Origin: Gammaproteobacteria bacterium
Lineage (GTDB): Bacteria > Pseudomonadota > Gammaproteobacteria > Pseudomonadales > Pseudohongiellaceae
Reading direction: 5' to 3'
DNA length: 64,000 bases
NCBI GenBank assembly: GCA_021773355.1
Contig: JAJFKE010000031.1
Coordinates: 186,001 to 250,000, forward strand
The notes below the pieces were generated by a model. That model was not told the origin of the DNA and ran no database searches. It was given only the letters and a program-made list of their open reading frames with translations. Position 1 is the first letter of the stretch, and each line of letters opens with the position of its first letter. Below are positions 1 to 64,000 of the stretch, piece by piece. The position numbers and the translations under genes were made by a program.

Positions 1-159
1 GCTGATATCGGTCATTAAATCGATATCCAGCACACCACGCTGATGTATCCATTTCAAAATTTGCTCAGCACGAAAAGGTTTCTCTCCGGCTTCGGCAAAC
101 AGCGCCCGAAGTTTTGCCAGACTAAGACCAGCCAAATTTGGTTTGCGTGTCGCCGTCAT
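1..159 (-). CDS. rlmN: 23S rRNA (adenine2503-C2)/tRNA methyltransferase RlmN, N-terminal fragment
   Basis: Only the first 53 codons lie in the window; the gene runs off the left edge. The start (MTATRKPNLAGLSLAKLRALF) and the following FRAEQILKWIHQRG are the accessory domain found at the N-terminus of RlmN, a radical-SAM methyltransferase acting on 23S rRNA A2503 and some tRNAs. The catalytic CxxxC motif is outside the window. The position directly after ndk is the usual one in gammaproteobacteria. The gap to ndk is 29 bp, so the two are probably co-transcribed. Identity is fairly safe from sequence plus context; integrity of the rest is unknown. Confidence 0.85.
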   Translation of the reverse strand, partial: MTATRKPNLAGLSLAKLRALFAEAGEKPFRAEQILKWIHQRGVLDIDLMTDIS

Positions 160-188
160 GCTCAACTTACCTCTACAGGAGTTTTGCT

Positions 189-611
189 TCAGGAACAGAT
201 TTCGCTGGCGTTGAAGAAATAGCTGATTTCGCGTTGCGCCGAATTTAGCGAATCTGAGCCGTGTACTGCGTTTGCATCTATTGAAACGGCAAAATCGGCG
301 CGAATAGTTCCAGCGTCGGCTTCTGCAGGGTTAGTAGCACCCATTAAGTCACGATTTAACATAACCGCAGCTTCGCCTTCCAGCACTTGAACCATCACAG
401 GACCAGAAGTCATGAACTCGATTAAGTCTTTATAAAAAGGTCTTTCCTTGTGCTCGGCATAGAAACCACCGGCAGATTCATCATCCAATTGCAGCATCTT
501 GGCCGCAACAATCTTCAGTCCAGCTTTTTCAAAGCGTGCATAAATTTCACCAATGACGTTCTTAGCTACGGCATCAGGTTTAATAATAGATAGTGTACGT
601 TCGATCGCCAT
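189..611 (-). CDS. ndk: nucleoside diphosphate kinase
   Basis: The 140-residue product has the usual NDK length and sequence: SIIKPDAV near the N-terminus, the nucleotide-site segments [16 protein letters not shown] and [16 protein letters not shown], and the phospho-acceptor histidine in NAVHGSDS. It moves the gamma phosphate of ATP to other nucleoside diphosphates through that histidine. The ATG at 609-611 (MAIERTLS) matches the family start; an upstream in-frame codon would add 13 unrelated residues. The gene follows the isc operon, separated from iscX by a 266-bp repeat element, and precedes rlmN. Confidence 0.96.
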
Positions 612-689
612 CTTAACTCCCAGATAGTGTATTCGTAAAAGATCGCGCATTATACGTGGTAAATTTGGGATTTTGTACGCTTTTGGCGA

Positions 690-955
690 GGGAGCCTCTG
701 ATTAAGTATTGAATGTCTCTGCGTGACCTGAAGCGTGCTTCTACTAGGCGCAATCCGCCGTTAATGGCCCTAGTCCTTAACAAGGCTTGCAACGATGCAG
801 AAGCACGCTTCAGGCCGCGCCCGCAGGGGCCTTCCGAGCAACCGCCGCTCCGCATTGCCTGCCTTTGTAAGGTAGCAAACATTACTGCAGAAAGCCGCCT
901 TGATCGGCGATTGCTCTGAAGGCCAGAGAATTTGAATACTAAATCAGAGGCTCCC
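690..955. repeat. MITE-like inverted-repeat element, copy 1 (266 bp)
   Basis: The ends are inverted repeats: GGGAGCCTCTGATTAAGTATT on the left is mirrored on the right with few mismatches. The right end is followed by TA (956-957); the left flank is GA, which may be a decayed TA. Inside are two strong nested stem-loops: a perfect 16-bp pair (727-742 with 799-814) and a 20-bp pair with two mismatches (828-847 with 905-924). The whole element would fold as a closed stem carrying two arms. Short open frames inside have no family features. It separates iscX from ndk in an otherwise continuous operon. Confidence 0.85.
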
Positions 956-980
956 TAGAAAAACGCTATTTTTCAGGAGC

Positions 981-1178
981 TTAATCGGCCGCCTCTTCCA
1001 TCCAGGCTGCCTGAATGGCTTCCAGGATTTTCTCCCCACAACGATCGGGGTCGTCGTCGAATTCTTCCAGAGATATCACCCATTGGCGCAAATCAACAAA
1101 GCGTACATATTGAGGGTCTGTATCGGGGTATTGATCGGCCAATTGTATGGCGATCTCGAATACATCTGTCCATTTCAT
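981..1178 (-). CDS. iscX: Fe-S assembly protein IscX
   Basis: A 65-residue acidic protein with the IscX (YfhJ) pattern: MKWTDVFEIAIQLADQYPDTDP, then VRFVDLRQWV and DPDRCGEKILEAIQAAW. IscX binds the cysteine desulfurase IscS and is thought to act as an iron-sensing adaptor or regulator of cluster assembly. It is the last isc gene, 14 bp after fdx. Length and sequence fit the family across the whole protein. Confidence 0.95.
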   Translation of the reverse strand: MKWTDVFEIAIQLADQYPDTDPQYVRFVDLRQWVISLEEFDDDPDRCGEKILEAIQAAWMEEAAD

Positions 1179-1192
1179 AGCCGCAACTCTGT

Positions 1193-1531
1193 TTAATGTT
1201 CTTCGGAAACCATATTGATAGTGTACTTGGGTATTTCAATGGTTAGGTCGGCATCTCCTACCAGGGCTTGACAGCTCAATCTGGATTCCGGCTCCAATCC
1301 CCAGGCCTTGTCGAGATAGTCTTCTTCGTTTTCTTCGGCCTCAGCCAGTGAATCGAAGCCCTCACGGACAATCACGTGGCAAGTGGTGCAGGCGCAGGAC
1401 TTCTCACAAGCATGCTCTATTGAAATCTTATTTCTAAGAGCGGCATCAAGAATACTCTCATCTTTATCAGCTTCTATGCTTAGTCCATCTGGACAAATCG
1501 CTTCATGAGGAAGAAAAGTTAATTTAGGCAT
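1193..1531 (-). CDS. fdx: ISC-system [2Fe-2S] ferredoxin
   Basis: A 112-residue adrenodoxin-type ferredoxin. The cluster ligands are visible as C-x5-C-x2-C within [14 protein letters not shown] and a later cysteine in [10 protein letters not shown]. It supplies electrons for Fe-S cluster assembly by IscS/IscU. It lies 63 bp downstream of hscA and just before iscX, the standard isc order. Start at MPKLTFLP gives full family length. Confidence 0.96.
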
Positions 1532-1594
1532 TTCTGTTTGTGGTTTCCTGTAACAAGTTTTGCAAGTGATTGCCCCGCCTAAAAGATTTTTGCT

Positions 1595-3466
1595 TTAGTC
1601 TGTCTGTTTCTCAACAGCATCGATGGACTCTCCGCGTAAAGCATTCGCAATATGTAAGTCCATTCTTTTCGCGGCAAAATCACTGCTGACTAAATTTAAC
1701 GCTTCGGTAGCCGCATTTATTTCAACACTACTGCCAGAAATCATAATATTCTCTAAAGCAGTGATCGCACCCTTCAGTTTTTGCACTTCAATTTCTGATA
1801 ACAATTCACCATCGATAGCAATGGCATTAGCGATCGCATCAAGTAATTGTCTCGCATCCAATTGCGCTTCTTTTATCGAACGGGTTTCCATATCCGCCTG
1901 TGCATTTTCATGAGAAGCCTGCAGCATCTCCTCAATCACACTGGATTCGAGACCATAACTAGGCTTTACCTGAATCTCGGCCTTTTTACCGCTGCTTGTT
2001 TCTTCTGCGGTTACACTTAACAATCCATCTGCATCTACCTGAAAAGTGACTCGCACCTTCGCAGCACCAGCCACCATTGCCGGTATTTCACGCAGTTCAA
2101 ACCTTGCGAGCGAACGGCAATCGGCAACTAACTCTCTTTCACCTTGAACGACATGCAGAGACATTACAGTCTGACCGTCCTTAAAGGTGGTGAATTCCTG
2201 TGCCTTCGCAACCGGGATACTGGTGTTACGTGGAATGATTTTTTCTACCAACTCCCCCATGGTTTCTATACCTAGCGAGAGTGGATTCACGTCCAATAAT
2301 AGAAAACTATTCGCGGACTTGTTACCTATTAATACGTCAGCCTGAATTCCAGCACCTACTGCCACAACTTTATCAGGGTCAATATTGGTCAAGGGAGGTT
2401 TGCCAAAAAATTCAGCCACTGCATCACGTACTATGGGCATTCGCGTTGAACCACCTACCATAATCACATTATCGATATCTTCGATAGCCAGCGAAGCGTC
2501 ACGCAAAACCCGCCTACAGGTATTTATTGTCCTTCGAACTAATTCACTTGTAAGTTGTTTCAGCTTTTTGTTATCTAACTCCGTGGTCCACCCAGCTGCA
2601 GCAATCTGCACCGTATCTTGGGTGCTGAGTTGGTGCTTCGCCGAATTGGCAAGTTGTAATAATCGAGCTTTAGGCAGAGTCTCGGATTGACCAGCTTCAT
2701 GCATTTGAGCAGCAAGCCAGTCTGCAATAATATGATCGATGTCATCACCACCAAGGCTGGTGTCACCAGCAGTGGCTAGAACCTCAAACACACCCTTCTT
2801 TAAACTGAGTAGTGATACATCAAAAGTCCCACCGCCCAAATCGAATACAACCACATTGCCCTGATCTTCGCTGTCCAGACCATAGGCTACCGCAGCCGCC
2901 GTAGGCTCATTCAGCAGACGCAAAACTTTTAGTCCCGCCAACTGCGCCGCATCTTTGGTCTGTTGACGCTGCGCGTCATTGAAATAGGCAGGCACTGTAA
3001 CAACCGCACCTTCTAATGGGCCTTTCAAACAAGTTTCTGCACGCTGTACCAATTCGCTCAATATATCGGCTGAAACTTGAACCGCGTCCTTGCTTCCGTC
3101 TGCAGTCATAATAGCCGGTGAGCTATCACTTCGGCTTGGGTCAAATTCGAAGGGCAAATAAGCATGCTCTGCTTGCAACTCGGATTGGCTCTTGCCCAGG
3201 AAGCGCTTTATTGAAGCAACTGTATTCATCGAGTCTTCTACCAGCAATGCCTTCGCTTCGCTACCCACCAAGGCCGGCTGGTCTTTTTGGTAGTAAACTA
3301 CTGACGGCAGCAAATGTTCACCTCCATTATCGGGTATTGTCTCAACGCCACCACCGCAGCTTGCTGAAACCAGGGAATTCGTCGTACCTAAATCAATTCC
3401 CACTGCAAGCCGATGCAAAGGCTTTGCTATCTTGCCACCGGGTTCCTGTATTTGGAGTAAAGCCAT
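1595..3466 (-). CDS. hscA: Fe-S assembly Hsp70-type chaperone HscA
   Basis: A 623-residue DnaK-family ATPase. The N-terminal nucleotide-binding domain starts with [12 protein letters not shown] (about residue 22) and contains [26 protein letters not shown] and MVGGSTRMP. The substrate-binding domain begins near [18 protein letters not shown]. HscA with HscB binds the LPPVK loop of IscU and drives transfer of the assembled cluster to apo-proteins. The HscA-type N-terminal extension before the first phosphate loop is present. hscB lies 52 bp upstream, as expected. Confidence 0.97.
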
Positions 3467-3518
3467 ATAAATTTGTACTTAATTTGGTAGTGAAGAAAAT
3501 TTCTACGCTTGCTCGTGC

Positions 3519-4052
3519 TTAATAGCCTAGCCGTAGCTCTTCGCCCGCATCTATCTCTGTTAGCAATTTATAGAGGAATTGCATTTCATGATAAATTCTC
3601 TTTGCCGCATCGAATTCTTCAAGCTCAAATTTTTCTGAAAACTGTTGCAGTTGCCGATTCAATTTTGATTGCACTTCTGTCCTAAGGTTTTCCAAGTCCG
3701 CTAAAACGGACTCATCCTTCGGCATCTCATCCAGTTTTTCTCGAAGTTTAATCTGTTCCATTAATAAGTCCATACTGAGGTCGCTTTGCCTGACTCGCTC
3801 TACATCGGTACCGTGGAGAGTCAATAGATATGCCGCTCGTTTCAATGGAGACTTCAGGGTTTCATAGGCCTCATTTAAATAGCTGCTCATCTGAACAGCT
3901 CTTAGCTTCGCGGACTCATCGGCATTCGCAAATCGGTCCGGATGTACCTCGCTTTGCTGTTTACGATATTCCTCCGCCAGTGACTCTAAGTCGAGTTCAC
4001 AAGATTCGGGAATATTAAAAATTTGGAAGTAATTGCTATTGATAGACTGCAC
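3519..4052 (-). CDS. hscB: Fe-S assembly J-domain co-chaperone HscB
   Basis: A 177-residue protein with an N-terminal J domain (NYFQIFNIPESCELD, then the HPD motif in SEVHPDRFAN at about residue 37) and a C-terminal helical domain (LREKLDEMPKD onward) that in this family binds IscU. It delivers IscU to HscA and stimulates its ATPase. Length and position between iscA and hscA are typical. Confidence 0.96.
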   Translation of the reverse strand: MQSINSNYFQIFNIPESCELDLESLAEEYRKQQSEVHPDRFANADESAKLRAVQMSSYLNEAYETLKSPLKRAAYLLTLHGTDVERVRQSDLSMDLLMEQIKLREKLDEMPKDESVLADLENLRTEVQSKLNRQLQQFSEKFELEEFDAAKRIYHEMQFLYKLLTEIDAGEELRLGY

Positions 4053-4169
4053 TTTCGGAATTAGTTATCTGTATCGATTCGGCTAGGTGTAGTTAAAACG
4101 GAACGAGTCGGATAGTTAATTTATAGTGGTTTAGTTTTATAGACATTGCCGACAAAAGCAGATCAATAT

Positions 4170-4493
4170 CTAGATACTGAAGCTTTCGCCGCAGCCACAT
4201 TCGCCTTTGGCATTGGGATTTCTAAATTCAAAACCTTCATTGACACCTTGCTTTACGAAATCCATCTCGGTGCCATCGATATAAACCAGGCTTTTAGGGT
4301 CGACGATTATTTTTACACCCTGCTCTTCGAAGATCTGGTCCCCGACTTCGAGCTTGTCTACAAACTCCAGTACATAGGCCATGCCAGAGCATCCAGTTGT
4401 TTTAACCCCCACTCTTATGCCTATACCGTGACCACGATCAGCCAATTGATCGGCTACATGCTGCGCGGCTGTTTGTGAAATTGAAATTGCCAT
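4170..4493 (-). CDS. iscA: Fe-S assembly A-type carrier IscA
   Basis: A 107-residue A-type carrier. The three conserved cysteines are in [13 protein letters not shown] and the C-terminal [12 protein letters not shown]-type carriers receive clusters from IscU and pass them to client proteins. It lies 17 bp after iscU. The gap to hscB (117 bp) holds no recognised site. Confidence 0.96.
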
Positions 4494-4510
4494 CGGAAAC
4501 TGCCTCTTCT

Positions 4511-4894
4511 CTAGCCTTTTCTTTTCTGCTTAACGTCTTCAATCGCTGCCTTAATTGCGTCTTCAGCGAGTACTGAGCAATGAATTTTTACCGGCGGCAG
4601 GCCCAGCTCATCTGCAATATCCTTATTCTTAATTAGCGTGGCTTCGTCCAGAGAACGACCTTTGACCCATTCCGTCAGAAGCGAACTTGAAGCTATAGCC
4701 GAGCCACAGCCATAAGTCTTAAATTTCGCATCTTCGATAATGCCATTGTCATTCACTCTAATTTGAAGACGCATTACGTCACCACAGGCTGGAGCTCCTA
4801 CCATGCCAGTACCTACATTGACATCGTCATCATCCATCTTGCCCACGTTACGCGGGTTTTCGTAGTGATCTAATACTTTATCTGAATACGCCAT
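4511..4894 (-). CDS. iscU: Fe-S cluster scaffold IscU
   Basis: A 127-residue scaffold. The cluster-binding cysteines are C37 in GAPACGDVM, the one in [11 protein letters not shown] and the one in [12 protein letters not shown]; the HscA-recognition motif LPPVK is present. The ATG giving [16 protein letters not shown] matches the family start; a longer open frame would add 13 unrelated residues. It assembles [2Fe-2S] and [4Fe-4S] clusters from sulfur delivered by IscS, 23 bp upstream. Confidence 0.97.
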
Positions 4895-4917
4895 TCTTGT
4901 TTCTCCTGCGACACTAG

Positions 4918-6132
4918 TTAGTGAGCCGCCCATTTAACTTGATTTAGGTCGACACCGTCTTGGTACATGTCCCATAACGGCGATAATTCTCTTAGCTTTG
5001 CAACGGCTTCACGTATTTTTCCAATCGAGAAGTCTATCTCTTCTTCAGTAGTGAATCGGCCTATAGAAATTCGTAGTGAGCTATGTGCCAATTCATCATT
5101 TAAACCAATCGCACGCAGCACATAAGAGGGTTCCAGACTTGCCGACGTACAGGCTGAACCAGAAGAAACTGCGAGATCTCGCAATGCCATCATCAAAGAT
5201 TCACCTTCAACGAAATTAAAACTGATGTTCAAATTGCCGGCAACACGATGATCAACATCGCCATTCACGAACACCTCTTCCATATCTTTAAAGCCATCCA
5301 GTAAGCGGTTTCGAAGCGCAAGCACACGGGCATTTTCTGAGTGCATCTCTTCTTTCGCGATGCGAAAGGCCTCACCCATTCCAACTATTTGGTGAGTCGC
5401 CAAAGTACCCGATCTCATGCCGCGTTCATGACCACCGCCATGAATTTGCGGTTCAATACGAACTCGTGGTTTACGACGAACATACAGAGCACCAATACCT
5501 TTTGGTCCGTATATTTTGTGCGCAGTGAGAGACATCAGATCAACCTGCATGGTTTCCATGTCGATATCAATCTTGCCGGCACTCTGCGCGGCATCCACAT
5601 GAAATATGACATTGTGCTCTCGGGTAATTTTGCCAATAGCCGCAATATCATTAATTACACCGATTTCGTTATTCACGTGCATCAATGACACAAGCGTAGT
5701 ATCTGGGCGGATAGCTGCTGCTACAGATTCTGGCGAAACCAGGCCAGACTCTGCCGGGTCGAGATAGGTAACTTCATAGCCCTCACGCTCTAATTGACGA
5801 CAACTGTCCAGCACTGCCTTATGTTCAATTTTGGACGTGATGATGTGTTTACCCTTTTTGACATAGAAATGCGCTGCTCCCTTAATAGCGAGGTTATCGG
5901 CTTCAGTCGCTCCAGAGGTCCAAACAATCTCTCGCGGATCGCAGTTAAGTAAATCTGCAACTTGACGACGTGCATTTTCAACAGCTTCTTCCGCTTTCCA
6001 GCCAAACATATGGGAACGGGAAGCCGGATTGCCAAAATTTGACTCAAGTGTTAGACACTCCGACATTTTTGCTGCTACCCGGGGATCTACTGGGGTAGTT
6101 GCTGAATAATCTAAATAAATTGGAAATTGCAT
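4918..6132 (-). CDS. iscS: cysteine desulfurase IscS
   Basis: A 404-residue PLP enzyme. It has [14 protein letters not shown] at the N-terminus, the PLP-lysine context [17 protein letters not shown], and the catalytic cysteine loop [18 protein letters not shown]. It removes sulfur from L-cysteine and passes the persulfide to IscU, and also to tRNA thiolation and cofactor pathways. The C-terminus [21 protein letters not shown] is the conserved IscS tail that contacts IscU. It lies 25 bp after iscR. Confidence 0.97.
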
Positions 6133-6157
6133 TATTTACTCCACCGCTAATAATGGT

Positions 6158-6649
6158 CTACAGGCTTGGTACCAGAACCCGGATGTCGTCTATATTCTCG
6201 CTGACGATAAGGTGCTTTCGGTCCTGCTGCTTTGAAATTCGTTTTACTTCATTCTTGGCGACTAAATCTGCAAGGCTGATACTTTCCAGAAACGCATGAA
6301 TCTGCTCGCTTAAATCTTCCCACAAATAGTGGGTTAAACAGGTCTCGCCACCCTGGCAATCTCCCGCCCCTCTGCATTTAGTGGTATCAACCGACTCGTT
6401 AACCGCATCGACTATCTCGGCAATGAATATGGCCTCCGTCCCACGCTGCAATTCGTAACCGCCGCCGGGCCCACGCACGCTGCATACCAAGGAGCCACGC
6501 CGTAATTTGGCAAATAATTGCTCCAAATAGGACAGTGATATGGCTTGACGTCGAGAGATATCGGCCAGACTCACTGGCCCCTGATTCTTATGTAGAGCCA
6601 AGTCCAACATTGCTGTTACTGCATATCTACCCTTGGTTGTTAAACGCAT
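6158..6649 (-). CDS. iscR: Rrf2-family [2Fe-2S] regulator IscR
   Basis: A 163-residue winged-helix repressor starting [18 protein letters not shown]. The cluster ligands are C-x5-C-x5-C in [13 protein letters not shown] followed three residues later by histidine (LTH), exactly as in E. coli IscR. It senses cluster sufficiency and represses its own operon in the holo form. An IscR type-1 site overlaps its promoter. Confidence 0.97.
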
Positions 6650-6684
6650 GGGAAAACCTTCTCGATGCCTGATAAACAGCGCTG

Positions 6685-6717
6685 ATTATTGAATACCTAA
6701 GTAAAATAGTCAAGTAT
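6685..6717 (-). promoter_or_regulatory. isc operon promoter with overlapping IscR type-1 box
   Basis: On the minus strand the -35 is TTGACT (6708-6713) and the -10 is AATAAT (6685-6690), with 17 bp between them. Positions 6693-6717 match the known 25-bp E. coli IscR type-1 consensus at 23 of 25 positions, by my hand alignment, so the repressor would cover the spacer and -35. This fits feedback control of isc by holo-IscR. Confidence 0.85.
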
Positions 6718-6752
6718 ACCGTGCAGGGAAAACAGGCGCAGTCCTGGTTAGC

Positions 6753-7307
6753 TCAGGCGCGTTCGTAAACTATGGTTGAGGGAGCTTTGCCGAAATCTGT
6801 CCCCATTTGATAGCCAAAGGATTTGGCAATCAGGGCGATTATTGCTAGATGATGAATGCTATGGGTAATTAGACCCATCATCTCTCGCTCGGCGGTGGAT
6901 GAAATCTCTACTGCAGGGTTGGAAGGATGAACAGATTCTCTTACACGAATCAGCTCGGTTGGGAACTGCATTTGATTGAGCTGATCAATTCTTCTCGCAA
7001 CCGTAGCTAAGGCAAAAGTTGCCGCCTCAAGATTGTGTTCTATCTCTTTATCTCGCTTACGGGCGTCATAGTCTATGGATGACATTTTTAAGCCAGTGAA
7101 GAAGCAGTGGAATCTATCGAGAATGTGTCGAACATGGGCCCCTATGGAAGAGCCGCCTTTCGAAGCGTCTACATAAACAGACTGAGATATGATATTTAGG
7201 AGTTGATCGCATTGATCTATGCAGTTAACGCATCCCGCGACCAACAAGGATTTAGTATTTCCCTCTTCTACATTAGCTGCCCGATGCTCTATTTTGCTGT
7301 GTGTCAT
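6753..7307 (-). CDS. DinB-like putative metal-dependent protein
   Basis: A 184-residue protein with the look of the DinB/YfiT four-helix bundle. Histidines fall where that family places its metal ligands: H58 and H61 in GAHVRHILDRFH and H149/H152/H153 in THSIHHLAIIALIAKSFG. DinB-family proteins include thiol transferases and many of unknown function; the substrate here cannot be told. An N-terminal CVNCIDQC cysteine cluster is unusual. It is a single gene upstream of and codirectional with iscR. Family assignment is by pattern only. Confidence 0.7.
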   Translation of the reverse strand: MTHSKIEHRAANVEEGNTKSLLVAGCVNCIDQCDQLLNIISQSVYVDASKGGSSIGAHVRHILDRFHCFFTGLKMSSIDYDARKRDKEIEHNLEAATFALATVARRIDQLNQMQFPTELIRVRESVHPSNPAVEISSTAEREMMGLITHSIHHLAIIALIAKSFGYQMGTDFGKAPSTIVYERA

Positions 7308-7639
7308 TAGTTTATTATTACCGCTGCTTTAGGAACTGCTGATCAAACCTGAATCTCCAAACTGTCGAGTCAGGTTGCTTAGTGAATATAACATAGCAGC
7401 CTACCAGCTACTATATAGCCAGCCGAAACGCTGGCTGCATTAAATCCGAAAACCACGAATCAATTCTATTAATGAAAGCGTAGAACCTGCATTAACAAAC
7501 CCTAAGACCATACAGGGAGCAATTTTATTGCAAAGTCATTGCATCTTTATCGGTTCAATCGGGAAAAACCTCAGTATGTCACAATATCTTCGGCCAAAAA
7601 GCATCACAACTCTGGCGCAAGCCTAACATCGAGATTTTT
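7308..7639. other. intergenic region between divergent dinB-like and rnm genes
   Basis: This 332-bp gap should hold the promoters of two divergent genes. The only structure seen is a 7-bp hairpin (AGCCAGC 7417-7423 with GCTGGCT 7430-7436) without a T-run. No convincing promoter, operator or small gene was identified. Confidence 0.5.
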
Positions 7640-8482
7640 ATGAAAGTAGATTTGCACTGTCACAGCCATTATTCAGACGGAAAGCAATCACCGGAATTTC
7701 TGATGCAGCGTGCCATTGAAAATCAGGTTACCCATCTCGCAATTACTGATCATGACTGCGTCGATGGTCTGTTAAATCTGGATAATGGGACAAATGAAAT
7801 CACAATCATCAATGGCGTAGAACTATCTTGTCTTTGGAATAATCTGGAAGTTCATGTTGTTGGGCTATTAATCGACATTGAAAATAAAGGCATAAGAGAA
7901 TTGTTAGCTTCACAACAGATGCAACGTGAGCTACGAGCTCGAGCGATCGATGAGAAACTTAGGAAGTTGGGCGTTGAGGGATTGATGCCCTACCTGAATT
8001 CCCTACCATGCACAGCCGTTACCCGCAGTCATATAGCCGATTTTCTAGTACAAGAAAATCTCTGCAAGAATCGGCAGAAAGCATTTAAAACCCACCTGGG
8101 TAGACGAGGAAAGATTTATGCCGCAGCAAGGTGCTGTAACCTGGCCGAGGGTATAAATGGGATTCTGGCTGCTAGAGGCATTGCCGTGCTCGCACATCCA
8201 GGCAGATATTCGCTAAGCAAGACAAAGCTGAATCTTCTATTAGAAGATTTTAAAGATTGTGGTGGTGAAGCCTTAGAGGGGAGCTATTCCAACATCGACG
8301 CGACAACTAAAGCCTATTTAAGTGAGCTGGCCGTAGAGAAGTCTCTCTATCTGTCCGTCGGCTCAGACTTTCACGACCCTTTAGCATCATGGACCAACAT
8401 CGGAAGATTTCCGTCACTGGATCAACAGGGAAAAAAAAATGCCATTTGGCTACATCCTAAATGGCATTTTCCTATAACTTAA
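7640..8482 (+). CDS. rnm: PHP-domain phosphoesterase, RNase AM (YciV/TrpH) family
   Basis: A 280-residue PHP protein. The metal ligands are recognisable: MKVDLHCHSHYSDG (H6, H8), LAITDHDCVDG, GVELSC, LAHPGRYSL and SDFHDPLASW. In E. coli the family member RNase AM (formerly YciV/TrpH) is a 5'-to-3' exonuclease that trims 5' ends of rRNAs; related proteins act on 3',5'-bisphosphates. Its last codons contain a terminator-like hairpin that serves the convergent gene. The usual neighbour yciO/tsaC-like gene is not present. Confidence 0.85.
   Translation: MKVDLHCHSHYSDGKQSPEFLMQRAIENQVTHLAITDHDCVDGLLNLDNGTNEITIINGVELSCLWNNLEVHVVGLLIDIENKGIRELLASQQMQRELRARAIDEKLRKLGVEGLMPYLNSLPCTAVTRSHIADFLVQENLCKNRQKAFKTHLGRRGKIYAAARCCNLAEGINGILAARGIAVLAHPGRYSLSKTKLNLLLEDFKDCGGEALEGSYSNIDATTKAYLSELAVEKSLYLSVGSDFHDPLASWTNIGRFPSLDQQGKKNAIWLHPKWHFPIT
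8431..8470 (-). terminator. intrinsic terminator inside the 3' end of rnm
   Basis: AAAATGCCATTT (8436-8447) pairs perfectly with AAATGGCATTTT (8459-8470) around an 11-nt loop. Read on the minus strand the stem is followed by a run of T (complement of the A9 tract 8431-8439), so it is a Rho-independent terminator for the gene at 8509-8895. It is encoded within the last codons of the convergent rnm. On the plus strand only four T follow, so a weaker bidirectional effect is possible. Confidence 0.75.
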
Positions 8483-8508
8483 AACTGGATTAAAGAAGCA
8501 GCCTGCTT

Positions 8509-8895
8509 CTACTTTCTCTTGATCTTGGCGATAGCATCTCGAAAAATATCGAGTAATGTTTCATGTTTATAATCGGTAAACTCACCAGCATCCATAAACA
8601 TTCCGTGCTCTTCACAAGCTTCATATTCTAGATGAGATTGCTTCGAATCGTTAAGCTTGGTCATTGTCTTGCCGCAGCGAGGACATTGAATATCCCGGAC
8701 TGTATTGTACGTCTTTCCGACTTCTGGATCGCCACTGTCAGCAAAGTCCGCCATCCAGTCACCCTTCAACGCCTCAGCTTCTCCATTGTCAAACCACAGG
8801 CCTTTGCAGCTATTACATTTATCAATTATTACCTGACCATGCAGCGTCTCAATTTTGAGTTCCTGCATCTCGGAATTGCACTTCGGACAGTCCAT
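8509..8895 (-). CDS. TFIIB-type zinc-ribbon protein
   Basis: A 128-residue protein with two zinc-ribbon modules: MDCPKCNSEM...IDKCNSCKGLWFDNGE (residues 1-38) and IQCPRCGKTMTKL...YEACEEHGMFMDAGE (about 69-110). This double arrangement is typical of bacterial zf-TFIIB proteins of unknown function; in the second module one cysteine position is taken by histidine (CEEHGMF). The C-terminus is lysine-rich. It stands alone, convergent with rnm, with its terminator inside that gene. Confidence 0.8.
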   Translation of the reverse strand: MDCPKCNSEMQELKIETLHGQVIIDKCNSCKGLWFDNGEAEALKGDWMADFADSGDPEVGKTYNTVRDIQCPRCGKTMTKLNDSKQSHLEYEACEEHGMFMDAGEFTDYKHETLLDIFRDAIAKIKRK

Positions 8896-9170
8896 CTTGT
8901 TCTCCTCAAATACGGCTTCTTATTATTTGGGACTTAATACCAAATTGATTCACTAAGTCATATTGGCAGTCGCCAACCAACACTTCCGTAGAGAGCGCAT
9001 ATTATAAGGAATTTTCAGCTCAGACCAAGCCAAAATTCTGTTTTGACGTGATTCCCTGCGGCTTCGCTAGCATTAAGTCGGCGTTCACATTTGGAAAGGT
9101 ATTATTTGAGAACTTTCGAAACAAGTTGACCGCGAAAGTGCACATCAAAGAACACAATAGGAGATAGACC

Positions 9171-9980
9171 ATGAGACATGCTCGAATTCTAGCCTTAATG
9201 CTGCTATTGAGCTTTTCTCCCACCATGTTGGCGCGGGAAGGCTCTGCGAATGTAAGCAGTGCCTGTGCAACTCTGGAATTTATGGGCAAAATGATGGCTC
9301 TGAACACCATGTTGCCTGCAGATTTTGATGACGTTGCTGAGATGAGCGTCATGACAGACTACCTCGCCGAATTGAATCAGCTAAGCTGCCAACCGGTTAT
9401 ACTGACAGGATTCAACCGTGGAAATAGCTATTACGCGAATGGCACGCTTATTTCTACCGATCTCTACCATCAGGCCTGGTATTTCCCTAATGGGCAACTT
9501 TTCATGGCAGAGCCGGGATTGGACACCACCATCTATTACCCAAACGGAAGAATTATGGCCTATCACTGGATGCATGGTGATCAAGCCTTGTTTTGGCCAA
9601 ATGGCAGCCTGGCGACAAATTATTTCCGTGCATTTGATGAGACCTGGTACTACCCGGATGGCAATATCATTACCTATGAGGCGGGATATGCCGGAGGTCG
9701 CTGGTTCTACCCCTTTCAACGTCTGGATGGTGGCATTGGTCAGGAGGTTATCTCAAGCAATTGGGGTGTCGAAGACGAGGATTTTACCTTTCTGAACTTT
9801 CGCGAGGACGGCAGTTTATTCACCGCTAGAGAGCGAATTCGTCGAAAGCTGATATTCGATGATATTGATCTGTTGGATGTTCCCGGAGTGCTACTACTAA
9901 TAACGCGACTGTATCAAGCCTCAGACTCCGCCAAACAATTTGCACCGGCAGACGTTAATATCACCGGAGCACCTTTTTAG
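9171..9980 (+). CDS. secreted protein with YYPNG (MORN-like) repeats
   Basis: A 269-residue protein with a signal peptide (cleavage probably near TMLA-RE, about residue 21). Its centre carries five short repeats at 17-19 residue spacing: YYANGTLI, WYFPNGQL, IYYPNGRI, LFWPNGSL and WYYPDGNI (residues 87-167), then a degenerate WFYPF. Aromatic-NG repeats of this kind resemble MORN or YwqK-type beta-hairpin repeats. The C-terminus is unrelated. Function is unknown; it is probably periplasmic or secreted. Its TAG stop (9978-9980) is formed by a TA plus the first G of repeat copy 4. RBS GGAG lies 8 bp before the ATG. Confidence 0.75.
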   Translation: MRHARILALMLLLSFSPTMLAREGSANVSSACATLEFMGKMMALNTMLPADFDDVAEMSVMTDYLAELNQLSCQPVILTGFNRGNSYYANGTLISTDLYHQAWYFPNGQLFMAEPGLDTTIYYPNGRIMAYHWMHGDQALFWPNGSLATNYFRAFDETWYYPDGNIITYEAGYAGGRWFYPFQRLDGGIGQEVISSNWGVEDEDFTFLNFREDGSLFTARERIRRKLIFDDIDLLDVPGVLLLITRLYQASDSAKQFAPADVNITGAPF

Positions 9981-10059
9981 GGACGCCGAATTAATCGACG
10001 TTTAACACTGCCGAGAGCTTGCAGCATCGTGCTGAATGCTGGAGTTAATCTAGGGACCC
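9980..10059. repeat. MITE-like inverted-repeat element, copy 4 (80 bp)
   Basis: This minimal copy is bounded by TA at 9978-9979 and 10060-10061. The right end read inward is GGGTCCCTAGATTAACTCC, close to copy 2; the left end GGGACGCCGAATTAATC is more diverged. It sits exactly between two convergent genes, and each gets a TAG stop from the flanking TA plus the terminal G of the repeat. Removing the repeat and one TA leaves the two convergent stop codons overlapping on that TA, consistent with one insertion into the shared dinucleotide. Confidence 0.75.
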
Positions 10060-11093
10060 TAGTAGCTGTACTGACTGGAACGTTGTTGTAAGGCGGCAAC
10101 TGTAATATCACCAGATTGACACAGAAGAAGATCTGCTTTGCTGAAAACATGAATCTTATCTGTGCGGCGTTGGTCTTCGGCTTGTTCTCCAAGCCCCGTA
10201 AGGATAACCGAGACGCTCTCCTGCACCGGCAACTCACGCAGTGTTGAGCCGTAATCACACATTGCCTGATAAAGTTTACTTTCGAAATCTATTACATCTT
10301 GCTGCCATTGTTGTGAATAGGCTTGTTCCGCTGCTTCACTTCTTTGTTTGAGTTCTCTTGCTTTGGCAATAGCTTGTTCTCGCAGCGGCTCTATCTTGGA
10401 CATCAATGCTTCAAGCTTGCTGTTTATTTCCGCTTCAATATTGGTACCAGACACCGCCACTGCTGCCGAGTCACGTAGTTGTGACTCGACCTGGCGAAGG
10501 TCTTGCATATTCTCCTGCATGTCTGTACGCAGAGTTTCAATGTCTGCACGCAGCTGCTCATAATCACTGTCATCAACCGAACCCAGCGAGCGTAATGAGC
10601 GAGCCGATTCCGAGGCCTGTTGAATTGCATTGTTTACAATCAAGGAATAGTCGATGTTGGCTATCTTCTCCATCATGTCGGAGTAATAGCTGGATGACTC
10701 AACAGATTCCGCATTCAATGCCATTCGCGGCGGCGAGGACTGCGCCGAGGTCGATTGTGACAGGGCGATTGACTCAAACGGATTGCCTCTTAGCTGTAGC
10801 GATTGCATGGCTGTATTAAGCGAGGCTAGGTTCATTCTATTACGGCTATTTGCCAAAGGCGTGCGCACCTCAAGCACAACTCCCTGCCCAACTAGATATG
10901 TACTATCGATTCCACCAAGACTCAAACCAAATAACCCCTTGGCTTCGGCAAAATCCAATGCCTCCTCCAGTACACCGGAAAATATATCGATATTCCTCTG
11001 CAAGCTCGACAGCTGTATCTCTTGAGCGCTAGCGGACAATGTGAACACAGCGGAGATAGCTATAAATAAATTCAACCTGACAGTTTTCAACAT
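10059..11093 (-). CDS. secreted coiled-coil protein of an ECF sigma operon
   Basis: A 344-residue protein with a clear signal peptide (MLKTVRLNLFIAISAVFTLSASAQ). The middle third (about residues 170-270) is rich in E, Q, L and A with heptad character (LRADIETLRTDMQENMQDLRQVESQL), indicating a long coiled coil. The N-terminal part (SSLQRNIDIFSGVLEEALDFAEAKGLFG) resembles no family I can name. It is third in a sigma/anti-sigma/secreted-protein operon, 12 bp after the anti-sigma gene, so it is probably the regulated or sensing component. The TAG stop comes from repeat copy 4. Confidence 0.7.
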   Translation of the reverse strand: MLKTVRLNLFIAISAVFTLSASAQEIQLSSLQRNIDIFSGVLEEALDFAEAKGLFGLSLGGIDSTYLVGQGVVLEVRTPLANSRNRMNLASLNTAMQSLQLRGNPFESIALSQSTSAQSSPPRMALNAESVESSSYYSDMMEKIANIDYSLIVNNAIQQASESARSLRSLGSVDDSDYEQLRADIETLRTDMQENMQDLRQVESQLRDSAAVAVSGTNIEAEINSKLEALMSKIEPLREQAIAKARELKQRSEAAEQAYSQQWQQDVIDFESKLYQAMCDYGSTLRELPVQESVSVILTGLGEQAEDQRRTDKIHVFSKADLLLCQSGDITVAALQQRSSQYSY

Positions 11094-11105
11094 AATTCAG
11101 TCCTC

Positions 11106-11786
11106 CTATCTAATATCGCCTTGATAGCCCACGAAATTTACCAACTGTTGCAAAGATCGTATTGTTTCGTAATCGCTATCCACCAACTGTTCATAGCCAG
11201 CGCGCATATCTTGTAAATCCAGTAGCCGTTGCTGCTCAAAATAGGCATATATCTGATCAAAACTTTCTGCAGTAGACTGTTGCGCCTGCTCCATCACGGC
11301 TTGCAGCAACTGAACATTATTGCTGTCTTGACGGCTTTCTACTCTAAATAGTAGTTGCTGCATCTCATCACGTTGGGTTTGTTGAAAATCTGATAACTGG
11401 GCCTGAAGTTCAGCACTAGATGGAGCCGACCCAGAAAAGGAAAGAGAGAAGCCACTGTCATCGCTTTCAATGCTTACATTGAAGATCAGTATACAGAGCA
11501 TCGCCAGTGATGCTGCTGTTGGTAACCATTGCCAACCTAGCCACAACCTGGATACTGGCCTGGCTGCACGATGTTCTTGCCGAAATAAATTAAGCCCTCG
11601 GTCCCAATGCGGCACTCTTTGCTGTTGCCACTGCTGCAAACTTTCCGTCGCCAGCAGCAGCGATTCCAACTCGGCATTGCAGTCCATGCAATCGGACAAA
11701 TGCTTATCTAATTCGTCTCGAGTTAGAGGAGAAAGCTCCTCAGAAAAATATTCTTGCATTAGATGTTGTGTTTTAGGACAGGACAT
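11106..11786 (-). CDS. zinc-finger anti-sigma factor
   Basis: A 226-residue membrane protein. The N-terminus has the ZAS pattern H-x3-C-x2-C (H29, C33, C36 in DKHLSDCMDC), which binds ECF sigma factors. One membrane segment lies near residues 85-106 (GWQWLPTAASLAMLCILIFNV), followed by a glutamine-rich periplasmic coiled coil. It overlaps the upstream sigma gene by 14 bp, so they are translationally coupled. It should hold that sigma inactive until an envelope signal. Confidence 0.88.
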   Translation of the reverse strand: MSCPKTQHLMQEYFSEELSPLTRDELDKHLSDCMDCNAELESLLLATESLQQWQQQRVPHWDRGLNLFRQEHRAARPVSRLWLGWQWLPTAASLAMLCILIFNVSIESDDSGFSLSFSGSAPSSAELQAQLSDFQQTQRDEMQQLLFRVESRQDSNNVQLLQAVMEQAQQSTAESFDQIYAYFEQQRLLDLQDMRAGYEQLVDSDYETIRSLQQLVNFVGYQGDIR

Positions 11787-12354
11787 TTTGTTCCTCCGAT
11801 ACTACTTTCAATTTTTTCAACGCACTGTAGAAACGTGTTTTGGCAGTGTTAGCAGAGATATCTTGCAGTTCAGCAATTTCATCAAAGGTGAGCGACTGAA
11901 ATACTTTCAGCTCCACAATCGAACGCTGTTCCAAACCGAGTTCATTTAACATCTTCAATATTCGCGTGTTTTGCTCTTGCTCGCCCAGCCTGTTGTCTGG
12001 CTCGAAATCAGTTTTCCCTGGAAATTTATCCAGAGCATCACCCTCATCTTCGTTTGCATATTTTGTGGACGTCGACATTAGCCGCTTACGACGATTCATA
12101 TCCACCGCCTTGTTATGGGCGATGCGGAAGATCCAGCTACTAAATTTTGCATCGCCTCGAAATCGATGCAGATTTCTATAAACCCCGAGAAACACTTCCT
12201 GCATAAGATCCATCGCGTCGCTGGGATTACCCGTCAAGCGCAAACCATGATTATAGATTCTGGTTTCATAGCGCTTGACCAGTTTTTCCCAGGCATAGGC
12301 CGACCCATTAAGAGCCGCGGCTATTAGTGCTTCGTCTTCGTCAATCAGACTCAT
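11773..12354 (-). CDS. ECF-family RNA polymerase sigma factor
   Basis: A 193-residue sigma70-family protein with only regions 2 and 4. Region 2 is RYETRIYNHGLRLTGN, DLMQEVFLGVYRNLHRF and FSSWIFRIAHNKAVDMNRR; region 4 is MLNELGLEQRSIVELKVFQSLTFDEIAELQDISANTAKTRFY in pieces, a typical helix-turn-helix. It is RpoE-like in type. It heads a three-gene operon with its anti-sigma and a secreted coiled-coil protein, so it probably responds to an envelope condition. The regulon is unknown. Confidence 0.92.
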   Translation of the reverse strand: MSLIDEDEALIAAALNGSAYAWEKLVKRYETRIYNHGLRLTGNPSDAMDLMQEVFLGVYRNLHRFRGDAKFSSWIFRIAHNKAVDMNRRKRLMSTSTKYANEDEGDALDKFPGKTDFEPDNRLGEQEQNTRILKMLNELGLEQRSIVELKVFQSLTFDEIAELQDISANTAKTRFYSALKKLKVVSEEQNVLS

Positions 12355-12463
12355 GCAATCCCCACCCCGCCAGCGTAAAGCAGAAGCTTGTCAGTAAGGG
12401 CAGGATACTGGTTTTAGAGAGTAAGTCGCAAGCGGTGGGAGAATAGTTTGCTATGTGCACCGA

Positions 12464-12982
12464 TTACTTGGCAGGATAGGCATGCAGGGATTCGTCCACT
12501 AGAACACTCCAGGCCTTATTGAAGGGGTGTACCTTGTCAGTATCACCTACTGTGTTAATCATGGGGTAGCCTTTATTCGCCCATTCAAAAATTGAATGTC
12601 TTAAATTTAACACTTGAGTATAACCGAGCTGCTCTAATTCAGACGCGACTGCGGCAGATCTGTAACCAACCGAACAGTAAACAATGATGGGAGTATCTTT
12701 ATTAAGGCCGCTATTTTCCACTAGCCGGGAAACTGAATCTCCGGTTTCTAAATTTATGGCGTTTTGCAAATGACTGATTTGAAACTCTTCGACTTCCCTC
12801 ACGTCTATTATGATTGGCAAGCCGGTGTCGGATCCACCATAGCGACCCAACAATTCATCTGTGGATACATATTCAACGCCTGGAAATTCTCGCTCTATTT
12901 TCTCATCCACGGATTCCCAATTTACACCAAACAATCCAAAGAAGGCTGAAGAAATAGACGCAGATATCAGAAAATTAACCAT
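12464..12982 (-). CDS. membrane-anchored or exported rhodanese-like protein
   Basis: A 172-residue protein with a hydrophobic N-terminus (MVNFLISASISSAFFGLFG) that may be an anchor or signal. The rhodanese domain follows: IIIDVREVEEFQISHLQNAINLE and the active-site loop IVYCSVGYRSA with catalytic C103, then LEQLGYTQVLNLRHSIFEWANKGYPM. Rhodanese domains carry persulfide or bind oxyanions; the substrate is unknown. It is the last gene of the Fur-box operon, 54 bp after the PepSY gene. A GGGA lies about 8 bp before the ATG. Confidence 0.85.
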   Translation of the reverse strand: MVNFLISASISSAFFGLFGVNWESVDEKIEREFPGVEYVSTDELLGRYGGSDTGLPIIIDVREVEEFQISHLQNAINLETGDSVSRLVENSGLNKDTPIIVYCSVGYRSAAVASELEQLGYTQVLNLRHSIFEWANKGYPMINTVGDTDKVHPFNKAWSVLVDESLHAYPAK

Positions 12983-13036
12983 TTTTACTATCCCAAAGTG
13001 AAGGTCCAGCTTTTACCGATCAGTTGTGCTTGCCTT

Positions 13037-13822
13037 CTAAGACCGGCGTCGCGACCAAATCCATACACCACTTATTGCCATGAGTACAAATAGAAGCGCC
13101 ATTATATCAACCAGCAGCACACCCAAACCACCCAGAAAGCGGCCGCTGTGAATATCCAGAATCACCCTATCCCAATTTAACAGTGTACTGACATAGTGGG
13201 ACTGAATCTGCCCTGCTTGATCTTCCGATAATTTCGTCTGTTCACTCCACTGAACAACATCGCTCGCCAAAGTCTCCGGCACAATCGTCCATTCCAGTGT
13301 ATTCAGGTCCGCAAGGATGACTCCATCTTCACGCCCTACTCTTAAATAGACATTGCCATTGCTATTGCTACCTATTGCCTCTATTCCTGGAGGCACACCG
13401 TTCACGCCGCTCAAGATTTCAATCAACTCGCCGTCGGCAGTCAATAATAGTAATTGATTATTCATCGCCGCAACGAAGCCAAAATCCACAGTAAGCAAGC
13501 CCACCAGACTGCTAAAACTCCCCGGCAGTCTTAGCGAATCGAAATAAATTGCATCGGCTAGTAAGGCCAATGTATGCCCTTCAGATTTGTAGCTGACAGA
13601 AACTTCCGGAGCTTCTATGGCGTACCAGGCAAGCAGAGCCGGTGAGTCAGTGAATCGCTGACCTAGATTTAGTTCTGCGCTGTGGTGGACGACAAACCCC
13701 GACACTGACAGGAGAATTACAAACAAGGCACTAACGATCCCCATTCGGCGATGGAGGCTCAATAGAGATCGAAGTTTTACAGATACCGCTGGAACTTCGT
13801 TGTTTACGATTTGCTTGGCCAA
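13037..13822 (-). CDS. PepSY-type membrane protein
   Basis: A 261-residue protein with LRSLLSLHRRMGIVSALFVILLSVSGFVVHHS at the N-terminus (first membrane helix about 30-48, preceded by the LHRR motif) and a C-terminal helix (VLLVDIMALLFVLMAISGVWIW). This is the plan of PepSY-associated membrane proteins, several of which are iron-regulated reductases or electron-transfer partners. The stretch near 207-230 (SHYVSTLLNWDRVILDIHSGRFLG) is typical of the family. The start is a TTG without a clear RBS; the next ATG would cut into the first helix. It lies 25 bp after the FMN-binding gene. Confidence 0.78.
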   Translation of the reverse strand: MAKQIVNNEVPAVSVKLRSLLSLHRRMGIVSALFVILLSVSGFVVHHSAELNLGQRFTDSPALLAWYAIEAPEVSVSYKSEGHTLALLADAIYFDSLRLPGSFSSLVGLLTVDFGFVAAMNNQLLLLTADGELIEILSGVNGVPPGIEAIGSNSNGNVYLRVGREDGVILADLNTLEWTIVPETLASDVVQWSEQTKLSEDQAGQIQSHYVSTLLNWDRVILDIHSGRFLGGLGVLLVDIMALLFVLMAISGVWIWSRRRS

Positions 13823-13847
13823 TAAATAGGAGAGTCTAGGTCAAACC

Positions 13848-14378
13848 TTAGGTAGAAACGAATTGTGACAGATACAGAACCAAGCGCGAAACATTAGTCA
13901 TGGCCTTTACCGAAAGTGTGGCCCCACTTATTCCGTCTATAGATCGATCTAGCCTGGTATTTTCTTCCATGGCTGCACCCTGAAACTGCCTGGTAAAGAA
14001 ATCATGCTTTATTTCCCAGCCCCGGGATTCGCGAAATGCCAATACCCTAATTTCTTCTATCTCGCTGTTGCTCAGTACTATACCGATCGTGATTGGTTCC
14101 GTTTTCCCAATTTCATCGACAATCCAGGCGGATCGGGCTGTATCTCCCCAGTAGCGGACTCTAAGAAAACCTGGTTTATGTCCTAGAATATTCTCGACAA
14201 CTTCCTTTCTGTTGCCGGTTAGCCAAACTGTATTGCTGCTGGGCAGGTCGCCCACGAAAACCTTCGCTAAAAATTCTTCTGGACTAATATGCTCATCGCC
14301 TGCCAGCACCATAGGCAAAATTCCTGCAGCCAGTAATAGCAGCAGGAACCTTAATCGAGTGATAATCTTCATCTTCAT
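13848..14378 (-). CDS. exported FMN-binding domain protein
   Basis: Starting at MKMKIITRLRFLLLLLAAG the product is 176 residues with a signal peptide. Near the C-terminus is DGISGATLSVKAMTN, the motif in RnfG/NqrC/FmnB-type domains where FMN is attached to the threonine of SGAT by a phosphoester. It probably carries covalent FMN in the periplasm and passes electrons to or from the neighbouring PepSY protein. The open frame extends 25 codons further upstream, but the later ATG gives a proper signal peptide. The ApbE flavin transferase that would be needed is not in this window. Confidence 0.82.
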   Translation of the reverse strand: MKMKIITRLRFLLLLLAAGILPMVLAGDEHISPEEFLAKVFVGDLPSSNTVWLTGNRKEVVENILGHKPGFLRVRYWGDTARSAWIVDEIGKTEPITIGIVLSNSEIEEIRVLAFRESRGWEIKHDFFTRQFQGAAMEENTRLDRSIDGISGATLSVKAMTNVSRLVLYLSQFVST

Positions 14379-14452
14379 ATTTCTTACCAGTAGATTTGTT
14401 TTCGACAGGCCTATAAACATACTGATTACTGTAAATTTACTTGCTTGCGCCA

Positions 14453-15793
14453 CTAAAACTGCCAGCCCACACCAAGATTAAAGCCATCGAGATCACGGCG
14501 TGCGTCGTCGTCTTCAAATTGGTAATCAAACTTCAACACTACATTGTCGGCTAGCCAATAATTCACCCCCGCGATTGTGCGGTTAGTAGCGGAGTCTTTG
14601 GCGGCCCCACTATTACTGCCAGCTCGCTCATCGGTGCGTTCATAGCGCAAGAAGGTGCCCAACTTTGAGTTAACCTGATAAGAAGGCTGTAGATAGTAAC
14701 CATATTGGCGGTCGCGGCCCAATCCATTGTTTGACAGGTCACTGTTGGCCACATTTTCGATCTTGCCATCTATATCCCATTCAGCATACAGCGCAGTGAA
14801 ACCCCAGGCGCCAGTTCTATAAACAACATGAGCTTCACTAAGCAAACCACTTAGACCATCGACGGGATTACCCATAACATCGATGACGCCGTCCCTGCCG
14901 ATATTCCCACGGGTACTTCCATTCTGTGTCATATCTGTCTGGTATTGCATGGAGACACCAAGCTCCAGTCCCGGAACGCCGGTATAGCGCAATCTTCCGG
15001 TATACGCTGGATTGTCCATCTCGGCTCGTGCACCGCTTTGCCGTGAGTCACGAATTGCCAGCTCGCCTCCATTACCACTCTCGAAGAAAAGTCCTTCATG
15101 AATACCCAGGTCGTAACTGAATCCCGATGCTAACTGACCGGCAAACTTAATCCCGTTGACACGATATGTTGAAGGAATGATTCTGGATTCGATGCGGTTT
15201 CTTTCAACCCCGTAAAAAGTGTTAGGCTCATGGGTCTCGTTAATAATCCCCATGGGGACTAAATGCATCCCTGCCAGCACGCTATGATTGCGCGCATAGT
15301 CCCATTCGATATAAGCCTGCTCTAGCTCAACCGCCCCCGGTGATCGGGCATCGTCACCAATAAACGAGTGCTCAATTTCTAACTCGGAGAAGAAGCGCAA
15401 ATTGTCATTAAATTCATGACTGGCGAATAACACAAATCGCTGCACATCGAGCTCCTTGCTGGATGAGCTGCTGGTTTCGTCGTTGTACAACATTTCTCCA
15501 TAGCCACCGATGGTTGTCTGATTAGTCCAACTGCCACCTCCAAATCCACCAGGTTGATCGACTACCTCACCTACCGCTTCGATGCGCTGCCTGTTTTCCA
15601 GCATCTGAACTTCGACCGTTCTAGATTGCCTGCGACTGGATTCCAGTTCCTGTTTCAGCTGTGCAAGCTCTGCCTGTTGGTCCTGAACGATAGTCCAGAG
15701 TTCCTCCACTGTTGGTGTGTCGTCAGCCGCCAAACCGGCCATACTGCCAAATATACAGATTGACCCCATAACTGTTGTAATTGCCCTTTTCAT
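14453..15793 (-). CDS. outer-membrane porin of a putative iron-responsive operon
   Basis: A 446-residue protein with a signal peptide (cut after MAGLAA), a short coiled coil (VEELWTIVQDQQAELAQLKQ, residues 28-60) and a beta-barrel of alternating aromatic strands ending in GVGWQF, with the terminal phenylalanine typical of BamA clients. It resembles phosphate-selective or OprP/O-like porins, but the substrate cannot be told. It is the first gene of an operon with FMN-binding, PepSY and rhodanese proteins. A Fur-like box lies 84 bp upstream and GGAAGG precedes the ATG. Confidence 0.85.
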   Translation of the reverse strand: MKRAITTVMGSICIFGSMAGLAADDTPTVEELWTIVQDQQAELAQLKQELESSRRQSRTVEVQMLENRQRIEAVGEVVDQPGGFGGGSWTNQTTIGGYGEMLYNDETSSSSSKELDVQRFVLFASHEFNDNLRFFSELEIEHSFIGDDARSPGAVELEQAYIEWDYARNHSVLAGMHLVPMGIINETHEPNTFYGVERNRIESRIIPSTYRVNGIKFAGQLASGFSYDLGIHEGLFFESGNGGELAIRDSRQSGARAEMDNPAYTGRLRYTGVPGLELGVSMQYQTDMTQNGSTRGNIGRDGVIDVMGNPVDGLSGLLSEAHVVYRTGAWGFTALYAEWDIDGKIENVANSDLSNNGLGRDRQYGYYLQPSYQVNSKLGTFLRYERTDERAGSNSGAAKDSATNRTIAGVNYWLADNVVLKFDYQFEDDDARRDLDGFNLGVGWQF

Positions 15794-16201
15794 CCTTGCT
15801 TCCTTACTCCTGGTTTTACTGCTACCGCAGTTGTCGTTGTCATGGCAGGAGAGCTTACAACAGACTTTATCTTAATGCAAATCATTATCATTTAGATTAA
15901 CAAAAAAATTGTTGTTAACAGAATACCGGTGACGACCCAAGATAAATGAACCCCAAATATTGAGATAACTGGATAATTCGGGATGAACCTGGACGTAGTT
16001 GGATGGGGGTTATTTGTCTCGAGTCGTATCAAATACCGGCAGAGAACCTATGGCAGAGAACAGCAGAAGCAACGAACAAGGAAGTTGAGAATTGAAACGC
16101 AGGCAGCCAATTGGTCTAACCAGACCTCCCCCCAGGAAGGAATTGCCTCGTGAGCAATGTATCCAAACCAGGCCAGTTGGCTGCTTGATCTGCGTTAGAG
16201 T
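15794..16201. other. intergenic region upstream of the porin operon
   Basis: This 408-bp gap holds the porin leader, the Fur-like box and an imperfect 12-bp inverted repeat (GCAGCCAATTGG 16103-16114 with CCAGTTGGCTGC 16173-16184) downstream of leuA. The repeat lacks a T-run, so it is not a standard terminator. No gene is seen. Confidence 0.5.
15877..15895 (-). promoter_or_regulatory. putative Fur box of the porin operon
   Basis: On the minus strand the sequence contains AAATGATAATGATTTGC, which matches the 19-bp Fur consensus at about 13 positions including an unbroken central ATGATAAT. It lies 84 bp before the porin ATG, where a repressor would block transcription. This is the sole basis for suggesting iron control of the operon. 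Confidence 0.6.
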
Positions 16202-17866
16202 TTAGGCGGCAGCTCGTTGCTCGCTGAGCAGTTGACTGGCTGCGCCCATAAATGCGTTGAGTGAAGAGGCGATGATGTCTTTGCTAATTGCCACGCCGCT
16301 ATAGCGGCGCCCATCACACTTCAACTGAATGTAGGTTACGGCCTCGGCATCAGCACCTTGGCCTAGAGCATGTTCGCCATATTCCATGATTTCAAAATCG
16401 ATCTGTATGGCCTGCTTCAGCCCAACTACGAAAGCGTCAAGCACTCCGTCTCCTTCGCCACTGATGGCTAATTCATCACCAAAATAATCGATCTTGGCAT
16501 TGAAAGTCTCACGACCCTCAGCTTTCTCGATACTAAAATTTTCCAGGCTGATAACTTTGTCACTATTAAGATAGTGTTGGTTAAACAGGTTCCAAATTTC
16601 GTCAGGGTGAATTTCCTGACCACTAAGCTCCGTGACTCGTTGTACCACGCGGCTAAATTCAATTTGCAACCAACGCGGTAATTCGAAACCGAATTTGTTG
16701 GCTAGCACATAGGCAATGCCGCCCTTCCCGGACTGACTGTTTACGCGAATAACGTCTTGATAGGTACGACCCAAATCTCGCGGATCAATCGGAAGATAGG
16801 CAATCTCCCAGGGCGTTCCTTCTTCATAAATATCCAAACACTTTTTGATAGCATCTTGATGCGATCCTGAAAACGCCGTGAACACCAGATCACCGGAATA
16901 TGGCTGCCTGGGGTGTACATCAATCTGCGTACATTCTCTAACCACCGATACGATCCTGTCCATATCGCGCAGGTCCAGACAGGGATCAATCCCCTGACTG
17001 TAGAGATTCATCGCCATCACCACTATATCCATGTTTCCGGTTCGCTCACCGTTACCCAATAAAGTTCCCTCTACACGTTGCGCCCCACCCATTACCGCTA
17101 GTTCAGCCGCAGCCACGGCACAACCGCGGTCGTTGTGTGTGTGCAGACTTACGATAACCGAATTTCGTTTTTGAATGTTTCGACAGAACCACTCTATTTG
17201 GTCCGCATAGATATTTGGCGTTGCCATTTCCACGGTTGATGGCAAGTTATAGATAACAGGATTTTCCGGGCTTGGATTCCAAACAGCGGTCACCGCGTCA
17301 CAAACTTCAACTGAAAATTCAATCTCGGTACCGGTGAAACTTTCTGGAGAGTATTGAAACGTCCATTCAGTTTCCGGAGCCAGCGCAGCGCAGCGCTTAA
17401 CTTCTTCCGCGCCTTCCACGGCTATTTTTATAATTCCGGCTTTGTCGGTCTTGAATACTTTTTCCCGCTGCACCACAGAGGTTGAATTGTAGACATGCAA
17501 AATTGCTTTCCTCGCACCCTTTAGAGATGCAAAAGTACGTTGAATTAGCTCCGGTCTTGCCTGAGTCAGCACCTGAATGGTGACATCATCGGGCACTTTA
17601 TTCTCTTCGATTAAACTGCGAACGAAATCAAAATCAGGTTGTGAAGCAGCTGGGAAACCCACTTCAATCTCCTTGAAGCCAACCTCGATCAGTAAATCGA
17701 ACATTTTCTTCTTTTGAGAAACCGACATAGGCTCAATCAAAGCCTGATTACCATCTCGGAGATCGACGCTACACCAGATGGGAGCTTCGGTGATCACCTG
17801 ATTAGGCCAGGTTCTGTCCTGTATATCTATTGTTGGAGCAGGCTTGTACTTAGTATGGTCAAACAT
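16202..17866 (-). CDS. leuA: 2-isopropylmalate synthase (long LeuA type)
   Basis: A 554-residue enzyme of the second LeuA type found in pseudomonads and actinobacteria: TWPNQVITEAPIWCSVDLRDGNQALIEPM at the start, HTHNDRGCAVAAAELAVMGGAQRVEGTLLGNGERTGN in the HMGL-type TIM barrel, and a C-terminal allosteric domain (about 430-554). It condenses acetyl-CoA with 2-oxoisovalerate, the first step to leucine. The ATG at 17864-17866 matches homologues; an ATG eight codons upstream has a slightly better RBS. It is divergent from an Lrp-family regulator. Confidence 0.94.
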   Translation of the reverse strand: MFDHTKYKPAPTIDIQDRTWPNQVITEAPIWCSVDLRDGNQALIEPMSVSQKKKMFDLLIEVGFKEIEVGFPAASQPDFDFVRSLIEENKVPDDVTIQVLTQARPELIQRTFASLKGARKAILHVYNSTSVVQREKVFKTDKAGIIKIAVEGAEEVKRCAALAPETEWTFQYSPESFTGTEIEFSVEVCDAVTAVWNPSPENPVIYNLPSTVEMATPNIYADQIEWFCRNIQKRNSVIVSLHTHNDRGCAVAAAELAVMGGAQRVEGTLLGNGERTGNMDIVVMAMNLYSQGIDPCLDLRDMDRIVSVVRECTQIDVHPRQPYSGDLVFTAFSGSHQDAIKKCLDIYEEGTPWEIAYLPIDPRDLGRTYQDVIRVNSQSGKGGIAYVLANKFGFELPRWLQIEFSRVVQRVTELSGQEIHPDEIWNLFNQHYLNSDKVISLENFSIEKAEGRETFNAKIDYFGDELAISGEGDGVLDAFVVGLKQAIQIDFEIMEYGEHALGQGADAEAVTYIQLKCDGRRYSGVAISKDIIASSLNAFMGAASQLLSEQRAAA

Positions 17867-18170
17867 TTCTCTATTCCATCCGCTGCGCATTTCACTCTCA
17901 AATTCTCGCTCTTACTTGGTTTCTTGTCCTTTTGAGACACTCAACTGACTGTTTGTCTGTTTAACAATTAGCCCTTAGTGCGAGAACAGCTAGCATAGGG
18001 GAATCGCAGAGGTGTTTCTACACTTAATTTACCCCATATTTGATCAATTTTAGCGTTATTAGCTATTTTTTATGTTTTTAATGTGTATTTATTCCAATTA
18101 TGTAGATATCATTAACTTAGTTCGCTTCTGCGAAACCGCTCGAGCGCTATAAAATTGGAGCCCTGTCACT
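17867..18170. other. intergenic region between leuA and lrp-like genes
   Basis: About 304 bp between divergent genes, A+T-rich around 18000-18110. It must hold both promoters, and an Lrp-type regulator may bind here. I looked for a leader peptide with a run of leucine codons before leuA and did not find one. No other structure is evident. Confidence 0.5.
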
Positions 18171-18647
18171 ATGCAATTGGACAAACTAGACAAACGTATT
18201 CTGCAGGAGCTGCAGAAAAACGGCGCTATTAGCAATCTTGAATTGGCGGATACTATTGGTCTATCTCCCTCCCCCTGCGCACGGCGAGTTAAGCAACTGG
18301 AAGAAGCTGGCATTATTGAAAAACAGGTGACGCTGTTGAATGCCTCCAAACTTGAACTTAAACTTACCGCGCTTATACAAATCAGCATGGACAGACACAC
18401 AGCAGATCGCTTCGAGATTTTCGAACAGAAAGTGAAGGGCTTCCCGGAAGTCATTGAGTGCTTGCTTATCACCGGCCAGTCAGCAGACTATCAACTGAAG
18501 GTAGTAGTTCCCGATATGGAGTATTACCAGGAATTTCTTCTTAATAAAATTACCCGAATAGAAGGGGTAACTGATGTACATTCCAGCTTCATGCTACGCG
18601 AAGTACGCAACACAACCGAGTTACCCCTCAACCATATAAAAACCTAG
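18171..18647 (+). CDS. Lrp/AsnC-family transcriptional regulator
   Basis: A 158-residue protein: N-terminal winged helix (MQLDKLDKRILQELQKNGAI, then LELADTIGLSPSPCARRVKQLEEAGII) and a C-terminal ligand-binding RAM domain (residues 70-150). Closest in pattern to Lrp-like amino-acid regulators with SPSPCARRV in the recognition helix. Being divergent from leuA, it may regulate that gene or respond to branched-chain amino acids; this is inference. The TAG stop (18645-18647) is formed by TA plus the first G of a solitary repeat end. Confidence 0.92.
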   Translation: MQLDKLDKRILQELQKNGAISNLELADTIGLSPSPCARRVKQLEEAGIIEKQVTLLNASKLELKLTALIQISMDRHTADRFEIFEQKVKGFPEVIECLLITGQSADYQLKVVVPDMEYYQEFLLNKITRIEGVTDVHSSFMLREVRNTTELPLNHIKT

Positions 18648-18664
18648 GGACCCTCTGATAAGGG
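18647..18664. repeat. solitary end of the MITE-like repeat
   Basis: GGGACCCTCTGAT, preceded by TA (18645-18646), matches the repeat end; it then diverges (AAGGGTTAACC). No partner end is found nearby. Its first G completes the TAG stop of the Lrp-family gene. Confidence 0.65.
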
Positions 18665-18695
18665 TTAACCGATTTCAAAGAATTGGAGAATAAGC

Positions 18696-19289
18696 TTGAA
18701 CAAAACAATCGATTACTACCTGTCGTTAATATCTCCTTGGTCGCACCTGGGGCACCAACGCTTATTGGATATCGCTAATAGAAATAACGCAGATATTCGA
18801 ATCTGGCCTCTGGATTTTTCCATCGTCTTCCCTAGTACTGGTGGAACCCCTCTACCTAAACGCTCTGCCGAAAGAAAAGCATACCGTTTTCAGGAGTTAC
18901 GTCGTTGGAGTGATTACTTGGATATCTCTCTAACAATCGAACCCAAATATTTCCCGGTTAGCGACAAACTCGCGGCCACAATGCTTGTTAATCTTCGCGA
19001 TCAAGACAACGATGCAGCACTGGTATTTGCCGGCGCCTGCTTACAAGCTTGCTGGGAAGAAGATCGCGATATCAGTAATAAAGATACTCTCATTCAGATT
19101 GCCCAGGAAAACAAATTAGACGCAGAGAAATTACTTGAGAACGGTGAACACTGCCTGGAAGTCATCCTTAGCGACAGCCAATCCGCTGTCAGGCATGGTA
19201 TATTCGGTGCTCCCAGCTACAGGGTAAATGAAGAAATATTTTGGGGCCAAGACAGGCTGGAATTTCTGGATCGTGAGCTGCAAAAATGA
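18696..19289 (+). CDS. DsbA-family 2-hydroxychromene-2-carboxylate isomerase-like protein
   Basis: A 197-residue thioredoxin-fold protein of the kappa-GST/HCCA-isomerase branch: YYLSLISPWSHLGHQRL near the N-terminus places serine where DsbA has its CxxC, and GIFGAPSYRVNEEIFWGQDRLEFLDREL is the typical C-terminal cis-proline and helix. The named enzyme isomerises an intermediate of naphthalene breakdown using glutathione, but most homologues have unknown substrates and no aromatic pathway is nearby. The start is TTG with GGAGAA eight bases upstream. It is convergent with the crotonase, 11 bp apart. Confidence 0.82.
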   Translation: MNKTIDYYLSLISPWSHLGHQRLLDIANRNNADIRIWPLDFSIVFPSTGGTPLPKRSAERKAYRFQELRRWSDYLDISLTIEPKYFPVSDKLAATMLVNLRDQDNDAALVFAGACLQACWEEDRDISNKDTLIQIAQENKLDAEKLLENGEHCLEVILSDSQSAVRHGIFGAPSYRVNEEIFWGQDRLEFLDRELQK

Positions 19290-19300
19290 AACCTGCTAGC

Positions 19301-20080
19301 TTAGCTCCCGCGCCAAACCGGCTCTCTCTTTTCCAGAAAAGCCCTGCGCGCCTCCACGCTGTCATCACTATCGAAGGCTGAAGAAAGTGCCGCTAAAGCA
19401 GTCTCTGGAACATCACTAAAGTCCATGTCTTCCATTTTGTAGAGCAGATCTCTAGTACTTTTTAAAGCTAGAGGTGACATTTCGGCAACCCTGAGTGCTA
19501 ACGCTTTCGATGCTTCCTTCAAGCTGTCTGCGGAAACAACCTTGGTGATCAAGCCGAGTCGCTCTGCTTCCACAGCTGTGATGGGCTGACCGGTGAAAAT
19601 CAGCTCTGCAGCTCGCATTCGCCCAATAAGCCGCTGCAAGAACCAGACATGCATGCCGGGAGGAGCCGCAAGATTGGGCACACCTGGATAAGCGAAATCG
19701 GCAGTATCTGCGGCCACGATCATGTCGCAGGCCATGGCCAGGGTACAGGCACCTTCTCGTGCATAGCCGTGAACAGCTGCAATTATTGGCTTACTCAAGC
19801 TCCGCACTATGTTCAGCGTATCAACATAAAACAAGCGCAGGAATTCTTTCATCTGGATCGAATCAAATGATTCCAGATAGTTTAAATCCACACCTGCCGA
19901 GAGCCCTTTACCCTCGCCTGAAAGCACAATGACCTTAACCATCGGGTCAGCATCCGCCCTAGCCAGGGCTGCATGATATTCTTCCGTTAGCTCTCTATCG
20001 ATAAGGTTCAGCGGGGGCCGGTTTAGAATTATATTTGCGATAGAATCTGCCACAGAATACTTCAGAGTTTGATAAGACAT
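19301..20080 (-). CDS. crotonase-superfamily protein lacking both hydratase glutamates
   Basis: A 259-residue enoyl-CoA hydratase/isomerase-fold protein. The CoA-binding and oxyanion-hole regions are present (GEGKGLSAGVDLNYLE and AAVHGYAREGACTLAMACDMIVAAD). However, the first catalytic glutamate of hydratases (GGxCELA) is threonine in ACTLA, and the second (PEVxLG) is glycine in YPGVPNLAAPPG. It is therefore unlikely to be a standard hydratase; isomerase, hydrolase or decarboxylase activity is possible. The ATG giving MSYQTLKYSV has a GGAGAA RBS; the open frame runs 22 codons further upstream. Confidence 0.82.
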   Translation of the reverse strand: MSYQTLKYSVADSIANIILNRPPLNLIDRELTEEYHAALARADADPMVKVIVLSGEGKGLSAGVDLNYLESFDSIQMKEFLRLFYVDTLNIVRSLSKPIIAAVHGYAREGACTLAMACDMIVAADTADFAYPGVPNLAAPPGMHVWFLQRLIGRMRAAELIFTGQPITAVEAERLGLITKVVSADSLKEASKALALRVAEMSPLALKSTRDLLYKMEDMDFSDVPETALAALSSAFDSDDSVEARRAFLEKREPVWRGS

Positions 20081-20222
20081 GTAGTGCGATTCTCCAATGG
20101 CTCTGTAGTTGTAACATAGGATTTCACAAAAATATTCCCAACCCATTACTCCAGTTTAGGAGATTTATCACTGGCAATAGTATGCGTCAAGAATTTCTGT
20201 CAATGTAATATGAAATGCCAAC

Positions 20223-21041
20223 TTAGAAAAAGTGTTTTACTTTTTCCTTATAAGAACGGCTCATTTTAAGAGATGACCCACAACTAAGTGTTAGGTGAAA
20301 CTCACCATTGATATGAGACGAAACCTTCTCTACTCTGCGTAAATTTACGATAGTAGAGCGGTGCACACGCTGAAATATTGAGGGGTCCAATTTTGACTCC
20401 AACTCCTTCATGGTCGTGCGCATGATGTGAGTAGTACCAGCGACATGCACACACATATAGTCCCCAGCGGCATCCACCCAATCGATATCTTTTATGGGCA
20501 CAAAGGTTATCGAGGAACCATCCTTGATTGCCAAGCGATCGGCATGCTCGGATGACTCGCCTTGGGCATCCATCAATTCGCCGATAGCCGCAGGTGATTT
20601 GCCGGTTAGACTGACCAATAGATTTAGTAGTCGTTGTTTCTCATTGACCGCGCCTAGCTGAGATTTGTGCTGCAGTGCTTTCTCTATAGCCTCTGCAAGT
20701 CGTTCATTTTCTACTGGCTTCAACAGGTAATCTATAGCGTGTATCTTAAACGCGTCAACTGCGAATGAATCATAGGCGGTAACAAAAATTATCATGGGCA
20801 AAATATCTGCCTGGATTTCTCGAATCATCTCGAGACCAGTCTTACCCGGCATTTGAATATCCAGAAACACTAAATCTGGCTCTAACTCCGCGATAGCTGC
20901 AAGTGCCTGTTTGGCGTTAGCACAACTTTGCACGACCTGCACGCGCTCGAAATTTTGTAAGCGCATTTCCAATCCCTGACGCGCTAATTCTTCATCGTCG
21001 ACAATTATGGCTCTTAGTAGTTGGGAATCATTGTCTTTCAT
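20223..21041 (-). CDS. LytTR-type response regulator (AlgR-like)
   Basis: A 272-residue regulator: receiver domain (RAIIVDDEELARQGLEMRL, phospho-acceptor in VFLDIQMPGKTG, ITFVTAYD-type switch and YLLKPVENERL) and a C-terminal LytTR DNA-binding domain (DWVDAAGDYMCVHV, then FQRVHRSTIVNLRRVEKV). It pairs with the sensor kinase immediately upstream, overlapping it by 14 bp at the ATG chosen; a TTG four codons earlier is possible. The arrangement resembles AlgZ/AlgR of pseudomonads. Targets are unknown. Confidence 0.92.
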   Translation of the reverse strand: MKDNDSQLLRAIIVDDEELARQGLEMRLQNFERVQVVQSCANAKQALAAIAELEPDLVFLDIQMPGKTGLEMIREIQADILPMIIFVTAYDSFAVDAFKIHAIDYLLKPVENERLAEAIEKALQHKSQLGAVNEKQRLLNLLVSLTGKSPAAIGELMDAQGESSEHADRLAIKDGSSITFVPIKDIDWVDAAGDYMCVHVAGTTHIMRTTMKELESKLDPSIFQRVHRSTIVNLRRVEKVSSHINGEFHLTLSCGSSLKMSRSYKEKVKHFF

Positions 21042-22119
21042 AGGGAATTTCAACCGTTACAGTTAGACCGCCAGATTCGGCATTGTAAAAGCTTATTTTA
21101 TGGGCGTCTGCATAAATTTGTTGTAAGCGATTTCGAATATTACTAATACCCACGCCCTGGGAAAACGCGGAGCCATCACTTTCGCCATCTAGCTCTAGCA
21201 ATCCTGGCCCATCGTCTGATACCTGCAGTATTAGCACCGAATTCCTTACCTTGGCGGTGATCCGAATTGTTCCACCCGTCTCCGATTGAGAGATGGCATA
21301 TTTAATCGAATTCTCGATAAGCGGTTGCAATAACATGGTCGGAACCAGCGCTAATTCAGCCTCTGGCTCTATATCGATCTCTAAACGTAAACGCTCAGCG
21401 AATCGGGCTTTCTCTATATCTAAATATAGTTTAGAAGTCTCAAGCTCATGCGCAAGACTGACTTTATCCAGTGGAGAATGATCAAGAGAATAGCGTAAAA
21501 ACTTACTCAGCTTGGTTAGCATCTCGTTGGCTCTATCATTAGCCGAGGACAGCACCAATGTCGAGATTGCGTTTAAGGTATTAAACAGAAAATGTGGATT
21601 AAGCTGATAGCGCAGCATCAATAGCTGGGCCTCATGGGCAAGAGATTCTGAGCGCAAGCTTTTTTCTTTCTCTGCTTGAAACAATTGGTAATACTTGATG
21701 ATGTAATACAGGCCGCTCCAAAGTAACAGCAGGGGGTAGGACCTACTAAAGAGTCCGTCGAACAAATCTTCTGCATTCGCATCACGCAGATTGATGACTT
21801 CACCAAATGGTAATAAAGAGATGTAGTTCTGAAAGGGCTGCCAGATCATTGCTGCGACGAAGGATCCGAACCAGGTTACCAGGAATCGCACCACGAATCC
21901 TCGCTCCCAGACCAGCTTATAAAGTGAACGTAAACCTGCTGTTAAAACCATGGCGGAAATGGCACTTAAGCTGAAAATTAAGGCGCGGGAAAATATGTAC
22001 TCTGGTGGCACGAAAATCAGGTCCCGCAGCACCAACATCAACACCCAAACGGACCATCCAAGCAGCTGAAATATCCAGAATTGCTTGCTTCTAATTAGGT
22101 CCAGGGTGTTTGTATTCAT
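21028..22119 (-). CDS. LytS/YehU-type sensor histidine kinase
   Basis: A 363-residue membrane kinase. The N-terminal 150 residues hold about four hydrophobic segments. The kinase domain is the His_kinase type: phospho-acceptor in LRYQLNPHFLFNTLNAISTL, then VPTMLLQPLIENSIKYAIS and the ATP-binding ILQVSDDGPGLLE and GVGISNIRNRL. It phosphorylates the LytTR regulator encoded by the overlapping next gene. No extracytoplasmic sensory domain is obvious, so it may sense within the membrane. Confidence 0.92.
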   Translation of the reverse strand: MNTNTLDLIRSKQFWIFQLLGWSVWVLMLVLRDLIFVPPEYIFSRALIFSLSAISAMVLTAGLRSLYKLVWERGFVVRFLVTWFGSFVAAMIWQPFQNYISLLPFGEVINLRDANAEDLFDGLFSRSYPLLLLWSGLYYIIKYYQLFQAEKEKSLRSESLAHEAQLLMLRYQLNPHFLFNTLNAISTLVLSSANDRANEMLTKLSKFLRYSLDHSPLDKVSLAHELETSKLYLDIEKARFAERLRLEIDIEPEAELALVPTMLLQPLIENSIKYAISQSETGGTIRITAKVRNSVLILQVSDDGPGLLELDGESDGSAFSQGVGISNIRNRLQQIYADAHKISFYNAESGGLTVTVEIPYERQ

Positions 22120-22162
22120 GGCGCGGAACCAACCTTTGGAATTTAGCTGCCTGAACCGTAAT

Positions 22163-22201
22163 CAGAGGCAGAGCCAACTAGACGAGTTAGCTCTGCCTCT
22201 G
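22163..22201. terminator. strong hairpin downstream of mdh, possible terminator
   Basis: CAGAGGCAGAGC (22163-22174) pairs perfectly with GCTCTGCCTCTG (22190-22201), with a few more pairs towards the loop. It lies between mdh and the downstream sensor kinase gene. There is no T-run on either strand, so it may stabilise mRNA rather than terminate. Its outer edge reads CTCTGATTA on the minus strand, like the repeat ends in this window, but lacks the GGGACC part. Confidence 0.5.
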
Positions 22202-22296
22202 AGTGTTCAAGCTGCTCAGTATATGCCAAGCAGGCAGGTGTGCTGAGGTAGCCGCCGAATATTGCAGGCGCTTCGTCGTGAGCGAAGCATTGAATG

Positions 22297-23274
22297 TTAG
22301 GGAAGCAAGCTGGCTACGCCATCACGCTCCTCTTTCAGCTCGGCTTCAGACTTATCCATCAGAGACTGACTAAGCTCACTGATGTCCAGCCCTTGCACGA
22401 TCGAATATTCGCCACCATCACAGCTAACCGGAAAAGAATAGATAAGCCCCTGTTCAACACCGTAACTGCCATCGCTGTGAATACCCATGCTGACAGTCTT
22501 GCCAGCTGTACCCAAGGCCCAGTCACGCATATGTTCGATTGCCGCATTTGCAGCGGAGGCAGCACTGGAAAGGCCTCTAGCCTTAATAATTGCCGCGCCC
22601 CGTTGTTGTACGGTTGGAATAAATTCGTCAACTGTCCAAGCCTCGTCAATTAACTCGGTGGCTGGGGTGCCCGCTACTGAGGCATGGTTGATATCGGGAT
22701 ACTGCGTGGCTGAGTGATTTCCCCAAATGATCAGACCATCTACCTCAGTATTGTGCCTACCTGTTTTATTAGCTAACTGAGCGATAGCGCGATTATGATC
22801 AAGCCGCGTCATAGCCGTGAATTGCCCAGGCTGTAAATCTGGCGCATTGCGATAGGCAATCAATGCGTTGGTATTCGCCGGATTTCCCACAACGAGCACC
22901 TTTACGGATGAACTGGCGTTATCATTGATGGCTTTGCCTTGAACCGAGAAAATCTGGGCATTAGCTTCCAGCAGGTCTTTCCTCTCCATACCAGGTCCAC
23001 GTGGTCTGGCACCAACCAAGAGACAGTAATCTGCGTCTTTGAAGGCAACATTGGGATCATCTGATTGCACAATTCCCGCAACCAACGGGAAAGCACAGTC
23101 CTCGATTTCCATTACGGTTCCAGCCAGAGCCTCTAAAGCAGGCGTGATTTCAAGTAGCTGCAGAATGACGGGCTGGTCTGTGCCCAACATTTCTCCGGCA
23201 GCTATCCTGAATAATAGAGAATAACTGATTTGTCCTGCTGCTCCTGTGACAGCAACTCGCACTGGTGCTTTCAT
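22297..23274 (-). CDS. mdh: malate dehydrogenase (NAD-dependent)
   Basis: A 325-residue enzyme of the cytosolic-type [30 protein letters not shown] at the NAD site, [22 protein letters not shown] (substrate arginines and mobile loop), [26 protein letters not shown] and [13 protein letters not shown] with the catalytic histidine. It interconverts malate and oxaloacetate in the TCA cycle. The ATG giving MKAPVRVAV matches homologues. It stands between queA and the two-component genes. Confidence 0.96.
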
Positions 23275-23471
23275 TTTTTGATCCAATCCTTCTAGTTTGA
23301 GGAACATTAGTGACCGTTTTTATGGGCCCTATTGCTAATTAGTGGGCCGCGCAGTATACCAGAATATGCTAACAGGTGAGAGCGGGACGCCCCATAGCTG
23401 TACAAATCGAAGCAGCTGGAAACCAGATATTCACGCCTATTGGGACAGCGCCCATGGCAGTTGGTACTAAT

Positions 23472-24533
23472 TTACGGCTTATCGATAGAATGATGAATGA
23501 ACATTGCATCCCCATAGCTATAGAATCGGTACTTCTGTTGAATAGCCTCGGCATAAGCGCCAAGTAGCATATCTTTGTCAGTAAATGCGCTAACCAACAT
23601 TAGCAGAGTGGATTCAGATAAATGGAAGTTAGTGATCATGGCATCGACGATTTGAAATTGGTAACCGGGATAAATAAAAATGTCAGTTTCACCGTGAAAC
23701 GGCTCTAGTTTGTTGTTCTTGGCGGCGCTTTCCAAACTCCGAACGCTGGTAGTACCTATGGCAATCACTCGTCCGCCCCTATCCTGGCAAGCGGCCACCT
23801 GCCGACAAACCTGCTCATCCACGTGCACCAGTTCTTTATGCATCTGGTGCTGCAGAAGATTATCCACCCTGATAGGCTGAAACGTTCCCGCCCCTACATG
23901 CAATGTCAAATAGGCCATATCCACACCCTTGCCGCGTATAGCCGAGAACAGCTGCTCGTCAAAATGCAGTCCCGCAGTGGGCGCGGCTACAGCTCCATCT
24001 TTCTCCGCATAGATGGTTTGGTAGCGTTCGGCATCGATCTCCTGATCATCTCGTTTTATATAGGGAGGCAAAGGCATGTGGCCATGGCGCAGCAGTAATG
24101 CCGGCAGATCCACTTCCTGGTCAAAGTCCAGAATAAAGAAGTCATTCTCTCGCCCTGCTATGGTAGCCATGGGCACTGCCTCGTCATGGGATCCGGATAT
24201 TGAAGGAAAAACCAGTCTGCTATTTGGCTTGGGCGTTTTACTAGACCGAAGTTGCGCGAGAACTCGATTGTCATCGAGAACACGCTCAATCAGAATTTCC
24301 ACCTTGCCGCCAGACTCCTTATGCCCGTATAGCCGTGCAGGGATGACCCGAGTGTTATTAAAAACCAGCAGGTCTTCAGCACAAATGAATTCCAACAGTT
24401 GATCAAATTTTCGATGAAGGATTTTTCCTGTAGACCCATCAAGGCTCAGTAATCGACTCTGACTACGCCGCTGCGTTGGATAATTGGCGATCAGCTCCGC
24501 GGGGAGGTCGTAGTGAAAATCACTGATTAGCAT
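23472..24533 (-). CDS. queA: S-adenosylmethionine:tRNA ribosyltransferase-isomerase
   Basis: A 353-residue Que[84 protein letters not shown] and [19 protein letters not shown] are hallmark segments. It moves the ribosyl group of SAM to preQ1 in tRNA to make epoxyqueuosine. Its usual partner tgt and the yajC-secDF genes do not follow; mdh does, after 197 bp. Confidence 0.96.
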
Positions 24534-24667
24534 AGATTAGTCCGAACTGACCTAGATCATTCTGCAAGGTAGGCAAGCGTATATAATATTTCACGATTGT
24601 GGAAGATAGGCCAGATGAAGAGTGGCAATTCCACAATACCCTTGCTCAACCAGGGGTCATAGAGCAA

Positions 24668-24695
24668 TTGCAGGATCAGGCTCAATTGGTATAAT
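24668..24695 (+). promoter_or_regulatory. promoter of tRNA-Leu
   Basis: TTGCAG (24668-24673) and a perfect TATAAT (24690-24695) are 16 bp apart, 88 bp before the mature tRNA and followed by GC-rich CCCGGC. No other gene starts nearby on this strand. Confidence 0.7.
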
Positions 24696-24783
24696 GCCCG
24701 GCTGGTCTGGCTACGAGGCCGATTTGCTTAGAACACCAAGCTTCCAGACCCTCGTAGCTAGTGCTATGCAGTAATCGATTATT

Positions 24784-24870
24784 GCCAGTGTGGTGAAATT
24801 GGTAGACACGCCGGATTCAAAATCCGGTTCCTTCACGGGAGTGGCGGTTCAAGTCCGCCCACTGGTACCA
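24784..24870 (+). tRNA. tRNA-Leu (anticodon CAA)
   Basis: The 87-nt sequence folds as a class II tRNA. The acceptor stem pairs GCCAGTG with CACTGGT (near perfect), the D loop has TTGGTAGAC, and the anticodon stem CCGGAT/ATCCGG encloses loop TTCAAAA with anticodon CAA (24818-24820). A long variable arm and the T arm GGCGGTTCAAGTCCGCC follow, and CCA is encoded. It reads UUG leucine codons. Confidence 0.97.
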
Positions 24871-25055
24871 ATCGATGCTTGTTACCCAGGGTAATATTTT
24901 GAAGTCCGGGTTGATATTGCCGATATACAAGCTTAGATGCTGGTACGATGCGCACTAAGGTACTCAGCAAGGAAGTTGAAAGCTCTAACACGCAAGGTAA
25001 CAAGAGTGATAGAAGGAGAGGTCTACAACAGTCCTTTTCGAACAGGGGAAAAGTA

Positions 25056-25211
25056 ATGAGTTTCGACGAAGAGAACAATGACACCGAGGAAGAGAAACCA
25101 AAGACTTTTTTCGGTCTGGAGCTAGGTGACGGCGTGGTTTATACCGTAGTGATAATCCTCACCCTGATATTTATCCGTCAAGTATATATTGTAATAGCGG
25201 CGCTGAATTAA
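25056..25211 (+). CDS. small single-pass membrane protein
   Basis: A 51-residue protein: an acidic N-terminus (MSFDEENNDTEEEKPKTFFG) followed by one membrane helix (VVYTVVIILTLIFIRQVYIVIAAL). GGGGA lies about 8 bp before the ATG, which favours this start over an upstream in-frame one that would add 36 basic residues. I do not recognise the family. It lies just downstream of tRNA-Leu, and both small size and composition suggest an accessory subunit or regulator in the membrane. Confidence 0.7.
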   Translation: MSFDEENNDTEEEKPKTFFGLELGDGVVYTVVIILTLIFIRQVYIVIAALN

Positions 25212-25446
25212 TACTGAAATACCTCGACTAAAATTTAGTTCCTCGCACCAAGAACTTCTGCTTCTGCGTTAACCTTCCATCCGCAACTTAATGGCTTGTC
25301 CCATAAAAGGGCCACGTGGTAAATTACGCGGCTGCTAACAGGAACCGCCTGAGACATAATCTATTTTAATTTCAAAGTATCTGCGTTTTTCGAGATGATT
25401 CGCAGTTAGCTCAACTGCTTAGCCATAGCATAAGTAAGGACAGAAC

Positions 25447-26556
25447 ATGACCGCATATAAGATCGCACTGCTAGATGGAGATGGAATCGGACCAGAGATC
25501 ATGCTTGAGGCGATTAAAATTTTAAATCTCGTCGCCAGTCGCAACAATATTGATTTTGACTTAGAGCACGGCGCCTTCGGCGCGAACGCTTATTTCGATC
25601 ATGGTCACTCATTCCCGGAGTCTACCAAGCATTTATGTGATGTATCAGACGCAATATTGAAGGGACCGATTGGACTCAGCCATGAGGAGTCCAAAAAGAT
25701 ACCCATCGATATGCAACCTGAACGCGGAGCGCTACTTCCTCTCCGGCGCCGCTACAATACCTATGCCAATATCAGGCCAGTGTTCCTACCAAAAAGTTTG
25801 GCTCACTTCTCTCCGCTAAAACCAGAAATCATCGGTGAGGGAATTGACTTTATTATCATCCGTGAATTGGTAGGCGGCCTATATTTCGGAAAAAAGGAAA
25901 GCGGAATAAACGACCAGGGGAAACGCTTTGTAAATGAATCACTGGAGTATGACGAAGATCAAATAGCAAATATTGCCAAGGTGGCCTTTGAAACATCCAT
26001 GAAGCGCAAGAAGGTTTTACACAATATTCATAAATCGAATGTGCTGAAATCCAGCGTACTCTGGAACGAAGTAATGGAAGAAGTTGGACAGGATTTCCCA
26101 GAAGTCGAGGTAAAGCATATCCTGGTTGATGCTGCTGCAACCTATCTTTGTTTAAACCCAGGCCAGTTTGACGTGATGGTTATGGAAAATATGTTCGGCG
26201 ATATATTGAGCGACCAGGGGGGCGGCATTCTGGGGTCGCTGGGACTCATGCCTTCAGCCTGCCTGGGACCCGATAAGGCCTACTACGAACCATCCCATGG
26301 ATCTGCCCCAGATATAGCCGGCCAGAATATTGCAAACCCTTATTCGATGATTGGCTCTGTGGCCATGATGCTGGAAATGAGTTTTGGTATGGAAGCTGAG
26401 GCGCGCAATGTATGGCACGCCATGCAGAGTGTGTTTGCGCAAGGAAATTCAACTCCCGACCTATCCAAGCCGGGAGCCGATGTTAAAATGATTAGCACCC
26501 AAGCTTTTGGGGATTTGGTGGCCGAAGAGTTAGACAAGACCCCTACTGCTGCCTGA
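25447..26556 (+). CDS. leuB: 3-isopropylmalate dehydrogenase-like enzyme
   Basis: A 369-residue beta-decarboxylating dehydrogenase: ALLDGDGIGPEIMLEAIKIL, the YANIRPV segment, IIIRELVGGLYFGKKE, DAAATYLCLNPGQFDVMVMENMFGDILSDQ in pieces, and YEPSHGSAPDIAGQNIANP. These fit LeuB, which oxidises 3-isopropylmalate in leucine synthesis. The same enzymes can act on 3-methylmalate in the citramalate route to isoleucine. leuC and leuD are not adjacent. It is convergent with a LeuA/citramalate-synthase-like gene, separated by 12 bp. Confidence 0.88.
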   Translation: MTAYKIALLDGDGIGPEIMLEAIKILNLVASRNNIDFDLEHGAFGANAYFDHGHSFPESTKHLCDVSDAILKGPIGLSHEESKKIPIDMQPERGALLPLRRRYNTYANIRPVFLPKSLAHFSPLKPEIIGEGIDFIIIRELVGGLYFGKKESGINDQGKRFVNESLEYDEDQIANIAKVAFETSMKRKKVLHNIHKSNVLKSSVLWNEVMEEVGQDFPEVEVKHILVDAAATYLCLNPGQFDVMVMENMFGDILSDQGGGILGSLGLMPSACLGPDKAYYEPSHGSAPDIAGQNIANPYSMIGSVAMMLEMSFGMEAEARNVWHAMQSVFAQGNSTPDLSKPGADVKMISTQAFGDLVAEELDKTPTAA

Positions 26557-26568
26557 TATAAATTTCAG

Positions 26569-28110
26569 TTACTGGCTGTCTGCCTGCATGCGCAAGTTGA
26601 TCATGCGCATTGCAGCCTTTACGCCGGCTAATACCTGATTGGAATCCACACCGCGGGTTTTGAATTCCTGCTCCTGCCATTCCCAGGTAATGATACATTC
26701 AGTAAGCGCATCAATATTGCCACCGCGGGGGATATGTACTTCATAATCGAGTAGCGCTGGCATTTCGAATTTTCTTTCTTGCAATAATTTTTCGATGGCG
26801 TCGAAAAATGCCGCAAAACCTCCATTGCCTGAACCCGATCCTTGCAGTTCTTTGTTATCCATAGAAACTCGAATACTGGCAGTGCTTTCCACATTCAAAC
26901 CACTATTGATATAGCAATTGAGCAGTGTAATATGATGAAAGTCCCTGCTCTCCATTACATCGGCGATGATGAAAGGCAGGTCTTCGGAAGTAATAATGTG
27001 TTTCGAATCGCCTAGCTTGACAATTCTCTCCAACACTTTGACCTGGTCACCTTTAGACAGGCTGATACCCAGCTCATCAAGATTATTTATCAATGATGCT
27101 TTGCCGCTCATCTTGCCCAGTGCGTAGACACGCTTTCGCGCGAAACGTTCGGGGCTAAGTTCAGTAACATACAGATCGCCTTTTAAATCACCGTCGGCAT
27201 GGATGCCAGCAGTTTGAGTAAACACATCGGCACCTACTACCGGAGTATTGGCAGCAATCCATTTACCGGAAAAATTTTCCACCATGCGGCTAAGCAGGCC
27301 GATGCGGGTCTCATCGATGGAGAGTTGCATACCCATCTTATCTTTTAAGGCCACGGCCACTTCGGCAAGTGATGCATTGCCAGCGCGTTCGCCCAGGCAA
27401 TTAATAGTGCAATGAATAGTATTGATGCCAGAATTTACCGCTGCCATCACATTGGCAGTAGCCAATCCGTAGTCATTATGCGGATGAAAGTCGAACTCCA
27501 ACTCCGGAAAACTCTGCATCATATCCGTTAGCGATGCACCCACTTCATCGGGAGACAGCAAACCGAGAGTATCTGGTAATAGATAGTGTCCTATACCGAA
27601 ATTCTTGGTGCCTTCAACTAAACCCATCACATAGTCTTTGCTGTTGCTATAGCCATTCGACCAATCTTCCAGATACATATTTACACGAAGGCCTTGTTCC
27701 TGCGCATAGCTCGTAGTCTTTTCGATATCGACTAAATGTTGCTCCAGTGTTTTGCCTAATTGTTCACGGCAGTGTTTTTCACTGCCTTTTGCCAACAGGT
27801 TTATTACCTTGGCTCCGGCACTTACAACCCAGTTCACGCTGCGCTTATGATCTACAAAGCCCAACACCTCAACTCGATCAACCATGCCCACACTGGCAGC
27901 CCATTCGGTAATTTGCGATACAGCAATTTTTTCACCATCGGAAACACAGGCGGATGCCACCTCGATGCGATCCACTTTTAGAGATTGCAGAAGTGCACGG
28001 GCAATATTTACCTTCTCGTTTACCGAAAAAGAAACTCCCTGGGTTTGTTCGCCGTCACGCAGTGTTGTGTCTAGCAAACTGATATGACGGGTTTGCTGCT
28101 GAGCAGTCAT
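26569..28110 (-). CDS. LeuA-family synthase, possibly citramalate synthase
   Basis: A 513-residue enzyme with an HMGL-type barrel (ISLLDTTLRDGEQTQGVSFSVNEK, HPHNDYGLATANVMAAV, NTIHCTINCLGERAGNASLAEVAVAL, TQTAGIHADGDLKG) and a C-terminal LeuA-type allosteric domain (about 385-513). It differs strongly from the leuA product elsewhere in the window, so it probably makes another 2-oxoacid condensation product, such as (R)-citramalate for isoleucine or homocitrate. Its convergent neighbour is leuB-like. Substrate is not resolvable by eye. Confidence 0.8.
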   Translation of the reverse strand: MTAQQQTRHISLLDTTLRDGEQTQGVSFSVNEKVNIARALLQSLKVDRIEVASACVSDGEKIAVSQITEWAASVGMVDRVEVLGFVDHKRSVNWVVSAGAKVINLLAKGSEKHCREQLGKTLEQHLVDIEKTTSYAQEQGLRVNMYLEDWSNGYSNSKDYVMGLVEGTKNFGIGHYLLPDTLGLLSPDEVGASLTDMMQSFPELEFDFHPHNDYGLATANVMAAVNSGINTIHCTINCLGERAGNASLAEVAVALKDKMGMQLSIDETRIGLLSRMVENFSGKWIAANTPVVGADVFTQTAGIHADGDLKGDLYVTELSPERFARKRVYALGKMSGKASLINNLDELGISLSKGDQVKVLERIVKLGDSKHIITSEDLPFIIADVMESRDFHHITLLNCYINSGLNVESTASIRVSMDNKELQGSGSGNGGFAAFFDAIEKLLQERKFEMPALLDYEVHIPRGGNIDALTECIITWEWQEQEFKTRGVDSNQVLAGVKAAMRMINLRMQADSQ

Positions 28111-28309
28111 ACTGTATTCCCGATGCTAATTTCTAACGACACGTCCAAGAACATGTTTAGAGTGGGCCATAGATTCTGGCGGGGCTCGGATTCTAGCAAA
28201 ATATCCCGCCCCAGATAAGCCGAAAACCGATTAATTAGGCTAACTTGCACTTGATGGTGATCGTTATATACTGCGCCCTTCACGAGAAATTGAGTTTTTG
28301 AGGTTCCGT

Positions 28310-29455
28310 ATGACGATACAAATCTGTGTTCCCAAAGAGCTTCGCAAAGACGAGCAGCGAGTCGCGCTGGTGCCAGATATCGTAAATCGACTGGCCAAAC
28401 AGAATCTCCAGATTAACCTGGAATCTGGAGCGGGTGAGCTGGCAGGTTATACCGATAGCGACTACGAGAACGCCAGTATTGCACCTTCCGCCGCCGAGTT
28501 GCTGGCAAAGGCTGACATCTGTCTTACGGTGAATCCGGCCACCAATGAGCAGATCGATCAACTACGGGATGGATCGATCCTGATTGGTTATCTTAATCCA
28601 TACTCGGATCTCGATCGTTTTCAGAAGCTTAAGCAGAAGAACATTAGCGCATTTTCCATGGAGTTAATTCCACGGATTTCACGAGCTCAGGCTATGGATG
28701 CACTATCTTCGCAAGCGTCTATAGCGGGTTACAAGGCCGTGCTACTGGCTGCCAACCTGCTTGGCAAATTCTTTCCAATGCTTACCACAGCCGCCGGCAC
28801 CATACGCCCTTCCAAGGTATTGGTAATTGGCGCCGGAGTAGCAGGACTGCAAGCCATTGCGACCGCCAGACGATTGGGCGCAATAGTAGAAGCTTACGAT
28901 GTAAGAGCAGCCGTGAAGGAACAGGTTGAATCGCTTGGAGCAAAATTTGTTGATATAGAAATTAAGGCCGAAGGCAGCGGTGGCTATGCGAGAGAATTGA
29001 CTGAGGAAGAACGTCAGCAGCAGCAAGCTATTCTCGCCAAGCATGTTGCAGCAGCAGATGTAGTCGTCAGTACTGCCGCCATACCAGGACGCCCGTCTCC
29101 ACGGATAATAAGCGCTGCCATGGTAGAGGGCATGCGCGGTGGTTCTGTCATTGTAGATCTGGCCGCAGAAGGCGGAGGCAATTGTGAACTGACCAAGATC
29201 GATGAAACCGTTCTGCACCATGGCGTGAAGATAGTCGGCCCGGTGAATGTGCCCAGCATGGTAGGCAATCATGCCAGTGAACTGTATGCAAAAAACCTTT
29301 TGAACTTCTTGGAACTATTGATTTCCGAAGGTGCTATTCATATCGATCTGGAAGACGAAATTCTTCGCGACAGTCTTATCACCCATGGTGGAGAAATTCA
29401 TCATGCCGGAATCAAACAACAGCTAGAAGGAAAACCAGCAGGAGCGTCCTCATGA
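28310..29455 (+). CDS. pntAA: NAD(P) transhydrogenase subunit alpha, NAD-binding part
   Basis: A 381-residue soluble domain I of proton-translocating transhydrogenase: CVPKELRKDEQRVALVPDIVNRL, SMELIPRISRAQAMDALSSQASIAGYKAV, LVIGAGVAGLQAIATARRLGAIVEAYDVR (NAD-binding) and PGRPSPRIISAAMVEGMRGGSVIVDLA. It binds NAD(H) and exchanges hydride with NADP(H) on subunit beta. The ATG at 28310 is preceded by GAGG; a TTG four codons earlier is less likely. It overlaps the next gene by 4 bp (ATGA). Confidence 0.96.
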   Translation: MTIQICVPKELRKDEQRVALVPDIVNRLAKQNLQINLESGAGELAGYTDSDYENASIAPSAAELLAKADICLTVNPATNEQIDQLRDGSILIGYLNPYSDLDRFQKLKQKNISAFSMELIPRISRAQAMDALSSQASIAGYKAVLLAANLLGKFFPMLTTAAGTIRPSKVLVIGAGVAGLQAIATARRLGAIVEAYDVRAAVKEQVESLGAKFVDIEIKAEGSGGYARELTEEERQQQQAILAKHVAAADVVVSTAAIPGRPSPRIISAAMVEGMRGGSVIVDLAAEGGGNCELTKIDETVLHHGVKIVGPVNVPSMVGNHASELYAKNLLNFLELLISEGAIHIDLEDEILRDSLITHGGEIHHAGIKQQLEGKPAGASS

Positions 29456-29757
29456 TAGAAGGTCTAGCGGCAATCTACATCTTCATGTTAGCCGGCTTTA
29501 CCGGCTACGAAATAATTAGCAAAGTGCCTGTCATCCTGCACACACCGTTGATGTCGGGCTCCAATTTTGTCCATGGCATCGTTTTGGTAGGCGCCATGGT
29601 TGCGCTGGGCATAGCCGAAACTGGCACAGAACAAATAATCGGTTTTATTGCGGTATTGTTGGGGGCTGGAAATGCAGTTGGTGGCTATGTAGTAACGGAA
29701 CGCATGCTGGAAATGTTTAAACCCAGTGATAAGCAATCCAAAGGTGAGGGTTCTTAG
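29452..29757 (+). CDS. pntAB: NAD(P) transhydrogenase subunit alpha 2, membrane part
   Basis: A 101-residue membrane protein with three hydrophobic segments: IYIFMLAGFTGYEIISKVP, MSGSNFVHGIVLVGAMVALG and IGFIAVLLGAGNAVGGYVV. In many proteobacteria this piece is separate from the NAD-binding subunit, as here. It contributes membrane helices of domain II, which carries protons. It overlaps pntAA by 4 bp and is followed directly by pntB. Confidence 0.95.
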   Translation: MIEGLAAIYIFMLAGFTGYEIISKVPVILHTPLMSGSNFVHGIVLVGAMVALGIAETGTEQIIGFIAVLLGAGNAVGGYVVTERMLEMFKPSDKQSKGEGS

Positions 29758-31188
29758 ATGGAAACATTAATCCAAGTATCCTACCTGGTAGCCGCAGCGC
29801 TATTCATTCTAGGGCTCAAACAGATGAGTTCTCCAGTTACGGCCCGCCGCGGCATTCTGTGGGCTGGTGCCGGCATGGTGTTAGCAACACTAGTTACTTT
29901 TATGTCGCCACAGATACTGGATAGCGATCAAGTTAGCACAAATATTCTATTGATCATCGTTGCCATCACCCTAGGTGGTGGCTATGCCTGGTATAGCGGC
30001 AAGAAAGTGGCCATGACAGACATGCCGCAGATGATTGCCATGTACAACGGCATGGGTGGTGGAGCCGCGGCCGCGATCGCCGCAGTTGAACTTCTGAAGG
30101 CCAGCAACGAAGCCGCTCATGATCTAAGTGGCACAGCCACAGTTGCCGATATATTGGGTGCCGACGTTGCCGTGCTAGGTATTCTTGGGGCAATCATCGG
30201 CACCATTTCATTTAGTGGCAGCATAATCGCCTGGGCCAAACTGGATGGCCGCCTGAACCGCAGCAAATTACTGCCGATGCAACACGTGATTAATGCCCTG
30301 CTGGCACTGGTTACGCTGGGCTTCGCCGCGGCAATATATTTCACCAATAGCATTGACCCCATCGTTATCTTCTACCTGCTTGCGCTGGTATTGGGAATCT
30401 TCATTACGGTACCAGTGGGTGGCGCTGACATGCCGGTTATTATCTCCCTGTTTAATGCACTTACTGGTCTCGCTGTTGGCTTTGAGGGCTATGTGCTTGG
30501 CAACGCTGCCATGATTATTGCTGGCATCGTAGTGGGTTCGGCTGGCTCACTGCTGACCCAGCTTATGGCGAAAGCCATGAATCGCTCGGTGGCCAATGTT
30601 TTCTTCGCGGGAGTTGGTACCGATTCTGGGGCGGTCGCCGGCGATGGCAGTGAAGGAGTAATGAAGGAAATACAGGCGCAGGACGCGGGCATTCTTATGT
30701 CTTTCGCGAGTCAGGTTGTCATTATTCCCGGCTATGGCATGGCAGTAGCCCAGGCGCAACACAAGATATGGGAACTTAGCCAAATCCTGACCGAGAAAGG
30801 AGTATCGGTTAAGTTTGCCATCCACCCCGTTGCTGGTCGCATGCCAGGACACATGAATGTCTTGTTAGCGGAGGCTGGAGTACCCTATGACATGATCTAT
30901 GACATGGAAGACATCAACGCCGATTTCAAGAATACAACCGTAGCACTGGTGATAGGCGCAAACGACGTAGTAAACCCTTCCGCCAAGAATGACACCAGCA
31001 GCCCGCTTTACGGTATGCCTATTCTGGATGCCATCAATGCAGACAACGTGATTGTGATTAAACGCGGACGTGGCGCTGGATTTTCTGGTGTCGAGAATCC
31101 TTTATTCTTTGCTGACAATACGAAAATGTTATTCGGCGACGGCCAGAAGGCGGTCAGCGAATTAATTCAGGCAGTTAAAGAACTATAA
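29758..31188 (+). CDS. pntB: NAD(P) transhydrogenase subunit beta
   Basis: A 476-residue protein: about nine membrane helices (residues 5-270) with the TDMPQMIAMYNGMGGGAAAAIA segment, then the NADP-binding domain III (VVIIPGYGMAVAQAQHKIWEL, IHPVAGRMPGHMNVLLAEAGVPYD, DINADF and GANDVVNPSAK). It completes the pump that uses the proton gradient to reduce NADP with NADH. Start is one base after the pntAB stop. Confidence 0.97.
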   Translation: METLIQVSYLVAAALFILGLKQMSSPVTARRGILWAGAGMVLATLVTFMSPQILDSDQVSTNILLIIVAITLGGGYAWYSGKKVAMTDMPQMIAMYNGMGGGAAAAIAAVELLKASNEAAHDLSGTATVADILGADVAVLGILGAIIGTISFSGSIIAWAKLDGRLNRSKLLPMQHVINALLALVTLGFAAAIYFTNSIDPIVIFYLLALVLGIFITVPVGGADMPVIISLFNALTGLAVGFEGYVLGNAAMIIAGIVVGSAGSLLTQLMAKAMNRSVANVFFAGVGTDSGAVAGDGSEGVMKEIQAQDAGILMSFASQVVIIPGYGMAVAQAQHKIWELSQILTEKGVSVKFAIHPVAGRMPGHMNVLLAEAGVPYDMIYDMEDINADFKNTTVALVIGANDVVNPSAKNDTSSPLYGMPILDAINADNVIVIKRGRGAGFSGVENPLFFADNTKMLFGDGQKAVSELIQAVKEL

Positions 31189-31201
31189 AGAAACTATTTC
31201 C

Positions 31202-31702
31202 TTGACTGACTCAGAACAGGTATCGGGCGGATCGCAAGGGGACTTCCCAAGAGCAGGCCTATTGCGAAGACTTGGAGCCTTGCTCTATGACGGCTTTTTG
31301 GTGGCCGCTATCTGGATGGTTCTTGGATTTATTCTGCAGATTTTCGTCGGCCCAGATACCAATCAACTGGTAGACGGTGTCGTTCAGACAGATCCCCTAT
31401 TAGATACAATCCTGTTTCTACTGATGGTTATCAGCAGCAGCGGTTTTTATATTTGGTTCTGGACACATAGTGGGCAGACACTCGGCATGATTGCCTGGCG
31501 CATCAAGGTAGAATCTTTGCATGGCGGCCCGATCGACTTTCGCCAAGGAGCGATACGCTATGCTGCCGCCTGGCCGGCGTTTTTCCTGCTGGGCCTGGGT
31601 TATCTCTGGCTCTATCTAGACAGACATGGCGACGCTGTTCATGACAAATTATCGCGCAGCAAAGTTGTGTTGCTGCCAAAGTCTCATCGCCCGTTTGACT
31701 AA
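31202..31702 (+). CDS. RDD-family membrane protein
   Basis: A 166-residue protein with the RDD pattern: LLRRLGALLYDGFLVAAIWMVLG (RRLxAxxxD), then TLGMIAWRIKV and FLLGLGYLWLYLDRHGDAVHDKLSRSKVV. Three to four membrane helices. RDD proteins are poorly characterised; some transport ions or solutes. The start is TTG, 13 bp after pntB, with a weak RBS; it is probably part of that transcript. Confidence 0.85.
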   Translation: MTDSEQVSGGSQGDFPRAGLLRRLGALLYDGFLVAAIWMVLGFILQIFVGPDTNQLVDGVVQTDPLLDTILFLLMVISSSGFYIWFWTHSGQTLGMIAWRIKVESLHGGPIDFRQGAIRYAAAWPAFFLLGLGYLWLYLDRHGDAVHDKLSRSKVVLLPKSHRPFD

Positions 31703-31776
31703 GCCAGCCGAGCCATAGCCTTCCAGTCAAACAAGCTTCATGCTTAACTTAACTCGGGCCATGCTTGTTCAATTCA

Positions 31777-32202
31777 TTATTCCGGTGGGGCAAATTTCGC
31801 AAACAGTTCTGCGCCGGTCAAATCTTCAGTTTTATTTGCAAATTGATAGTAATCGGGCTTTTCATCGACAAACACTTGATGATCGAAGACTAGATCATGG
31901 TCTTCATCAAACAAGCCAACCGGGATCATGTGATCCTGACTTTCTTTTAATCTATAAAACAGATGGCTGCCACATACTGCACAAAAACAACGCTCAGCCC
32001 ATTCCGATGAATTGAAAACCGATAGTTTCTCTTCTCCTTCGAATTTCACGTCTGGCCCGCAATCCACTTCCATGAAGGCACTTCCGCCCCATTTTCTACA
32101 CATATTACAATGGCAGGCACCTATCCTATTTTTCATGTTTTGGGCGGTAAAACTTATAGCCCCGCACAAACAAGTGCCGGTTCCTGTTTTCGTTTCAGTC
32201 AT
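31777..32202 (-). CDS. GFA-domain (glutathione-dependent formaldehyde-activating type) protein
   Basis: A 141-residue zinc protein: GTCLCGAISFTAQ, GACHCNMCRKWGGSAFMEV and CFCAVCGSHLFYRLKE give the conserved cysteine pattern of the GFA/CENP-V family, which binds two zinc ions. The named activity (glutathione plus formaldehyde) is doubtful for most members. The ATG at 32200-32202 has AGGAGA seven bases upstream; an adjacent ATG one codon earlier is also possible. Confidence 0.87.
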   Translation of the reverse strand: MTETKTGTGTCLCGAISFTAQNMKNRIGACHCNMCRKWGGSAFMEVDCGPDVKFEGEEKLSVFNSSEWAERCFCAVCGSHLFYRLKESQDHMIPVGLFDEDHDLVFDHQVFVDEKPDYYQFANKTEDLTGAELFAKFAPPE

Positions 32203-32314
32203 CATTTTCTCTCCTATGCGCGACATCAAATAGCAAGTTCTCATTTTTAGCACAGATTCACTGGCTTCATTTTTCCATTCTAAGCCGTGCTTCAGTCCAC
32301 TTACTTGCTCAAAG

Positions 32315-32590
32315 TCAAGATCGACAGCCGTCAGCCAGCAATAATTTACTGGTAGTAGAATTGTGCCGAAAAACTAATAGCGCCTGGGCCTCTGTATCAC
32401 TAAGGAACGCTTGCGCCTGCCCTGTTGAGGGAAATTCAATAAGCACCAATCTTTCCGGGTTACAATCCCCTTCCAGAACCGTTGAGATCTGTCCCTGTAC
32501 TACATAGCTGCCTGAATGCTTAGCGATTACAGCTGGAATCTTTTTTAACTATTCAGCGAAATTGCCCATATCGTGAATTGTGATGTCTAG
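32315..32590 (-). pseudogene. DUF1330-family gene remnant, 5' end replaced by a repeat end
   Basis: Reading minus from 32587, the frame gives ITIHDMGNFAE, then a TAG stop, then LKKIPAVIAKHSGSYVVQG, LEGDCNPERLVLIEFPSTGQAQAFL and TEAQALLVFRHNSTTSKLLL to a TGA at 32315. These match the DUF1330 pattern (Y-L-x-x-VPAII, GxY, P-R-L-V-I-EFPS, ARAFY, Y-x-x-I-R). The TAG is probably a mutated tyrosine codon. No start codon exists: the frame runs directly into the solitary repeat end next to lptG, so the N-terminus has been lost. Confidence 0.75.
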
Positions 32591-32608
32591 GGACCCACTG
32601 ATTAACGA
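32590..32608. repeat. solitary end of the MITE-like repeat at the 3' end of lptG
   Basis: GGGACCCACTGATTAACGA, preceded by TA (32588-32589). It gives lptG its TAA stop (in GTTAATC on the minus strand) and abuts the DUF1330 remnant. It is nearly the same as the end at lptF. Confidence 0.65.
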
Positions 32609-33678
32609 ACTCGGCGCATCAATTGCAGACCCAGGGCCGCACAAAGAAAAATGGGAATCAATACAGCCAACAGAGGACTAAATCCGTAGAGCAGGCTCGC
32701 AGGTTCCATGACTCTCTGCATAATCGTAAAAACCAATCCGATTCCAAGGGCCACGAATACCCGATATCCCATAGTCGATTCCCGCAATGGCCCGAATACG
32801 AACGAAATAGCCAGTATCACCAAAACTAAAGTGGCCAGAGGTTGTAATAGCTTTTTCCAAAATGCTAAAAAATAGGTGGCAGAGTCCAAACCCTCTGATT
32901 CAAAAAACTGTGCAAGGCGATACAAGCCTGAGATTGACTGCCGATCCGGCTCCACCAATAGAACCGATAACAACTCGGGAGACAGATCAACCTGCCAATC
33001 TTCCTGCAAGTACTGTTGAGAAGAAATTGAACCGCTAGAAAATTGACTCGCTCGTATCTGGTGTAACTGCCAGTAACTGGACTCTCCCTGCTCCACATAA
33101 TTACCAGACTCAGCAAAACTGCTTGAAACTATATTGCGTCCACTACCAACTTCGTAGCGTGTAATACCGAAGAGTCGTTCACCACCCGGTGCGATGGCAT
33201 TGATATGAATATATTCATTGCCTACCCTCCGCCAGGTGCCCTGTTCGGAACCAATAGAGGTATTACCACTTTGCTGGACGGCCTTGTTGCTCTGAGCCAT
33301 TTGCTCCAAAGGGGGCGCTATAAACTCACCGAGCAATAAACTCAACAGCATAATAAGCAGCGTCGGTTTTAGGACGGACCAGACAATTCGCCATACTGTG
33401 ACACCCGCCGATTGCATGATCACTAACTCGTTATTCGAAGCTAAAATACCCAAGCCAATTAAGGCTCCGCCCAAGGCTATAAATGGCAGTAATTCGTAAA
33501 TGCTCGTGGGTAAAGTAAACAAGATAAAACTAAGTGCGTTTAACAGAGAGTAGTTTTCATCTGTATCTGCTATTTCTTCGGCAAGCGCGAATACTAAATC
33601 CACAGATACAATCAGTGAAACTACCACCAGCATCGCGAGCAGTACCGTATTGCGAATATGTTTATCTATCTTATCCAC
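32602..33678 (-). CDS. lptG: LPS export permease LptG
   Basis: A 358-residue inner-membrane protein: MDKIDKHIRNTVLLAMLVVVSLIVSVDLVF (first helix), TLPTSIYELLPFIALGGALIGLG, a periplasmic beta-jellyroll region (about 130-265) and three C-terminal helices. With LptF and LptB it extracts LPS from the inner membrane. The start is GTG (33676-33678), 18 bp after lptF. The last codon and stop (CGTTAA) lie in a solitary repeat end, the same as for lptF. Confidence 0.93.
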   Translation of the reverse strand: MDKIDKHIRNTVLLAMLVVVSLIVSVDLVFALAEEIADTDENYSLLNALSFILFTLPTSIYELLPFIALGGALIGLGILASNNELVIMQSAGVTVWRIVWSVLKPTLLIMLLSLLLGEFIAPPLEQMAQSNKAVQQSGNTSIGSEQGTWRRVGNEYIHINAIAPGGERLFGITRYEVGSGRNIVSSSFAESGNYVEQGESSYWQLHQIRASQFSSGSISSQQYLQEDWQVDLSPELLSVLLVEPDRQSISGLYRLAQFFESEGLDSATYFLAFWKKLLQPLATLVLVILAISFVFGPLRESTMGYRVFVALGIGLVFTIMQRVMEPASLLYGFSPLLAVLIPIFLCAALGLQLMRRVR

Positions 33679-33684
33679 GTTCTA

Positions 33685-33704
33685 GGGACCCTCTGATTAA
33701 CGAG
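33685..33704. repeat. solitary end of the MITE-like repeat at the 3' end of lptF
   Basis: GGGACCCTCTGATTAACGA, preceded by TA (33683-33684). On the minus strand it supplies the final CGT-TAA of lptF and lies directly before the GTG of lptG, so it also forms the lptG ribosome-binding region. Confidence 0.7.
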
Positions 33705-34809
33705 ATGCTCCTAAAGCAATAAACCTTCCAAATTGCGGAAATCGATAACAAACGAAGGCAATACCCATAAACAGCAAATGTACCCACCATAAGCCGACCG
33801 CGGCTGGCAGATTTTCATCAGCCAGCATGTCTTTCGAAAATTGGAGTAGCACAAAATAGGTGGCATATAGCATCGCTGCTGGCACCAACTTGCTATAACG
33901 GCCCTGACGCGGATCAACTTTACTCAGCGGCACGGCAATTAAGGTAATTATCGGTATCAACAGTAGAGTTGAAATACGCCACTGTAACTCTGCCTGATGC
34001 TCTGGCAATGAAGAACCAATCAAATCGGAAGTAGCAAGAGTTTCTTCCTCCAGAATAGGATCGAAACTAGTTGCTTCAGGCAGCACAATAGCTTGCACAT
34101 CAAATTGCCCGATACTGAATTCTAAAGCGCCAGGTGCCCCATCATATTGCAAGACATTTTCCAAGCGCATAAACCGGGCTCCGGTATCTGCATCTATCTC
34201 CGGACGCGCCGATTCTGCCACTATAATCCGCGGGCTACTCTGTCCCGATTCGTCGACTTCTCCACGAACGGCAACAAACACATTCTGTAATTGACGCTCT
34301 CCAGCTAGAGACGAATCGATGCGCTCTGCATAGGTAACACGGTTGCCCCCACCAAAACTCTGAAACTGTCCCGCGACAATCAGATCCAGCTCGGTCAGCT
34401 GATCCTGGTTTTGCTTCAGTTGTTCTGTATTGCGAACTCCCCAAGGTGCAAGTTGCAGACTGAGGACGGCCACAACAGCCAACACCAAGGACGAAGTACC
34501 AAGTGTTAATAGTACTAAGCGCCCCTGACTGAACCCGCTGCCGATAAGAATGACCATTTCATTTTCGGCATACATGCGTCCATAGGCCAGTAAAATTCCC
34601 AAAAACAAGGCCAACGGCAAAATCACCAATAGGAAATCTGGCAGTCGATACAAGATCAACAGGAAAAGCACATCGGAGGCCAGCTCCCCAGCCACAGCCT
34701 GGGACAAATACTGGATAAAGCGACTGGTAAGCGCCACCACCAGGAGTATTAGAGTGACCGCCGCCATTATTTGCAGAATTTGCTTACTGAGGTAGCGGAA
34801 GATGATCAA
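33697..34809 (-). CDS. lptF: LPS export permease LptF
   Basis: A 370-residue inner-membrane protein: MIIFRYLSKQILQIMAAVTLILLVVAL (first helix), YRLPDFLLVILPLALFLGILLAYGRMYAENEM (conserved coupling region), a periplasmic domain (about 120-270) and C-terminal helices starting RISTLLLIPIITLIAVPLSKVDPRQGRYSKL. Partner of LptG in the LptB2FG exporter. It is divergent from pepA, the common arrangement, though repeat copy 2 and a thioesterase gene now lie between them. The stop lies in a repeat end. Confidence 0.94.
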   Translation of the reverse strand: MIIFRYLSKQILQIMAAVTLILLVVALTSRFIQYLSQAVAGELASDVLFLLILYRLPDFLLVILPLALFLGILLAYGRMYAENEMVILIGSGFSQGRLVLLTLGTSSLVLAVVAVLSLQLAPWGVRNTEQLKQNQDQLTELDLIVAGQFQSFGGGNRVTYAERIDSSLAGERQLQNVFVAVRGEVDESGQSSPRIIVAESARPEIDADTGARFMRLENVLQYDGAPGALEFSIGQFDVQAIVLPEATSFDPILEEETLATSDLIGSSLPEHQAELQWRISTLLLIPIITLIAVPLSKVDPRQGRYSKLVPAAMLYATYFVLLQFSKDMLADENLPAAVGLWWVHLLFMGIAFVCYRFPQFGRFIALGASR

Positions 34810-34875
34810 ACCGGGGCCACATCCATTGAAAGGTGAGCCCGTAGTTTACTTGAAAAACAGCAGGAACGTCAGATA

Positions 34876-35055
34876 GGGACCGTCTGATTAACTCCAACAC
34901 CTCTGCGTGATCTGAGGCGTACAGATTCTAGACGCCGTTTGCTGCAAATGGCCACTCCCTTAGCAAGGACGGCAACGACGAAGATAGGCACTTCAGGCCG
35001 CGTCCTTCGGGGCAAGCCAAAAGCCAGAGGCAGCGTGGAGTTAATCAGAAGCCCC
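34876..35055. repeat. MITE-like inverted-repeat element, copy 2 (180 bp)
   Basis: It is flanked by TA on both sides (34874-34875 and 35056-35057). The ends are GGGACCGTCTGATTAACTCC and, read inward from the right, GGGGCTTCTGATTAACTCC. The interior shares segments with copies 1 and 3, such as CTCTGCGTGA and CTTCAGGCCGCG. It is inserted at the 3' end of the thioesterase gene; TA plus the terminal G makes that gene's TAG stop. Confidence 0.85.
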
Positions 35056-35498
35056 TAGGCGACCCGTGATTCAGGCTGGCCTAGAATCGCTTTGAACGCG
35101 GGTGGAACTCCGATAATCTGGTGCTTGTCGAAATCGAAGAACACAACACCCATCTTGGCGTTACAGACCACTGTTTCCAGGGCGCTGTTGGTAACCTGTA
35201 GGCCAATATCGAAGCCATAGCGGTTGAAGCCACTAACTCCGACATCAATAATTAATATGTCATTGGCAAAGGATTCAGATCGATATTCTACTGCCAGATC
35301 GGTGACCACCATGCCCAATCCAAATATATTGCCTTCGGTAAAGCCCAAACTGGCAAGGAATTGTAGACGTGCCTCATGCAGTATATTCACCATCGCAATA
35401 CTATCAAGGTGCTTGGCATAGTTGATGTCACTGATGCCAACACTGCGTTTCATGCTGAACAAAAATTGATCAGGTGGTGTAACCCTTACTCGAGGCAT
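35055..35498 (-). CDS. hotdog-fold acyl-CoA thioesterase (4HBT family)
   Basis: A 147-residue protein: DQFLFSMKRSVGISDINYAKHLDSIAMVNILHEARLQFL has the YAKHLD segment where family members have YGxHxD/N, and VEYRSESFANDILIIDVGVSGFNRYGFDIGLQV the central strands. Such enzymes hydrolyse acyl-CoA or acyl-ACP thioesters; the substrate is unknown. Its TAG stop is formed by TA plus the end of repeat copy 2. Without the repeat the frame would continue for nine codons (YLTFLLFFK) to a TAA, so the C-terminus was shortened by the insertion. Confidence 0.82.
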   Translation of the reverse strand: MPRVRVTPPDQFLFSMKRSVGISDINYAKHLDSIAMVNILHEARLQFLASLGFTEGNIFGLGMVVTDLAVEYRSESFANDILIIDVGVSGFNRYGFDIGLQVTNSALETVVCNAKMGVVFFDFDKHQIIGVPPAFKAILGQPESRVA

Positions 35499-35731
35499 AA
35501 TTACTCCTTAAAAATCATTATGGCATCAATCAATACTGTGACAGGCGAACATCCTATTGGTTCAAGATTTTAGTCAATTTTTTTGCAAAAAGTGAAATAT
35601 TTCTTAGCTTTTAATAGCAGCGGGTAATGCAAAAAACACCATGGTTGCTTAAGTGTCTGAATATCTTTAGGATTATCGATTGACATTGGTTTAGCCGAAT
35701 TCGCGGCATCAGCAGGAGTCATTATCCAAGC

Positions 35732-37219
35732 ATGAAGTATTCAATTAAGACCGGTGCAGTAAACAATATTATTACAGATTGCATCGTGGTAGTGGTCTGG
35801 AACAAAGGCGAATTGAGCGAGGAAGCGAAGCTCGCAGACAAACTAAGCGACAAAAGCTTGAGCAAGATTGTGCGCACAGAGGATTTCACTGGCAAACTGG
35901 GCGAGACACTTACTATCTACAACCCAGCTGGATTGAAGACCAAGCGTTTGCTGCTACTTGGCGGCGGCGACGACAAAAAGTTGAACAGCAAGAACGCTGC
36001 AAAAATGCTTAAAGCCGGCCTGGATGCCGCGAATAAACTGAATGCCGGCAGTGTGCATTTCTGCCTGGCTAGCATCGAAGTAAAAAGTCAGAACTCTATC
36101 TGGATCTGTAAGCGTCTGGCGCAAGAAACTGAGACAGCAAGCTACCGTTATAACGAGACCAAGAGCAAGAAGGCTAAGGCGGTTGCCACCAAGCTGATTA
36201 GCATTTTCCCCGCCAGCGGTACGCGCCGAAAATCCATTGAACTTGCCCTCAAGCAGGGTGCTGCCATCGGCTCTGGAATTAACCGAGCACGCCATTTAGG
36301 CAATCTTCCCGGCAATATATGCACTCCTAGCTACCTCGCAAGTGAAGCGAAGGAATTAGGCGATAAATACAACTCGCTAACAGTCAAAATACTCAGTGAG
36401 AAACAAATGTCTCGGCTTAACATGGGGTCGTTACTGTCGGTATCAGCGGGTTCCGCCGAAGAGGCAAAGCTCATCATAATGGAATACAAAGGAGCAAAGT
36501 CGGACAGCAAACCACATGTGCTGGTCGGCAAAGGGGTTACCTTCGACACCGGGGGCATAAGCCTGAAGGCCGGCGCCGCCATGGATGAGATGAAATTTGA
36601 TATGTGTGGCGCAGCAAGTGTAATTGGAACCATGGCCACGGTTGCCCAGCTCAAGCTACCGATCAACATAGTTGGCTTGGTCGGCGCCGTTGAAAACATG
36701 CCCAGTAGCACTGCTACCAAGCCCGGCGACATCGTAACCAGCATGTCAGGTCAAACTATTGAGGTTCTCAATACCGATGCCGAAGGACGATTGGTATTAT
36801 GTGACGTGCTCACCTACGCTGAACGGTACAAGCCGCGTAGTGTCATTGATATTGCCACACTTACCGGTGCCGCTGTAGCGACCTTTGGCTCCCATGTAAA
36901 CGCTCTACTGAGTAACAACGACGCACTGGCAGGGTCATTGATTGAATGCGGTGAGAATAGTCTGGACCGCGTTTGGCAGTTGCCATTATGGGAAGAATAT
37001 CAATCGCTGCTGAATAGCAACTTCGCCGATATTGCCAATCTTGGAGGTCCCCGTGCAGGGACCATAACTGCAGCCTGTTTCCTTTCGCGTTTTACCGAAA
37101 AATTTAAATGGGCACATCTTGATATTGCAGGCAGTGCCTGGGACTCAGGCGCACAGAAGGGAGCAACGGGTCGACCGGTAGCGCTATTGGTTGAATACCT
37201 GAGTCAGCAAAAAGTCTGA
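35732..37219 (+). CDS. pepA: leucyl aminopeptidase PepA
   Basis: A 495-residue M17 peptidase. The N-terminal domain (1-165) is variable; the catalytic domain has VGKGVTFDTGGISLKAGAAMDEMKFDMCGAA, the signature NTDAEGRLVLCDVLTYAE and WAHLDIAGSAWD. The lysines and aspartates that hold two metal ions are in place. It removes N-terminal leucine and other residues; in E. coli PepA also binds DNA. First of pepA-holC-valS. Confidence 0.96.
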   Translation: MKYSIKTGAVNNIITDCIVVVVWNKGELSEEAKLADKLSDKSLSKIVRTEDFTGKLGETLTIYNPAGLKTKRLLLLGGGDDKKLNSKNAAKMLKAGLDAANKLNAGSVHFCLASIEVKSQNSIWICKRLAQETETASYRYNETKSKKAKAVATKLISIFPASGTRRKSIELALKQGAAIGSGINRARHLGNLPGNICTPSYLASEAKELGDKYNSLTVKILSEKQMSRLNMGSLLSVSAGSAEEAKLIIMEYKGAKSDSKPHVLVGKGVTFDTGGISLKAGAAMDEMKFDMCGAASVIGTMATVAQLKLPINIVGLVGAVENMPSSTATKPGDIVTSMSGQTIEVLNTDAEGRLVLCDVLTYAERYKPRSVIDIATLTGAAVATFGSHVNALLSNNDALAGSLIECGENSLDRVWQLPLWEEYQSLLNSNFADIANLGGPRAGTITAACFLSRFTEKFKWAHLDIAGSAWDSGAQKGATGRPVALLVEYLSQQKV

Positions 37220-37235
37220 AGTGGTCAGGGGTGCC

Positions 37236-37661
37236 ATGACGCAGGTTAATTTTTACACTCTGCTAAGCAGCGCAATTGGAGCACGCCTACAATTTGTTTG
37301 TCGACTGACGGAAAAAGCCTACTCTCTAGGCCATAAAATTCATATTCACACCGATTCGCAACAACAAACCAAGCTACTTGATGACCTACTCTGGCAATAC
37401 AGTACCACAAGCTTTATACCCCATCGAAATTCCGATTCAGGGCCGGATAACGACGAGGGCGTATCCATGGGAACAGAGTTACTAGCTGGACAACAGGGTG
37501 ACGTGTTAATCAATCTTGCCACCCAAGCCTGCCAGGCAGATGCTCAGTTTTCCCGCATCAACGAAGTCATAATTGCAGATGAGAAAAGTCTAATACAAGG
37601 TCGCAGCCGTTATCGTTTTTATCAAGAAAAAGGTTATCAAGTAGAAACCTTCAAAATCTGA
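37236..37661 (+). CDS. holC: DNA polymerase III chi subunit
   Basis: A 141-residue protein starting MTQVNFYTLLSSAIGARLQFVCRLTEKAYSLGHKIHIHTDS, then LLDDLLWQYSTTSFIPH and a C-terminal YRFYQEKGYQVETF, all typical of HolC. It links the clamp loader to SSB. The ATG has AGGGG upstream; a GTG five codons earlier is less likely. Spacing between pepA and valS is usual for the order. Confidence 0.93.
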   Translation: MTQVNFYTLLSSAIGARLQFVCRLTEKAYSLGHKIHIHTDSQQQTKLLDDLLWQYSTTSFIPHRNSDSGPDNDEGVSMGTELLAGQQGDVLINLATQACQADAQFSRINEVIIADEKSLIQGRSRYRFYQEKGYQVETFKI

Positions 37662-37757
37662 ACTTCGAGATGGTCGTAGAAAGCCTGTAAATCCGGCAAA
37701 TCAATTTGGCTTCATGTATACTTGCGCCTTTTTAAACCGCAGCAAATCATCATTGAT

Positions 37758-40532
37758 ATGGATAAAACCTACCAACCGCAGCAATTAGAAGATCAGTGGT
37801 ATAAGACTTGGGAAGAACGTGGCTATTTTGCCCCGCAAGACGGCGGCGAACCTTACTGCATCGTAATTCCGCCCCCCAATGTCACCGGTAGGCTGCACAT
37901 GGGTCATGGCTTTCAAAATGCCATTATGGATGCCCTTATTCGCTACCACCGTATGTTGGGACGGGCCACCCTGTGGCAGGTAGGAACCGACCATGCGGGT
38001 ATTGCTACGCAAATGGTGGTTGAGCGACAACTAAATACCGCCGGCAGCTCTCGGCAGGAAATTGGTCGCGAGCAGTTTGTAAAAAAAGTATGGGACTGGA
38101 AACAAGAATCCGGAGGGATAATCACCGAGCAGATTCGTCGATTAGGCTCTTCACTAGACTGGACCCGTGAGCGCTTTACCATGGATGAGCAACTTTCATC
38201 GGTGGTCGAAAAAGTATTTATCGACCTTTATGACGAGGGGCTAATCTATCGCGGTAATCGGCTGGTAAATTGGGATCCTCAGTTGCTCACTGCCGTGTCT
38301 GATCTGGAAGTAATTTCCGAAGAAGAGACGGGCTCGCTCTGGCATTTTCGTTACCCCTTGGCGAAGGATGCAAGCCGCCACGTCACCATAGCCACTACCC
38401 GACCCGAAACCATGTTAGGAGACAGTGCCATAGCCGTTCATCCAGATGATGAACGTTATAAAGATTTAGTTGGAAAATTTGTCGAACTGCCTTTATGCAA
38501 CCGACAAATACCCATAATCGCAGATGATTATGCAGACCCGGAATTTGGCACCGGCTGCGTAAAAATCACCCCAGCACATGATTTCAATGACTACGAAGTC
38601 GGCAAACGCAATAATCTGGAAATTATCAACATTCTTACCGACGAGGCGCGTATAAACGAGAATGCTCCAGAAGTTTATCAAGGGCTAGATCGTTTTAAGG
38701 CACGCAAAAGAATCGTCGAAGACATGGAAGCCCTAGGCCTGGTCGACAAGATTGAGCCACATAAACTCAAGGTTCCCCGCGGTGATCGCAGCGGTGTAGT
38801 AATTGAACCCTATCTCACCCATCAATGGTATGTTGCTGTGCAATCCCTTGCCGACCCGGCAATCAAGGCGGTTGAGGACGGTGATATCGAATTTGTACCG
38901 AAAAATTGGGAGAACACCTATTTTGCCTGGATGCGCAATATTCAGGACTGGTGTATCAGCCGGCAACTCTGGTGGGGGCACCGCATACCTGCCTGGTATG
39001 ACGGAGATGGAAAGGTCTATGTAGGCAGCACCGAAGAGGCTGTACGTAATAAACACAATCTAGGCAATGAAATTAGCTTACGCCAAGACGAAGATGTACT
39101 GGACACCTGGTTCTCATCGGCTCTTTGGACATTTTCCACGCTAGGCTGGCCCGATGATCGTGAATATTTCGATCGCTTTCACCCCACCGATGTCTTGGTA
39201 ACCGGTTTCGATATTATATTCTTCTGGGTCGCCCGTATGATCATGATGACCCTGAAATTTACCGACGAAATTCCGTTCAAGACAGTCTATATAACTGGCC
39301 TGGTTAGAGATGAACAGGGACAGAAAATGTCCAAGTCGAAGGGCAACATTCTTGACCCAATAGATCTAATTGATGGCATCGAACTTGAGGATTTAGTCAG
39401 CAAGCGAACTGCGGACATGATGCAGCCGCAGCTTAAGCAGAAAATCGAGAAACACACGCGACAGGCATTTCCCGATGGCATTACCGGCTACGGCACCGAT
39501 GCATTGCGTTTTACCTTCTATTCACTAGCCTCAACTGGCCGCGACATTAAATTCGATCTAGGCCGAACCGAAGGCTATAGGAATTTCTGCAATAAAATTT
39601 GGAACGCCGCTCGCTATGTGCTGATGAATTGCGAAGAAAAAATTGTCATAGAAAGCAGCAAGATCAAGACTGAACATTTCTCTATCGCCGACAAGTGGAT
39701 TAGCAGCCGATTCGAGCAAACTGCGAAAAGCATTGAGGAATCGATAGCGAACTACCGCTTCGATATTGCCTCTCAATCATTGCATGAATTTATCTGGAAC
39801 GAATACTGTGATTGGTATGTCGAATTATCCAAGCCAGTGCTGTGGGACGAAGAAAATAATCCCGAACAAGCGCAAGCGACTCGCTGGATGCTGCTAAACA
39901 TCATGGAAAAAAGTCTGCGCTTACTGCACCCGTTCATGCCTTTTATTACCGAGGAAATTTGGCAGCGCATGGCGCCATTGCTCAATATCAAGGGCGAAAG
40001 TATCATGCTGCAACCCTATCCCCAGCCTAACGACGCTAATATAGATCACAATGCTGAGGAACATATCGAATGGATAAAAGGAGTGATTGTCGCAATTCGA
40101 AATATTCGCGGCGAAATGGATATCTCCCCTGCCAAGGCCATTCCCGCATTCCTGCATAAAGGCTCGGACAACGATAAAGCGAGATTAGAAGAATACCGAC
40201 CTTATCTGCAAAAATTGGCGAAACTGGAAAGTATTGAGTGGCTGGACAGCAGTGCAGAAGTGCCCGCAGCGGCCACACAGTTACATGGTGATATCGAGAT
40301 TCTTGTACCCATGGCGGGCCTCATTGATGTCGATGCGGAACGTGCACGGCTTGAAAAAGAAATAGCGAAACTCGAATCGGGTATGAAGGTCGTTTCTGCA
40401 AAACTGGATAACAAGAAGTTTATGGACAACGCCCCTGAAGCCGTAGTCGAAAAAGAGCATGGTAAGGCAGAGCAAATGTCCGCTGCCTTAGCCGCCTATC
40501 GGGAAAAACTTTCGCAACTGTTGCAGATGTAG
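37758..40532 (+). CDS. valS: valyl-tRNA synthetase
   Basis: A 924-residue class I synthetase: [24 protein letters not shown], the HIGH-type motif in [14 protein letters not shown], the editing domain, [42 protein letters not shown], and a C-terminal coiled coil ([21 protein letters not shown]). It charges tRNA-Val and edits Thr-tRNA. The start at MDKTYQ matches homologues; the frame is open 12 codons further upstream. Confidence 0.97.
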
Positions 40533-40597
40533 TATCTATAAGGCCTGGAACAGCGAAGCCTAATGTTTGAAGCTCGGATTACTACAGAGTTTGTCAG

Positions 40598-41587
40598 CTA
40601 ACCGCGCAAATCTCGCGGCATACTGAAGACGATATTCTCTTCTACACCCATTAGCTCTTCCGGTTCTTGGTGACAGATTTCTCTGAGGCGTTCGACAACC
40701 TGTTGCACCAATACTTCGGGAGCCGAGGCTCCAGCGGTAATGCCGAATTTTGATTTCCCATCAAACCATTCTGGTTCTATGTCTTCAACACTATCGATCA
40801 AATAAGATTCACAACCGAGTCGTTCAGCTAATTCTTTCAAGCGATTGGAATTGGAGCTATTAGGAGAGCCCACGACTAACAGTAATTCACATTCCAATGC
40901 CAGTTGCTTTACTGCGTCCTGGCGATTTTGAGTTGCATAGCAGATATCATTCTTCCTGGGACCTTTAATAGAAGGGAATCTTTCTCTGAGCGCATCAATT
41001 ACTTTGGATGTGTCGTCCATTGATAAAGTAGTCTGCGTGACGTAGCTAAGATTCTTGGGATTATTCACCTTCAGCTTGTTGGCATCGTCAACCGATTCCA
41101 CCAAATATATTTGGCCGCCGGCGGACTCGTCATATTGCCCCATAGTGCCTTCTACTTCCGGGTGAAACTGGTGCCCTATAAGAACGCACTCTCGTCCTTC
41201 TTGGCTAAATTTGGTGACTTCCAAATGCACTTTGGTTACCAGAGGACAGGTAGCGTCGAATACCTTAAATCCTTTTTCTCCAGCCTCTTCTTTAACGGCC
41301 AGTGAAACTCCGTGAGCACTGAAAATCACAATGGAAGACCTGTTTCTTTCATCCTTAAGCGGTATGTCTTCTAACTCATCCACGAAGATTGCTCCGCGTT
41401 TGCGTAAGGTATCAACAACAAATTTGTTGTGAACCACTTCATGCCGCACATAGATGGGAGCACCAAAAATATCAAGAGCACGATTTACGATATCAATGGC
41501 TCTATCGACACCTGCACAGAAACCTCTGGGATTGGCCAGACGAATGGAAGTGGTAGTAATGGATTTTGTAGGAGCTTGAATATTCAC
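40598..41587 (-). CDS. ispH: 4-hydroxy-3-methylbut-2-enyl diphosphate reductase
   Basis: A 329-residue [4Fe-4S] enzyme. The three cluster cysteines are in [25 protein letters not shown] and [37 protein letters not shown] and [10 protein letters not shown] are further family segments. It makes IPP and DMAPP in the last step of the MEP pathway. It lies downstream of fkpB, the common order. Confidence 0.97.
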
Positions 41588-41609
41588 AATGGCCTCGATA
41601 CAAGCTGGG

Positions 41610-42101
41610 TCATACCTTAATTTCTACGGTTTCTACATCTGCGGCGATTACTGATTCGATACAGGCCTTAAATACTATTTCTTTGCCCGCCAACGGATGA
41701 TTGAAATCAACTACCACAGTAGATTCATAAATTTCTTCAACAACACCAGGAAGGTCGAAACCACCAGCGTCTTTAAACGATACTACTGACCCCACCCGAG
41801 TAGGAATCAGATCATCTTCCAGCAAATCCTTGAACTTGGCAATGGGGAATCGGTGTTTGTTAGCAGGATTTACTTCTCCAAATGCCTGCTGGGCGGGCAG
41901 CAGAGATTCTATTTCATCACCCGCCTTCAGGCCCAATAGCTGTTGCTCGAATCCCGGTAACATACTGCCATCTCCCAGTCTGAAACAGGCAGGAGCTTGA
42001 TCGAAGTTACTGTCTATTAACTCACCGTTTGCCAGGGCGAGCGAAAAATGAAGACTAATATGAGAACCAGCTTCAATAGTCAGACTGGCGGCACTCGCCA
42101 T
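41610..42101 (-). CDS. fkpB: FKBP-type peptidyl-prolyl isomerase (SlpA type)
   Basis: A 163-residue SlyD/SlpA-like protein: [57 protein letters not shown] and [17 protein letters not shown], the FKBP fold with the inserted chaperone flap. It assists folding of prolyl bonds. It lies between ileS and ispH. In most gammaproteobacteria lspA lies between ileS and fkpB; here there are only 32 bp. Confidence 0.93.
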
Positions 42102-42133
42102 TGCACTATCCTCTCTTGGCGGCTACAACCAGA

Positions 42134-44962
42134 TTAAACAAAATATCTGGTCTCACCTTCGCCAGCGATATTTTCGACGCAGCGTTGGCACAGTGAGGGG
42201 TGCTCGGAATTCAGCCCGATGTCGCCGGTATGATGCCAGCAACGCTCGCATTTATCATAAGTAGACGCAGTCACAGCCAACTTTACATTGTCCAGGTCGG
42301 TTTCGCTGGCGTTATCGCCAGCCTCTGTCAATGGGTGCACATGAGCTCTACTTACTATTAGAGCAAAGCGAAGTTCTGAACCCAGGCTATCTAATGTATC
42401 TGCCAAGGCTTTATCACAGTAGATATCAACTTCAGCACTCAAACTTGCACCCACCTGCTGGGCTGCGCGCTTGGCTTCCAGTTCCTTATTTACCGCGGTC
42501 TTCACCGACAGCAGCTGCTGCCAGAAATCATCTGGAAATTCCTTTAGCTCAGAATACTCAGTAACAGCGTCAGAAAAATTGGAGAGAAATACCGATTCCG
42601 CCCGTGGTCCAGGGATATTCTGCCAAATTTCGTCGGCGGTAAAGCTCAGTATGGGAGCGACAAGTCGGCTCAGCATTTCGAGTATATGGTACATCGCAGT
42701 CTGTGTTGACCTTCTCGCTACACTATCGGCTTTCGTGGTGTACTGACGATCCTTTATCACATCTAAATAAAAGCCACCCAACTCGATGACGCAAAAATTA
42801 TGAATTTTCTGATAGATATTTAAAAAATTATAATTGTCGTAATGATCGATTACTTGTTTCTGCAATAACTGGCATTGACGGGTAATCCAATAGTCGACTG
42901 CGATCATTTCACTGGAGGCGACCTGATCTTTCTCTGGGTCAAAGCCGCTCAAATTAGACAACATGAATCTAGCCGTATTTCTAATTCTGCGATAGGAATC
43001 AGCCACACGCTTAAATATTTCATCGGATACAGTCATCTCACCACGATAATCTGTAGCCGCGACCCACAAACGCAGAATATCCGCGCCGTATTGCTTAAAT
43101 ATTAAGTCTGGAGCCACCGTATTGCCCAGAGACTTGGACATCTTCTTACCTTCTGAATCCACGAAGAAACCGTGAGTCAGCACTTCTTTATAAGGGGCTG
43201 TGCCATTCATCGCGACCGCAGTCTTCAGCGAGGATTGAAACCAACCACGATGCTGATCAGAACCTTCAAGATAAAGATCGGCGGGATATGCCAGCTCTTC
43301 GCGCTTTTGCATTACTGAAAAATGACTAACGCCGGAATCAAACCATACATCGAGCGTGTCTGTTACCTTTTCATAGTCCGACGCCTCATCACCGAGTAGC
43401 TCCGCCGTTTCCAATTGAAACCAGGCCTCTATGCCCTCTTTCTCAATACGCTTTGCGACCTGCTCAATTAACTCGGCAGTATTCGGATGCAGAACTTGAG
43501 TTTCCTTATTAACAAATAAGGTGATAGGCACACCCCATGTACGCTGGCGAGATATACACCAGTCAGGGCTGCCTTTCAGCATCAATTCAATTCGAGCCTT
43601 GCCCCAATCTGGTATCCACTTGACTTGATCCACCGCCCGCAGTGACGATCCAAGCAGGTCTTTTTCACTCATGCTGATAAACCATTGCGGCGTGGCGCGA
43701 TAGATCAACGGCGTTTTTGTACGCCAGCAATGGGCATAACTATGAGTTATTTTATCCAAGGCCACCAAGGCATGCTGTTCACGAAGTTTCGCAACAATGT
43801 CTTCGTCGACCTTATACACGTGGGCGCCGGCAAACTCACCCGCTGCAGCGGTAAACACACCATTCTCGTCAACTAAATTCAAGGTGCCTATACCGTAGCT
43901 CGCACCTACATTAAAATCGTCAACGCCATGATCCGGTGCCGTGTGCACAGCTCCGGTACCGGCCTCAGTTGTTACATGTTCACCCAGGATCAGCGGCACC
44001 GTTCTATCGACAAAAGGATGCAGCAAAATTTGATTTTCCAATTCTGCGCCGCTGGCCTGTCCAAGAATTTCATATGTTTCGCATTGATATCGGCTCATTA
44101 TCTGCGGCACCATGTCTTTGGCCACAACCACTAATTCACTGCCTTGATCTAATTCACAGCGGACCAGCGCATAACGCAACTCGGCATGCAGACACACCGC
44201 TTGATTAGATGGCAAGGTCCAAGGCGTCGTAGTCCAGATTACAACAGAGACTTGCTCGCCGGAATCCAGATTCGATGTACTGCCGAATGTTGATAGAAAA
44301 GAATCTCTATTAGCAACTGCGAATCGGACATCAATAGCAAAGGAAGTTTTGTCCTGATACTCAACTTCAGCTTCCGCCAGGGCGGAAGCACCTACGACAG
44401 ACCAGTAGACAGGCTTGTATCCTTTAACCAGGTGTCCGTTTGCGGCGATTTTCCCTAGCGCACGAACGATGTCGGCTTCGGTAGTGAAGTTCATGGTCAG
44501 ATAGGGATTTCCCCAATCCGCCAATACACCCAATCGAATAAAGCCGGCCCTTTGGATATCTACCTGTTTTGTCACGTATTCGCGGCAGGCTTGACGGAAT
44601 TCTGCATGGGTAATTTTCTGACCAGCTTTACCTTTTTTCTTTTCTACATTGTGCTCTATCGGTAACCCATGACAATCCCAACCAGGTATATAGGGTGCAT
44701 CAAAACCATTCAACGACTTAGCCTTAACAACAAAGTCTTTCAATGATTTGTTAATCGCGTGACCAAGATGTAACTCACCATTGGCATAGGGAGGGCCGTC
44801 GTGCAGAATGAATTTTGGTTTGCCGCTATTTTTCTCTGCGATGCGCCGGTACAGATCGAGTTTCTGCCACTGTTGCAAGATGGAAGGTTCCCGTTGCGCC
44901 AGATTGGCTTTCATTGGAAACTCGGTATGCGGTAAATTTAATGTATCTTTATAATCACTCAT
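42134..44962 (-). CDS. ileS: isoleucyl-tRNA synthetase
   Basis: A 942-residue class I synthetase: [24 protein letters not shown] (HIGH motif), [17 protein letters not shown] in the editing domain, [25 protein letters not shown], and a C-terminal zinc finger ([12 protein letters not shown] and [11 protein letters not shown]). It charges tRNA-Ile and edits valine. It follows ribF by 63 bp. Confidence 0.97.
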
Positions 44963-45025
44963 GGTTACGGCTACTACTTGTTGTTGTCTTCTACAATGTA
45001 TCTGTTATTGGCTAAGAATTCTTAG

Positions 45026-45961
45026 CTAGTTAACGCCAAATAACTCTCTTACTTTCTCTACATCGGCACTAATTTGTCGTTTTAACTCGTCCAGGCCCGA
45101 GAATCTAATTTCCTCGCGAATCTTTTGTCTAAATATTACTTCTATTGTCTTGCCGTAAAGATCCTCGTTGAAATCGAGAATGTGAGCCTCTAGTAAGGCA
45201 TCTCCGGATTCAGTCACAGTGGGGCGGTAGCCTATATTAACCGCTGCTGGCCTATAGAGATCGCCTAGCCTAACCTCACAGGCGTAAACCCCATGCAAGG
45301 GAATTCGAAGTCGTTGCGGATTGATATTGCAGGTTGGAAATCCAAGATCGGTTCCTAGTTGCTTCCCTCTAACCACTTCGCCCTTTATGGAATAAGGCCG
45401 CCCTAACAACTGTTCCACTAAGGAGAAATCCGAGTTTGCGAGTTGTTCCCTAATAAAAGTACTGCTAATTCGTTGACCATTGCGCTCATAAGCTGCTGTT
45501 TCTATCACCTCAAAACCAAACAGCTCACCAGAGTGTTGTAACAGCGAAAAGTCACCCGCGCGCTTATGTCCAAATCGAAAATCATTACCCACTATGAAGC
45601 TGGCGATGCCGAGCCCCTCAATCAAGATTTCTTTAATATAGTCTTCCGCGCTTAACTCACTTAGCGCTTTATCGAATTTCAGCTGGAATACGAAATCTAT
45701 GCCGAAGCTTTCCAGCAGCTCCAGCTTCTCCCGCAAGATGGTCAACCTGGCCGGAGAATTATCGGCATTATCGGCGAAGAACTCTTCCGGATGCGGCTCA
45801 ATCAGGATAACCAGAGACGGCAAGTTAAATTGCTCGGCTTTTTGCTTTAGTTGATCCAGAATTAATTGGTGACCCAGATGTACGCCGTCAAATTTACCAA
45901 TGGTGGCAACGCAACTCTGTTGCAGCTGAGAAAAGCGGTTAGTGTCTTCGAAGATAATCAT
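45026..45961 (-). CDS. ribF: bifunctional riboflavin kinase/FAD synthetase
   Basis: A 311-residue enzyme: N-terminal adenylyltransferase domain (TIGKFDGVHLGHQLILDQLKQKA, VGNDFRFGHKRAGD, RISSTFIREQL) and C-terminal flavokinase domain (GRPYSIKGEVVRGKQLGTDLGFPTCNI). It makes FMN and FAD. It is first of ribF-ileS-fkpB-ispH. murJ and rpsT, often upstream, are not here. Confidence 0.96.
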   Translation of the reverse strand: MIIFEDTNRFSQLQQSCVATIGKFDGVHLGHQLILDQLKQKAEQFNLPSLVILIEPHPEEFFADNADNSPARLTILREKLELLESFGIDFVFQLKFDKALSELSAEDYIKEILIEGLGIASFIVGNDFRFGHKRAGDFSLLQHSGELFGFEVIETAAYERNGQRISSTFIREQLANSDFSLVEQLLGRPYSIKGEVVRGKQLGTDLGFPTCNINPQRLRIPLHGVYACEVRLGDLYRPAAVNIGYRPTVTESGDALLEAHILDFNEDLYGKTIEVIFRQKIREEIRFSGLDELKRQISADVEKVRELFGVN

Positions 45962-46099
45962 TGCCAGGTACTGCGACTCGGAAAAGCGCGGAATTATACT
46001 CTTTTATACCCTGACTGTGCAGGTTTCGTGGGTAAAACCGCGATTTTGCGATTTAGATTTCAGCCCTGCTCTCGCCTGATAGGCTTAACCGGGCTGTGC

Positions 46100-46345
46100 T
46101 CAGGTGGCGGTGTCGGCGTTAGCAGCGGTTTTCGGCTGCCTCAGGCCAGCCAAGCCTCTTTTTAGCAGGACCCGGGCCATGACCAATAGGCAGATTATCA
46201 GGACGCCTTGGCCAATCAGTGTGTTCACTACCGATATCGTTTCTGGTCGGGTGGAAATGAATATCAGGTTAACAAGGGTAGCGGCAGCAGCCAGAGCTGC
46301 TACTAATGAAATAAGCACTTGAACAAGGGCAATGAATTTACTCAT
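46100..46345 (-). CDS. small two-helix membrane protein
   Basis: An 81-residue protein with two hydrophobic helices (FIALVQVLISLVAALAAAATLVNLIFI and VNTLIGQGVLIICLLVMARVLL) and a short basic then acidic tail. I do not recognise a family. It starts 2 bp after the stop of the OlsF-like acyltransferase, so it probably belongs to that operon and could assist it in the membrane. Confidence 0.6.
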   Translation of the reverse strand: MSKFIALVQVLISLVAALAAAATLVNLIFISTRPETISVVNTLIGQGVLIICLLVMARVLLKRGLAGLRQPKTAANADTAT

Positions 46346-46347
46346 AT

Positions 46348-48093
46348 TTAGGCAATGTCTTGCAGTCTGTGAAATGAAATAAAATGTTCGTAGCCATCCT
46401 CACCCAAAAATCGTCTTAGCGTTTTGGTATCAGTTTTTCGAGCATCGACGATGATCAACCCCTCTAGAGAGTCATTAAAATTTGGATGTATATTAAAACA
46501 CACCATTTTGCCATTTACCGATAGATAATGACGCAGAAGTACCGGTAGAGCTTTGCCCGGGTCACAACGACCTATTAACTTACCCAGCATCTTCACATTG
46601 GCTAGCTCTGCCAACATTTCACTAGTCCAAACACGATTCATGATTTTATGGGGCGTGATCGGTTTAACTAATTGATCGAATTCATTAGCCTTAAAATTTG
46701 TGAGCAAGGTATCAGCAATCAGAGCCCGAGCAAGATCGCTGTACTCACGGGATATACTTACCGAACCAAATAAAGTGTGATACCTGGGTCTTTCCACTAA
46801 AATTCTACCAATTCCCCGCCACAATAAATTGAGAGATACTGGTTTTCTCTGATAATCGGGATGAATAAAGCTGCGGCCCATTTCGATAGCAGTTCCCAGC
46901 CTATTTATAAAAGCCTCATCATATGTGTAAAGCGAGCGGCTATAGAGGCCCTTAACCCCATGTTTAGCCACGATTTCATCCACTAAGCCGACTCGATAGG
47001 CACCGGCTATGCGTAGTTTCGACTTATCCCAAAGGAAAAGGTGCAGATAATGCGGATCGAACTGATCGGAATCCTTAGAAAGCCCGGTTCCCTCACCGAC
47101 GGAACGAAAGGTAACTTCCCGCGCAATAGCAATCTGCTCCATGATGGGACCGAGGCTGGTAAAAGGCGCGCAATACACATCAAATTCGTCATGCTCGATT
47201 AGCCTGTATTCTCGCAAGCTCTCTATGGTCGATATTAATTCAGCAGGACTTGCTGAAGGACTGCAATCTACGACCCTCTGAGAAGCCGTGAGCTGACCCT
47301 GAACCGGTTCTCGCAGAAGCGCATCAGTGCTAACTCGAAGATAATCGGTAATTGCCTTTGGACTCTGCAACAAACGCAACTCCTGCGCCAGTATTGGGCG
47401 ACCAATACGTAATGGCAAACGAAAACCTTGCTTGTTCGCTAGCTGTCGCGGCAATAGTGCTGTTCTTAATCTAGGATGAAGCATGCCGGCAGCATAAAAA
47501 TATCGACTGTTGCCACCGCCTACATGCACCGGTATGCAAGTACATTGATAACGTTTGAGCAACTGACCCACAAGACGATTCCAGGATCGATCTTGAATTC
47601 GGCGCTGGTCATGCTCATAGGTAGAAACCATACCCGCAGGGAATATTAGCACTGCGCCATCATTCTTTAGATGTTTATGCACTTGTTTGATACTGCCGAC
47701 GTTGCCAGCAGCGGTGTCAGTTGATAGCACATCTACACCAATGAAAATGTCGGCTAGCTCTGGAATACGGCGCAGTAGTTCGTTAGTTAACACCTTGAGA
47801 TCTGGTCGAATATCCGAAATTACTTTAGCTATTGCGACGCCTTCGAGACCACCCAGGGGATGGTTGGCTACAATTAGAACAGGCCCGCTGGCGGGGATTT
47901 CGTCCAGATTGGACTCATTAATCAATTCCAGACTTACGCCAAGCGCATCAAGCGTATACTGCAGAAATTCATGAGGAGTGCAGCCCTCAGGGCGCGCGTC
48001 GTAAATGGCACCCAATTTATCAAGTCCTAGGACTTTTTCCAGAACAGCGGAAATAATTCGGGGTTTAAATGGTAGCCGACAAGGATTAGTCAT
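46348..48093 (-). CDS. two-domain acyltransferase, OlsF-like (putative ornithine-lipid synthase)
   Basis: A 581-residue protein in two parts. Residues about 50-270 are a PlsC-like acyltransferase (LIVANHPLGGLEGVAIAKVI, with HPLGG where PlsC has HxxxxD, then GAVLIFPAGMVS and PVHVGGGNSRYFY). Residues about 300-540 are an OlsB/GNAT-like N-acyltransferase (VTFRSVGEGTG, HYLHLFLWDKSKLRIAGAYRVGLVDEI, ALIADTLL). The same fusion in OlsF makes ornithine lipids from ornithine, with the C-terminal part adding the amide chain and the N-terminal part the ester chain. It overlaps the upstream ATP-grasp gene by 8 bp. Confidence 0.82.
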   Translation of the reverse strand: MTNPCRLPFKPRIISAVLEKVLGLDKLGAIYDARPEGCTPHEFLQYTLDALGVSLELINESNLDEIPASGPVLIVANHPLGGLEGVAIAKVISDIRPDLKVLTNELLRRIPELADIFIGVDVLSTDTAAGNVGSIKQVHKHLKNDGAVLIFPAGMVSTYEHDQRRIQDRSWNRLVGQLLKRYQCTCIPVHVGGGNSRYFYAAGMLHPRLRTALLPRQLANKQGFRLPLRIGRPILAQELRLLQSPKAITDYLRVSTDALLREPVQGQLTASQRVVDCSPSASPAELISTIESLREYRLIEHDEFDVYCAPFTSLGPIMEQIAIAREVTFRSVGEGTGLSKDSDQFDPHYLHLFLWDKSKLRIAGAYRVGLVDEIVAKHGVKGLYSRSLYTYDEAFINRLGTAIEMGRSFIHPDYQRKPVSLNLLWRGIGRILVERPRYHTLFGSVSISREYSDLARALIADTLLTNFKANEFDQLVKPITPHKIMNRVWTSEMLAELANVKMLGKLIGRCDPGKALPVLLRHYLSVNGKMVCFNIHPNFNDSLEGLIIVDARKTDTKTLRRFLGEDGYEHFISFHRLQDIA

Positions 48094-49216
48094 TTTTAGG
48101 GTACTGCTTCACTAGTTTATTTTCGTAACGCCAAGCTCTATAAAGAGCCATCATCCCCGGAGTCTTATGGCCCTGTGTTCTGCTATGATTTCCAAGTTTA
48201 AACAGGGTATTGTATTGCTGCAACAGGGTTTTTACCGCCGTCCACAGTCCCGCATTCCTATCCCAAATATTGATGGATTCCGAACTTGCACCATTAATCT
48301 CAATTATATTGAAATGTTCTCCCGCGCGCAGACTTTCTAAATCTTTGAACTTCACATCCAGGCGTCCGTAGTGAAAACCAGGTATATCGGCAAATATTTT
48401 ATCAAGAGATTGTGACAAAACTTGGGTGATTTGATCTCCGGCATCTCGAAACACAGCACCCCTGGAGTGACTGGCTGCAAAGATCAGACGATAGGGCTCT
48501 CCTCTCGCTATGATATTGCTCCAATTATGCTCATGCCGATCGCGATATAAATGTAGCAATTCACCTGCTCGAGGATCGGCAGCGATCAGCTCTGCAAGGC
48601 TACGCCTGCCATCACCTACAACATAAGGCGTATATTTCAAGGTGAGCGATGTAAGTTTGCCGGCTCTCTTGTCTGGTCCACCTACATAGAAAACACCCGC
48701 CTCCGCATCCCATTGACTAAGTTGCTGAAACTGAATGCAGCCACCGACTGGAAAACTTTGCAAATACTCAGTCAATTCACTTTCATTTTGCAGTAGGCGA
48801 ACCCCTACACCGCGACAACCCATATTCGGCTTAGCCACCACCGGAAATTCCAACTTTGCTGCTGCGATGGCTGCCAGTGCGCGACTGCACTGTTGTTCAA
48901 TCGGCTCTGCATCCACTTCGAATAAAGTCCAGGGCAATATCCATTGACGTGCATAATCACCGGCTAAATCAAACACAGCCGACTTAGGCACTCCCACCAT
49001 GCCCGACAACGGAATCCCGGGATTAGCTAATAGCGGCAGGCTCAGACTACGATACCTAACGGAGAGAAATAACCACTGAATGGCAACCGGCACATACATT
49101 AACCAGATAGGCCAAAATTCAAAGAACGAAGTGGCTCGTCCCGAGTCCTCCAATGGCGGCATCCCGGCAGGAACATAGGATTTGGCATCTGCCTTAGTTT
49201 TCTCTGATATATGCAA
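48086..49216 (-). CDS. membrane-associated ATP-grasp protein
   Basis: A 376-residue protein with a membrane segment near residues 36-55 (WPIWLMYVPVAIQWLFLSV) and an ATP-grasp domain: FPVVAKPNMGCRGVGVRLLQNESEL (ATP-binding), FHYGRLDVKF and FNIIEINGASSES (metal-binding end). ATP-grasp enzymes join a carboxylate to an amine or thiol through an acyl phosphate. The gene overlaps the OlsF-like gene, which suggests a role in making or modifying an amino-acyl lipid. The start is TTG with AAGGA about 6 bp upstream. The substrate is unknown. Confidence 0.75.
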   Translation of the reverse strand: MHISEKTKADAKSYVPAGMPPLEDSGRATSFFEFWPIWLMYVPVAIQWLFLSVRYRSLSLPLLANPGIPLSGMVGVPKSAVFDLAGDYARQWILPWTLFEVDAEPIEQQCSRALAAIAAAKLEFPVVAKPNMGCRGVGVRLLQNESELTEYLQSFPVGGCIQFQQLSQWDAEAGVFYVGGPDKRAGKLTSLTLKYTPYVVGDGRRSLAELIAADPRAGELLHLYRDRHEHNWSNIIARGEPYRLIFAASHSRGAVFRDAGDQITQVLSQSLDKIFADIPGFHYGRLDVKFKDLESLRAGEHFNIIEINGASSESINIWDRNAGLWTAVKTLLQQYNTLFKLGNHSRTQGHKTPGMMALYRAWRYENKLVKQYPKND

Positions 49217-49506
49217 TGGATTCCTTCAAACCTCGGCAAGCAGACCGGACAGATACGAATTTGTTTCTTATTTATCTGGGCAATAGCAGCAGCATACCAA
49301 TACCAGTGACCGGCAATTCGACGCAGATTATCGCACCGCAGCCTAGAAGCCTCAATCAAGGCTTTTCAGGCTTGTTAACAGGGCTGTGCTGTAATACTCA
49401 AAATAATAACAGACGCTAGCCGATATTCCTGCTAAGTATTACGGTGGATAAGCTAGCAAAGCCACTGCTATTATCCATTCACGACTACCTTGGATTGCCT
49501 TAGACC

Positions 49507-49911
49507 ATGCTGGGAAAAATATTACTAACAATTGCGGTCATATTTATCGCCTTTCTCTTCGTTCGTCAGCGCGACATGAAGGAAAAGTCGATATCTTCGC
49601 AGACGTCGCAGCCAACTGGCAGCCCGCCCATCGCCGCCAGTTCCGCCGACAATAGCCTGTCAGCCGATCTAAGGCTAGGCGCTTATATGTTTCTTGTATT
49701 GATAACGGGTCTGGGTCTTGCACTGTATTATTTCCAGTGGCAAGACGATCACTCTATTCTTACAGTACGCCTGCACAGCGACAGCCAGTCCGAAGCCATC
49801 GAGTACCAGGTTTATAAATACCAACTACAAGATCGATCATTTACCACCCTCGATGGTATTTTGGTCACAGTAGCCAGCAGCGAGCGTATGGAAGTCGAGG
49901 GGTTACAGTAG
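49507..49911 (+). CDS. membrane protein of unknown function
   Basis: A 134-residue protein with an N-terminal helix (ILLTIAVIFIAFLFV), a low-complexity Ser/Pro/Ala linker, a second helix (YMFLVLITGLGLALYYFQW) and a C-terminal hydrophilic domain (ILTVRLHSDSQ to SSERMEVEG). No family recognised. It is 26 bp before the start proposed for the molybdopterin oxidoreductase gene and may be co-transcribed. Confidence 0.6.
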   Translation: MLGKILLTIAVIFIAFLFVRQRDMKEKSISSQTSQPTGSPPIAASSADNSLSADLRLGAYMFLVLITGLGLALYYFQWQDDHSILTVRLHSDSQSEAIEYQVYKYQLQDRSFTTLDGILVTVASSERMEVEGLQ

Positions 49912-49936
49912 TAGCCGCCCTGAAGGAGAACAAGTA

Positions 49937-52153
49937 ATCAGCAAGAATAGTGACAAGGCGGTTATCGGAGGTGGCTTCAAGGCCATGCAGTACGTAATGT
50001 CCTGTGCACAAAAAGTTGGAACGAGGAAATTAGCCGCAGCAGTAAAATCCAAGAACACCTGCAAAGCCTGTGCCTTCGGAACCGGAGGACAGCGAGGTGG
50101 ACTACACAATGAATACAGCAATCGCATTGAAATATGCAATAAAAATATCCAAGCTCAGCTAAGTGATATACGTGACCCTATCCCCCGACAGATTTTTGAA
50201 CAGAATTCCATCGATGAATTGCGAGAGTTAAGTGCTAAGCAGCTCGAAGATTTAGGTCGCTTATCAACTCCTTTGCATAAAGCGGCTGGTTCAGATTCTT
50301 ATCGAAGCATTAGCTATGATCAGGCCTTTTCCCTGATAACAGACCGTCTACGCGACAGTGAAGCAAGCCGGAGTTTCTTCTATGCCTCCGGCAGATCATC
50401 TAACGAAGCCGCATTCATCTTGCAATTATTTGCGCGCATGTACGGCTGTAACCATATTAATAATTGCTCCTACTATTGCCATCAGGCCTCGGGCGTAGGT
50501 CTGAATAACAGCATCGGCAGTGGTACAGCCACCATTCAATATTCAGACCTGCATAAGGCTGATCTAATATTTGTATTTGGCGCCAACCCAGCATCGAATC
50601 ATCCCCGCTTCGTAAAAGTCCTATTAGAATGCCGGCAACGAGGTGGGCAGGTAGTCATAGTGAACCCAGCGCGCGAGGCTGGGCTAGTACGCTTCGCTTC
50701 GCCCAGCAATTTTAAGTCAATGATTAGCGGCGGTGGTGAGGTTGCCTCGCACTACCTACAGCCCCATGTGGGTGGCGACGTCGCCTTAATCAGCGGCATA
50801 GCTAAACATCTAATCGAAATGGGCCTGATAGATGAAGCCTATATAGAGAGATATTGCGAACATTATGAAGCCTACGAGAAATTCATTGGCGAGCTAGAGT
50901 GGTCAGTAATCGAACGCGAATCTGGAATTGAGAAAGAACAAATTCAGTCACTTGCCAAACTATATTATCAAAGCGAGAAAACGGTTTTTTCCTGGGGAAT
51001 GGGCTTAACCCATCATCGCAATGGCACCGATAATATCGAAGCCATCGCTGCACTGGCTCTTTTGCGAGGGATGATTGGAGGGGAAGGCAAAGGCTTATTG
51101 CCTTTGCGTGGTCACAGCAATGTACAGGGCGTTGGTTCTATGGGTGTTACACCAACACTTAAAACTGAGGTATTTAGGGCCATAGAATCCGCATACAATA
51201 TAGATCTTCCACGTTATCCAGGCATGGATACCCTGGCCTGCGTTCAAGCTGCTGCCGAGGGCAATATCGATTTTGCATTTCTCCTGGGAGGCAATTTATT
51301 TTCTGCCAACCCTGACACCGCTTTCTCGGAGAAAGCGCTGAATCGGATTCCGTTTAAAGTGATGGTGAATTCAACTCTTAATCAAACTCATATCAATGGT
51401 GTTGACGGAGAAAACATTATCCTGCCAATTCGAGTAAGAGATGAAGAAACCCAAGCCACTACTCAAGAGTCCATGTTCAATTATCTACGCATGAGCGATG
51501 GCGGCTTCGAAAGAATAGAATCTCTTTGTTCGGAAGTAGATATTATCAGTTCTATCGCCAGCGGCGTGATCGACAGAAACAGTTTTGACTTCAGGGAATT
51601 CAAACGACATGAGTCTATCCGCAAAGCCATAGCAAAACTTATTCCGGGTTTTTCCGAACTGGCTCAAATCGATGAAACCAAGACAGAATTCCATATTAAG
51701 GGACGTCATTTAGCTACACCGCTGTTTGCTACGGCATCGGGCAGGGCTAGCTTTTGTGTTCCAACCCAAACGAGTTGGCAGAATAAGTCAGCGCAAAGCG
51801 CAGCCGAGAATGAAAAGTTCACCCTAACCTCGGTACGTAGTGAGGGGCAATTCAATACAATAATTTACAGTGAAGAGGACATTTATCGCAAACAAAGCCA
51901 ACGCCAGGTATTGTTTATCAGCGCGGCAGATGTAGAGAGATTGGGTTTAAACGAAGAGGACAAGGTCGATGTGATCAACGAAACCGGAACCATGAATAAT
52001 CTGAGTATCGCTGTTTACGATATTAAACCGGGTAATGTCATGTGCTACTTTCCGGAAGCTAATGTGCTTGTCTCGCAAGCAGTCGATGCCCGCAGCCGCA
52101 CACCTTCTTTCAAATCAATAGCGGTGGAAATTCATAAATCCCGGGGCTTGTAA
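49937..52153 (+). CDS. FdhF/YdeP-type molybdopterin oxidoreductase, possible ATC start
   Basis: From the first ATG (49985) the product is 722 residues, but family similarity starts earlier: the in-frame codons before it read VIGGGFKAM, matching the GGWGAV region of YdeP. No ATG, GTG, TTG or CTG lies between the in-frame stop at 49871 and 49985, yet AAGGAG (49923-49928) lies 8 bp before an ATC at 49937. Core motifs are NTCKACAFG (a CPGCAWP equivalent), YASGRSSNEAAFILQLFARMYG, molybdenum ligand region NNCSYYCHQASGVGL, MGLTHHRNGTDN, LPLRGHSNVQG and VRSEGQFNTIIY. It lacks the N-terminal [4Fe-4S] site of true formate dehydrogenases. Substrate unknown. Confidence 0.8.
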   Translation: MSKNSDKAVIGGGFKAMQYVMSCAQKVGTRKLAAAVKSKNTCKACAFGTGGQRGGLHNEYSNRIEICNKNIQAQLSDIRDPIPRQIFEQNSIDELRELSAKQLEDLGRLSTPLHKAAGSDSYRSISYDQAFSLITDRLRDSEASRSFFYASGRSSNEAAFILQLFARMYGCNHINNCSYYCHQASGVGLNNSIGSGTATIQYSDLHKADLIFVFGANPASNHPRFVKVLLECRQRGGQVVIVNPAREAGLVRFASPSNFKSMISGGGEVASHYLQPHVGGDVALISGIAKHLIEMGLIDEAYIERYCEHYEAYEKFIGELEWSVIERESGIEKEQIQSLAKLYYQSEKTVFSWGMGLTHHRNGTDNIEAIAALALLRGMIGGEGKGLLPLRGHSNVQGVGSMGVTPTLKTEVFRAIESAYNIDLPRYPGMDTLACVQAAAEGNIDFAFLLGGNLFSANPDTAFSEKALNRIPFKVMVNSTLNQTHINGVDGENIILPIRVRDEETQATTQESMFNYLRMSDGGFERIESLCSEVDIISSIASGVIDRNSFDFREFKRHESIRKAIAKLIPGFSELAQIDETKTEFHIKGRHLATPLFATASGRASFCVPTQTSWQNKSAQSAAENEKFTLTSVRSEGQFNTIIYSEEDIYRKQSQRQVLFISAADVERLGLNEEDKVDVINETGTMNNLSIAVYDIKPGNVMCYFPEANVLVSQAVDARSRTPSFKSIAVEIHKSRGL

Positions 52154-52175
52154 TTCTAGTGGAGCGCAAGCCTGA

Positions 52176-52703
52176 TCATCCAGCCTTGCGGGAATTTCTG
52201 TGATCGGATGCTGGTTGCAAGGCAAATTCAATCATTTTATCCAGTTCGCCGTCTACATTTATTAGTACCAACTCGTCATGCTGCAGTACGAATACAGAAA
52301 CCGCGTTCAGGCTATTGCGCTGTAGATCCATACCCACCAGCACCCATACCTGCTCGCCCTCTTCACGTACTTTAACGATAGTTTCCCAATGTAAGCGCTT
52401 GTTTCTTTGATGCAAAGTTGCGGCGAAATTTAAGTCATCAAAATCAATTTCCATACCACCCGAATCAACATTGTAGACGGCCACTTGCACGTGATCCAGG
52501 TCAGAAATATTAGCCTCATCCAAAGTAATGATGTTCAAAAAGTTAAGCAAGCCACCACCTAGAGATACCGCAAACTCCTTCTTCAATGTAATTTCCGGCA
52601 TCTGTTCGACAATGGAATTTCGTGTCGATCGAAACGACCTATCGTTGAATGACATACATGCGGTAAGTTGTAGCAGTAGTAGTGACAAAATTAGTTTTTT
52701 CAT
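52176..52703 (-). CDS. DUF4252 lipoprotein
   Basis: A 175-residue protein with a lipoprotein signal (MKKLILSLLLLQLTACMSF; lipobox LTAC). The rest (LDEANISDLDHVQVAVYNVDS, WETIVKVREEGEQVWVLVGMD, LVLINVDGELDKMIEFAL) is the DUF4252 pattern, also found in the upstream paralogue. It is last in an ECF sigma/anti-sigma/DUF4252/DUF4252 operon. Function unknown; probably periplasmic and anchored in a membrane. Confidence 0.78.
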   Translation of the reverse strand: MKKLILSLLLLQLTACMSFNDRSFRSTRNSIVEQMPEITLKKEFAVSLGGGLLNFLNIITLDEANISDLDHVQVAVYNVDSGGMEIDFDDLNFAATLHQRNKRLHWETIVKVREEGEQVWVLVGMDLQRNSLNAVSVFVLQHDELVLINVDGELDKMIEFALQPASDHRNSRKAG

Positions 52704-52740
52704 GGTTGAAGTCTCATTTACTACCATCACTAAATAAAGC

Positions 52741-53301
52741 CTAATTGTCGGCTATTTCAATATCGATCAACTCATCGAGTTCAAAGCGGCGACCCAGAGC
52801 ACTAATATCATCGGTACTAATATCTCCGACTATATTAACCAGAACGGTTTCTCCGGACCCAGCTACCATAATGGCAATACCATGGATTACATCGGCAGCC
52901 TCGGCGAGCTTGAAGTATATATCGACATGATCACTGTCTTCGCGCACTCGAACGACACGTTCCCAACCCTCGGCATCGAGCTCATCAGCCATGGTTGACA
53001 TGGAAGCTGCTATTTCGTCCACATCAATGGCGTCGCTTTTAAACACATTGACCGTTACTCGCAACAATTTGGAAATAAAATCAGCAGCCTCTTCATCTTC
53101 ATTACGAATCAGATTAGTGATCATATTCAACAAGGGCGCTTTAAGGCTGATCTCTACACTAGGCTCCGTGGCTGCTATCGCAGTCAAAGTGGAAAAATCT
53201 ACGAAACCGGGATGATTTTCTACATTATTATCCGCCGCTAAAACGACAGGAATAACACTTAGAAAAATTAAGGGTACAAATAATCTTTTTAAAACTCGCA
53301 T
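52741..53301 (-). CDS. exported DUF4252 protein
   Basis: A 186-residue protein with a signal peptide (MRVLKRLFVPLIFLSVIPVVLAA). The C-terminal half (LRVTVNVFKSD, WERVVRVREDSDHVDIYFKLAEAADVIHGIAIMVAGSGETVLVNIVGDI) is DUF4252, paralogous to the lipoprotein next to it. DUF4252 genes often sit with ECF sigma factors; function is unknown. GAGG precedes the ATG by 8 bp. Confidence 0.78.
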   Translation of the reverse strand: MRVLKRLFVPLIFLSVIPVVLAADNNVENHPGFVDFSTLTAIAATEPSVEISLKAPLLNMITNLIRNEDEEAADFISKLLRVTVNVFKSDAIDVDEIAASMSTMADELDAEGWERVVRVREDSDHVDIYFKLAEAADVIHGIAIMVAGSGETVLVNIVGDISTDDISALGRRFELDELIDIEIADN

Positions 53302-53361
53302 AATTCTACCTCGCAAATTAACTTCATAAACTCATAAACATTCTGATTACTGACGTAACAT

Positions 53362-54000
53362 CTAGATTGGCCCGTTCTGCAATGGGTCACTCTCTCGTAT
53401 TCTTGCCCTCTGAAATGAGGCATTAATAGAATCCTGAATAGGTGTTACTAAGAAACGATCAGCTATCATCACTTCAGTGCGCTGACTAACTTGATTTAGA
53501 TATTCAATAGCCAGATTTAAATCATTCAATGCTTGAGCAATTTCTTCCGGGCTGTACTGCTGCTCATTCTCACTTGCAATCAACTGCTCACTATTCAGAT
53601 TGTCCTCAGATGGAGTCGGCACATTAAAGCTGACGGCGACTGCTATCACTGCGACCAAAGCAGCCGACAACCCGTAACGGTAAAAACCAGGAATCGCATT
53701 CAGCAGGTCTGCCAAACGCGATGCAATCGAGTGCTGTTTCTCTGCTGCTAATCTCTGCGAGCCTGTATCATCTGTGAGCCGATAGATGGGTTCTAACACC
53801 ATATCACCACAGTCGATCTGGGGGAGTTCCAATACCGCATCCTGCACTACTTGGGCGTAATGAAACTCCTTGGCGCAGGCAGCACAGTCTTGTACATGAG
53901 ACATAAATACAGTTTGCTGCGCCTCGCTCAAATCACCATCGAGATAGCCATCTATCTGCAATTGAACGAAATAACATTGGGAATCGCTGTTATTGGACAT
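53362..54000 (-). CDS. zinc-finger anti-sigma factor
   Basis: From MSNNSDSQCY the product is 212 residues. It has a ZAS motif (H35, C39, C42 in SHVQDCAACAKEF) and one membrane helix (about 107-127, FYRYGLSAALVAVIAVAVSF). It overlaps the upstream sigma gene by 11 bp with this start, which has AAAGG 8 bp before it; earlier in-frame ATGs at 54018 and 54006 are possible. It should control the paired sigma factor. Confidence 0.85.
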   Translation of the reverse strand: MSNNSDSQCYFVQLQIDGYLDGDLSEAQQTVFMSHVQDCAACAKEFHYAQVVQDAVLELPQIDCGDMVLEPIYRLTDDTGSQRLAAEKQHSIASRLADLLNAIPGFYRYGLSAALVAVIAVAVSFNVPTPSEDNLNSEQLIASENEQQYSPEEIAQALNDLNLAIEYLNQVSQRTEVMIADRFLVTPIQDSINASFQRARIRESDPLQNGPI

Positions 54001-54577
54001 GACCATTACCTTTGTCATTGGTTGCTGCTTGGACAACCGATTGCTTAATTCCTGAAACACCATCGTTTTGTTCATTAAATAGTTGACGCAATTCGATGTT
54101 CTCTCTCAATTTCCTTCTGCCACGATGCAGATACACTTTGACCTGACTAGCACTCATATCGAGACTACCCTGTATCTCTCCATAGCTCATTCCCTGAATA
54201 TCGCGCATGATGACGATGCTACGAAAGGGGTCGTCCAAGGACTTAATAGCCAGCCGTAATTGCTGTTTAAATAAATCCTGATCCAGTTTCGCTTCTTCAT
54301 TTCTCGCGCCGACCTGCTCATCCACTTCGGCAAATTGATCCAGATTGGCCTGTTGCGGGCGCTGTTTTCGCACATGGTCGATAACCGCATTGTGCGCTAC
54401 CCGCATTAACCAAGCCCCGAGCTTGTTGTGATCAATCTTTTGCCAGTGCTGCCAGAGCTTTATGAAAACTTCCTGCGTTACATCTTCGGCATCTTCCCTG
54501 ACGCGCAGGCTGTAATGGGCAAAGGAAAAAATCCTCTGCCGATGCCGATCAATCGCCTGCTGGTAAAGTGCTCTCAT
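53990..54577 (-). CDS. ECF-family RNA polymerase sigma factor
   Basis: A 195-residue sigma factor from the ATG at 54577 (201 from an upstream TTG). Region 2: RIFSFAHYSLRVREDAEDVTQEVFIKLWQHW and LGAWLMRVAHNAVIDHVRK; region 4: IKSLDDPFRSIVIMRDIQGMSYGEIQGSLDMSASQVKVYLHRGRRKL in pieces. It heads an operon with its anti-sigma and two DUF4252 proteins. Different from the ECF sigma near 12 kb. Regulon unknown. Confidence 0.92.
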   Translation of the reverse strand: MRALYQQAIDRHRQRIFSFAHYSLRVREDAEDVTQEVFIKLWQHWQKIDHNKLGAWLMRVAHNAVIDHVRKQRPQQANLDQFAEVDEQVGARNEEAKLDQDLFKQQLRLAIKSLDDPFRSIVIMRDIQGMSYGEIQGSLDMSASQVKVYLHRGRRKLRENIELRQLFNEQNDGVSGIKQSVVQAATNDKGNGHVQ

Positions 54578-54757
54578 TTGTTGATAAAGACGCAATGTGA
54601 GAAAAAAGGTTACAACAGTGTAATTAACCCTCAGGTAGAAGTCTTCTTTGAAGGAAAATCAACGGCTTAAATAGGGGTTCTGTCTCATCTTCCTGCGTCT
54701 AAATTTCAATCGTTGCTATACTTCAACACTGCTAATAATCACAAAAACGGCCCTGCC

Positions 54758-55429
54758 ATGGCTTTGCTGCGACCACTATTTTTCAGCCTGCTAGCCTGCC
54801 TATCCACTGGATTGCTGGTCGCGGCCGAACAAACCGTAGAGCTTAGGGATGGTGCCAGCATAAAACTGCTGGTTTTCCAGCCAAGTGTCAGCGCGAGCCC
54901 CCCACCCTTGGCAATTTTGATTGCCGGTGGATCGAACAATCAATTTATGGCCAAGGCGCAGTTTTGGCTAGGAAAGCAATTTGTAGAGCGCGGCTGGGCT
55001 ATAGCCGTACCCATATCCCCTGATGGAAGACAATTTTCCAGAGAGCAAAGCAGCGTCATTCCGGAAATTGTGGAGATCCTGCATGCCTCGCATGCTCTAC
55101 AAGATTCAAAACCGCTGCTGGTAGGTATATCCAGTGGCGGCAGTGAAGCCATGGCCATAGCTGCTTTGAATCCGAAGAAATACAAGGGCGTTGTAGCTAC
55201 ACCGGGCAGATTAAAAACAGACACTACTGTAAATGCCTTAGAGGGACTTCCTGTCTACATTAGGGTGGGAGAGAGAGATGACTTCCGCTGGAATCGTATG
55301 TTAGAACCGATGGTGGAGAGACTTCGCGTAGCGGGTGCTGAAGTAGATTCTGCTATCGTAAAGGATGCACACCATGTGTTTAGAATCGACTGGGATAGCC
55401 TTGAAGCTTGGCTAGACAAGTTGAAGTAG
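54758..55429 (+). CDS. exported alpha/beta-hydrolase
   Basis: A 223-residue protein with a signal peptide (ALLRPLFFSLLACLSTGLLVAA). The hydrolase fold is shown by LAILIAGGSNNQF, the nucleophile elbow GISSGGSEA, a GERDDFRWN aspartate and DAHHVFR histidine. It is probably a periplasmic esterase or peptidase. The ATG giving MALLRP is preferred; the frame is open 15 codons upstream. Confidence 0.8.
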   Translation: MALLRPLFFSLLACLSTGLLVAAEQTVELRDGASIKLLVFQPSVSASPPPLAILIAGGSNNQFMAKAQFWLGKQFVERGWAIAVPISPDGRQFSREQSSVIPEIVEILHASHALQDSKPLLVGISSGGSEAMAIAALNPKKYKGVVATPGRLKTDTTVNALEGLPVYIRVGERDDFRWNRMLEPMVERLRVAGAEVDSAIVKDAHHVFRIDWDSLEAWLDKLK

Positions 55430-55478
55430 CCCTGACCATAGTATCAGCCAGGCTACTTCATGGCGATTTTAGGAGGCT

Positions 55479-55838
55479 TTAGAAGCGATCTTCTTCTATC
55501 CAGTAATTCGTTACCAAACCATCGGTAAACTCTATAGAAAGCGTTTCCGTACGCTCTTCTTCGATATCCACCGAGAATACCAGGAATAACCCAACCTCAG
55601 TATCTTTCTCTGATCGATTCCTATACTTCCAGATTTCTGTGCCATCGGCGTAATTCAGCTTTGTTATGGGGTCACCAAAAGAGGTATTAACCCAATCCTG
55701 ATTACTTACACCGAGCTGCAGCCTTGAAACATCGGCTTCATTCCACACAGTTTGCAATGGACGTGAATCCGAATCGACAGTGACCAAACATCCAGTCAAC
55801 ACAACGCTCATAACTAGTAATAGAGTTTTCTTAATCAT
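55479..55838 (-). CDS. small lipoprotein, possibly SmpA/OmlA-like
   Basis: A 119-residue lipoprotein (MIKKTLLLVMSVVLTGCL, lipobox LTGC). The stretch RLQLGVSNQDWVNTSFGDPI followed by GTEIWKYRNRS resembles the fold of SmpA/BamE-type domains (L-x-x-G-x-x-x-x-V-x-x-x-x-G-x-P). It is too diverged to name. Convergent with the hydrolase gene. Confidence 0.7.
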   Translation of the reverse strand: MIKKTLLLVMSVVLTGCLVTVDSDSRPLQTVWNEADVSRLQLGVSNQDWVNTSFGDPITKLNYADGTEIWKYRNRSEKDTEVGLFLVFSVDIEEERTETLSIEFTDGLVTNYWIEEDRF

Positions 55839-56215
55839 TTAGCATTCCCCGTTTAAATTTAAATTATTTTGCTAAGGCCGACCCTGCATAAGCACATGAA
55901 CAACTATCACATTACGCCCTACACTTCTTTTCGGAAAAACAAGCCAGCTTTGAAGCTTGGACACTCTAAAGCCTGCGTCCTTGAGCTTACTTCCCATTAG
56001 ACGTTACAGCACGGATAAAGTTACAACAACGGACTTTGCCATATTAATACCCTTGCCTGAATCTAAGCTGAACAGGACCTTTGCGGGCCAATAATTGCTA
56101 CCATCTGAGCAGAATCTATTTAAACATTAAAGAATTGGCAACAACTGTTCGACTCATCTCCATGAGCTGACTAATATCGCCCATAACAAGTGAAGAGAGC
56201 CCTGAGAATCCCAAG
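55839..56215. other. intergenic region, no feature found
   Basis: This 377-bp stretch contains an A+T-rich GTTTAAATTTAAAT near its left end and no open frame with family features. It may hold promoters for the lipoprotein gene and for the broken symporter gene. Confidence 0.4.
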
Positions 56216-57339
56216 ATGTTAGCCAATTTCAATAGTTTGTTTCCCCTATGGGCACTTGTGATATCAACTATTGCATTTTTCTATGACGCGCCCTTCGTCG
56301 CTCTAAACGCTGCCATAGTACCGCTACTGGCCGCCGTCATGTTTTTAATGGGCATGACCTTACATAAGTCAGACTTTCAGCGCATCGCACAGAATCCCAA
56401 GCCAGTGTTTGTGGGGGTTATTCTACAATTCCTGTTGATGCCTGTTCTAGCACTAACTTTTTCTAATATGCTGCAACTATCTAATCAATTAACCATTGGC
56501 ATGGTTCTGGTTGGTAGTTGTGCAGGCGGCACTGCTTCCAATGTAGTCTGTTATTTGGCCAAGGGAGATGTGGCACTTTCTATCAGCATGACTATGACTT
56601 CAACGCAATAGGCGTATTTGCAACCCCTCTGCTGTGCTCCTTTTATTTAGCAGAAACAATCACAGTTGATACCTGGGCTATGTTACTTATGGAGCCTCTG
56701 AACAAGTCTATGGCCACTCTGCGGGTGTCTGGCGCGCGCTGAAGCAAGGCGTCGTGCGCAGGTAATGGTTATTCCATTGCCAAGTGCAACAACGCAGCAG
56801 TACGGCGCCTGCTTAGGCCCCGCCCAGAGGGGCCATAGACTTGTTCAGAGGCTCCATAGCATTCTACAGATAGTTTTTATTCCTGTTTTGCTCGGATTCG
56901 CTGGAAAAAATTTTTCAGCAAGCAAGTACAGAGAGTTGAAAATCTGATCCCCACGGTATCCGTACTGATAATTCTATTAATCATAAGCATCGTAGTTGTT
57001 CTAAATGCCGGCCGACTATTAGATGTAGGCCTGGTTACATTGGTCGCGGTGGTATTGCACAATTTATCCGGTTTCACGGGCGGCTTTTATGTGAGTCGCT
57101 TGTTTGGTCTGGATTTGCGGCAAAGCCAGACTATAGCGATAGAAGTTGGTATGCAGAATTCCGGTTTGGCTGTCGCCCTGGCTACGCAGTTTTTCTCAGC
57201 GACTGCGGCTCTTCCTGGCGCACTATTTAGTGTGTGGCACAATATTAGCGGCTCCCTATTAGCATCCATTTGGGGTCGAAACAGGACCTCGCTCGAATAT
57301 ATTTTACGCGATGAGGAAGCAAAGCGACTAACTCCGTGA
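56216..57339 (+). pseudogene. bile acid:sodium symporter (BASS) family gene, broken by two frameshifts and a repeat insertion
   Basis: Three pieces together give one BASS transporter: 56216-56611 (MLANFNSLFPLWALV to DVALSISMTMTST), 56603-56689 (GVFATPLLCSFYLAETITVDTWAMLL) and 56859-57339 (SILQIVFIPVLLGF then LIPTVSVLIILLIISIVVVLN to NISGSLLASIWGR). A one-base loss near 56606 gives an early TAG; repeat copy 3 is inserted at 56690-56856; a second frameshift lies in the A6T5 run near 56907-56917. The piece order and family motifs (LMGMTLHKSDF, GSCAGGTASNVVCYLAKGDVALS, EVGMQNSGLAVALA) are intact. Not functional as it stands. Confidence 0.9.
56690..56856. repeat. MITE-like inverted-repeat element, copy 3 (167 bp)
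   Basis: The 26-bp ends (56690-56715 and 56831-56856) are perfect inverted repeats beginning TGGAGCCTCTGAACAAG. TA flanks both sides (56688-56689 and 56857-56858). Removing the element and one TA restores the symporter reading frame across the site (MLL then SILQ), which proves insertion with TA duplication. The interior has the GCCCC...GGGGCC pair shared with other copies. This is the cleanest and probably youngest copy. Confidence 0.92.
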
Positions 57340-57422
57340 CTCAAGCATTCATCCTGATTTACGGCCTACGACAAGATTAGCGCATATTTTTGAGCTATCC
57401 ATTAAATAATTAATTGTCACGC

Positions 57423-57450
57423 TTGACATATTTTCTGAGAAGATTAAAAT
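57423..57450 (+). promoter_or_regulatory. promoter of a small transcription unit
   Basis: A perfect TTGACA (57423-57428), 16-bp spacer and TAAAAT (57445-57450). It starts a unit of about 210 nt that ends at the terminator at 57631-57669. Confidence 0.65.
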
Positions 57451-57486
57451 TCGCGCATCAAAAATTAATTACTATTTGTGAAGACA

Positions 57487-57591
57487 ATGAACATTCAAAC
57501 GATTCTCAACACGATGCCAGCGGCTATGACCATTCTCGGTCATCAGTTCTGTTCGCGTGTGGTGAAGAATTGGGGGACCTGCTTGGAGTGA
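57487..57591 (+). CDS. possible 34-residue peptide in a small transcription unit
   Basis: ATG to TGA gives a peptide starting MNIQTILNTMPAAMTILGHQ and ending NWGTCLE. GAAG lies 3-4 bp before the ATG, a weak RBS. It is placed between a good promoter and a strong terminator, so the transcript is probably real; whether it is a peptide or a small RNA is open. Confidence 0.35.
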   Translation: MNIQTILNTMPAAMTILGHQFCSRVVKNWGTCLE

Positions 57592-57630
57592 ATTTCTGAC
57601 AAATAATCGATTAGCAATCGAATTAAAGAA

Positions 57631-57669
57631 AAGACCTCTAAGTTTTAGAACCTAGAGGTCTTTTTTTTT
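57631..57669 (+). terminator. Rho-independent terminator of the small transcription unit
   Basis: GACCTCTA (57633-57640) pairs with TAGAGGTC (57653-57660), extended by AA/TT, and is followed by nine T (57661-57669). It closes the unit upstream of the MFS gene. Confidence 0.88.
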
Positions 57670-57720
57670 GCTTAAACTTTTTTTGAATACTCTCACTCGT
57701 GTGGGTACTGGGGAACTATT

Positions 57721-58923
57721 GTGCGTAGAAAACTGCACAAAAATATTAACATAATCTATGGCCTGGCTTTTTTTCACAGCTTCTTGGTCATCGTTCCAGT
57801 TATTGTGCCTTTCTTCATATCGAAAGGCCTCAGCCTTGCGGACATTTTTTACCTGCAGGCAGTGTTCGCTACGGCTGTCGTAGTGTTTGAAGCGCCATCT
57901 GGTTACTTCGCCGACGTATTTGGTCGCAAGACTGCTCTGTTGATCGGTAGTGTTATCCATGGTCTCGGATATTTGATTTTGAATTTCGCGGACGATCTAA
58001 CTAGCCTGATCGTGTTTGAGGTCATTGTCGGAATTGCTGCCAGTCTAATTTCAGGAGCAGATCTGGCGCTGCTATATGACACTCAAAAAGCTACAAATAG
58101 TGCAGCTGAAAACGAGCACAGCAAAGCAATTGCACACTTAGGATTTTTCAAAAGCAGTGCTGAAGGTTTAGGTGCGTTGCTGGGTGGCGCCTTGGTACTT
58201 TGGTCGTTCGAACTAATGGTGATTGTTCAATCTGCAGCGGCATGGATGTGCTTGCTCCTGGCATTGTTTGTAATTGAACCTCCGTACAAGAAATCGGAAG
58301 CTGAAGCCAATCGAATTCAGATCACTGAAATATTACGACATCTGTTTACCAGTGATCCTGTTCTAAGAAACGTGGTAATTGCGATTCCTCTGTACAGCCT
58401 GGCGACATTTCATGTTGCCTGGTTAATGCAACCCTATTGGGAGGCACAAGGAATTTCTCTGGCTATGTTTGGTTTGCTCTGGTTTTCCCAGAGCCTGGTG
58501 GTTGCAGCGGCAGCAAGGTTTAGTTTCGTAATCGAACGCAGGCAGGGAGCCGTATTTTCATTGGTCTTAATGGGAGTACTACCGATTGCAGGACATTTTG
58601 GCATGGCCTGGGTGCAGGGCTGGCCAGGCATTCTGATTGGCTTACTACTGTTTGCCTGCCGTGGTATGAACCAGGTCATTCTGGTAAATGCCATGAACCG
58701 CCGTGTACCTAGTGAATTTCGGGCAACAGCAAACTCGTTTAGCAGTTTTCTGTTTCGGCTTGCATTTATCACCACCGGTCCGGTGGTTGGTTATCTGGCC
58801 GAAGCCAAAGGATTGGAGACCACATTGAAGCTGCTTGGATTGTCATCAATTCTGCTATTCGTCTTGGTGATGGTTCCGCTGATTAAGTCAGTTAGAGCAA
58901 TTCCGCAGCAAGTAGCTGCATAG
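57721..58923 (+). CDS. MFS transporter
   Basis: A 400-residue protein with about 12 membrane helices. The MFS loop 2-3 motif is APSGYFADVFGRKTALLIGS (residues 58-77). Other segments: EVIVGIAASLISGADLALLYDT and MNRRVPSEFRATANSFSSFLFR, typical of drug- or metabolite-efflux subfamilies. Start is GTG with GGGGA 7 bp upstream. It is flanked by terminators on both sides and therefore monocistronic. Substrate unknown. Confidence 0.88.
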   Translation: MRRKLHKNINIIYGLAFFHSFLVIVPVIVPFFISKGLSLADIFYLQAVFATAVVVFEAPSGYFADVFGRKTALLIGSVIHGLGYLILNFADDLTSLIVFEVIVGIAASLISGADLALLYDTQKATNSAAENEHSKAIAHLGFFKSSAEGLGALLGGALVLWSFELMVIVQSAAAWMCLLLALFVIEPPYKKSEAEANRIQITEILRHLFTSDPVLRNVVIAIPLYSLATFHVAWLMQPYWEAQGISLAMFGLLWFSQSLVVAAAARFSFVIERRQGAVFSLVLMGVLPIAGHFGMAWVQGWPGILIGLLLFACRGMNQVILVNAMNRRVPSEFRATANSFSSFLFRLAFITTGPVVGYLAEAKGLETTLKLLGLSSILLFVLVMVPLIKSVRAIPQQVAA

Positions 58924-58938
58924 ATCCTCCCCCCGCTA

Positions 58939-58993
58939 GGGGGTAATCGCTCACAAATCCCCCCCCCCCGTGAGTGATTACCCCCATTTTTTT
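58939..58993 (+). terminator. Rho-independent terminator of the MFS gene, with an 11-C loop
   Basis: GGGGGTAATCGCTCAC (58939-58954) pairs with GTGAGTGATTACCCCC (58970-58985), one G-T pair, and is followed by ATTTTTTT. The loop is AAAT plus a run of 11 C (58959-58969), a slippage-prone tract. Confidence 0.9.
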
Positions 58994-59687
<694 letters not shown>

Positions 59688-59700
59688 GGAAACCAATAAA

Positions 59701-61011
59701 ATGACAAATAAAATATTCAATCGCAAAACTTTAGTGTTGGCATTTCTGTGCCTAATTCCAAGCGTGGCTTCAGCCCAAGATGGAGCCATCGATGGCGCCA
59801 ATACCGCCTGGATTTTAACGTCCACTGCCCTGGTGCTGTTTATGACACTGCCGGGCTTGGCTTTGTTCTATGGTGGTCTAGTCAGAACACGAAACGTGCT
59901 TTCGGTTCTGATGCAATGCTTCGCCATCGCTGTGGTTATTTCGATTTTGTGGCTACTTGTTGGATACAGTATCGCCTTCGGTCCATCTGAATCTGCTTAT
60001 TGGGGAGGACTGAGCAAAGCCATGTTTAGCGGTGTGGTAGTGGATTCGGTAGCCGGTGATATACCGGAAACTGTATTTGCTTCATTTCAGATGACCTTTG
60101 CCATTATTACTCCTGCCTTAATCGTGGGTGCTTTTGCCGAAAGAATTAAATTTTCTGCGATGTTACTGTTTTCAGTGCTGTGGACATTGTTTGTCTATTT
60201 CCCGGTGGCAAACTGGGTATGGGGCGGCGGCTGGTTGGGTCAGATGGGTCTGATAGATTTTGCTGGCGGAACAGTAGTTCACGTTACCGCCGGTGTCGGC
60301 GCCCTGGTTACCGCATTGGTCATCGGTCAACGTGAAGGTTTTCCAGACACACCAATGATGCCCCATAACCTGACCATGAGTTTCACCGGAGCCGCTATGC
60401 TCTGGGTGGGCTGGTTTGGATTCAATGCAGGCAGTGCTCTGGCCGCCGATGGCAGTGCTGGTATGGCTATGTTCGTCACCCATATTTCGGCAGCAACCGG
60501 TGCCTTGACCTGGATGGTCATAGAATGGATTAAATATGGTAAACCAAGCGGTCTCGGCGCCATCACCGGTATGGTCGCGGGTCTGGCGACAATCACCCCG
60601 GCTTCCGGCTCCGTGGGCCCAGCGGGAGGCTTGATAGTTGGACTTTGTGGCGGCGTCATTTGTTATTTCGCCACGACCTACTTAAAACAGAAAGTTAGGA
60701 TCGACGACTCTTTAGACGTGTTTCCCGTACACGGCGTTGGTGGCATGGTGGGCACCTTACTCGCAGGAATTTTAGTATCGGGAAATTTAGGCATCTTCAG
60801 TGGCAACGGTTTCGCCGAAGGCACTAGCATGGGCTCCCAGGTCACGGTGCAAATCATAGGCATTTTGTCCGTTGCAGGCTATACCGCCATACTTACGTTC
60901 ATACTGTTGAAAATAGTAGGCTTTGTAACCTCAGGTATTCGGGTCACGCAGGAACAAGAACAGGTGGGACTGGATATCACAGATCATGATGAAAAGGGCT
61001 ATGCTATGTAA
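59701..61011 (+). CDS. amtB: ammonium transporter AmtB
   Basis: A 436-residue protein with a signal peptide (IFNRKTLVLAFLCLIPSVASAQ) and about 11 helices: FMTLPGLALFYGGLVRTRNVLSV, FAERIKFSAMLLFSVLW, PHNLTMSFTGAAMLWVGWFGFNAGS and DVFPVHGVGGMVGTLLAGIL. The twin histidines of the pore are represented in the VVHVTAGVG and PVHGVGG segments. It takes up ammonium and is controlled by GlnK. Start at MTNKIFNRK matches the family and lies just after glnK. Confidence 0.97.
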   Translation: MTNKIFNRKTLVLAFLCLIPSVASAQDGAIDGANTAWILTSTALVLFMTLPGLALFYGGLVRTRNVLSVLMQCFAIAVVISILWLLVGYSIAFGPSESAYWGGLSKAMFSGVVVDSVAGDIPETVFASFQMTFAIITPALIVGAFAERIKFSAMLLFSVLWTLFVYFPVANWVWGGGWLGQMGLIDFAGGTVVHVTAGVGALVTALVIGQREGFPDTPMMPHNLTMSFTGAAMLWVGWFGFNAGSALAADGSAGMAMFVTHISAATGALTWMVIEWIKYGKPSGLGAITGMVAGLATITPASGSVGPAGGLIVGLCGGVICYFATTYLKQKVRIDDSLDVFPVHGVGGMVGTLLAGILVSGNLGIFSGNGFAEGTSMGSQVTVQIIGILSVAGYTAILTFILLKIVGFVTSGIRVTQEQEQVGLDITDHDEKGYAM

Positions 61012-61032
61012 GCAGTAGAGCCTACGAATAAG

Positions 61033-61067
61033 AAGCCGGTATGGAGCGATCTACTGCCGGCTTTTTT
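61033..61067 (+). terminator. Rho-independent terminator of glnK-amtB
   Basis: AAGCCGG (61033-61039) pairs with CCGGCTT (61057-61063), and six T follow (61062-61067). It ends the glnK-amtB operon 22 bp after the stop. Confidence 0.85.
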
Positions 61068-61395
61068 GTGCCCTGCTGACTATTACTCTTAGTCGTAATC
61101 GTGTAATTAGGCGGGTTCGGAAGCAGGTCGCTATTACTGTCTACCCGCCACGTGCAATTGCTTAATCAATAGCATTGCCATTTTCCATCTGTTCCATTAT
61201 TAGGACACCTAGTGTCCCAATTACGTAAATATTGAATCATTTGCTCAATCACCGATTTTTTAACTTCAATTAAAACAAAGCCTTATCTTGTGGCATAGTA
61301 ATTGCGTCTACATACTTGTTGATTACCCTAGCAACGAAATAAAAGCTGGCTTCAGGACACTTCCTCAACCTCAAATTAGGGAAAGCAATAAGCCC
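61068..61395. other. intergenic region upstream of the FtsX-type permease
   Basis: This 328-bp region has a strong palindrome at 61199-61221, described separately. An AT-rich stretch follows (61222-61300). An open frame continuous with the permease starts at 61288 but has no better start than 61396. Confidence 0.5.
61199..61221. promoter_or_regulatory. operator-like palindrome before the FtsX-type permease
   Basis: GGACACCTAGTGTCC (61203-61217) is a 6-bp arm palindrome around CTA, extended by ATTA and CAAT to 23 bp with one mismatched pair. No T-run follows, so it is not a terminator. It lies 175 bp before the permease gene. It could bind a dimeric regulator; no regulator gene is adjacent in the window. 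Confidence 0.55.
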
Positions 61396-63855
61396 ATGTG
61401 GAATTTAACCTATAACCTGCGCTTACTGCGCAAGAACCTGAGTTTTGTTGCTGTTTGTGTGTTGGTGATGGCGTTGGGCATAGCTCTGTCGATTACCATG
61501 TATTCGACTATAACTACTGTTGCCTATCAGGCACTGCCCTATCCTGATGGCGATAAATATGTTGCTCTTCACAAGCTTGATCGGGATACCGGCTTCCTAG
61601 ATTACTCAGGCTTTGATAACTATACCTATCAATACTTCCTGCAGACTGAGCTGCAGAATTTCAAAACCTTTGGTGGTGTCGCAAATTCGAATGTGACACT
61701 TAGCGACGGAGAAATTGCCGAACAATTCTATGCCGCCAACATCAGCCCTAGTCTTTTACAAGTCACCGCCGTCGAACCCTTGTTAGGGCGTGGCTTATTA
61801 GCAAGTGATGACCAGCCGGGTGCCGAGTTGGCTGCCTTAATCTCCTACGAAGTGTGGCAAAATTACTATGCTGGTAGAGTAGATATTGTAGGTCTCACTA
61901 GTCGCATTGACGGCAGGCCTTACACGATTGTGGGAGTGATGCCGCAAGGTTTTACTTATCCTACATCTCACCAACTCTGGCTGCCTCTGCAAGCGCCAAG
62001 CAATGCCGAGCCGACTGCCGGAAGGAACGTCGAACTCTTAGGAATACTCGCAAACGACGCCAGTTTAGAATCTGCTGCTGTCGAGGCGAATTCCCTGATG
62101 TTACAACTAAGCGAGCGTTTACCGGAGTATTACAGCAGTAGTAATGGTGCTGCGGTGCTGCCCTACACCAGAGCTCAAGTGGGGCTCATGATGACTTTTC
62201 ATATGCTAACAGCCATGACAGTCATTATGTTGCTGCTAGTGTGCCTTAATGTAACTAACTTGTTAGTGGTACGTACTAATGAGCGAGTAGAGGAATTGGC
62301 TATTCGTAGTGCACTGGGAGCCACACGCTGGTGGATAATTCAGGCAGTTCTGCTGGATTCACTATTGATTTGTCTGCTGAGCTCACTATTCGGCATTGTC
62401 CTTGCGGATATGGGCATGCAATTCATTCACTCCATCGTGCTAGAAGCTGTTTCGGTTTCAAGATCTTCTTTACCGTTTTGGATGGTATTCGATTGGGATT
62501 TAAGCACCGCTTTTACGGCCATTTTGATTACTTTGATAATTTGGCTGTTTTCCGGGGGCTTGGCGGCATGGCAAGTATTTCGTCAGGATATCAACATTGT
62601 TTTAGAGAGCAGTAGTGGCAAATCAGCGGCCAAAGGCAAGATGATTGGCAGCGCCATTTTGGTGAGCTTTGAAACAATCTTTTCCTTTTTTCTACTGGTT
62701 CTCTGCGGTGTTCTTATTGGAACCACAACAGATCGAACCAATGTGAATTATGGCACCGCCACTGAAGGCTATTTAACGGGTAGGGTCAGCTTACCAGCAT
62801 CGGCCTACCCAGACAGTAACTCACAGGAACTCTACAGACAAAGCTTGCAACAGGAATTATTGAAGCAAACAGGAATTGAGGCCGTGAGCTTCGTAACAGC
62901 GTTGCCTAGCCAATACGGAATCGAGACTAGCTACACTCTCGAAGACCGTGATTTGTTTGTCGATGGTCAGTACCCTAACCAGGGAATTATTCAGGTAACA
63001 CCGGACTATTTCGAAGTCATGGCAGTCCCATTGCTTGCTGGCCGAGCATTCAACGTCACGGATACAGGTGATTCTCAGCAAGTTGCGATCATCAATGCTG
63101 CGTTTGCAACACAAATGTGGGGCGATCAATCGAATCCTGAACAGGCTTCATTAGGTCAACGAATACAAATTAATCCCCAGTTCGCCACTGCTGAATGGTT
63201 AACTATTGTGGGCGTGACCACCCATATTGTTCAATCAAACCCGCAAGATGGCAGAGTCAACCTGCCAAGTATATACCGACCAATTTCACAGAACTCGCCC
63301 GCTCAGACCACTGGCACTTCTTTTTCCATTGTTCTTAAAGTGGATGGCATTCCAGAATCTTACCGTCAAGCTCTACAGCTGGCGGCGGTACGCGTGGACC
63401 GCGATATACCTATTAGTAATATTTCTAATTTGACAGATGTGCTGACCGCAGCAGGAGCAGCAATGGGATTTTTAACCCAAATGTTTTCCAATATTTCATT
63501 TGTTGCACTGGTTCTGGCCGTGACTGGCATCTATGCCATTGTTTCGAGATCGGTACGGCAGCGGACTAGGGAAATAGGTATTCGCCGTGCGCTGGGATCA
63601 AGCAACGGTAAAGTACTTTGGGTGTTTATCAGACAAGGTCTCAATTATCTGTTCATCGGACTAGTGATAGGGGGAGGCGGTGCTGTACTAGCCTCTAATG
63701 CTATGGCCAGCATTTTTGTTGGCTTAGAAAACTGGCTGCCGGGAGTATTCATTGCTGTGAGTCTAGGGCTCGGCATGTTGATATTCGTAGCGTCCTACAA
63801 TCCCGCTCGCAAATTAATTGCCTTGGAACCTGGTATTGCATTGCGTAACGAATGA
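61396..63855 (+). CDS. MacB/FtsX-type ABC transporter permease (ADOP type)
   Basis: An 819-residue protein. The plan is helix 1 (LSFVAVCVLVMALGIALSITMYSTI), a MacB periplasmic core (PDGDKYVALHKL to about residue 260), three helices with an FtsX domain (ELAIRSALGATRWWIIQAVLLDS), a second periplasmic core (about 440-680) and a second FtsX domain (VALVLAVTGIYAIVSRSVRQRTREIGIRRALGSSNGKVL). This duplicated layout matches ADOP permeases, which pair with a separate ATPase for export of macrolides, peptides or lipids. No ATPase gene is seen in the window; one may follow beyond the right edge. The start at MWNLTYN is preferred over 61288. Confidence 0.88.
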   Translation: MWNLTYNLRLLRKNLSFVAVCVLVMALGIALSITMYSTITTVAYQALPYPDGDKYVALHKLDRDTGFLDYSGFDNYTYQYFLQTELQNFKTFGGVANSNVTLSDGEIAEQFYAANISPSLLQVTAVEPLLGRGLLASDDQPGAELAALISYEVWQNYYAGRVDIVGLTSRIDGRPYTIVGVMPQGFTYPTSHQLWLPLQAPSNAEPTAGRNVELLGILANDASLESAAVEANSLMLQLSERLPEYYSSSNGAAVLPYTRAQVGLMMTFHMLTAMTVIMLLLVCLNVTNLLVVRTNERVEELAIRSALGATRWWIIQAVLLDSLLICLLSSLFGIVLADMGMQFIHSIVLEAVSVSRSSLPFWMVFDWDLSTAFTAILITLIIWLFSGGLAAWQVFRQDINIVLESSSGKSAAKGKMIGSAILVSFETIFSFFLLVLCGVLIGTTTDRTNVNYGTATEGYLTGRVSLPASAYPDSNSQELYRQSLQQELLKQTGIEAVSFVTALPSQYGIETSYTLEDRDLFVDGQYPNQGIIQVTPDYFEVMAVPLLAGRAFNVTDTGDSQQVAIINAAFATQMWGDQSNPEQASLGQRIQINPQFATAEWLTIVGVTTHIVQSNPQDGRVNLPSIYRPISQNSPAQTTGTSFSIVLKVDGIPESYRQALQLAAVRVDRDIPISNISNLTDVLTAAGAAMGFLTQMFSNISFVALVLAVTGIYAIVSRSVRQRTREIGIRRALGSSNGKVLWVFIRQGLNYLFIGLVIGGGGAVLASNAMASIFVGLENWLPGVFIAVSLGLGMLIFVASYNPARKLIALEPGIALRNE

Positions 63856-64000
63856 CTCAAAACGGTAGAAAGTTACGGCTAGTGTAAAGTAGTGACAGAA
63901 GTTTAGTGCAAAAAACTCTCATTTATAGCCATTCACGCTCACTTTGACTCACTAGACCTGTTGACCTGGGCTGTAAATCTTTGATTAGAAAAAATGTGCC
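63856..64000. other. right edge, no feature found
   Basis: The final 145 bp after the permease stop contain no recognisable gene start or terminator. Confidence 0.4.

What the first reader, a model, noticed from the sequence alone, without database searches (positions are those of the whole stretch)
46100..49216. ATP-grasp enzyme overlapping an OlsF-like acyltransferase: possible new aminolipid pathway
The membrane-linked ATP-grasp gene overlaps the two-domain acyltransferase by 8 bp and a small two-helix protein follows 2 bp later. OlsF makes ornithine lipids. An ATP-grasp ligase could join an amino acid or acid to the head group or precursor, giving a peptide-like or modified aminolipid. 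I know of no characterised lipid pathway with this pair.
Basis: inference. Interest (0 to 1): 0.65.

Follow-up and report, generated by a model that had tools for sequence, protein, structure and literature searches.

The report
Ligase gene paired with aminolipid synthase
A probably membrane-associated amide-bond-making enzyme sits, in many different marine bacteria, beside the enzyme that builds phosphorus-free amino-acid lipids, so these bacteria may make a modified membrane lipid whose head-group ligase has not been described.

Summary
In detail: ATP-grasp gene 48086-49216(-), OlsF-like acyltransferase 46348-48093(-), 8-bp overlap, 81-aa two-helix gene 2 bp on. The pair is conserved. Of the 80 best genome loci with the ATP-grasp family (292 found), 79 have OlsF downstream and one an internally deleted OlsF. 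Outside the window's group the locus is a larger module: DedA/VTT, ATP-grasp, DinB-like, NRDE/TANGO2, YHS, OlsF. Distant ATP-grasp relatives sit beside separate OlsB and OlsA (two genomes of one genus) or an OlsB-like GNAT (two records). In a phylum sample all 18 ATP-grasp genomes encode an OlsB/OlsF-type GNAT. In five genomes with canonical and divergent OlsF, the ATP-grasp lies by the divergent one. The predicted fold is an amide-forming ATP-grasp, nearest cyanophycin synthetase. Within the genus the ATP-grasp is lost or decayed while OlsF stays, not the reverse, so it is probably a tailoring ligase on the OlsF product: an amide-extended (dipeptide- or taurine-type, cerilipin-like) aminolipid. 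Substrate and product are inferred. Some relatives, mostly alphaproteobacterial, have no acyltransferase next door, and three sampled genomes with distant relatives lack an OlsF match.

The parts
48086..49216 (-). ATP-grasp amide ligase, probably membrane-associated N-terminus; start codon uncertain (TTG at 49216, another codon near it, or ATG at 49162)
   Evidence: profile and predicted fold match cyanophycin synthetase; K128, R284, D286, E305, N307, E312 (numbered from codon 2) invariant in 39 of 39 rows
46348..48093 (-). OlsF-like two-domain acyltransferase (PF19576 N-terminal, PF13444 C-terminal)
   Evidence: PF19576 51.4 bits (cut-off 27), PF13444 74.9 (22.4); NF052615 OlsF 383.7 bits, below its cut-off of 620
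48086..48093 (-). 8-bp overlap of the two coding regions (ATGACTAA)
   Evidence: same offset in 43 of 50 loci of the window's group
46100..46345 (-). 81-aa two-helix membrane protein, accessory of the window's group
   Evidence: in 49 of 50 loci of the group, in none of the 30 others
6753..7307 (-). DinB-like protein, relative of the DinB of the module in other genera; about 39 kb from the pair here; belonging to the pathway is inferred
   Evidence: DinB PF05163 25.1 bits (cut-off 23); invariant His kept; in the genus intact in 13 of 24 genomes with a full ATP-grasp match and 0 of 13 others

Best explanation
The pair is the core of an aminolipid pathway. OlsF N-acylates an amino acid (most likely ornithine) with a 3-hydroxy fatty acid and O-acylates the product. 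The probably membrane-associated ATP-grasp ligase then activates a carboxylate as an acyl phosphate and closes an amide bond on this lipid, giving a head group of two units (an amine such as taurine or an amino acid on the alpha-carboxyl, or less likely an acid on the free amine). DedA-type neighbours in other genera would move the lipid across the membrane; DinB-like, NRDE/TANGO2 and YHS proteins have unknown supporting roles. Shown: conserved linkage, predicted fold, conserved catalytic residues, one-sided loss. Inferred: substrate, product, order of steps, transport.
For: Of the 80 kept ATP-grasp loci 79 carry OlsF downstream on the same strand (L053 cut by its contig end, L063 in two frames) and L074 carries an internally deleted OlsF. 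In the 30 loci outside the window's group: DinB 29, YHS 21, NRDE 20, DedA 13. Same partners in another arrangement: ATP-grasp beside separate OlsB-like and OlsA-like genes with DinB, NRDE and YHS in L152 and L153, and beside an OlsB-like GNAT in Variovorax L170 and in L206. Phylum sample: 18 of 18 ATP-grasp genomes (own included) have PF13444 against 256 of 397 overall, Fisher p=3e-4 by genome, 0.010 by genus, relatedness not corrected. OlsF proteins linked to ATP-grasp fall in one clade of 48 of 74 rows, support 98/92. In 5 genomes with both a canonical and a divergent OlsF the ATP-grasp lies by the divergent copy in all 5. Fold: pLDDT 90.3, best match CphA1 Z 15.9, rmsd 5.0 over 278 residues, then GshF, LysX/ArgX, Ddl. 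Genus, 37 genomes: 24 with both, 3 with OlsF plus ATP-grasp remnants, 3 with OlsF only, 1 undecided, 6 with neither full gene, 0 with ATP-grasp only: OlsF does not need the ligase. DedA beside ATP-grasp in 14 of 17 phylum loci and fused to it in Azospirillum.
Against: No chemistry. The 80 loci are the best 80 of 292 and lean to close kin. Five of 17 phylum-sample loci (L201-L205) and the Komagataeibacter, Paracoccus and Azospirillum plasmid loci have no acyltransferase beside the ATP-grasp; Salinivibrio has DedA-ATP-grasp-DinB-NRDE with no OlsF within 8 kb. Distant ATP-grasp relatives occur in genomes without an OlsF match: G080 and G153 and G039; L023 and L156 have no module gene beside them. 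So the ligase may serve other lipids or act in trans. Shared presence of PF13444 is weak evidence because 64% of sampled genomes have it. DinB and NRDE also accompany OlsF without ATP-grasp (L163), so part of the module is independent of the ligase. Losses within the genus are few events, mostly in draft genomes; L074 is one case of a full ATP-grasp with a deleted OlsF.
Confidence: 0.55

Rival explanations
1. The ATP-grasp works before OlsF: it makes a dipeptide or an amino acid amide, and OlsF acylates that instead of free ornithine.
For: The first gene of the pair is the ligase; the linked OlsF is a divergent paralogue below the OlsF equivalog cut-off; several of the nearest folds act on soluble peptides or amino acids (substrates recalled).
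Against: Six genus genomes keep OlsF with the ligase absent or in pieces, which would leave OlsF without substrate; the likely membrane N-terminus and the DedA neighbours point to a lipid substrate.
Confidence: 0.18
2. The ATP-grasp modifies another membrane or envelope component, and shares an operon with OlsF because both belong to one membrane stress response.
For: In several Alphaproteobacteria it stands without any acyltransferase next to it and so do L201-L205, where DedA is the steady partner; genomes G080, G153 and G039 have relatives but no OlsF match.
Against: Repeated linkage to OlsF, to OlsB plus OlsA, and to an OlsB-like GNAT, and all 18 phylum-sample genomes having a PF13444 protein.
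Confidence: 0.17
3. The ATP-grasp forms the first amide itself, joining a fatty acid to an amino acid as described for acyl-histidine formation, in parallel with the GNAT domain.
For: An ATP-grasp route to acyl-histidine is cited in PMC11631085 (section 4 read), and a GH3 enzyme does the like for ornithine lipid (PMC12493201 passages).
Against: OlsF already carries an N-acyltransferase domain with conserved residues, so the step would be redundant; OlsF survives loss of the ligase.
Confidence: 0.1

Closest known systems
OlsF, bifunctional ornithine lipid synthase (Serratia proteamaculans type, NF052615)
   Same: Same two domains in the same order, match over residues 12-563 with 383.7 bits.
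   Different: Below the curated cut-off of 620; separate from the canonical clade in the tree. The 30 best-scoring OlsF loci of the class sample, canonical and divergent, have no ATP-grasp, DinB or NRDE within about 1.5 kb; G283, ranked lower and not among those 30, does have them.
Cyanophycin synthetase (CphA1/CphA2) ATP-grasp region
   Same: Best sequence-profile match (8fxh, E 1.6e-11) and best fold match (7wae_A, Z 15.9).
   Different: 375 residues against 629-910 in the matched chains; 25.6 bits against a cut-off of 850; has a hydrophobic N-terminal helix.
Cerilipin, ornithine-taurine lipid of Gluconobacter cerinus
   Same: A known lipid with a second unit on an ornithine lipid, the type of product proposed (passages in PMC4484230, PMC6669457, PMC12493201).
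   Different: Whether Gluconobacter has this ligase was not tested; Komagataeibacter (same family, recalled) has a distant ATP-grasp relative (34.7-35.5% identity), seen in two records without OlsF beside it.
Vibrio cholerae OL synthases VC0489 and VCA0646
   Same: Two OlsF-type synthases, 33% and 30% identical to Serratia OlsF, both make ornithine lipid in E. coli; VCA0646 ends a putative four-gene operon (PMC12186959 sections 5 and 7 read).
   Different: Whether VCA0646 belongs to the module clade, and what its operon holds, could not be tested here (one search found nothing).
OlsH/OlsI GH3-dependent ornithine lipid pathway
   Same: An ATP-dependent amide-forming enzyme in an aminolipid pathway (PMC12493201 passages).
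   Different: GH3 fold, takes the place of OlsB; here the ligase is ATP-grasp and accompanies an OlsF or OlsB.

Membership tests
ATP-grasp amide ligases | ATP-grasp fold | tested here: met
   Model m08260a31db5f pLDDT 90.3; Z 15.9 to CphA1, 14.2 GshF, 13.2 LysX/ArgX, 12.1 Ddl, 11.8 RimK
ATP-grasp amide ligases | Conserved catalytic residues (Lys of the nucleotide site, Arg-x-Asp and Glu-x-Asn of the metal site; roles recalled from Ddl) | tested here: met
   K128, R284, D286, E305, N307 invariant in 39 of 39 rows; E-x-N aligned with CphA
ATP-grasp amide ligases | ATP-dependent amide formation | not testable with these tools
   needs an assay
D-alanine--D-alanine ligase (the name in some records) | Score over the Pfam cut-off for Dala_Dala_lig_C | tested here: not met
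   13.8 bits against 24
Cyanophycin synthetase | NCBIfam equivalog score | tested here: not met
   25.6 bits against 850
OlsF ornithine lipid synthase (NF052615) | Curated equivalog score | tested here: not met
   383.7 bits against 620
OlsF ornithine lipid synthase (NF052615) | PF19576 and PF13444 domains in one protein | tested here: met
OlsF ornithine lipid synthase (NF052615) | Makes ornithine lipid | not testable with these tools
   Two Vibrio synthases do so in E. coli (PMC12186959); not shown for this protein
Conserved aminolipid module (this report) | ATP-grasp next to an ornithine-lipid type acyltransferase | tested here: met
   Window; 79 of 80 loci plus one deleted OlsF; 12 of 17 phylum-sample loci
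Conserved aminolipid module (this report) | DinB-like gene near by | tested here: not met
   In the window it lies at 6753-7307, about 39 kb off; near by in 29 of 30 loci outside the window's group
Conserved aminolipid module (this report) | NRDE/TANGO2 gene | tested here: not met
   No match at E <= 0.001 in the window's own genome with one Grimontia query; present in 20 of 30 loci outside the group

The most novel reading that the evidence does not exclude
A previously undescribed route to two-unit aminolipids: an ATP-grasp ligase family that amidates ornithine-type lipids (for example with taurine, as in cerilipin), served by a dedicated OlsF paralogue or by OlsB/OlsA, a DedA transporter, and DinB-like, NRDE/TANGO2 and YHS proteins, spread over Gamma-, Beta- and Alphaproteobacteria. 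It would also place TANGO2-family proteins in a bacterial lipid pathway.
Probability: 0.35. Interest if true: 0.75.

Novelty: new variant of a known kind. Interest (0 to 1): 0.6.

Why it matters
[quoted passage not shown] A ligase family tied to OlsF, OlsB and OlsA would give a gene to test for amide-type tailoring, and a marker for such lipids in marine genomes. It also gives a bacterial context for NRDE/TANGO2 proteins, whose human member is linked to disease (recalled).

Tried and rejected
Chance overlap of two genes: rejected by conservation. Small two-helix protein as a core part: rejected, 0 of 30 loci outside the window's group. Pho box as a sign of phosphate control: 4 matches in the window at up to 3 mismatches, 5.5 expected, none in the intergenic stretch upstream of the pair. 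D-Ala-D-Ala ligase or cyanophycin synthetase membership: scores far below cut-offs. Viral fold library: distant ATP-grasp proteins only, not informative.

Tree labels: three rows (L083, L088, L102) were labelled no_grasp because my gene caller preferred overlapping ORFs; one search shows a full ATP-grasp match in each. Corrected by hand: 44 linked, 29 without, 1 with DinB/NRDE only; the printed count of changes rests on the wrong labels and is not used. The tree used a chosen subset: from the window's group only 10 of 50 scan loci plus three losses. My scripts wrote M as the first residue of every called ORF, so the invariant M1 of NRDE says nothing; Cys2 stands.

The 30 OlsF loci used as a contrast (L122-L151) are the best-scoring of the class sample, so they lean to the canonical type.

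Prior art: searches for ATP-grasp with OlsF, ornithine lipid, aminolipid or gene neighbourhood, TANGO2 with ornithine lipid, flavolipin, OlsF in Vibrio and cerilipin showed no paper on this pair; most hits were seen as listings only, and the library lacks most subscription journals. A 2009 amidoligase survey that I recalled as relevant is not held, so it may mention this linkage.
Full report
What is there. On the minus strand the window holds, in order of transcription, an ATP-grasp gene (49216-48086), an OlsF-like acyltransferase gene (48093-46348) that overlaps it by 8 bp, and an 81-codon gene (46345-46100) 2 bp on. The acyltransferase has PF19576 and PF13444 domains over their cut-offs and matches the OlsF model over residues 12-563 with 383.7 bits, below its cut-off of 620. 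The ATP-grasp protein passes no Pfam cut-off. Its start codon is unsure.

The ligase. A profile of 30 relatives matches cyanophycin synthetases in the PDB (8fxh E 1.6e-11). AlphaFold2 on a 39-row alignment gave pLDDT 90.3 and pTM 0.88. The model aligns best with cyanophycin synthetase 1 (Z 15.9, rmsd 5.0, 278 residues), then glutathione synthetase GshF, LysX/ArgX and Ddl. The residues that bind nucleotide and metal in this superfamily (roles recalled) are invariant in 39 of 39 rows: K128, R284, D286, E305, N307, numbered from codon 2. The top 18 rows are amide or peptide ligases by name; carbamoyl phosphate synthetase, synapsin and biotin carboxylase come lower with Z near 11. An amide ligase is the fair reading. 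A hydrophobic stretch (hydropathy 1.47; helix 36-54) and an invariant FEFWP motif in the 22 rows suggest membrane association.

Conservation of the pair. A scan of genome contigs found 292 relatives and kept the best 80; the other 212 were not returned, so the sample leans to close kin. Fifty of the 80 I take as the window's genus-level group because they share its flanking genes and identity (L042-L090, L102; titles include Pseudohongiella and OM182). Thirty are others: Grimontia, Enterovibrio, Aliivibrio, Reinekea, Marinomonas, Aliagarivorans, Porticoccus, Exilibacterium, Woeseia and more. OlsF follows on the same strand in 79 of 80; the 80th, L074, holds both ends of OlsF with the middle deleted. 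The overlap offset recurs in 43 of the 50.

A larger module. In the 30 other loci these genes recur near the pair: DinB-like in 29, YHS in 21, NRDE/TANGO2 in 20, DedA/VTT in 13. DinB histidines are invariant in 36 of 36 sequences, the window's included, and NRDE keeps Cys2 in 24 of 24. In the window the DinB relative lies at 6753-7307, about 39 kb away, and no NRDE relative was found in this genome. Of 37 genus genomes (own included) 24 have a full or near-full ATP-grasp match (G002 with one stop, G018 and G030 in two pieces); 13 of these 24 have an intact DinB, none of the other 13 has (Fisher p 9e-4; relatedness not corrected).

Other partners. Two distant ATP-grasp relatives from one genus (L152, L153) stand beside separate OlsB-like and OlsA-like genes, with DinB, NRDE and YHS. 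In Variovorax (L170) and in L206 the neighbour is an OlsB-like GNAT, with a methyltransferase (in L170 by eye), and in L206 also a haem-oxygenase-like protein. The GNAT and PlsC-type proteins tested score below their equivalog cut-offs but match the ornithine-specific models best. Against the rule: L154 has DinB and DoxX and L155 only DinB, without an acyltransferase; L156 and L023 have no module gene beside them. Komagataeibacter, Paracoccus and Azospirillum plasmid loci have no acyltransferase next to the ligase; Azospirillum fuses it to a VTT domain.

Samples. In 370 class genomes, 7 have an ATP-grasp match at E<=1e-30 (own, G080, G153, G183, G282, G283, G362) and 56 an OlsF-model match; 5 have both (own, G183, G282, G283, G362), of which G183, G282 and G362 match only part of the OlsF model. 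In 397 genomes drawn evenly from the phylum, 18 carry the ATP-grasp family (E<=1e-15). All 18 carry PF13444, against 256 of 397 overall (Fisher p 3e-4 by genome, 0.010 by genus). Of the 17 loci besides the window, 11 have OlsF within about 3 kb, 1 an OlsB-like GNAT, 5 neither; 14 have DedA. Twelve of the 18 genomes have an OlsF-model match and 7 of these have two; in the five where the second is canonical (over 620 bits) the ATP-grasp lies beside the divergent copy in all five.

Phylogeny. A tree of 74 OlsF proteins sets 19 rows of the canonical type (18 over the cut-off) apart from the divergent type, and puts all ATP-grasp-linked OlsF in one clade of 48 rows (98/92). After correcting three labels (see Tried and rejected) that clade holds 44 linked rows, three genus members without the ligase (L158 with remnants, L159, L160), and one with DinB and NRDE only. 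None of the 30 best-scoring OlsF loci of the class sample has ATP-grasp, DinB or NRDE within about 1.5 kb; the lower-ranked G283 has all three.

Order of steps. In the genus 24 genomes have both genes, G005, G006 and G010 have OlsF with ATP-grasp remnants, G019, G026 and G034 OlsF only, G015 cannot be judged (contig end), six lack both (G003 keeps an OlsF fragment), and none has ATP-grasp alone. OlsF therefore seems to work without the ligase, which suits a tailoring enzyme better than a maker of the OlsF substrate. This is inference; L074, in which OlsF is the broken one, is the single contrary locus.

What lipid. Both Vibrio cholerae OlsF enzymes, 33% and 30% identical to Serratia OlsF, make ornithine lipid in E. 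coli (PMC12186959: abstract, passages, sections 5, 7 and 9 read). Known amide-extended aminolipids are the serine-glycine and ornithine-taurine types, and the passages I read mention taurine transfer without naming an enzyme (PMC12493201; PMC6669457 and PMC4484230). I therefore favour a ligase that adds an amine such as taurine, or an amino acid, to the carboxyl of an ornithine-type lipid. The distant relative in Komagataeibacter, of the same family as Gluconobacter (recalled), is a lead only.

Verdict. Linkage, predicted fold and clade are shown; substrate, product and order are not. The finding is a real, conserved and, as far as my searches show, undescribed partner of ornithine-lipid type synthases.

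Noticed in passing
   Followed up: yes
L166, L167 (Komagataeibacter plasmids), L170 (Variovorax), L206: ATP-grasp relatives near a methyltransferase and, in L166, L167 and L206, a haem-oxygenase-like iron protein (PF14518 in L166); a second, different neighbourhood of this ligase family.
   Followed up: partly
L169 (Azospirillum sp. B510 plasmid) 7299-9071: A single ORF fuses a VTT (DedA) domain with the ATP-grasp.
   Followed up: partly
NRDE/TANGO2 family loci, e.g. L092 7673-8428; L163 5722-6465: Bacterial NRDE/TANGO2 proteins with invariant Cys2 sit in aminolipid clusters, also without the ATP-grasp (L163).
   Followed up: partly
window 52176-52730 and 52741-53316: Two adjacent minus-strand genes for related small proteins (each hits the other's gene in relatives), next to what by eye look like anti-sigma and sigma factor genes.
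   Followed up: no
window 49507-49911: A 134-aa protein with no Pfam match, divergent from the pair, found beside it in 42 of 50 loci of the group.
   Followed up: partly
L038, L039 (G018, G030): ATP-grasp matches in two pieces with longer, proline-rich sequence between about residues 97 and 111, perhaps an insertion.
   Followed up: no
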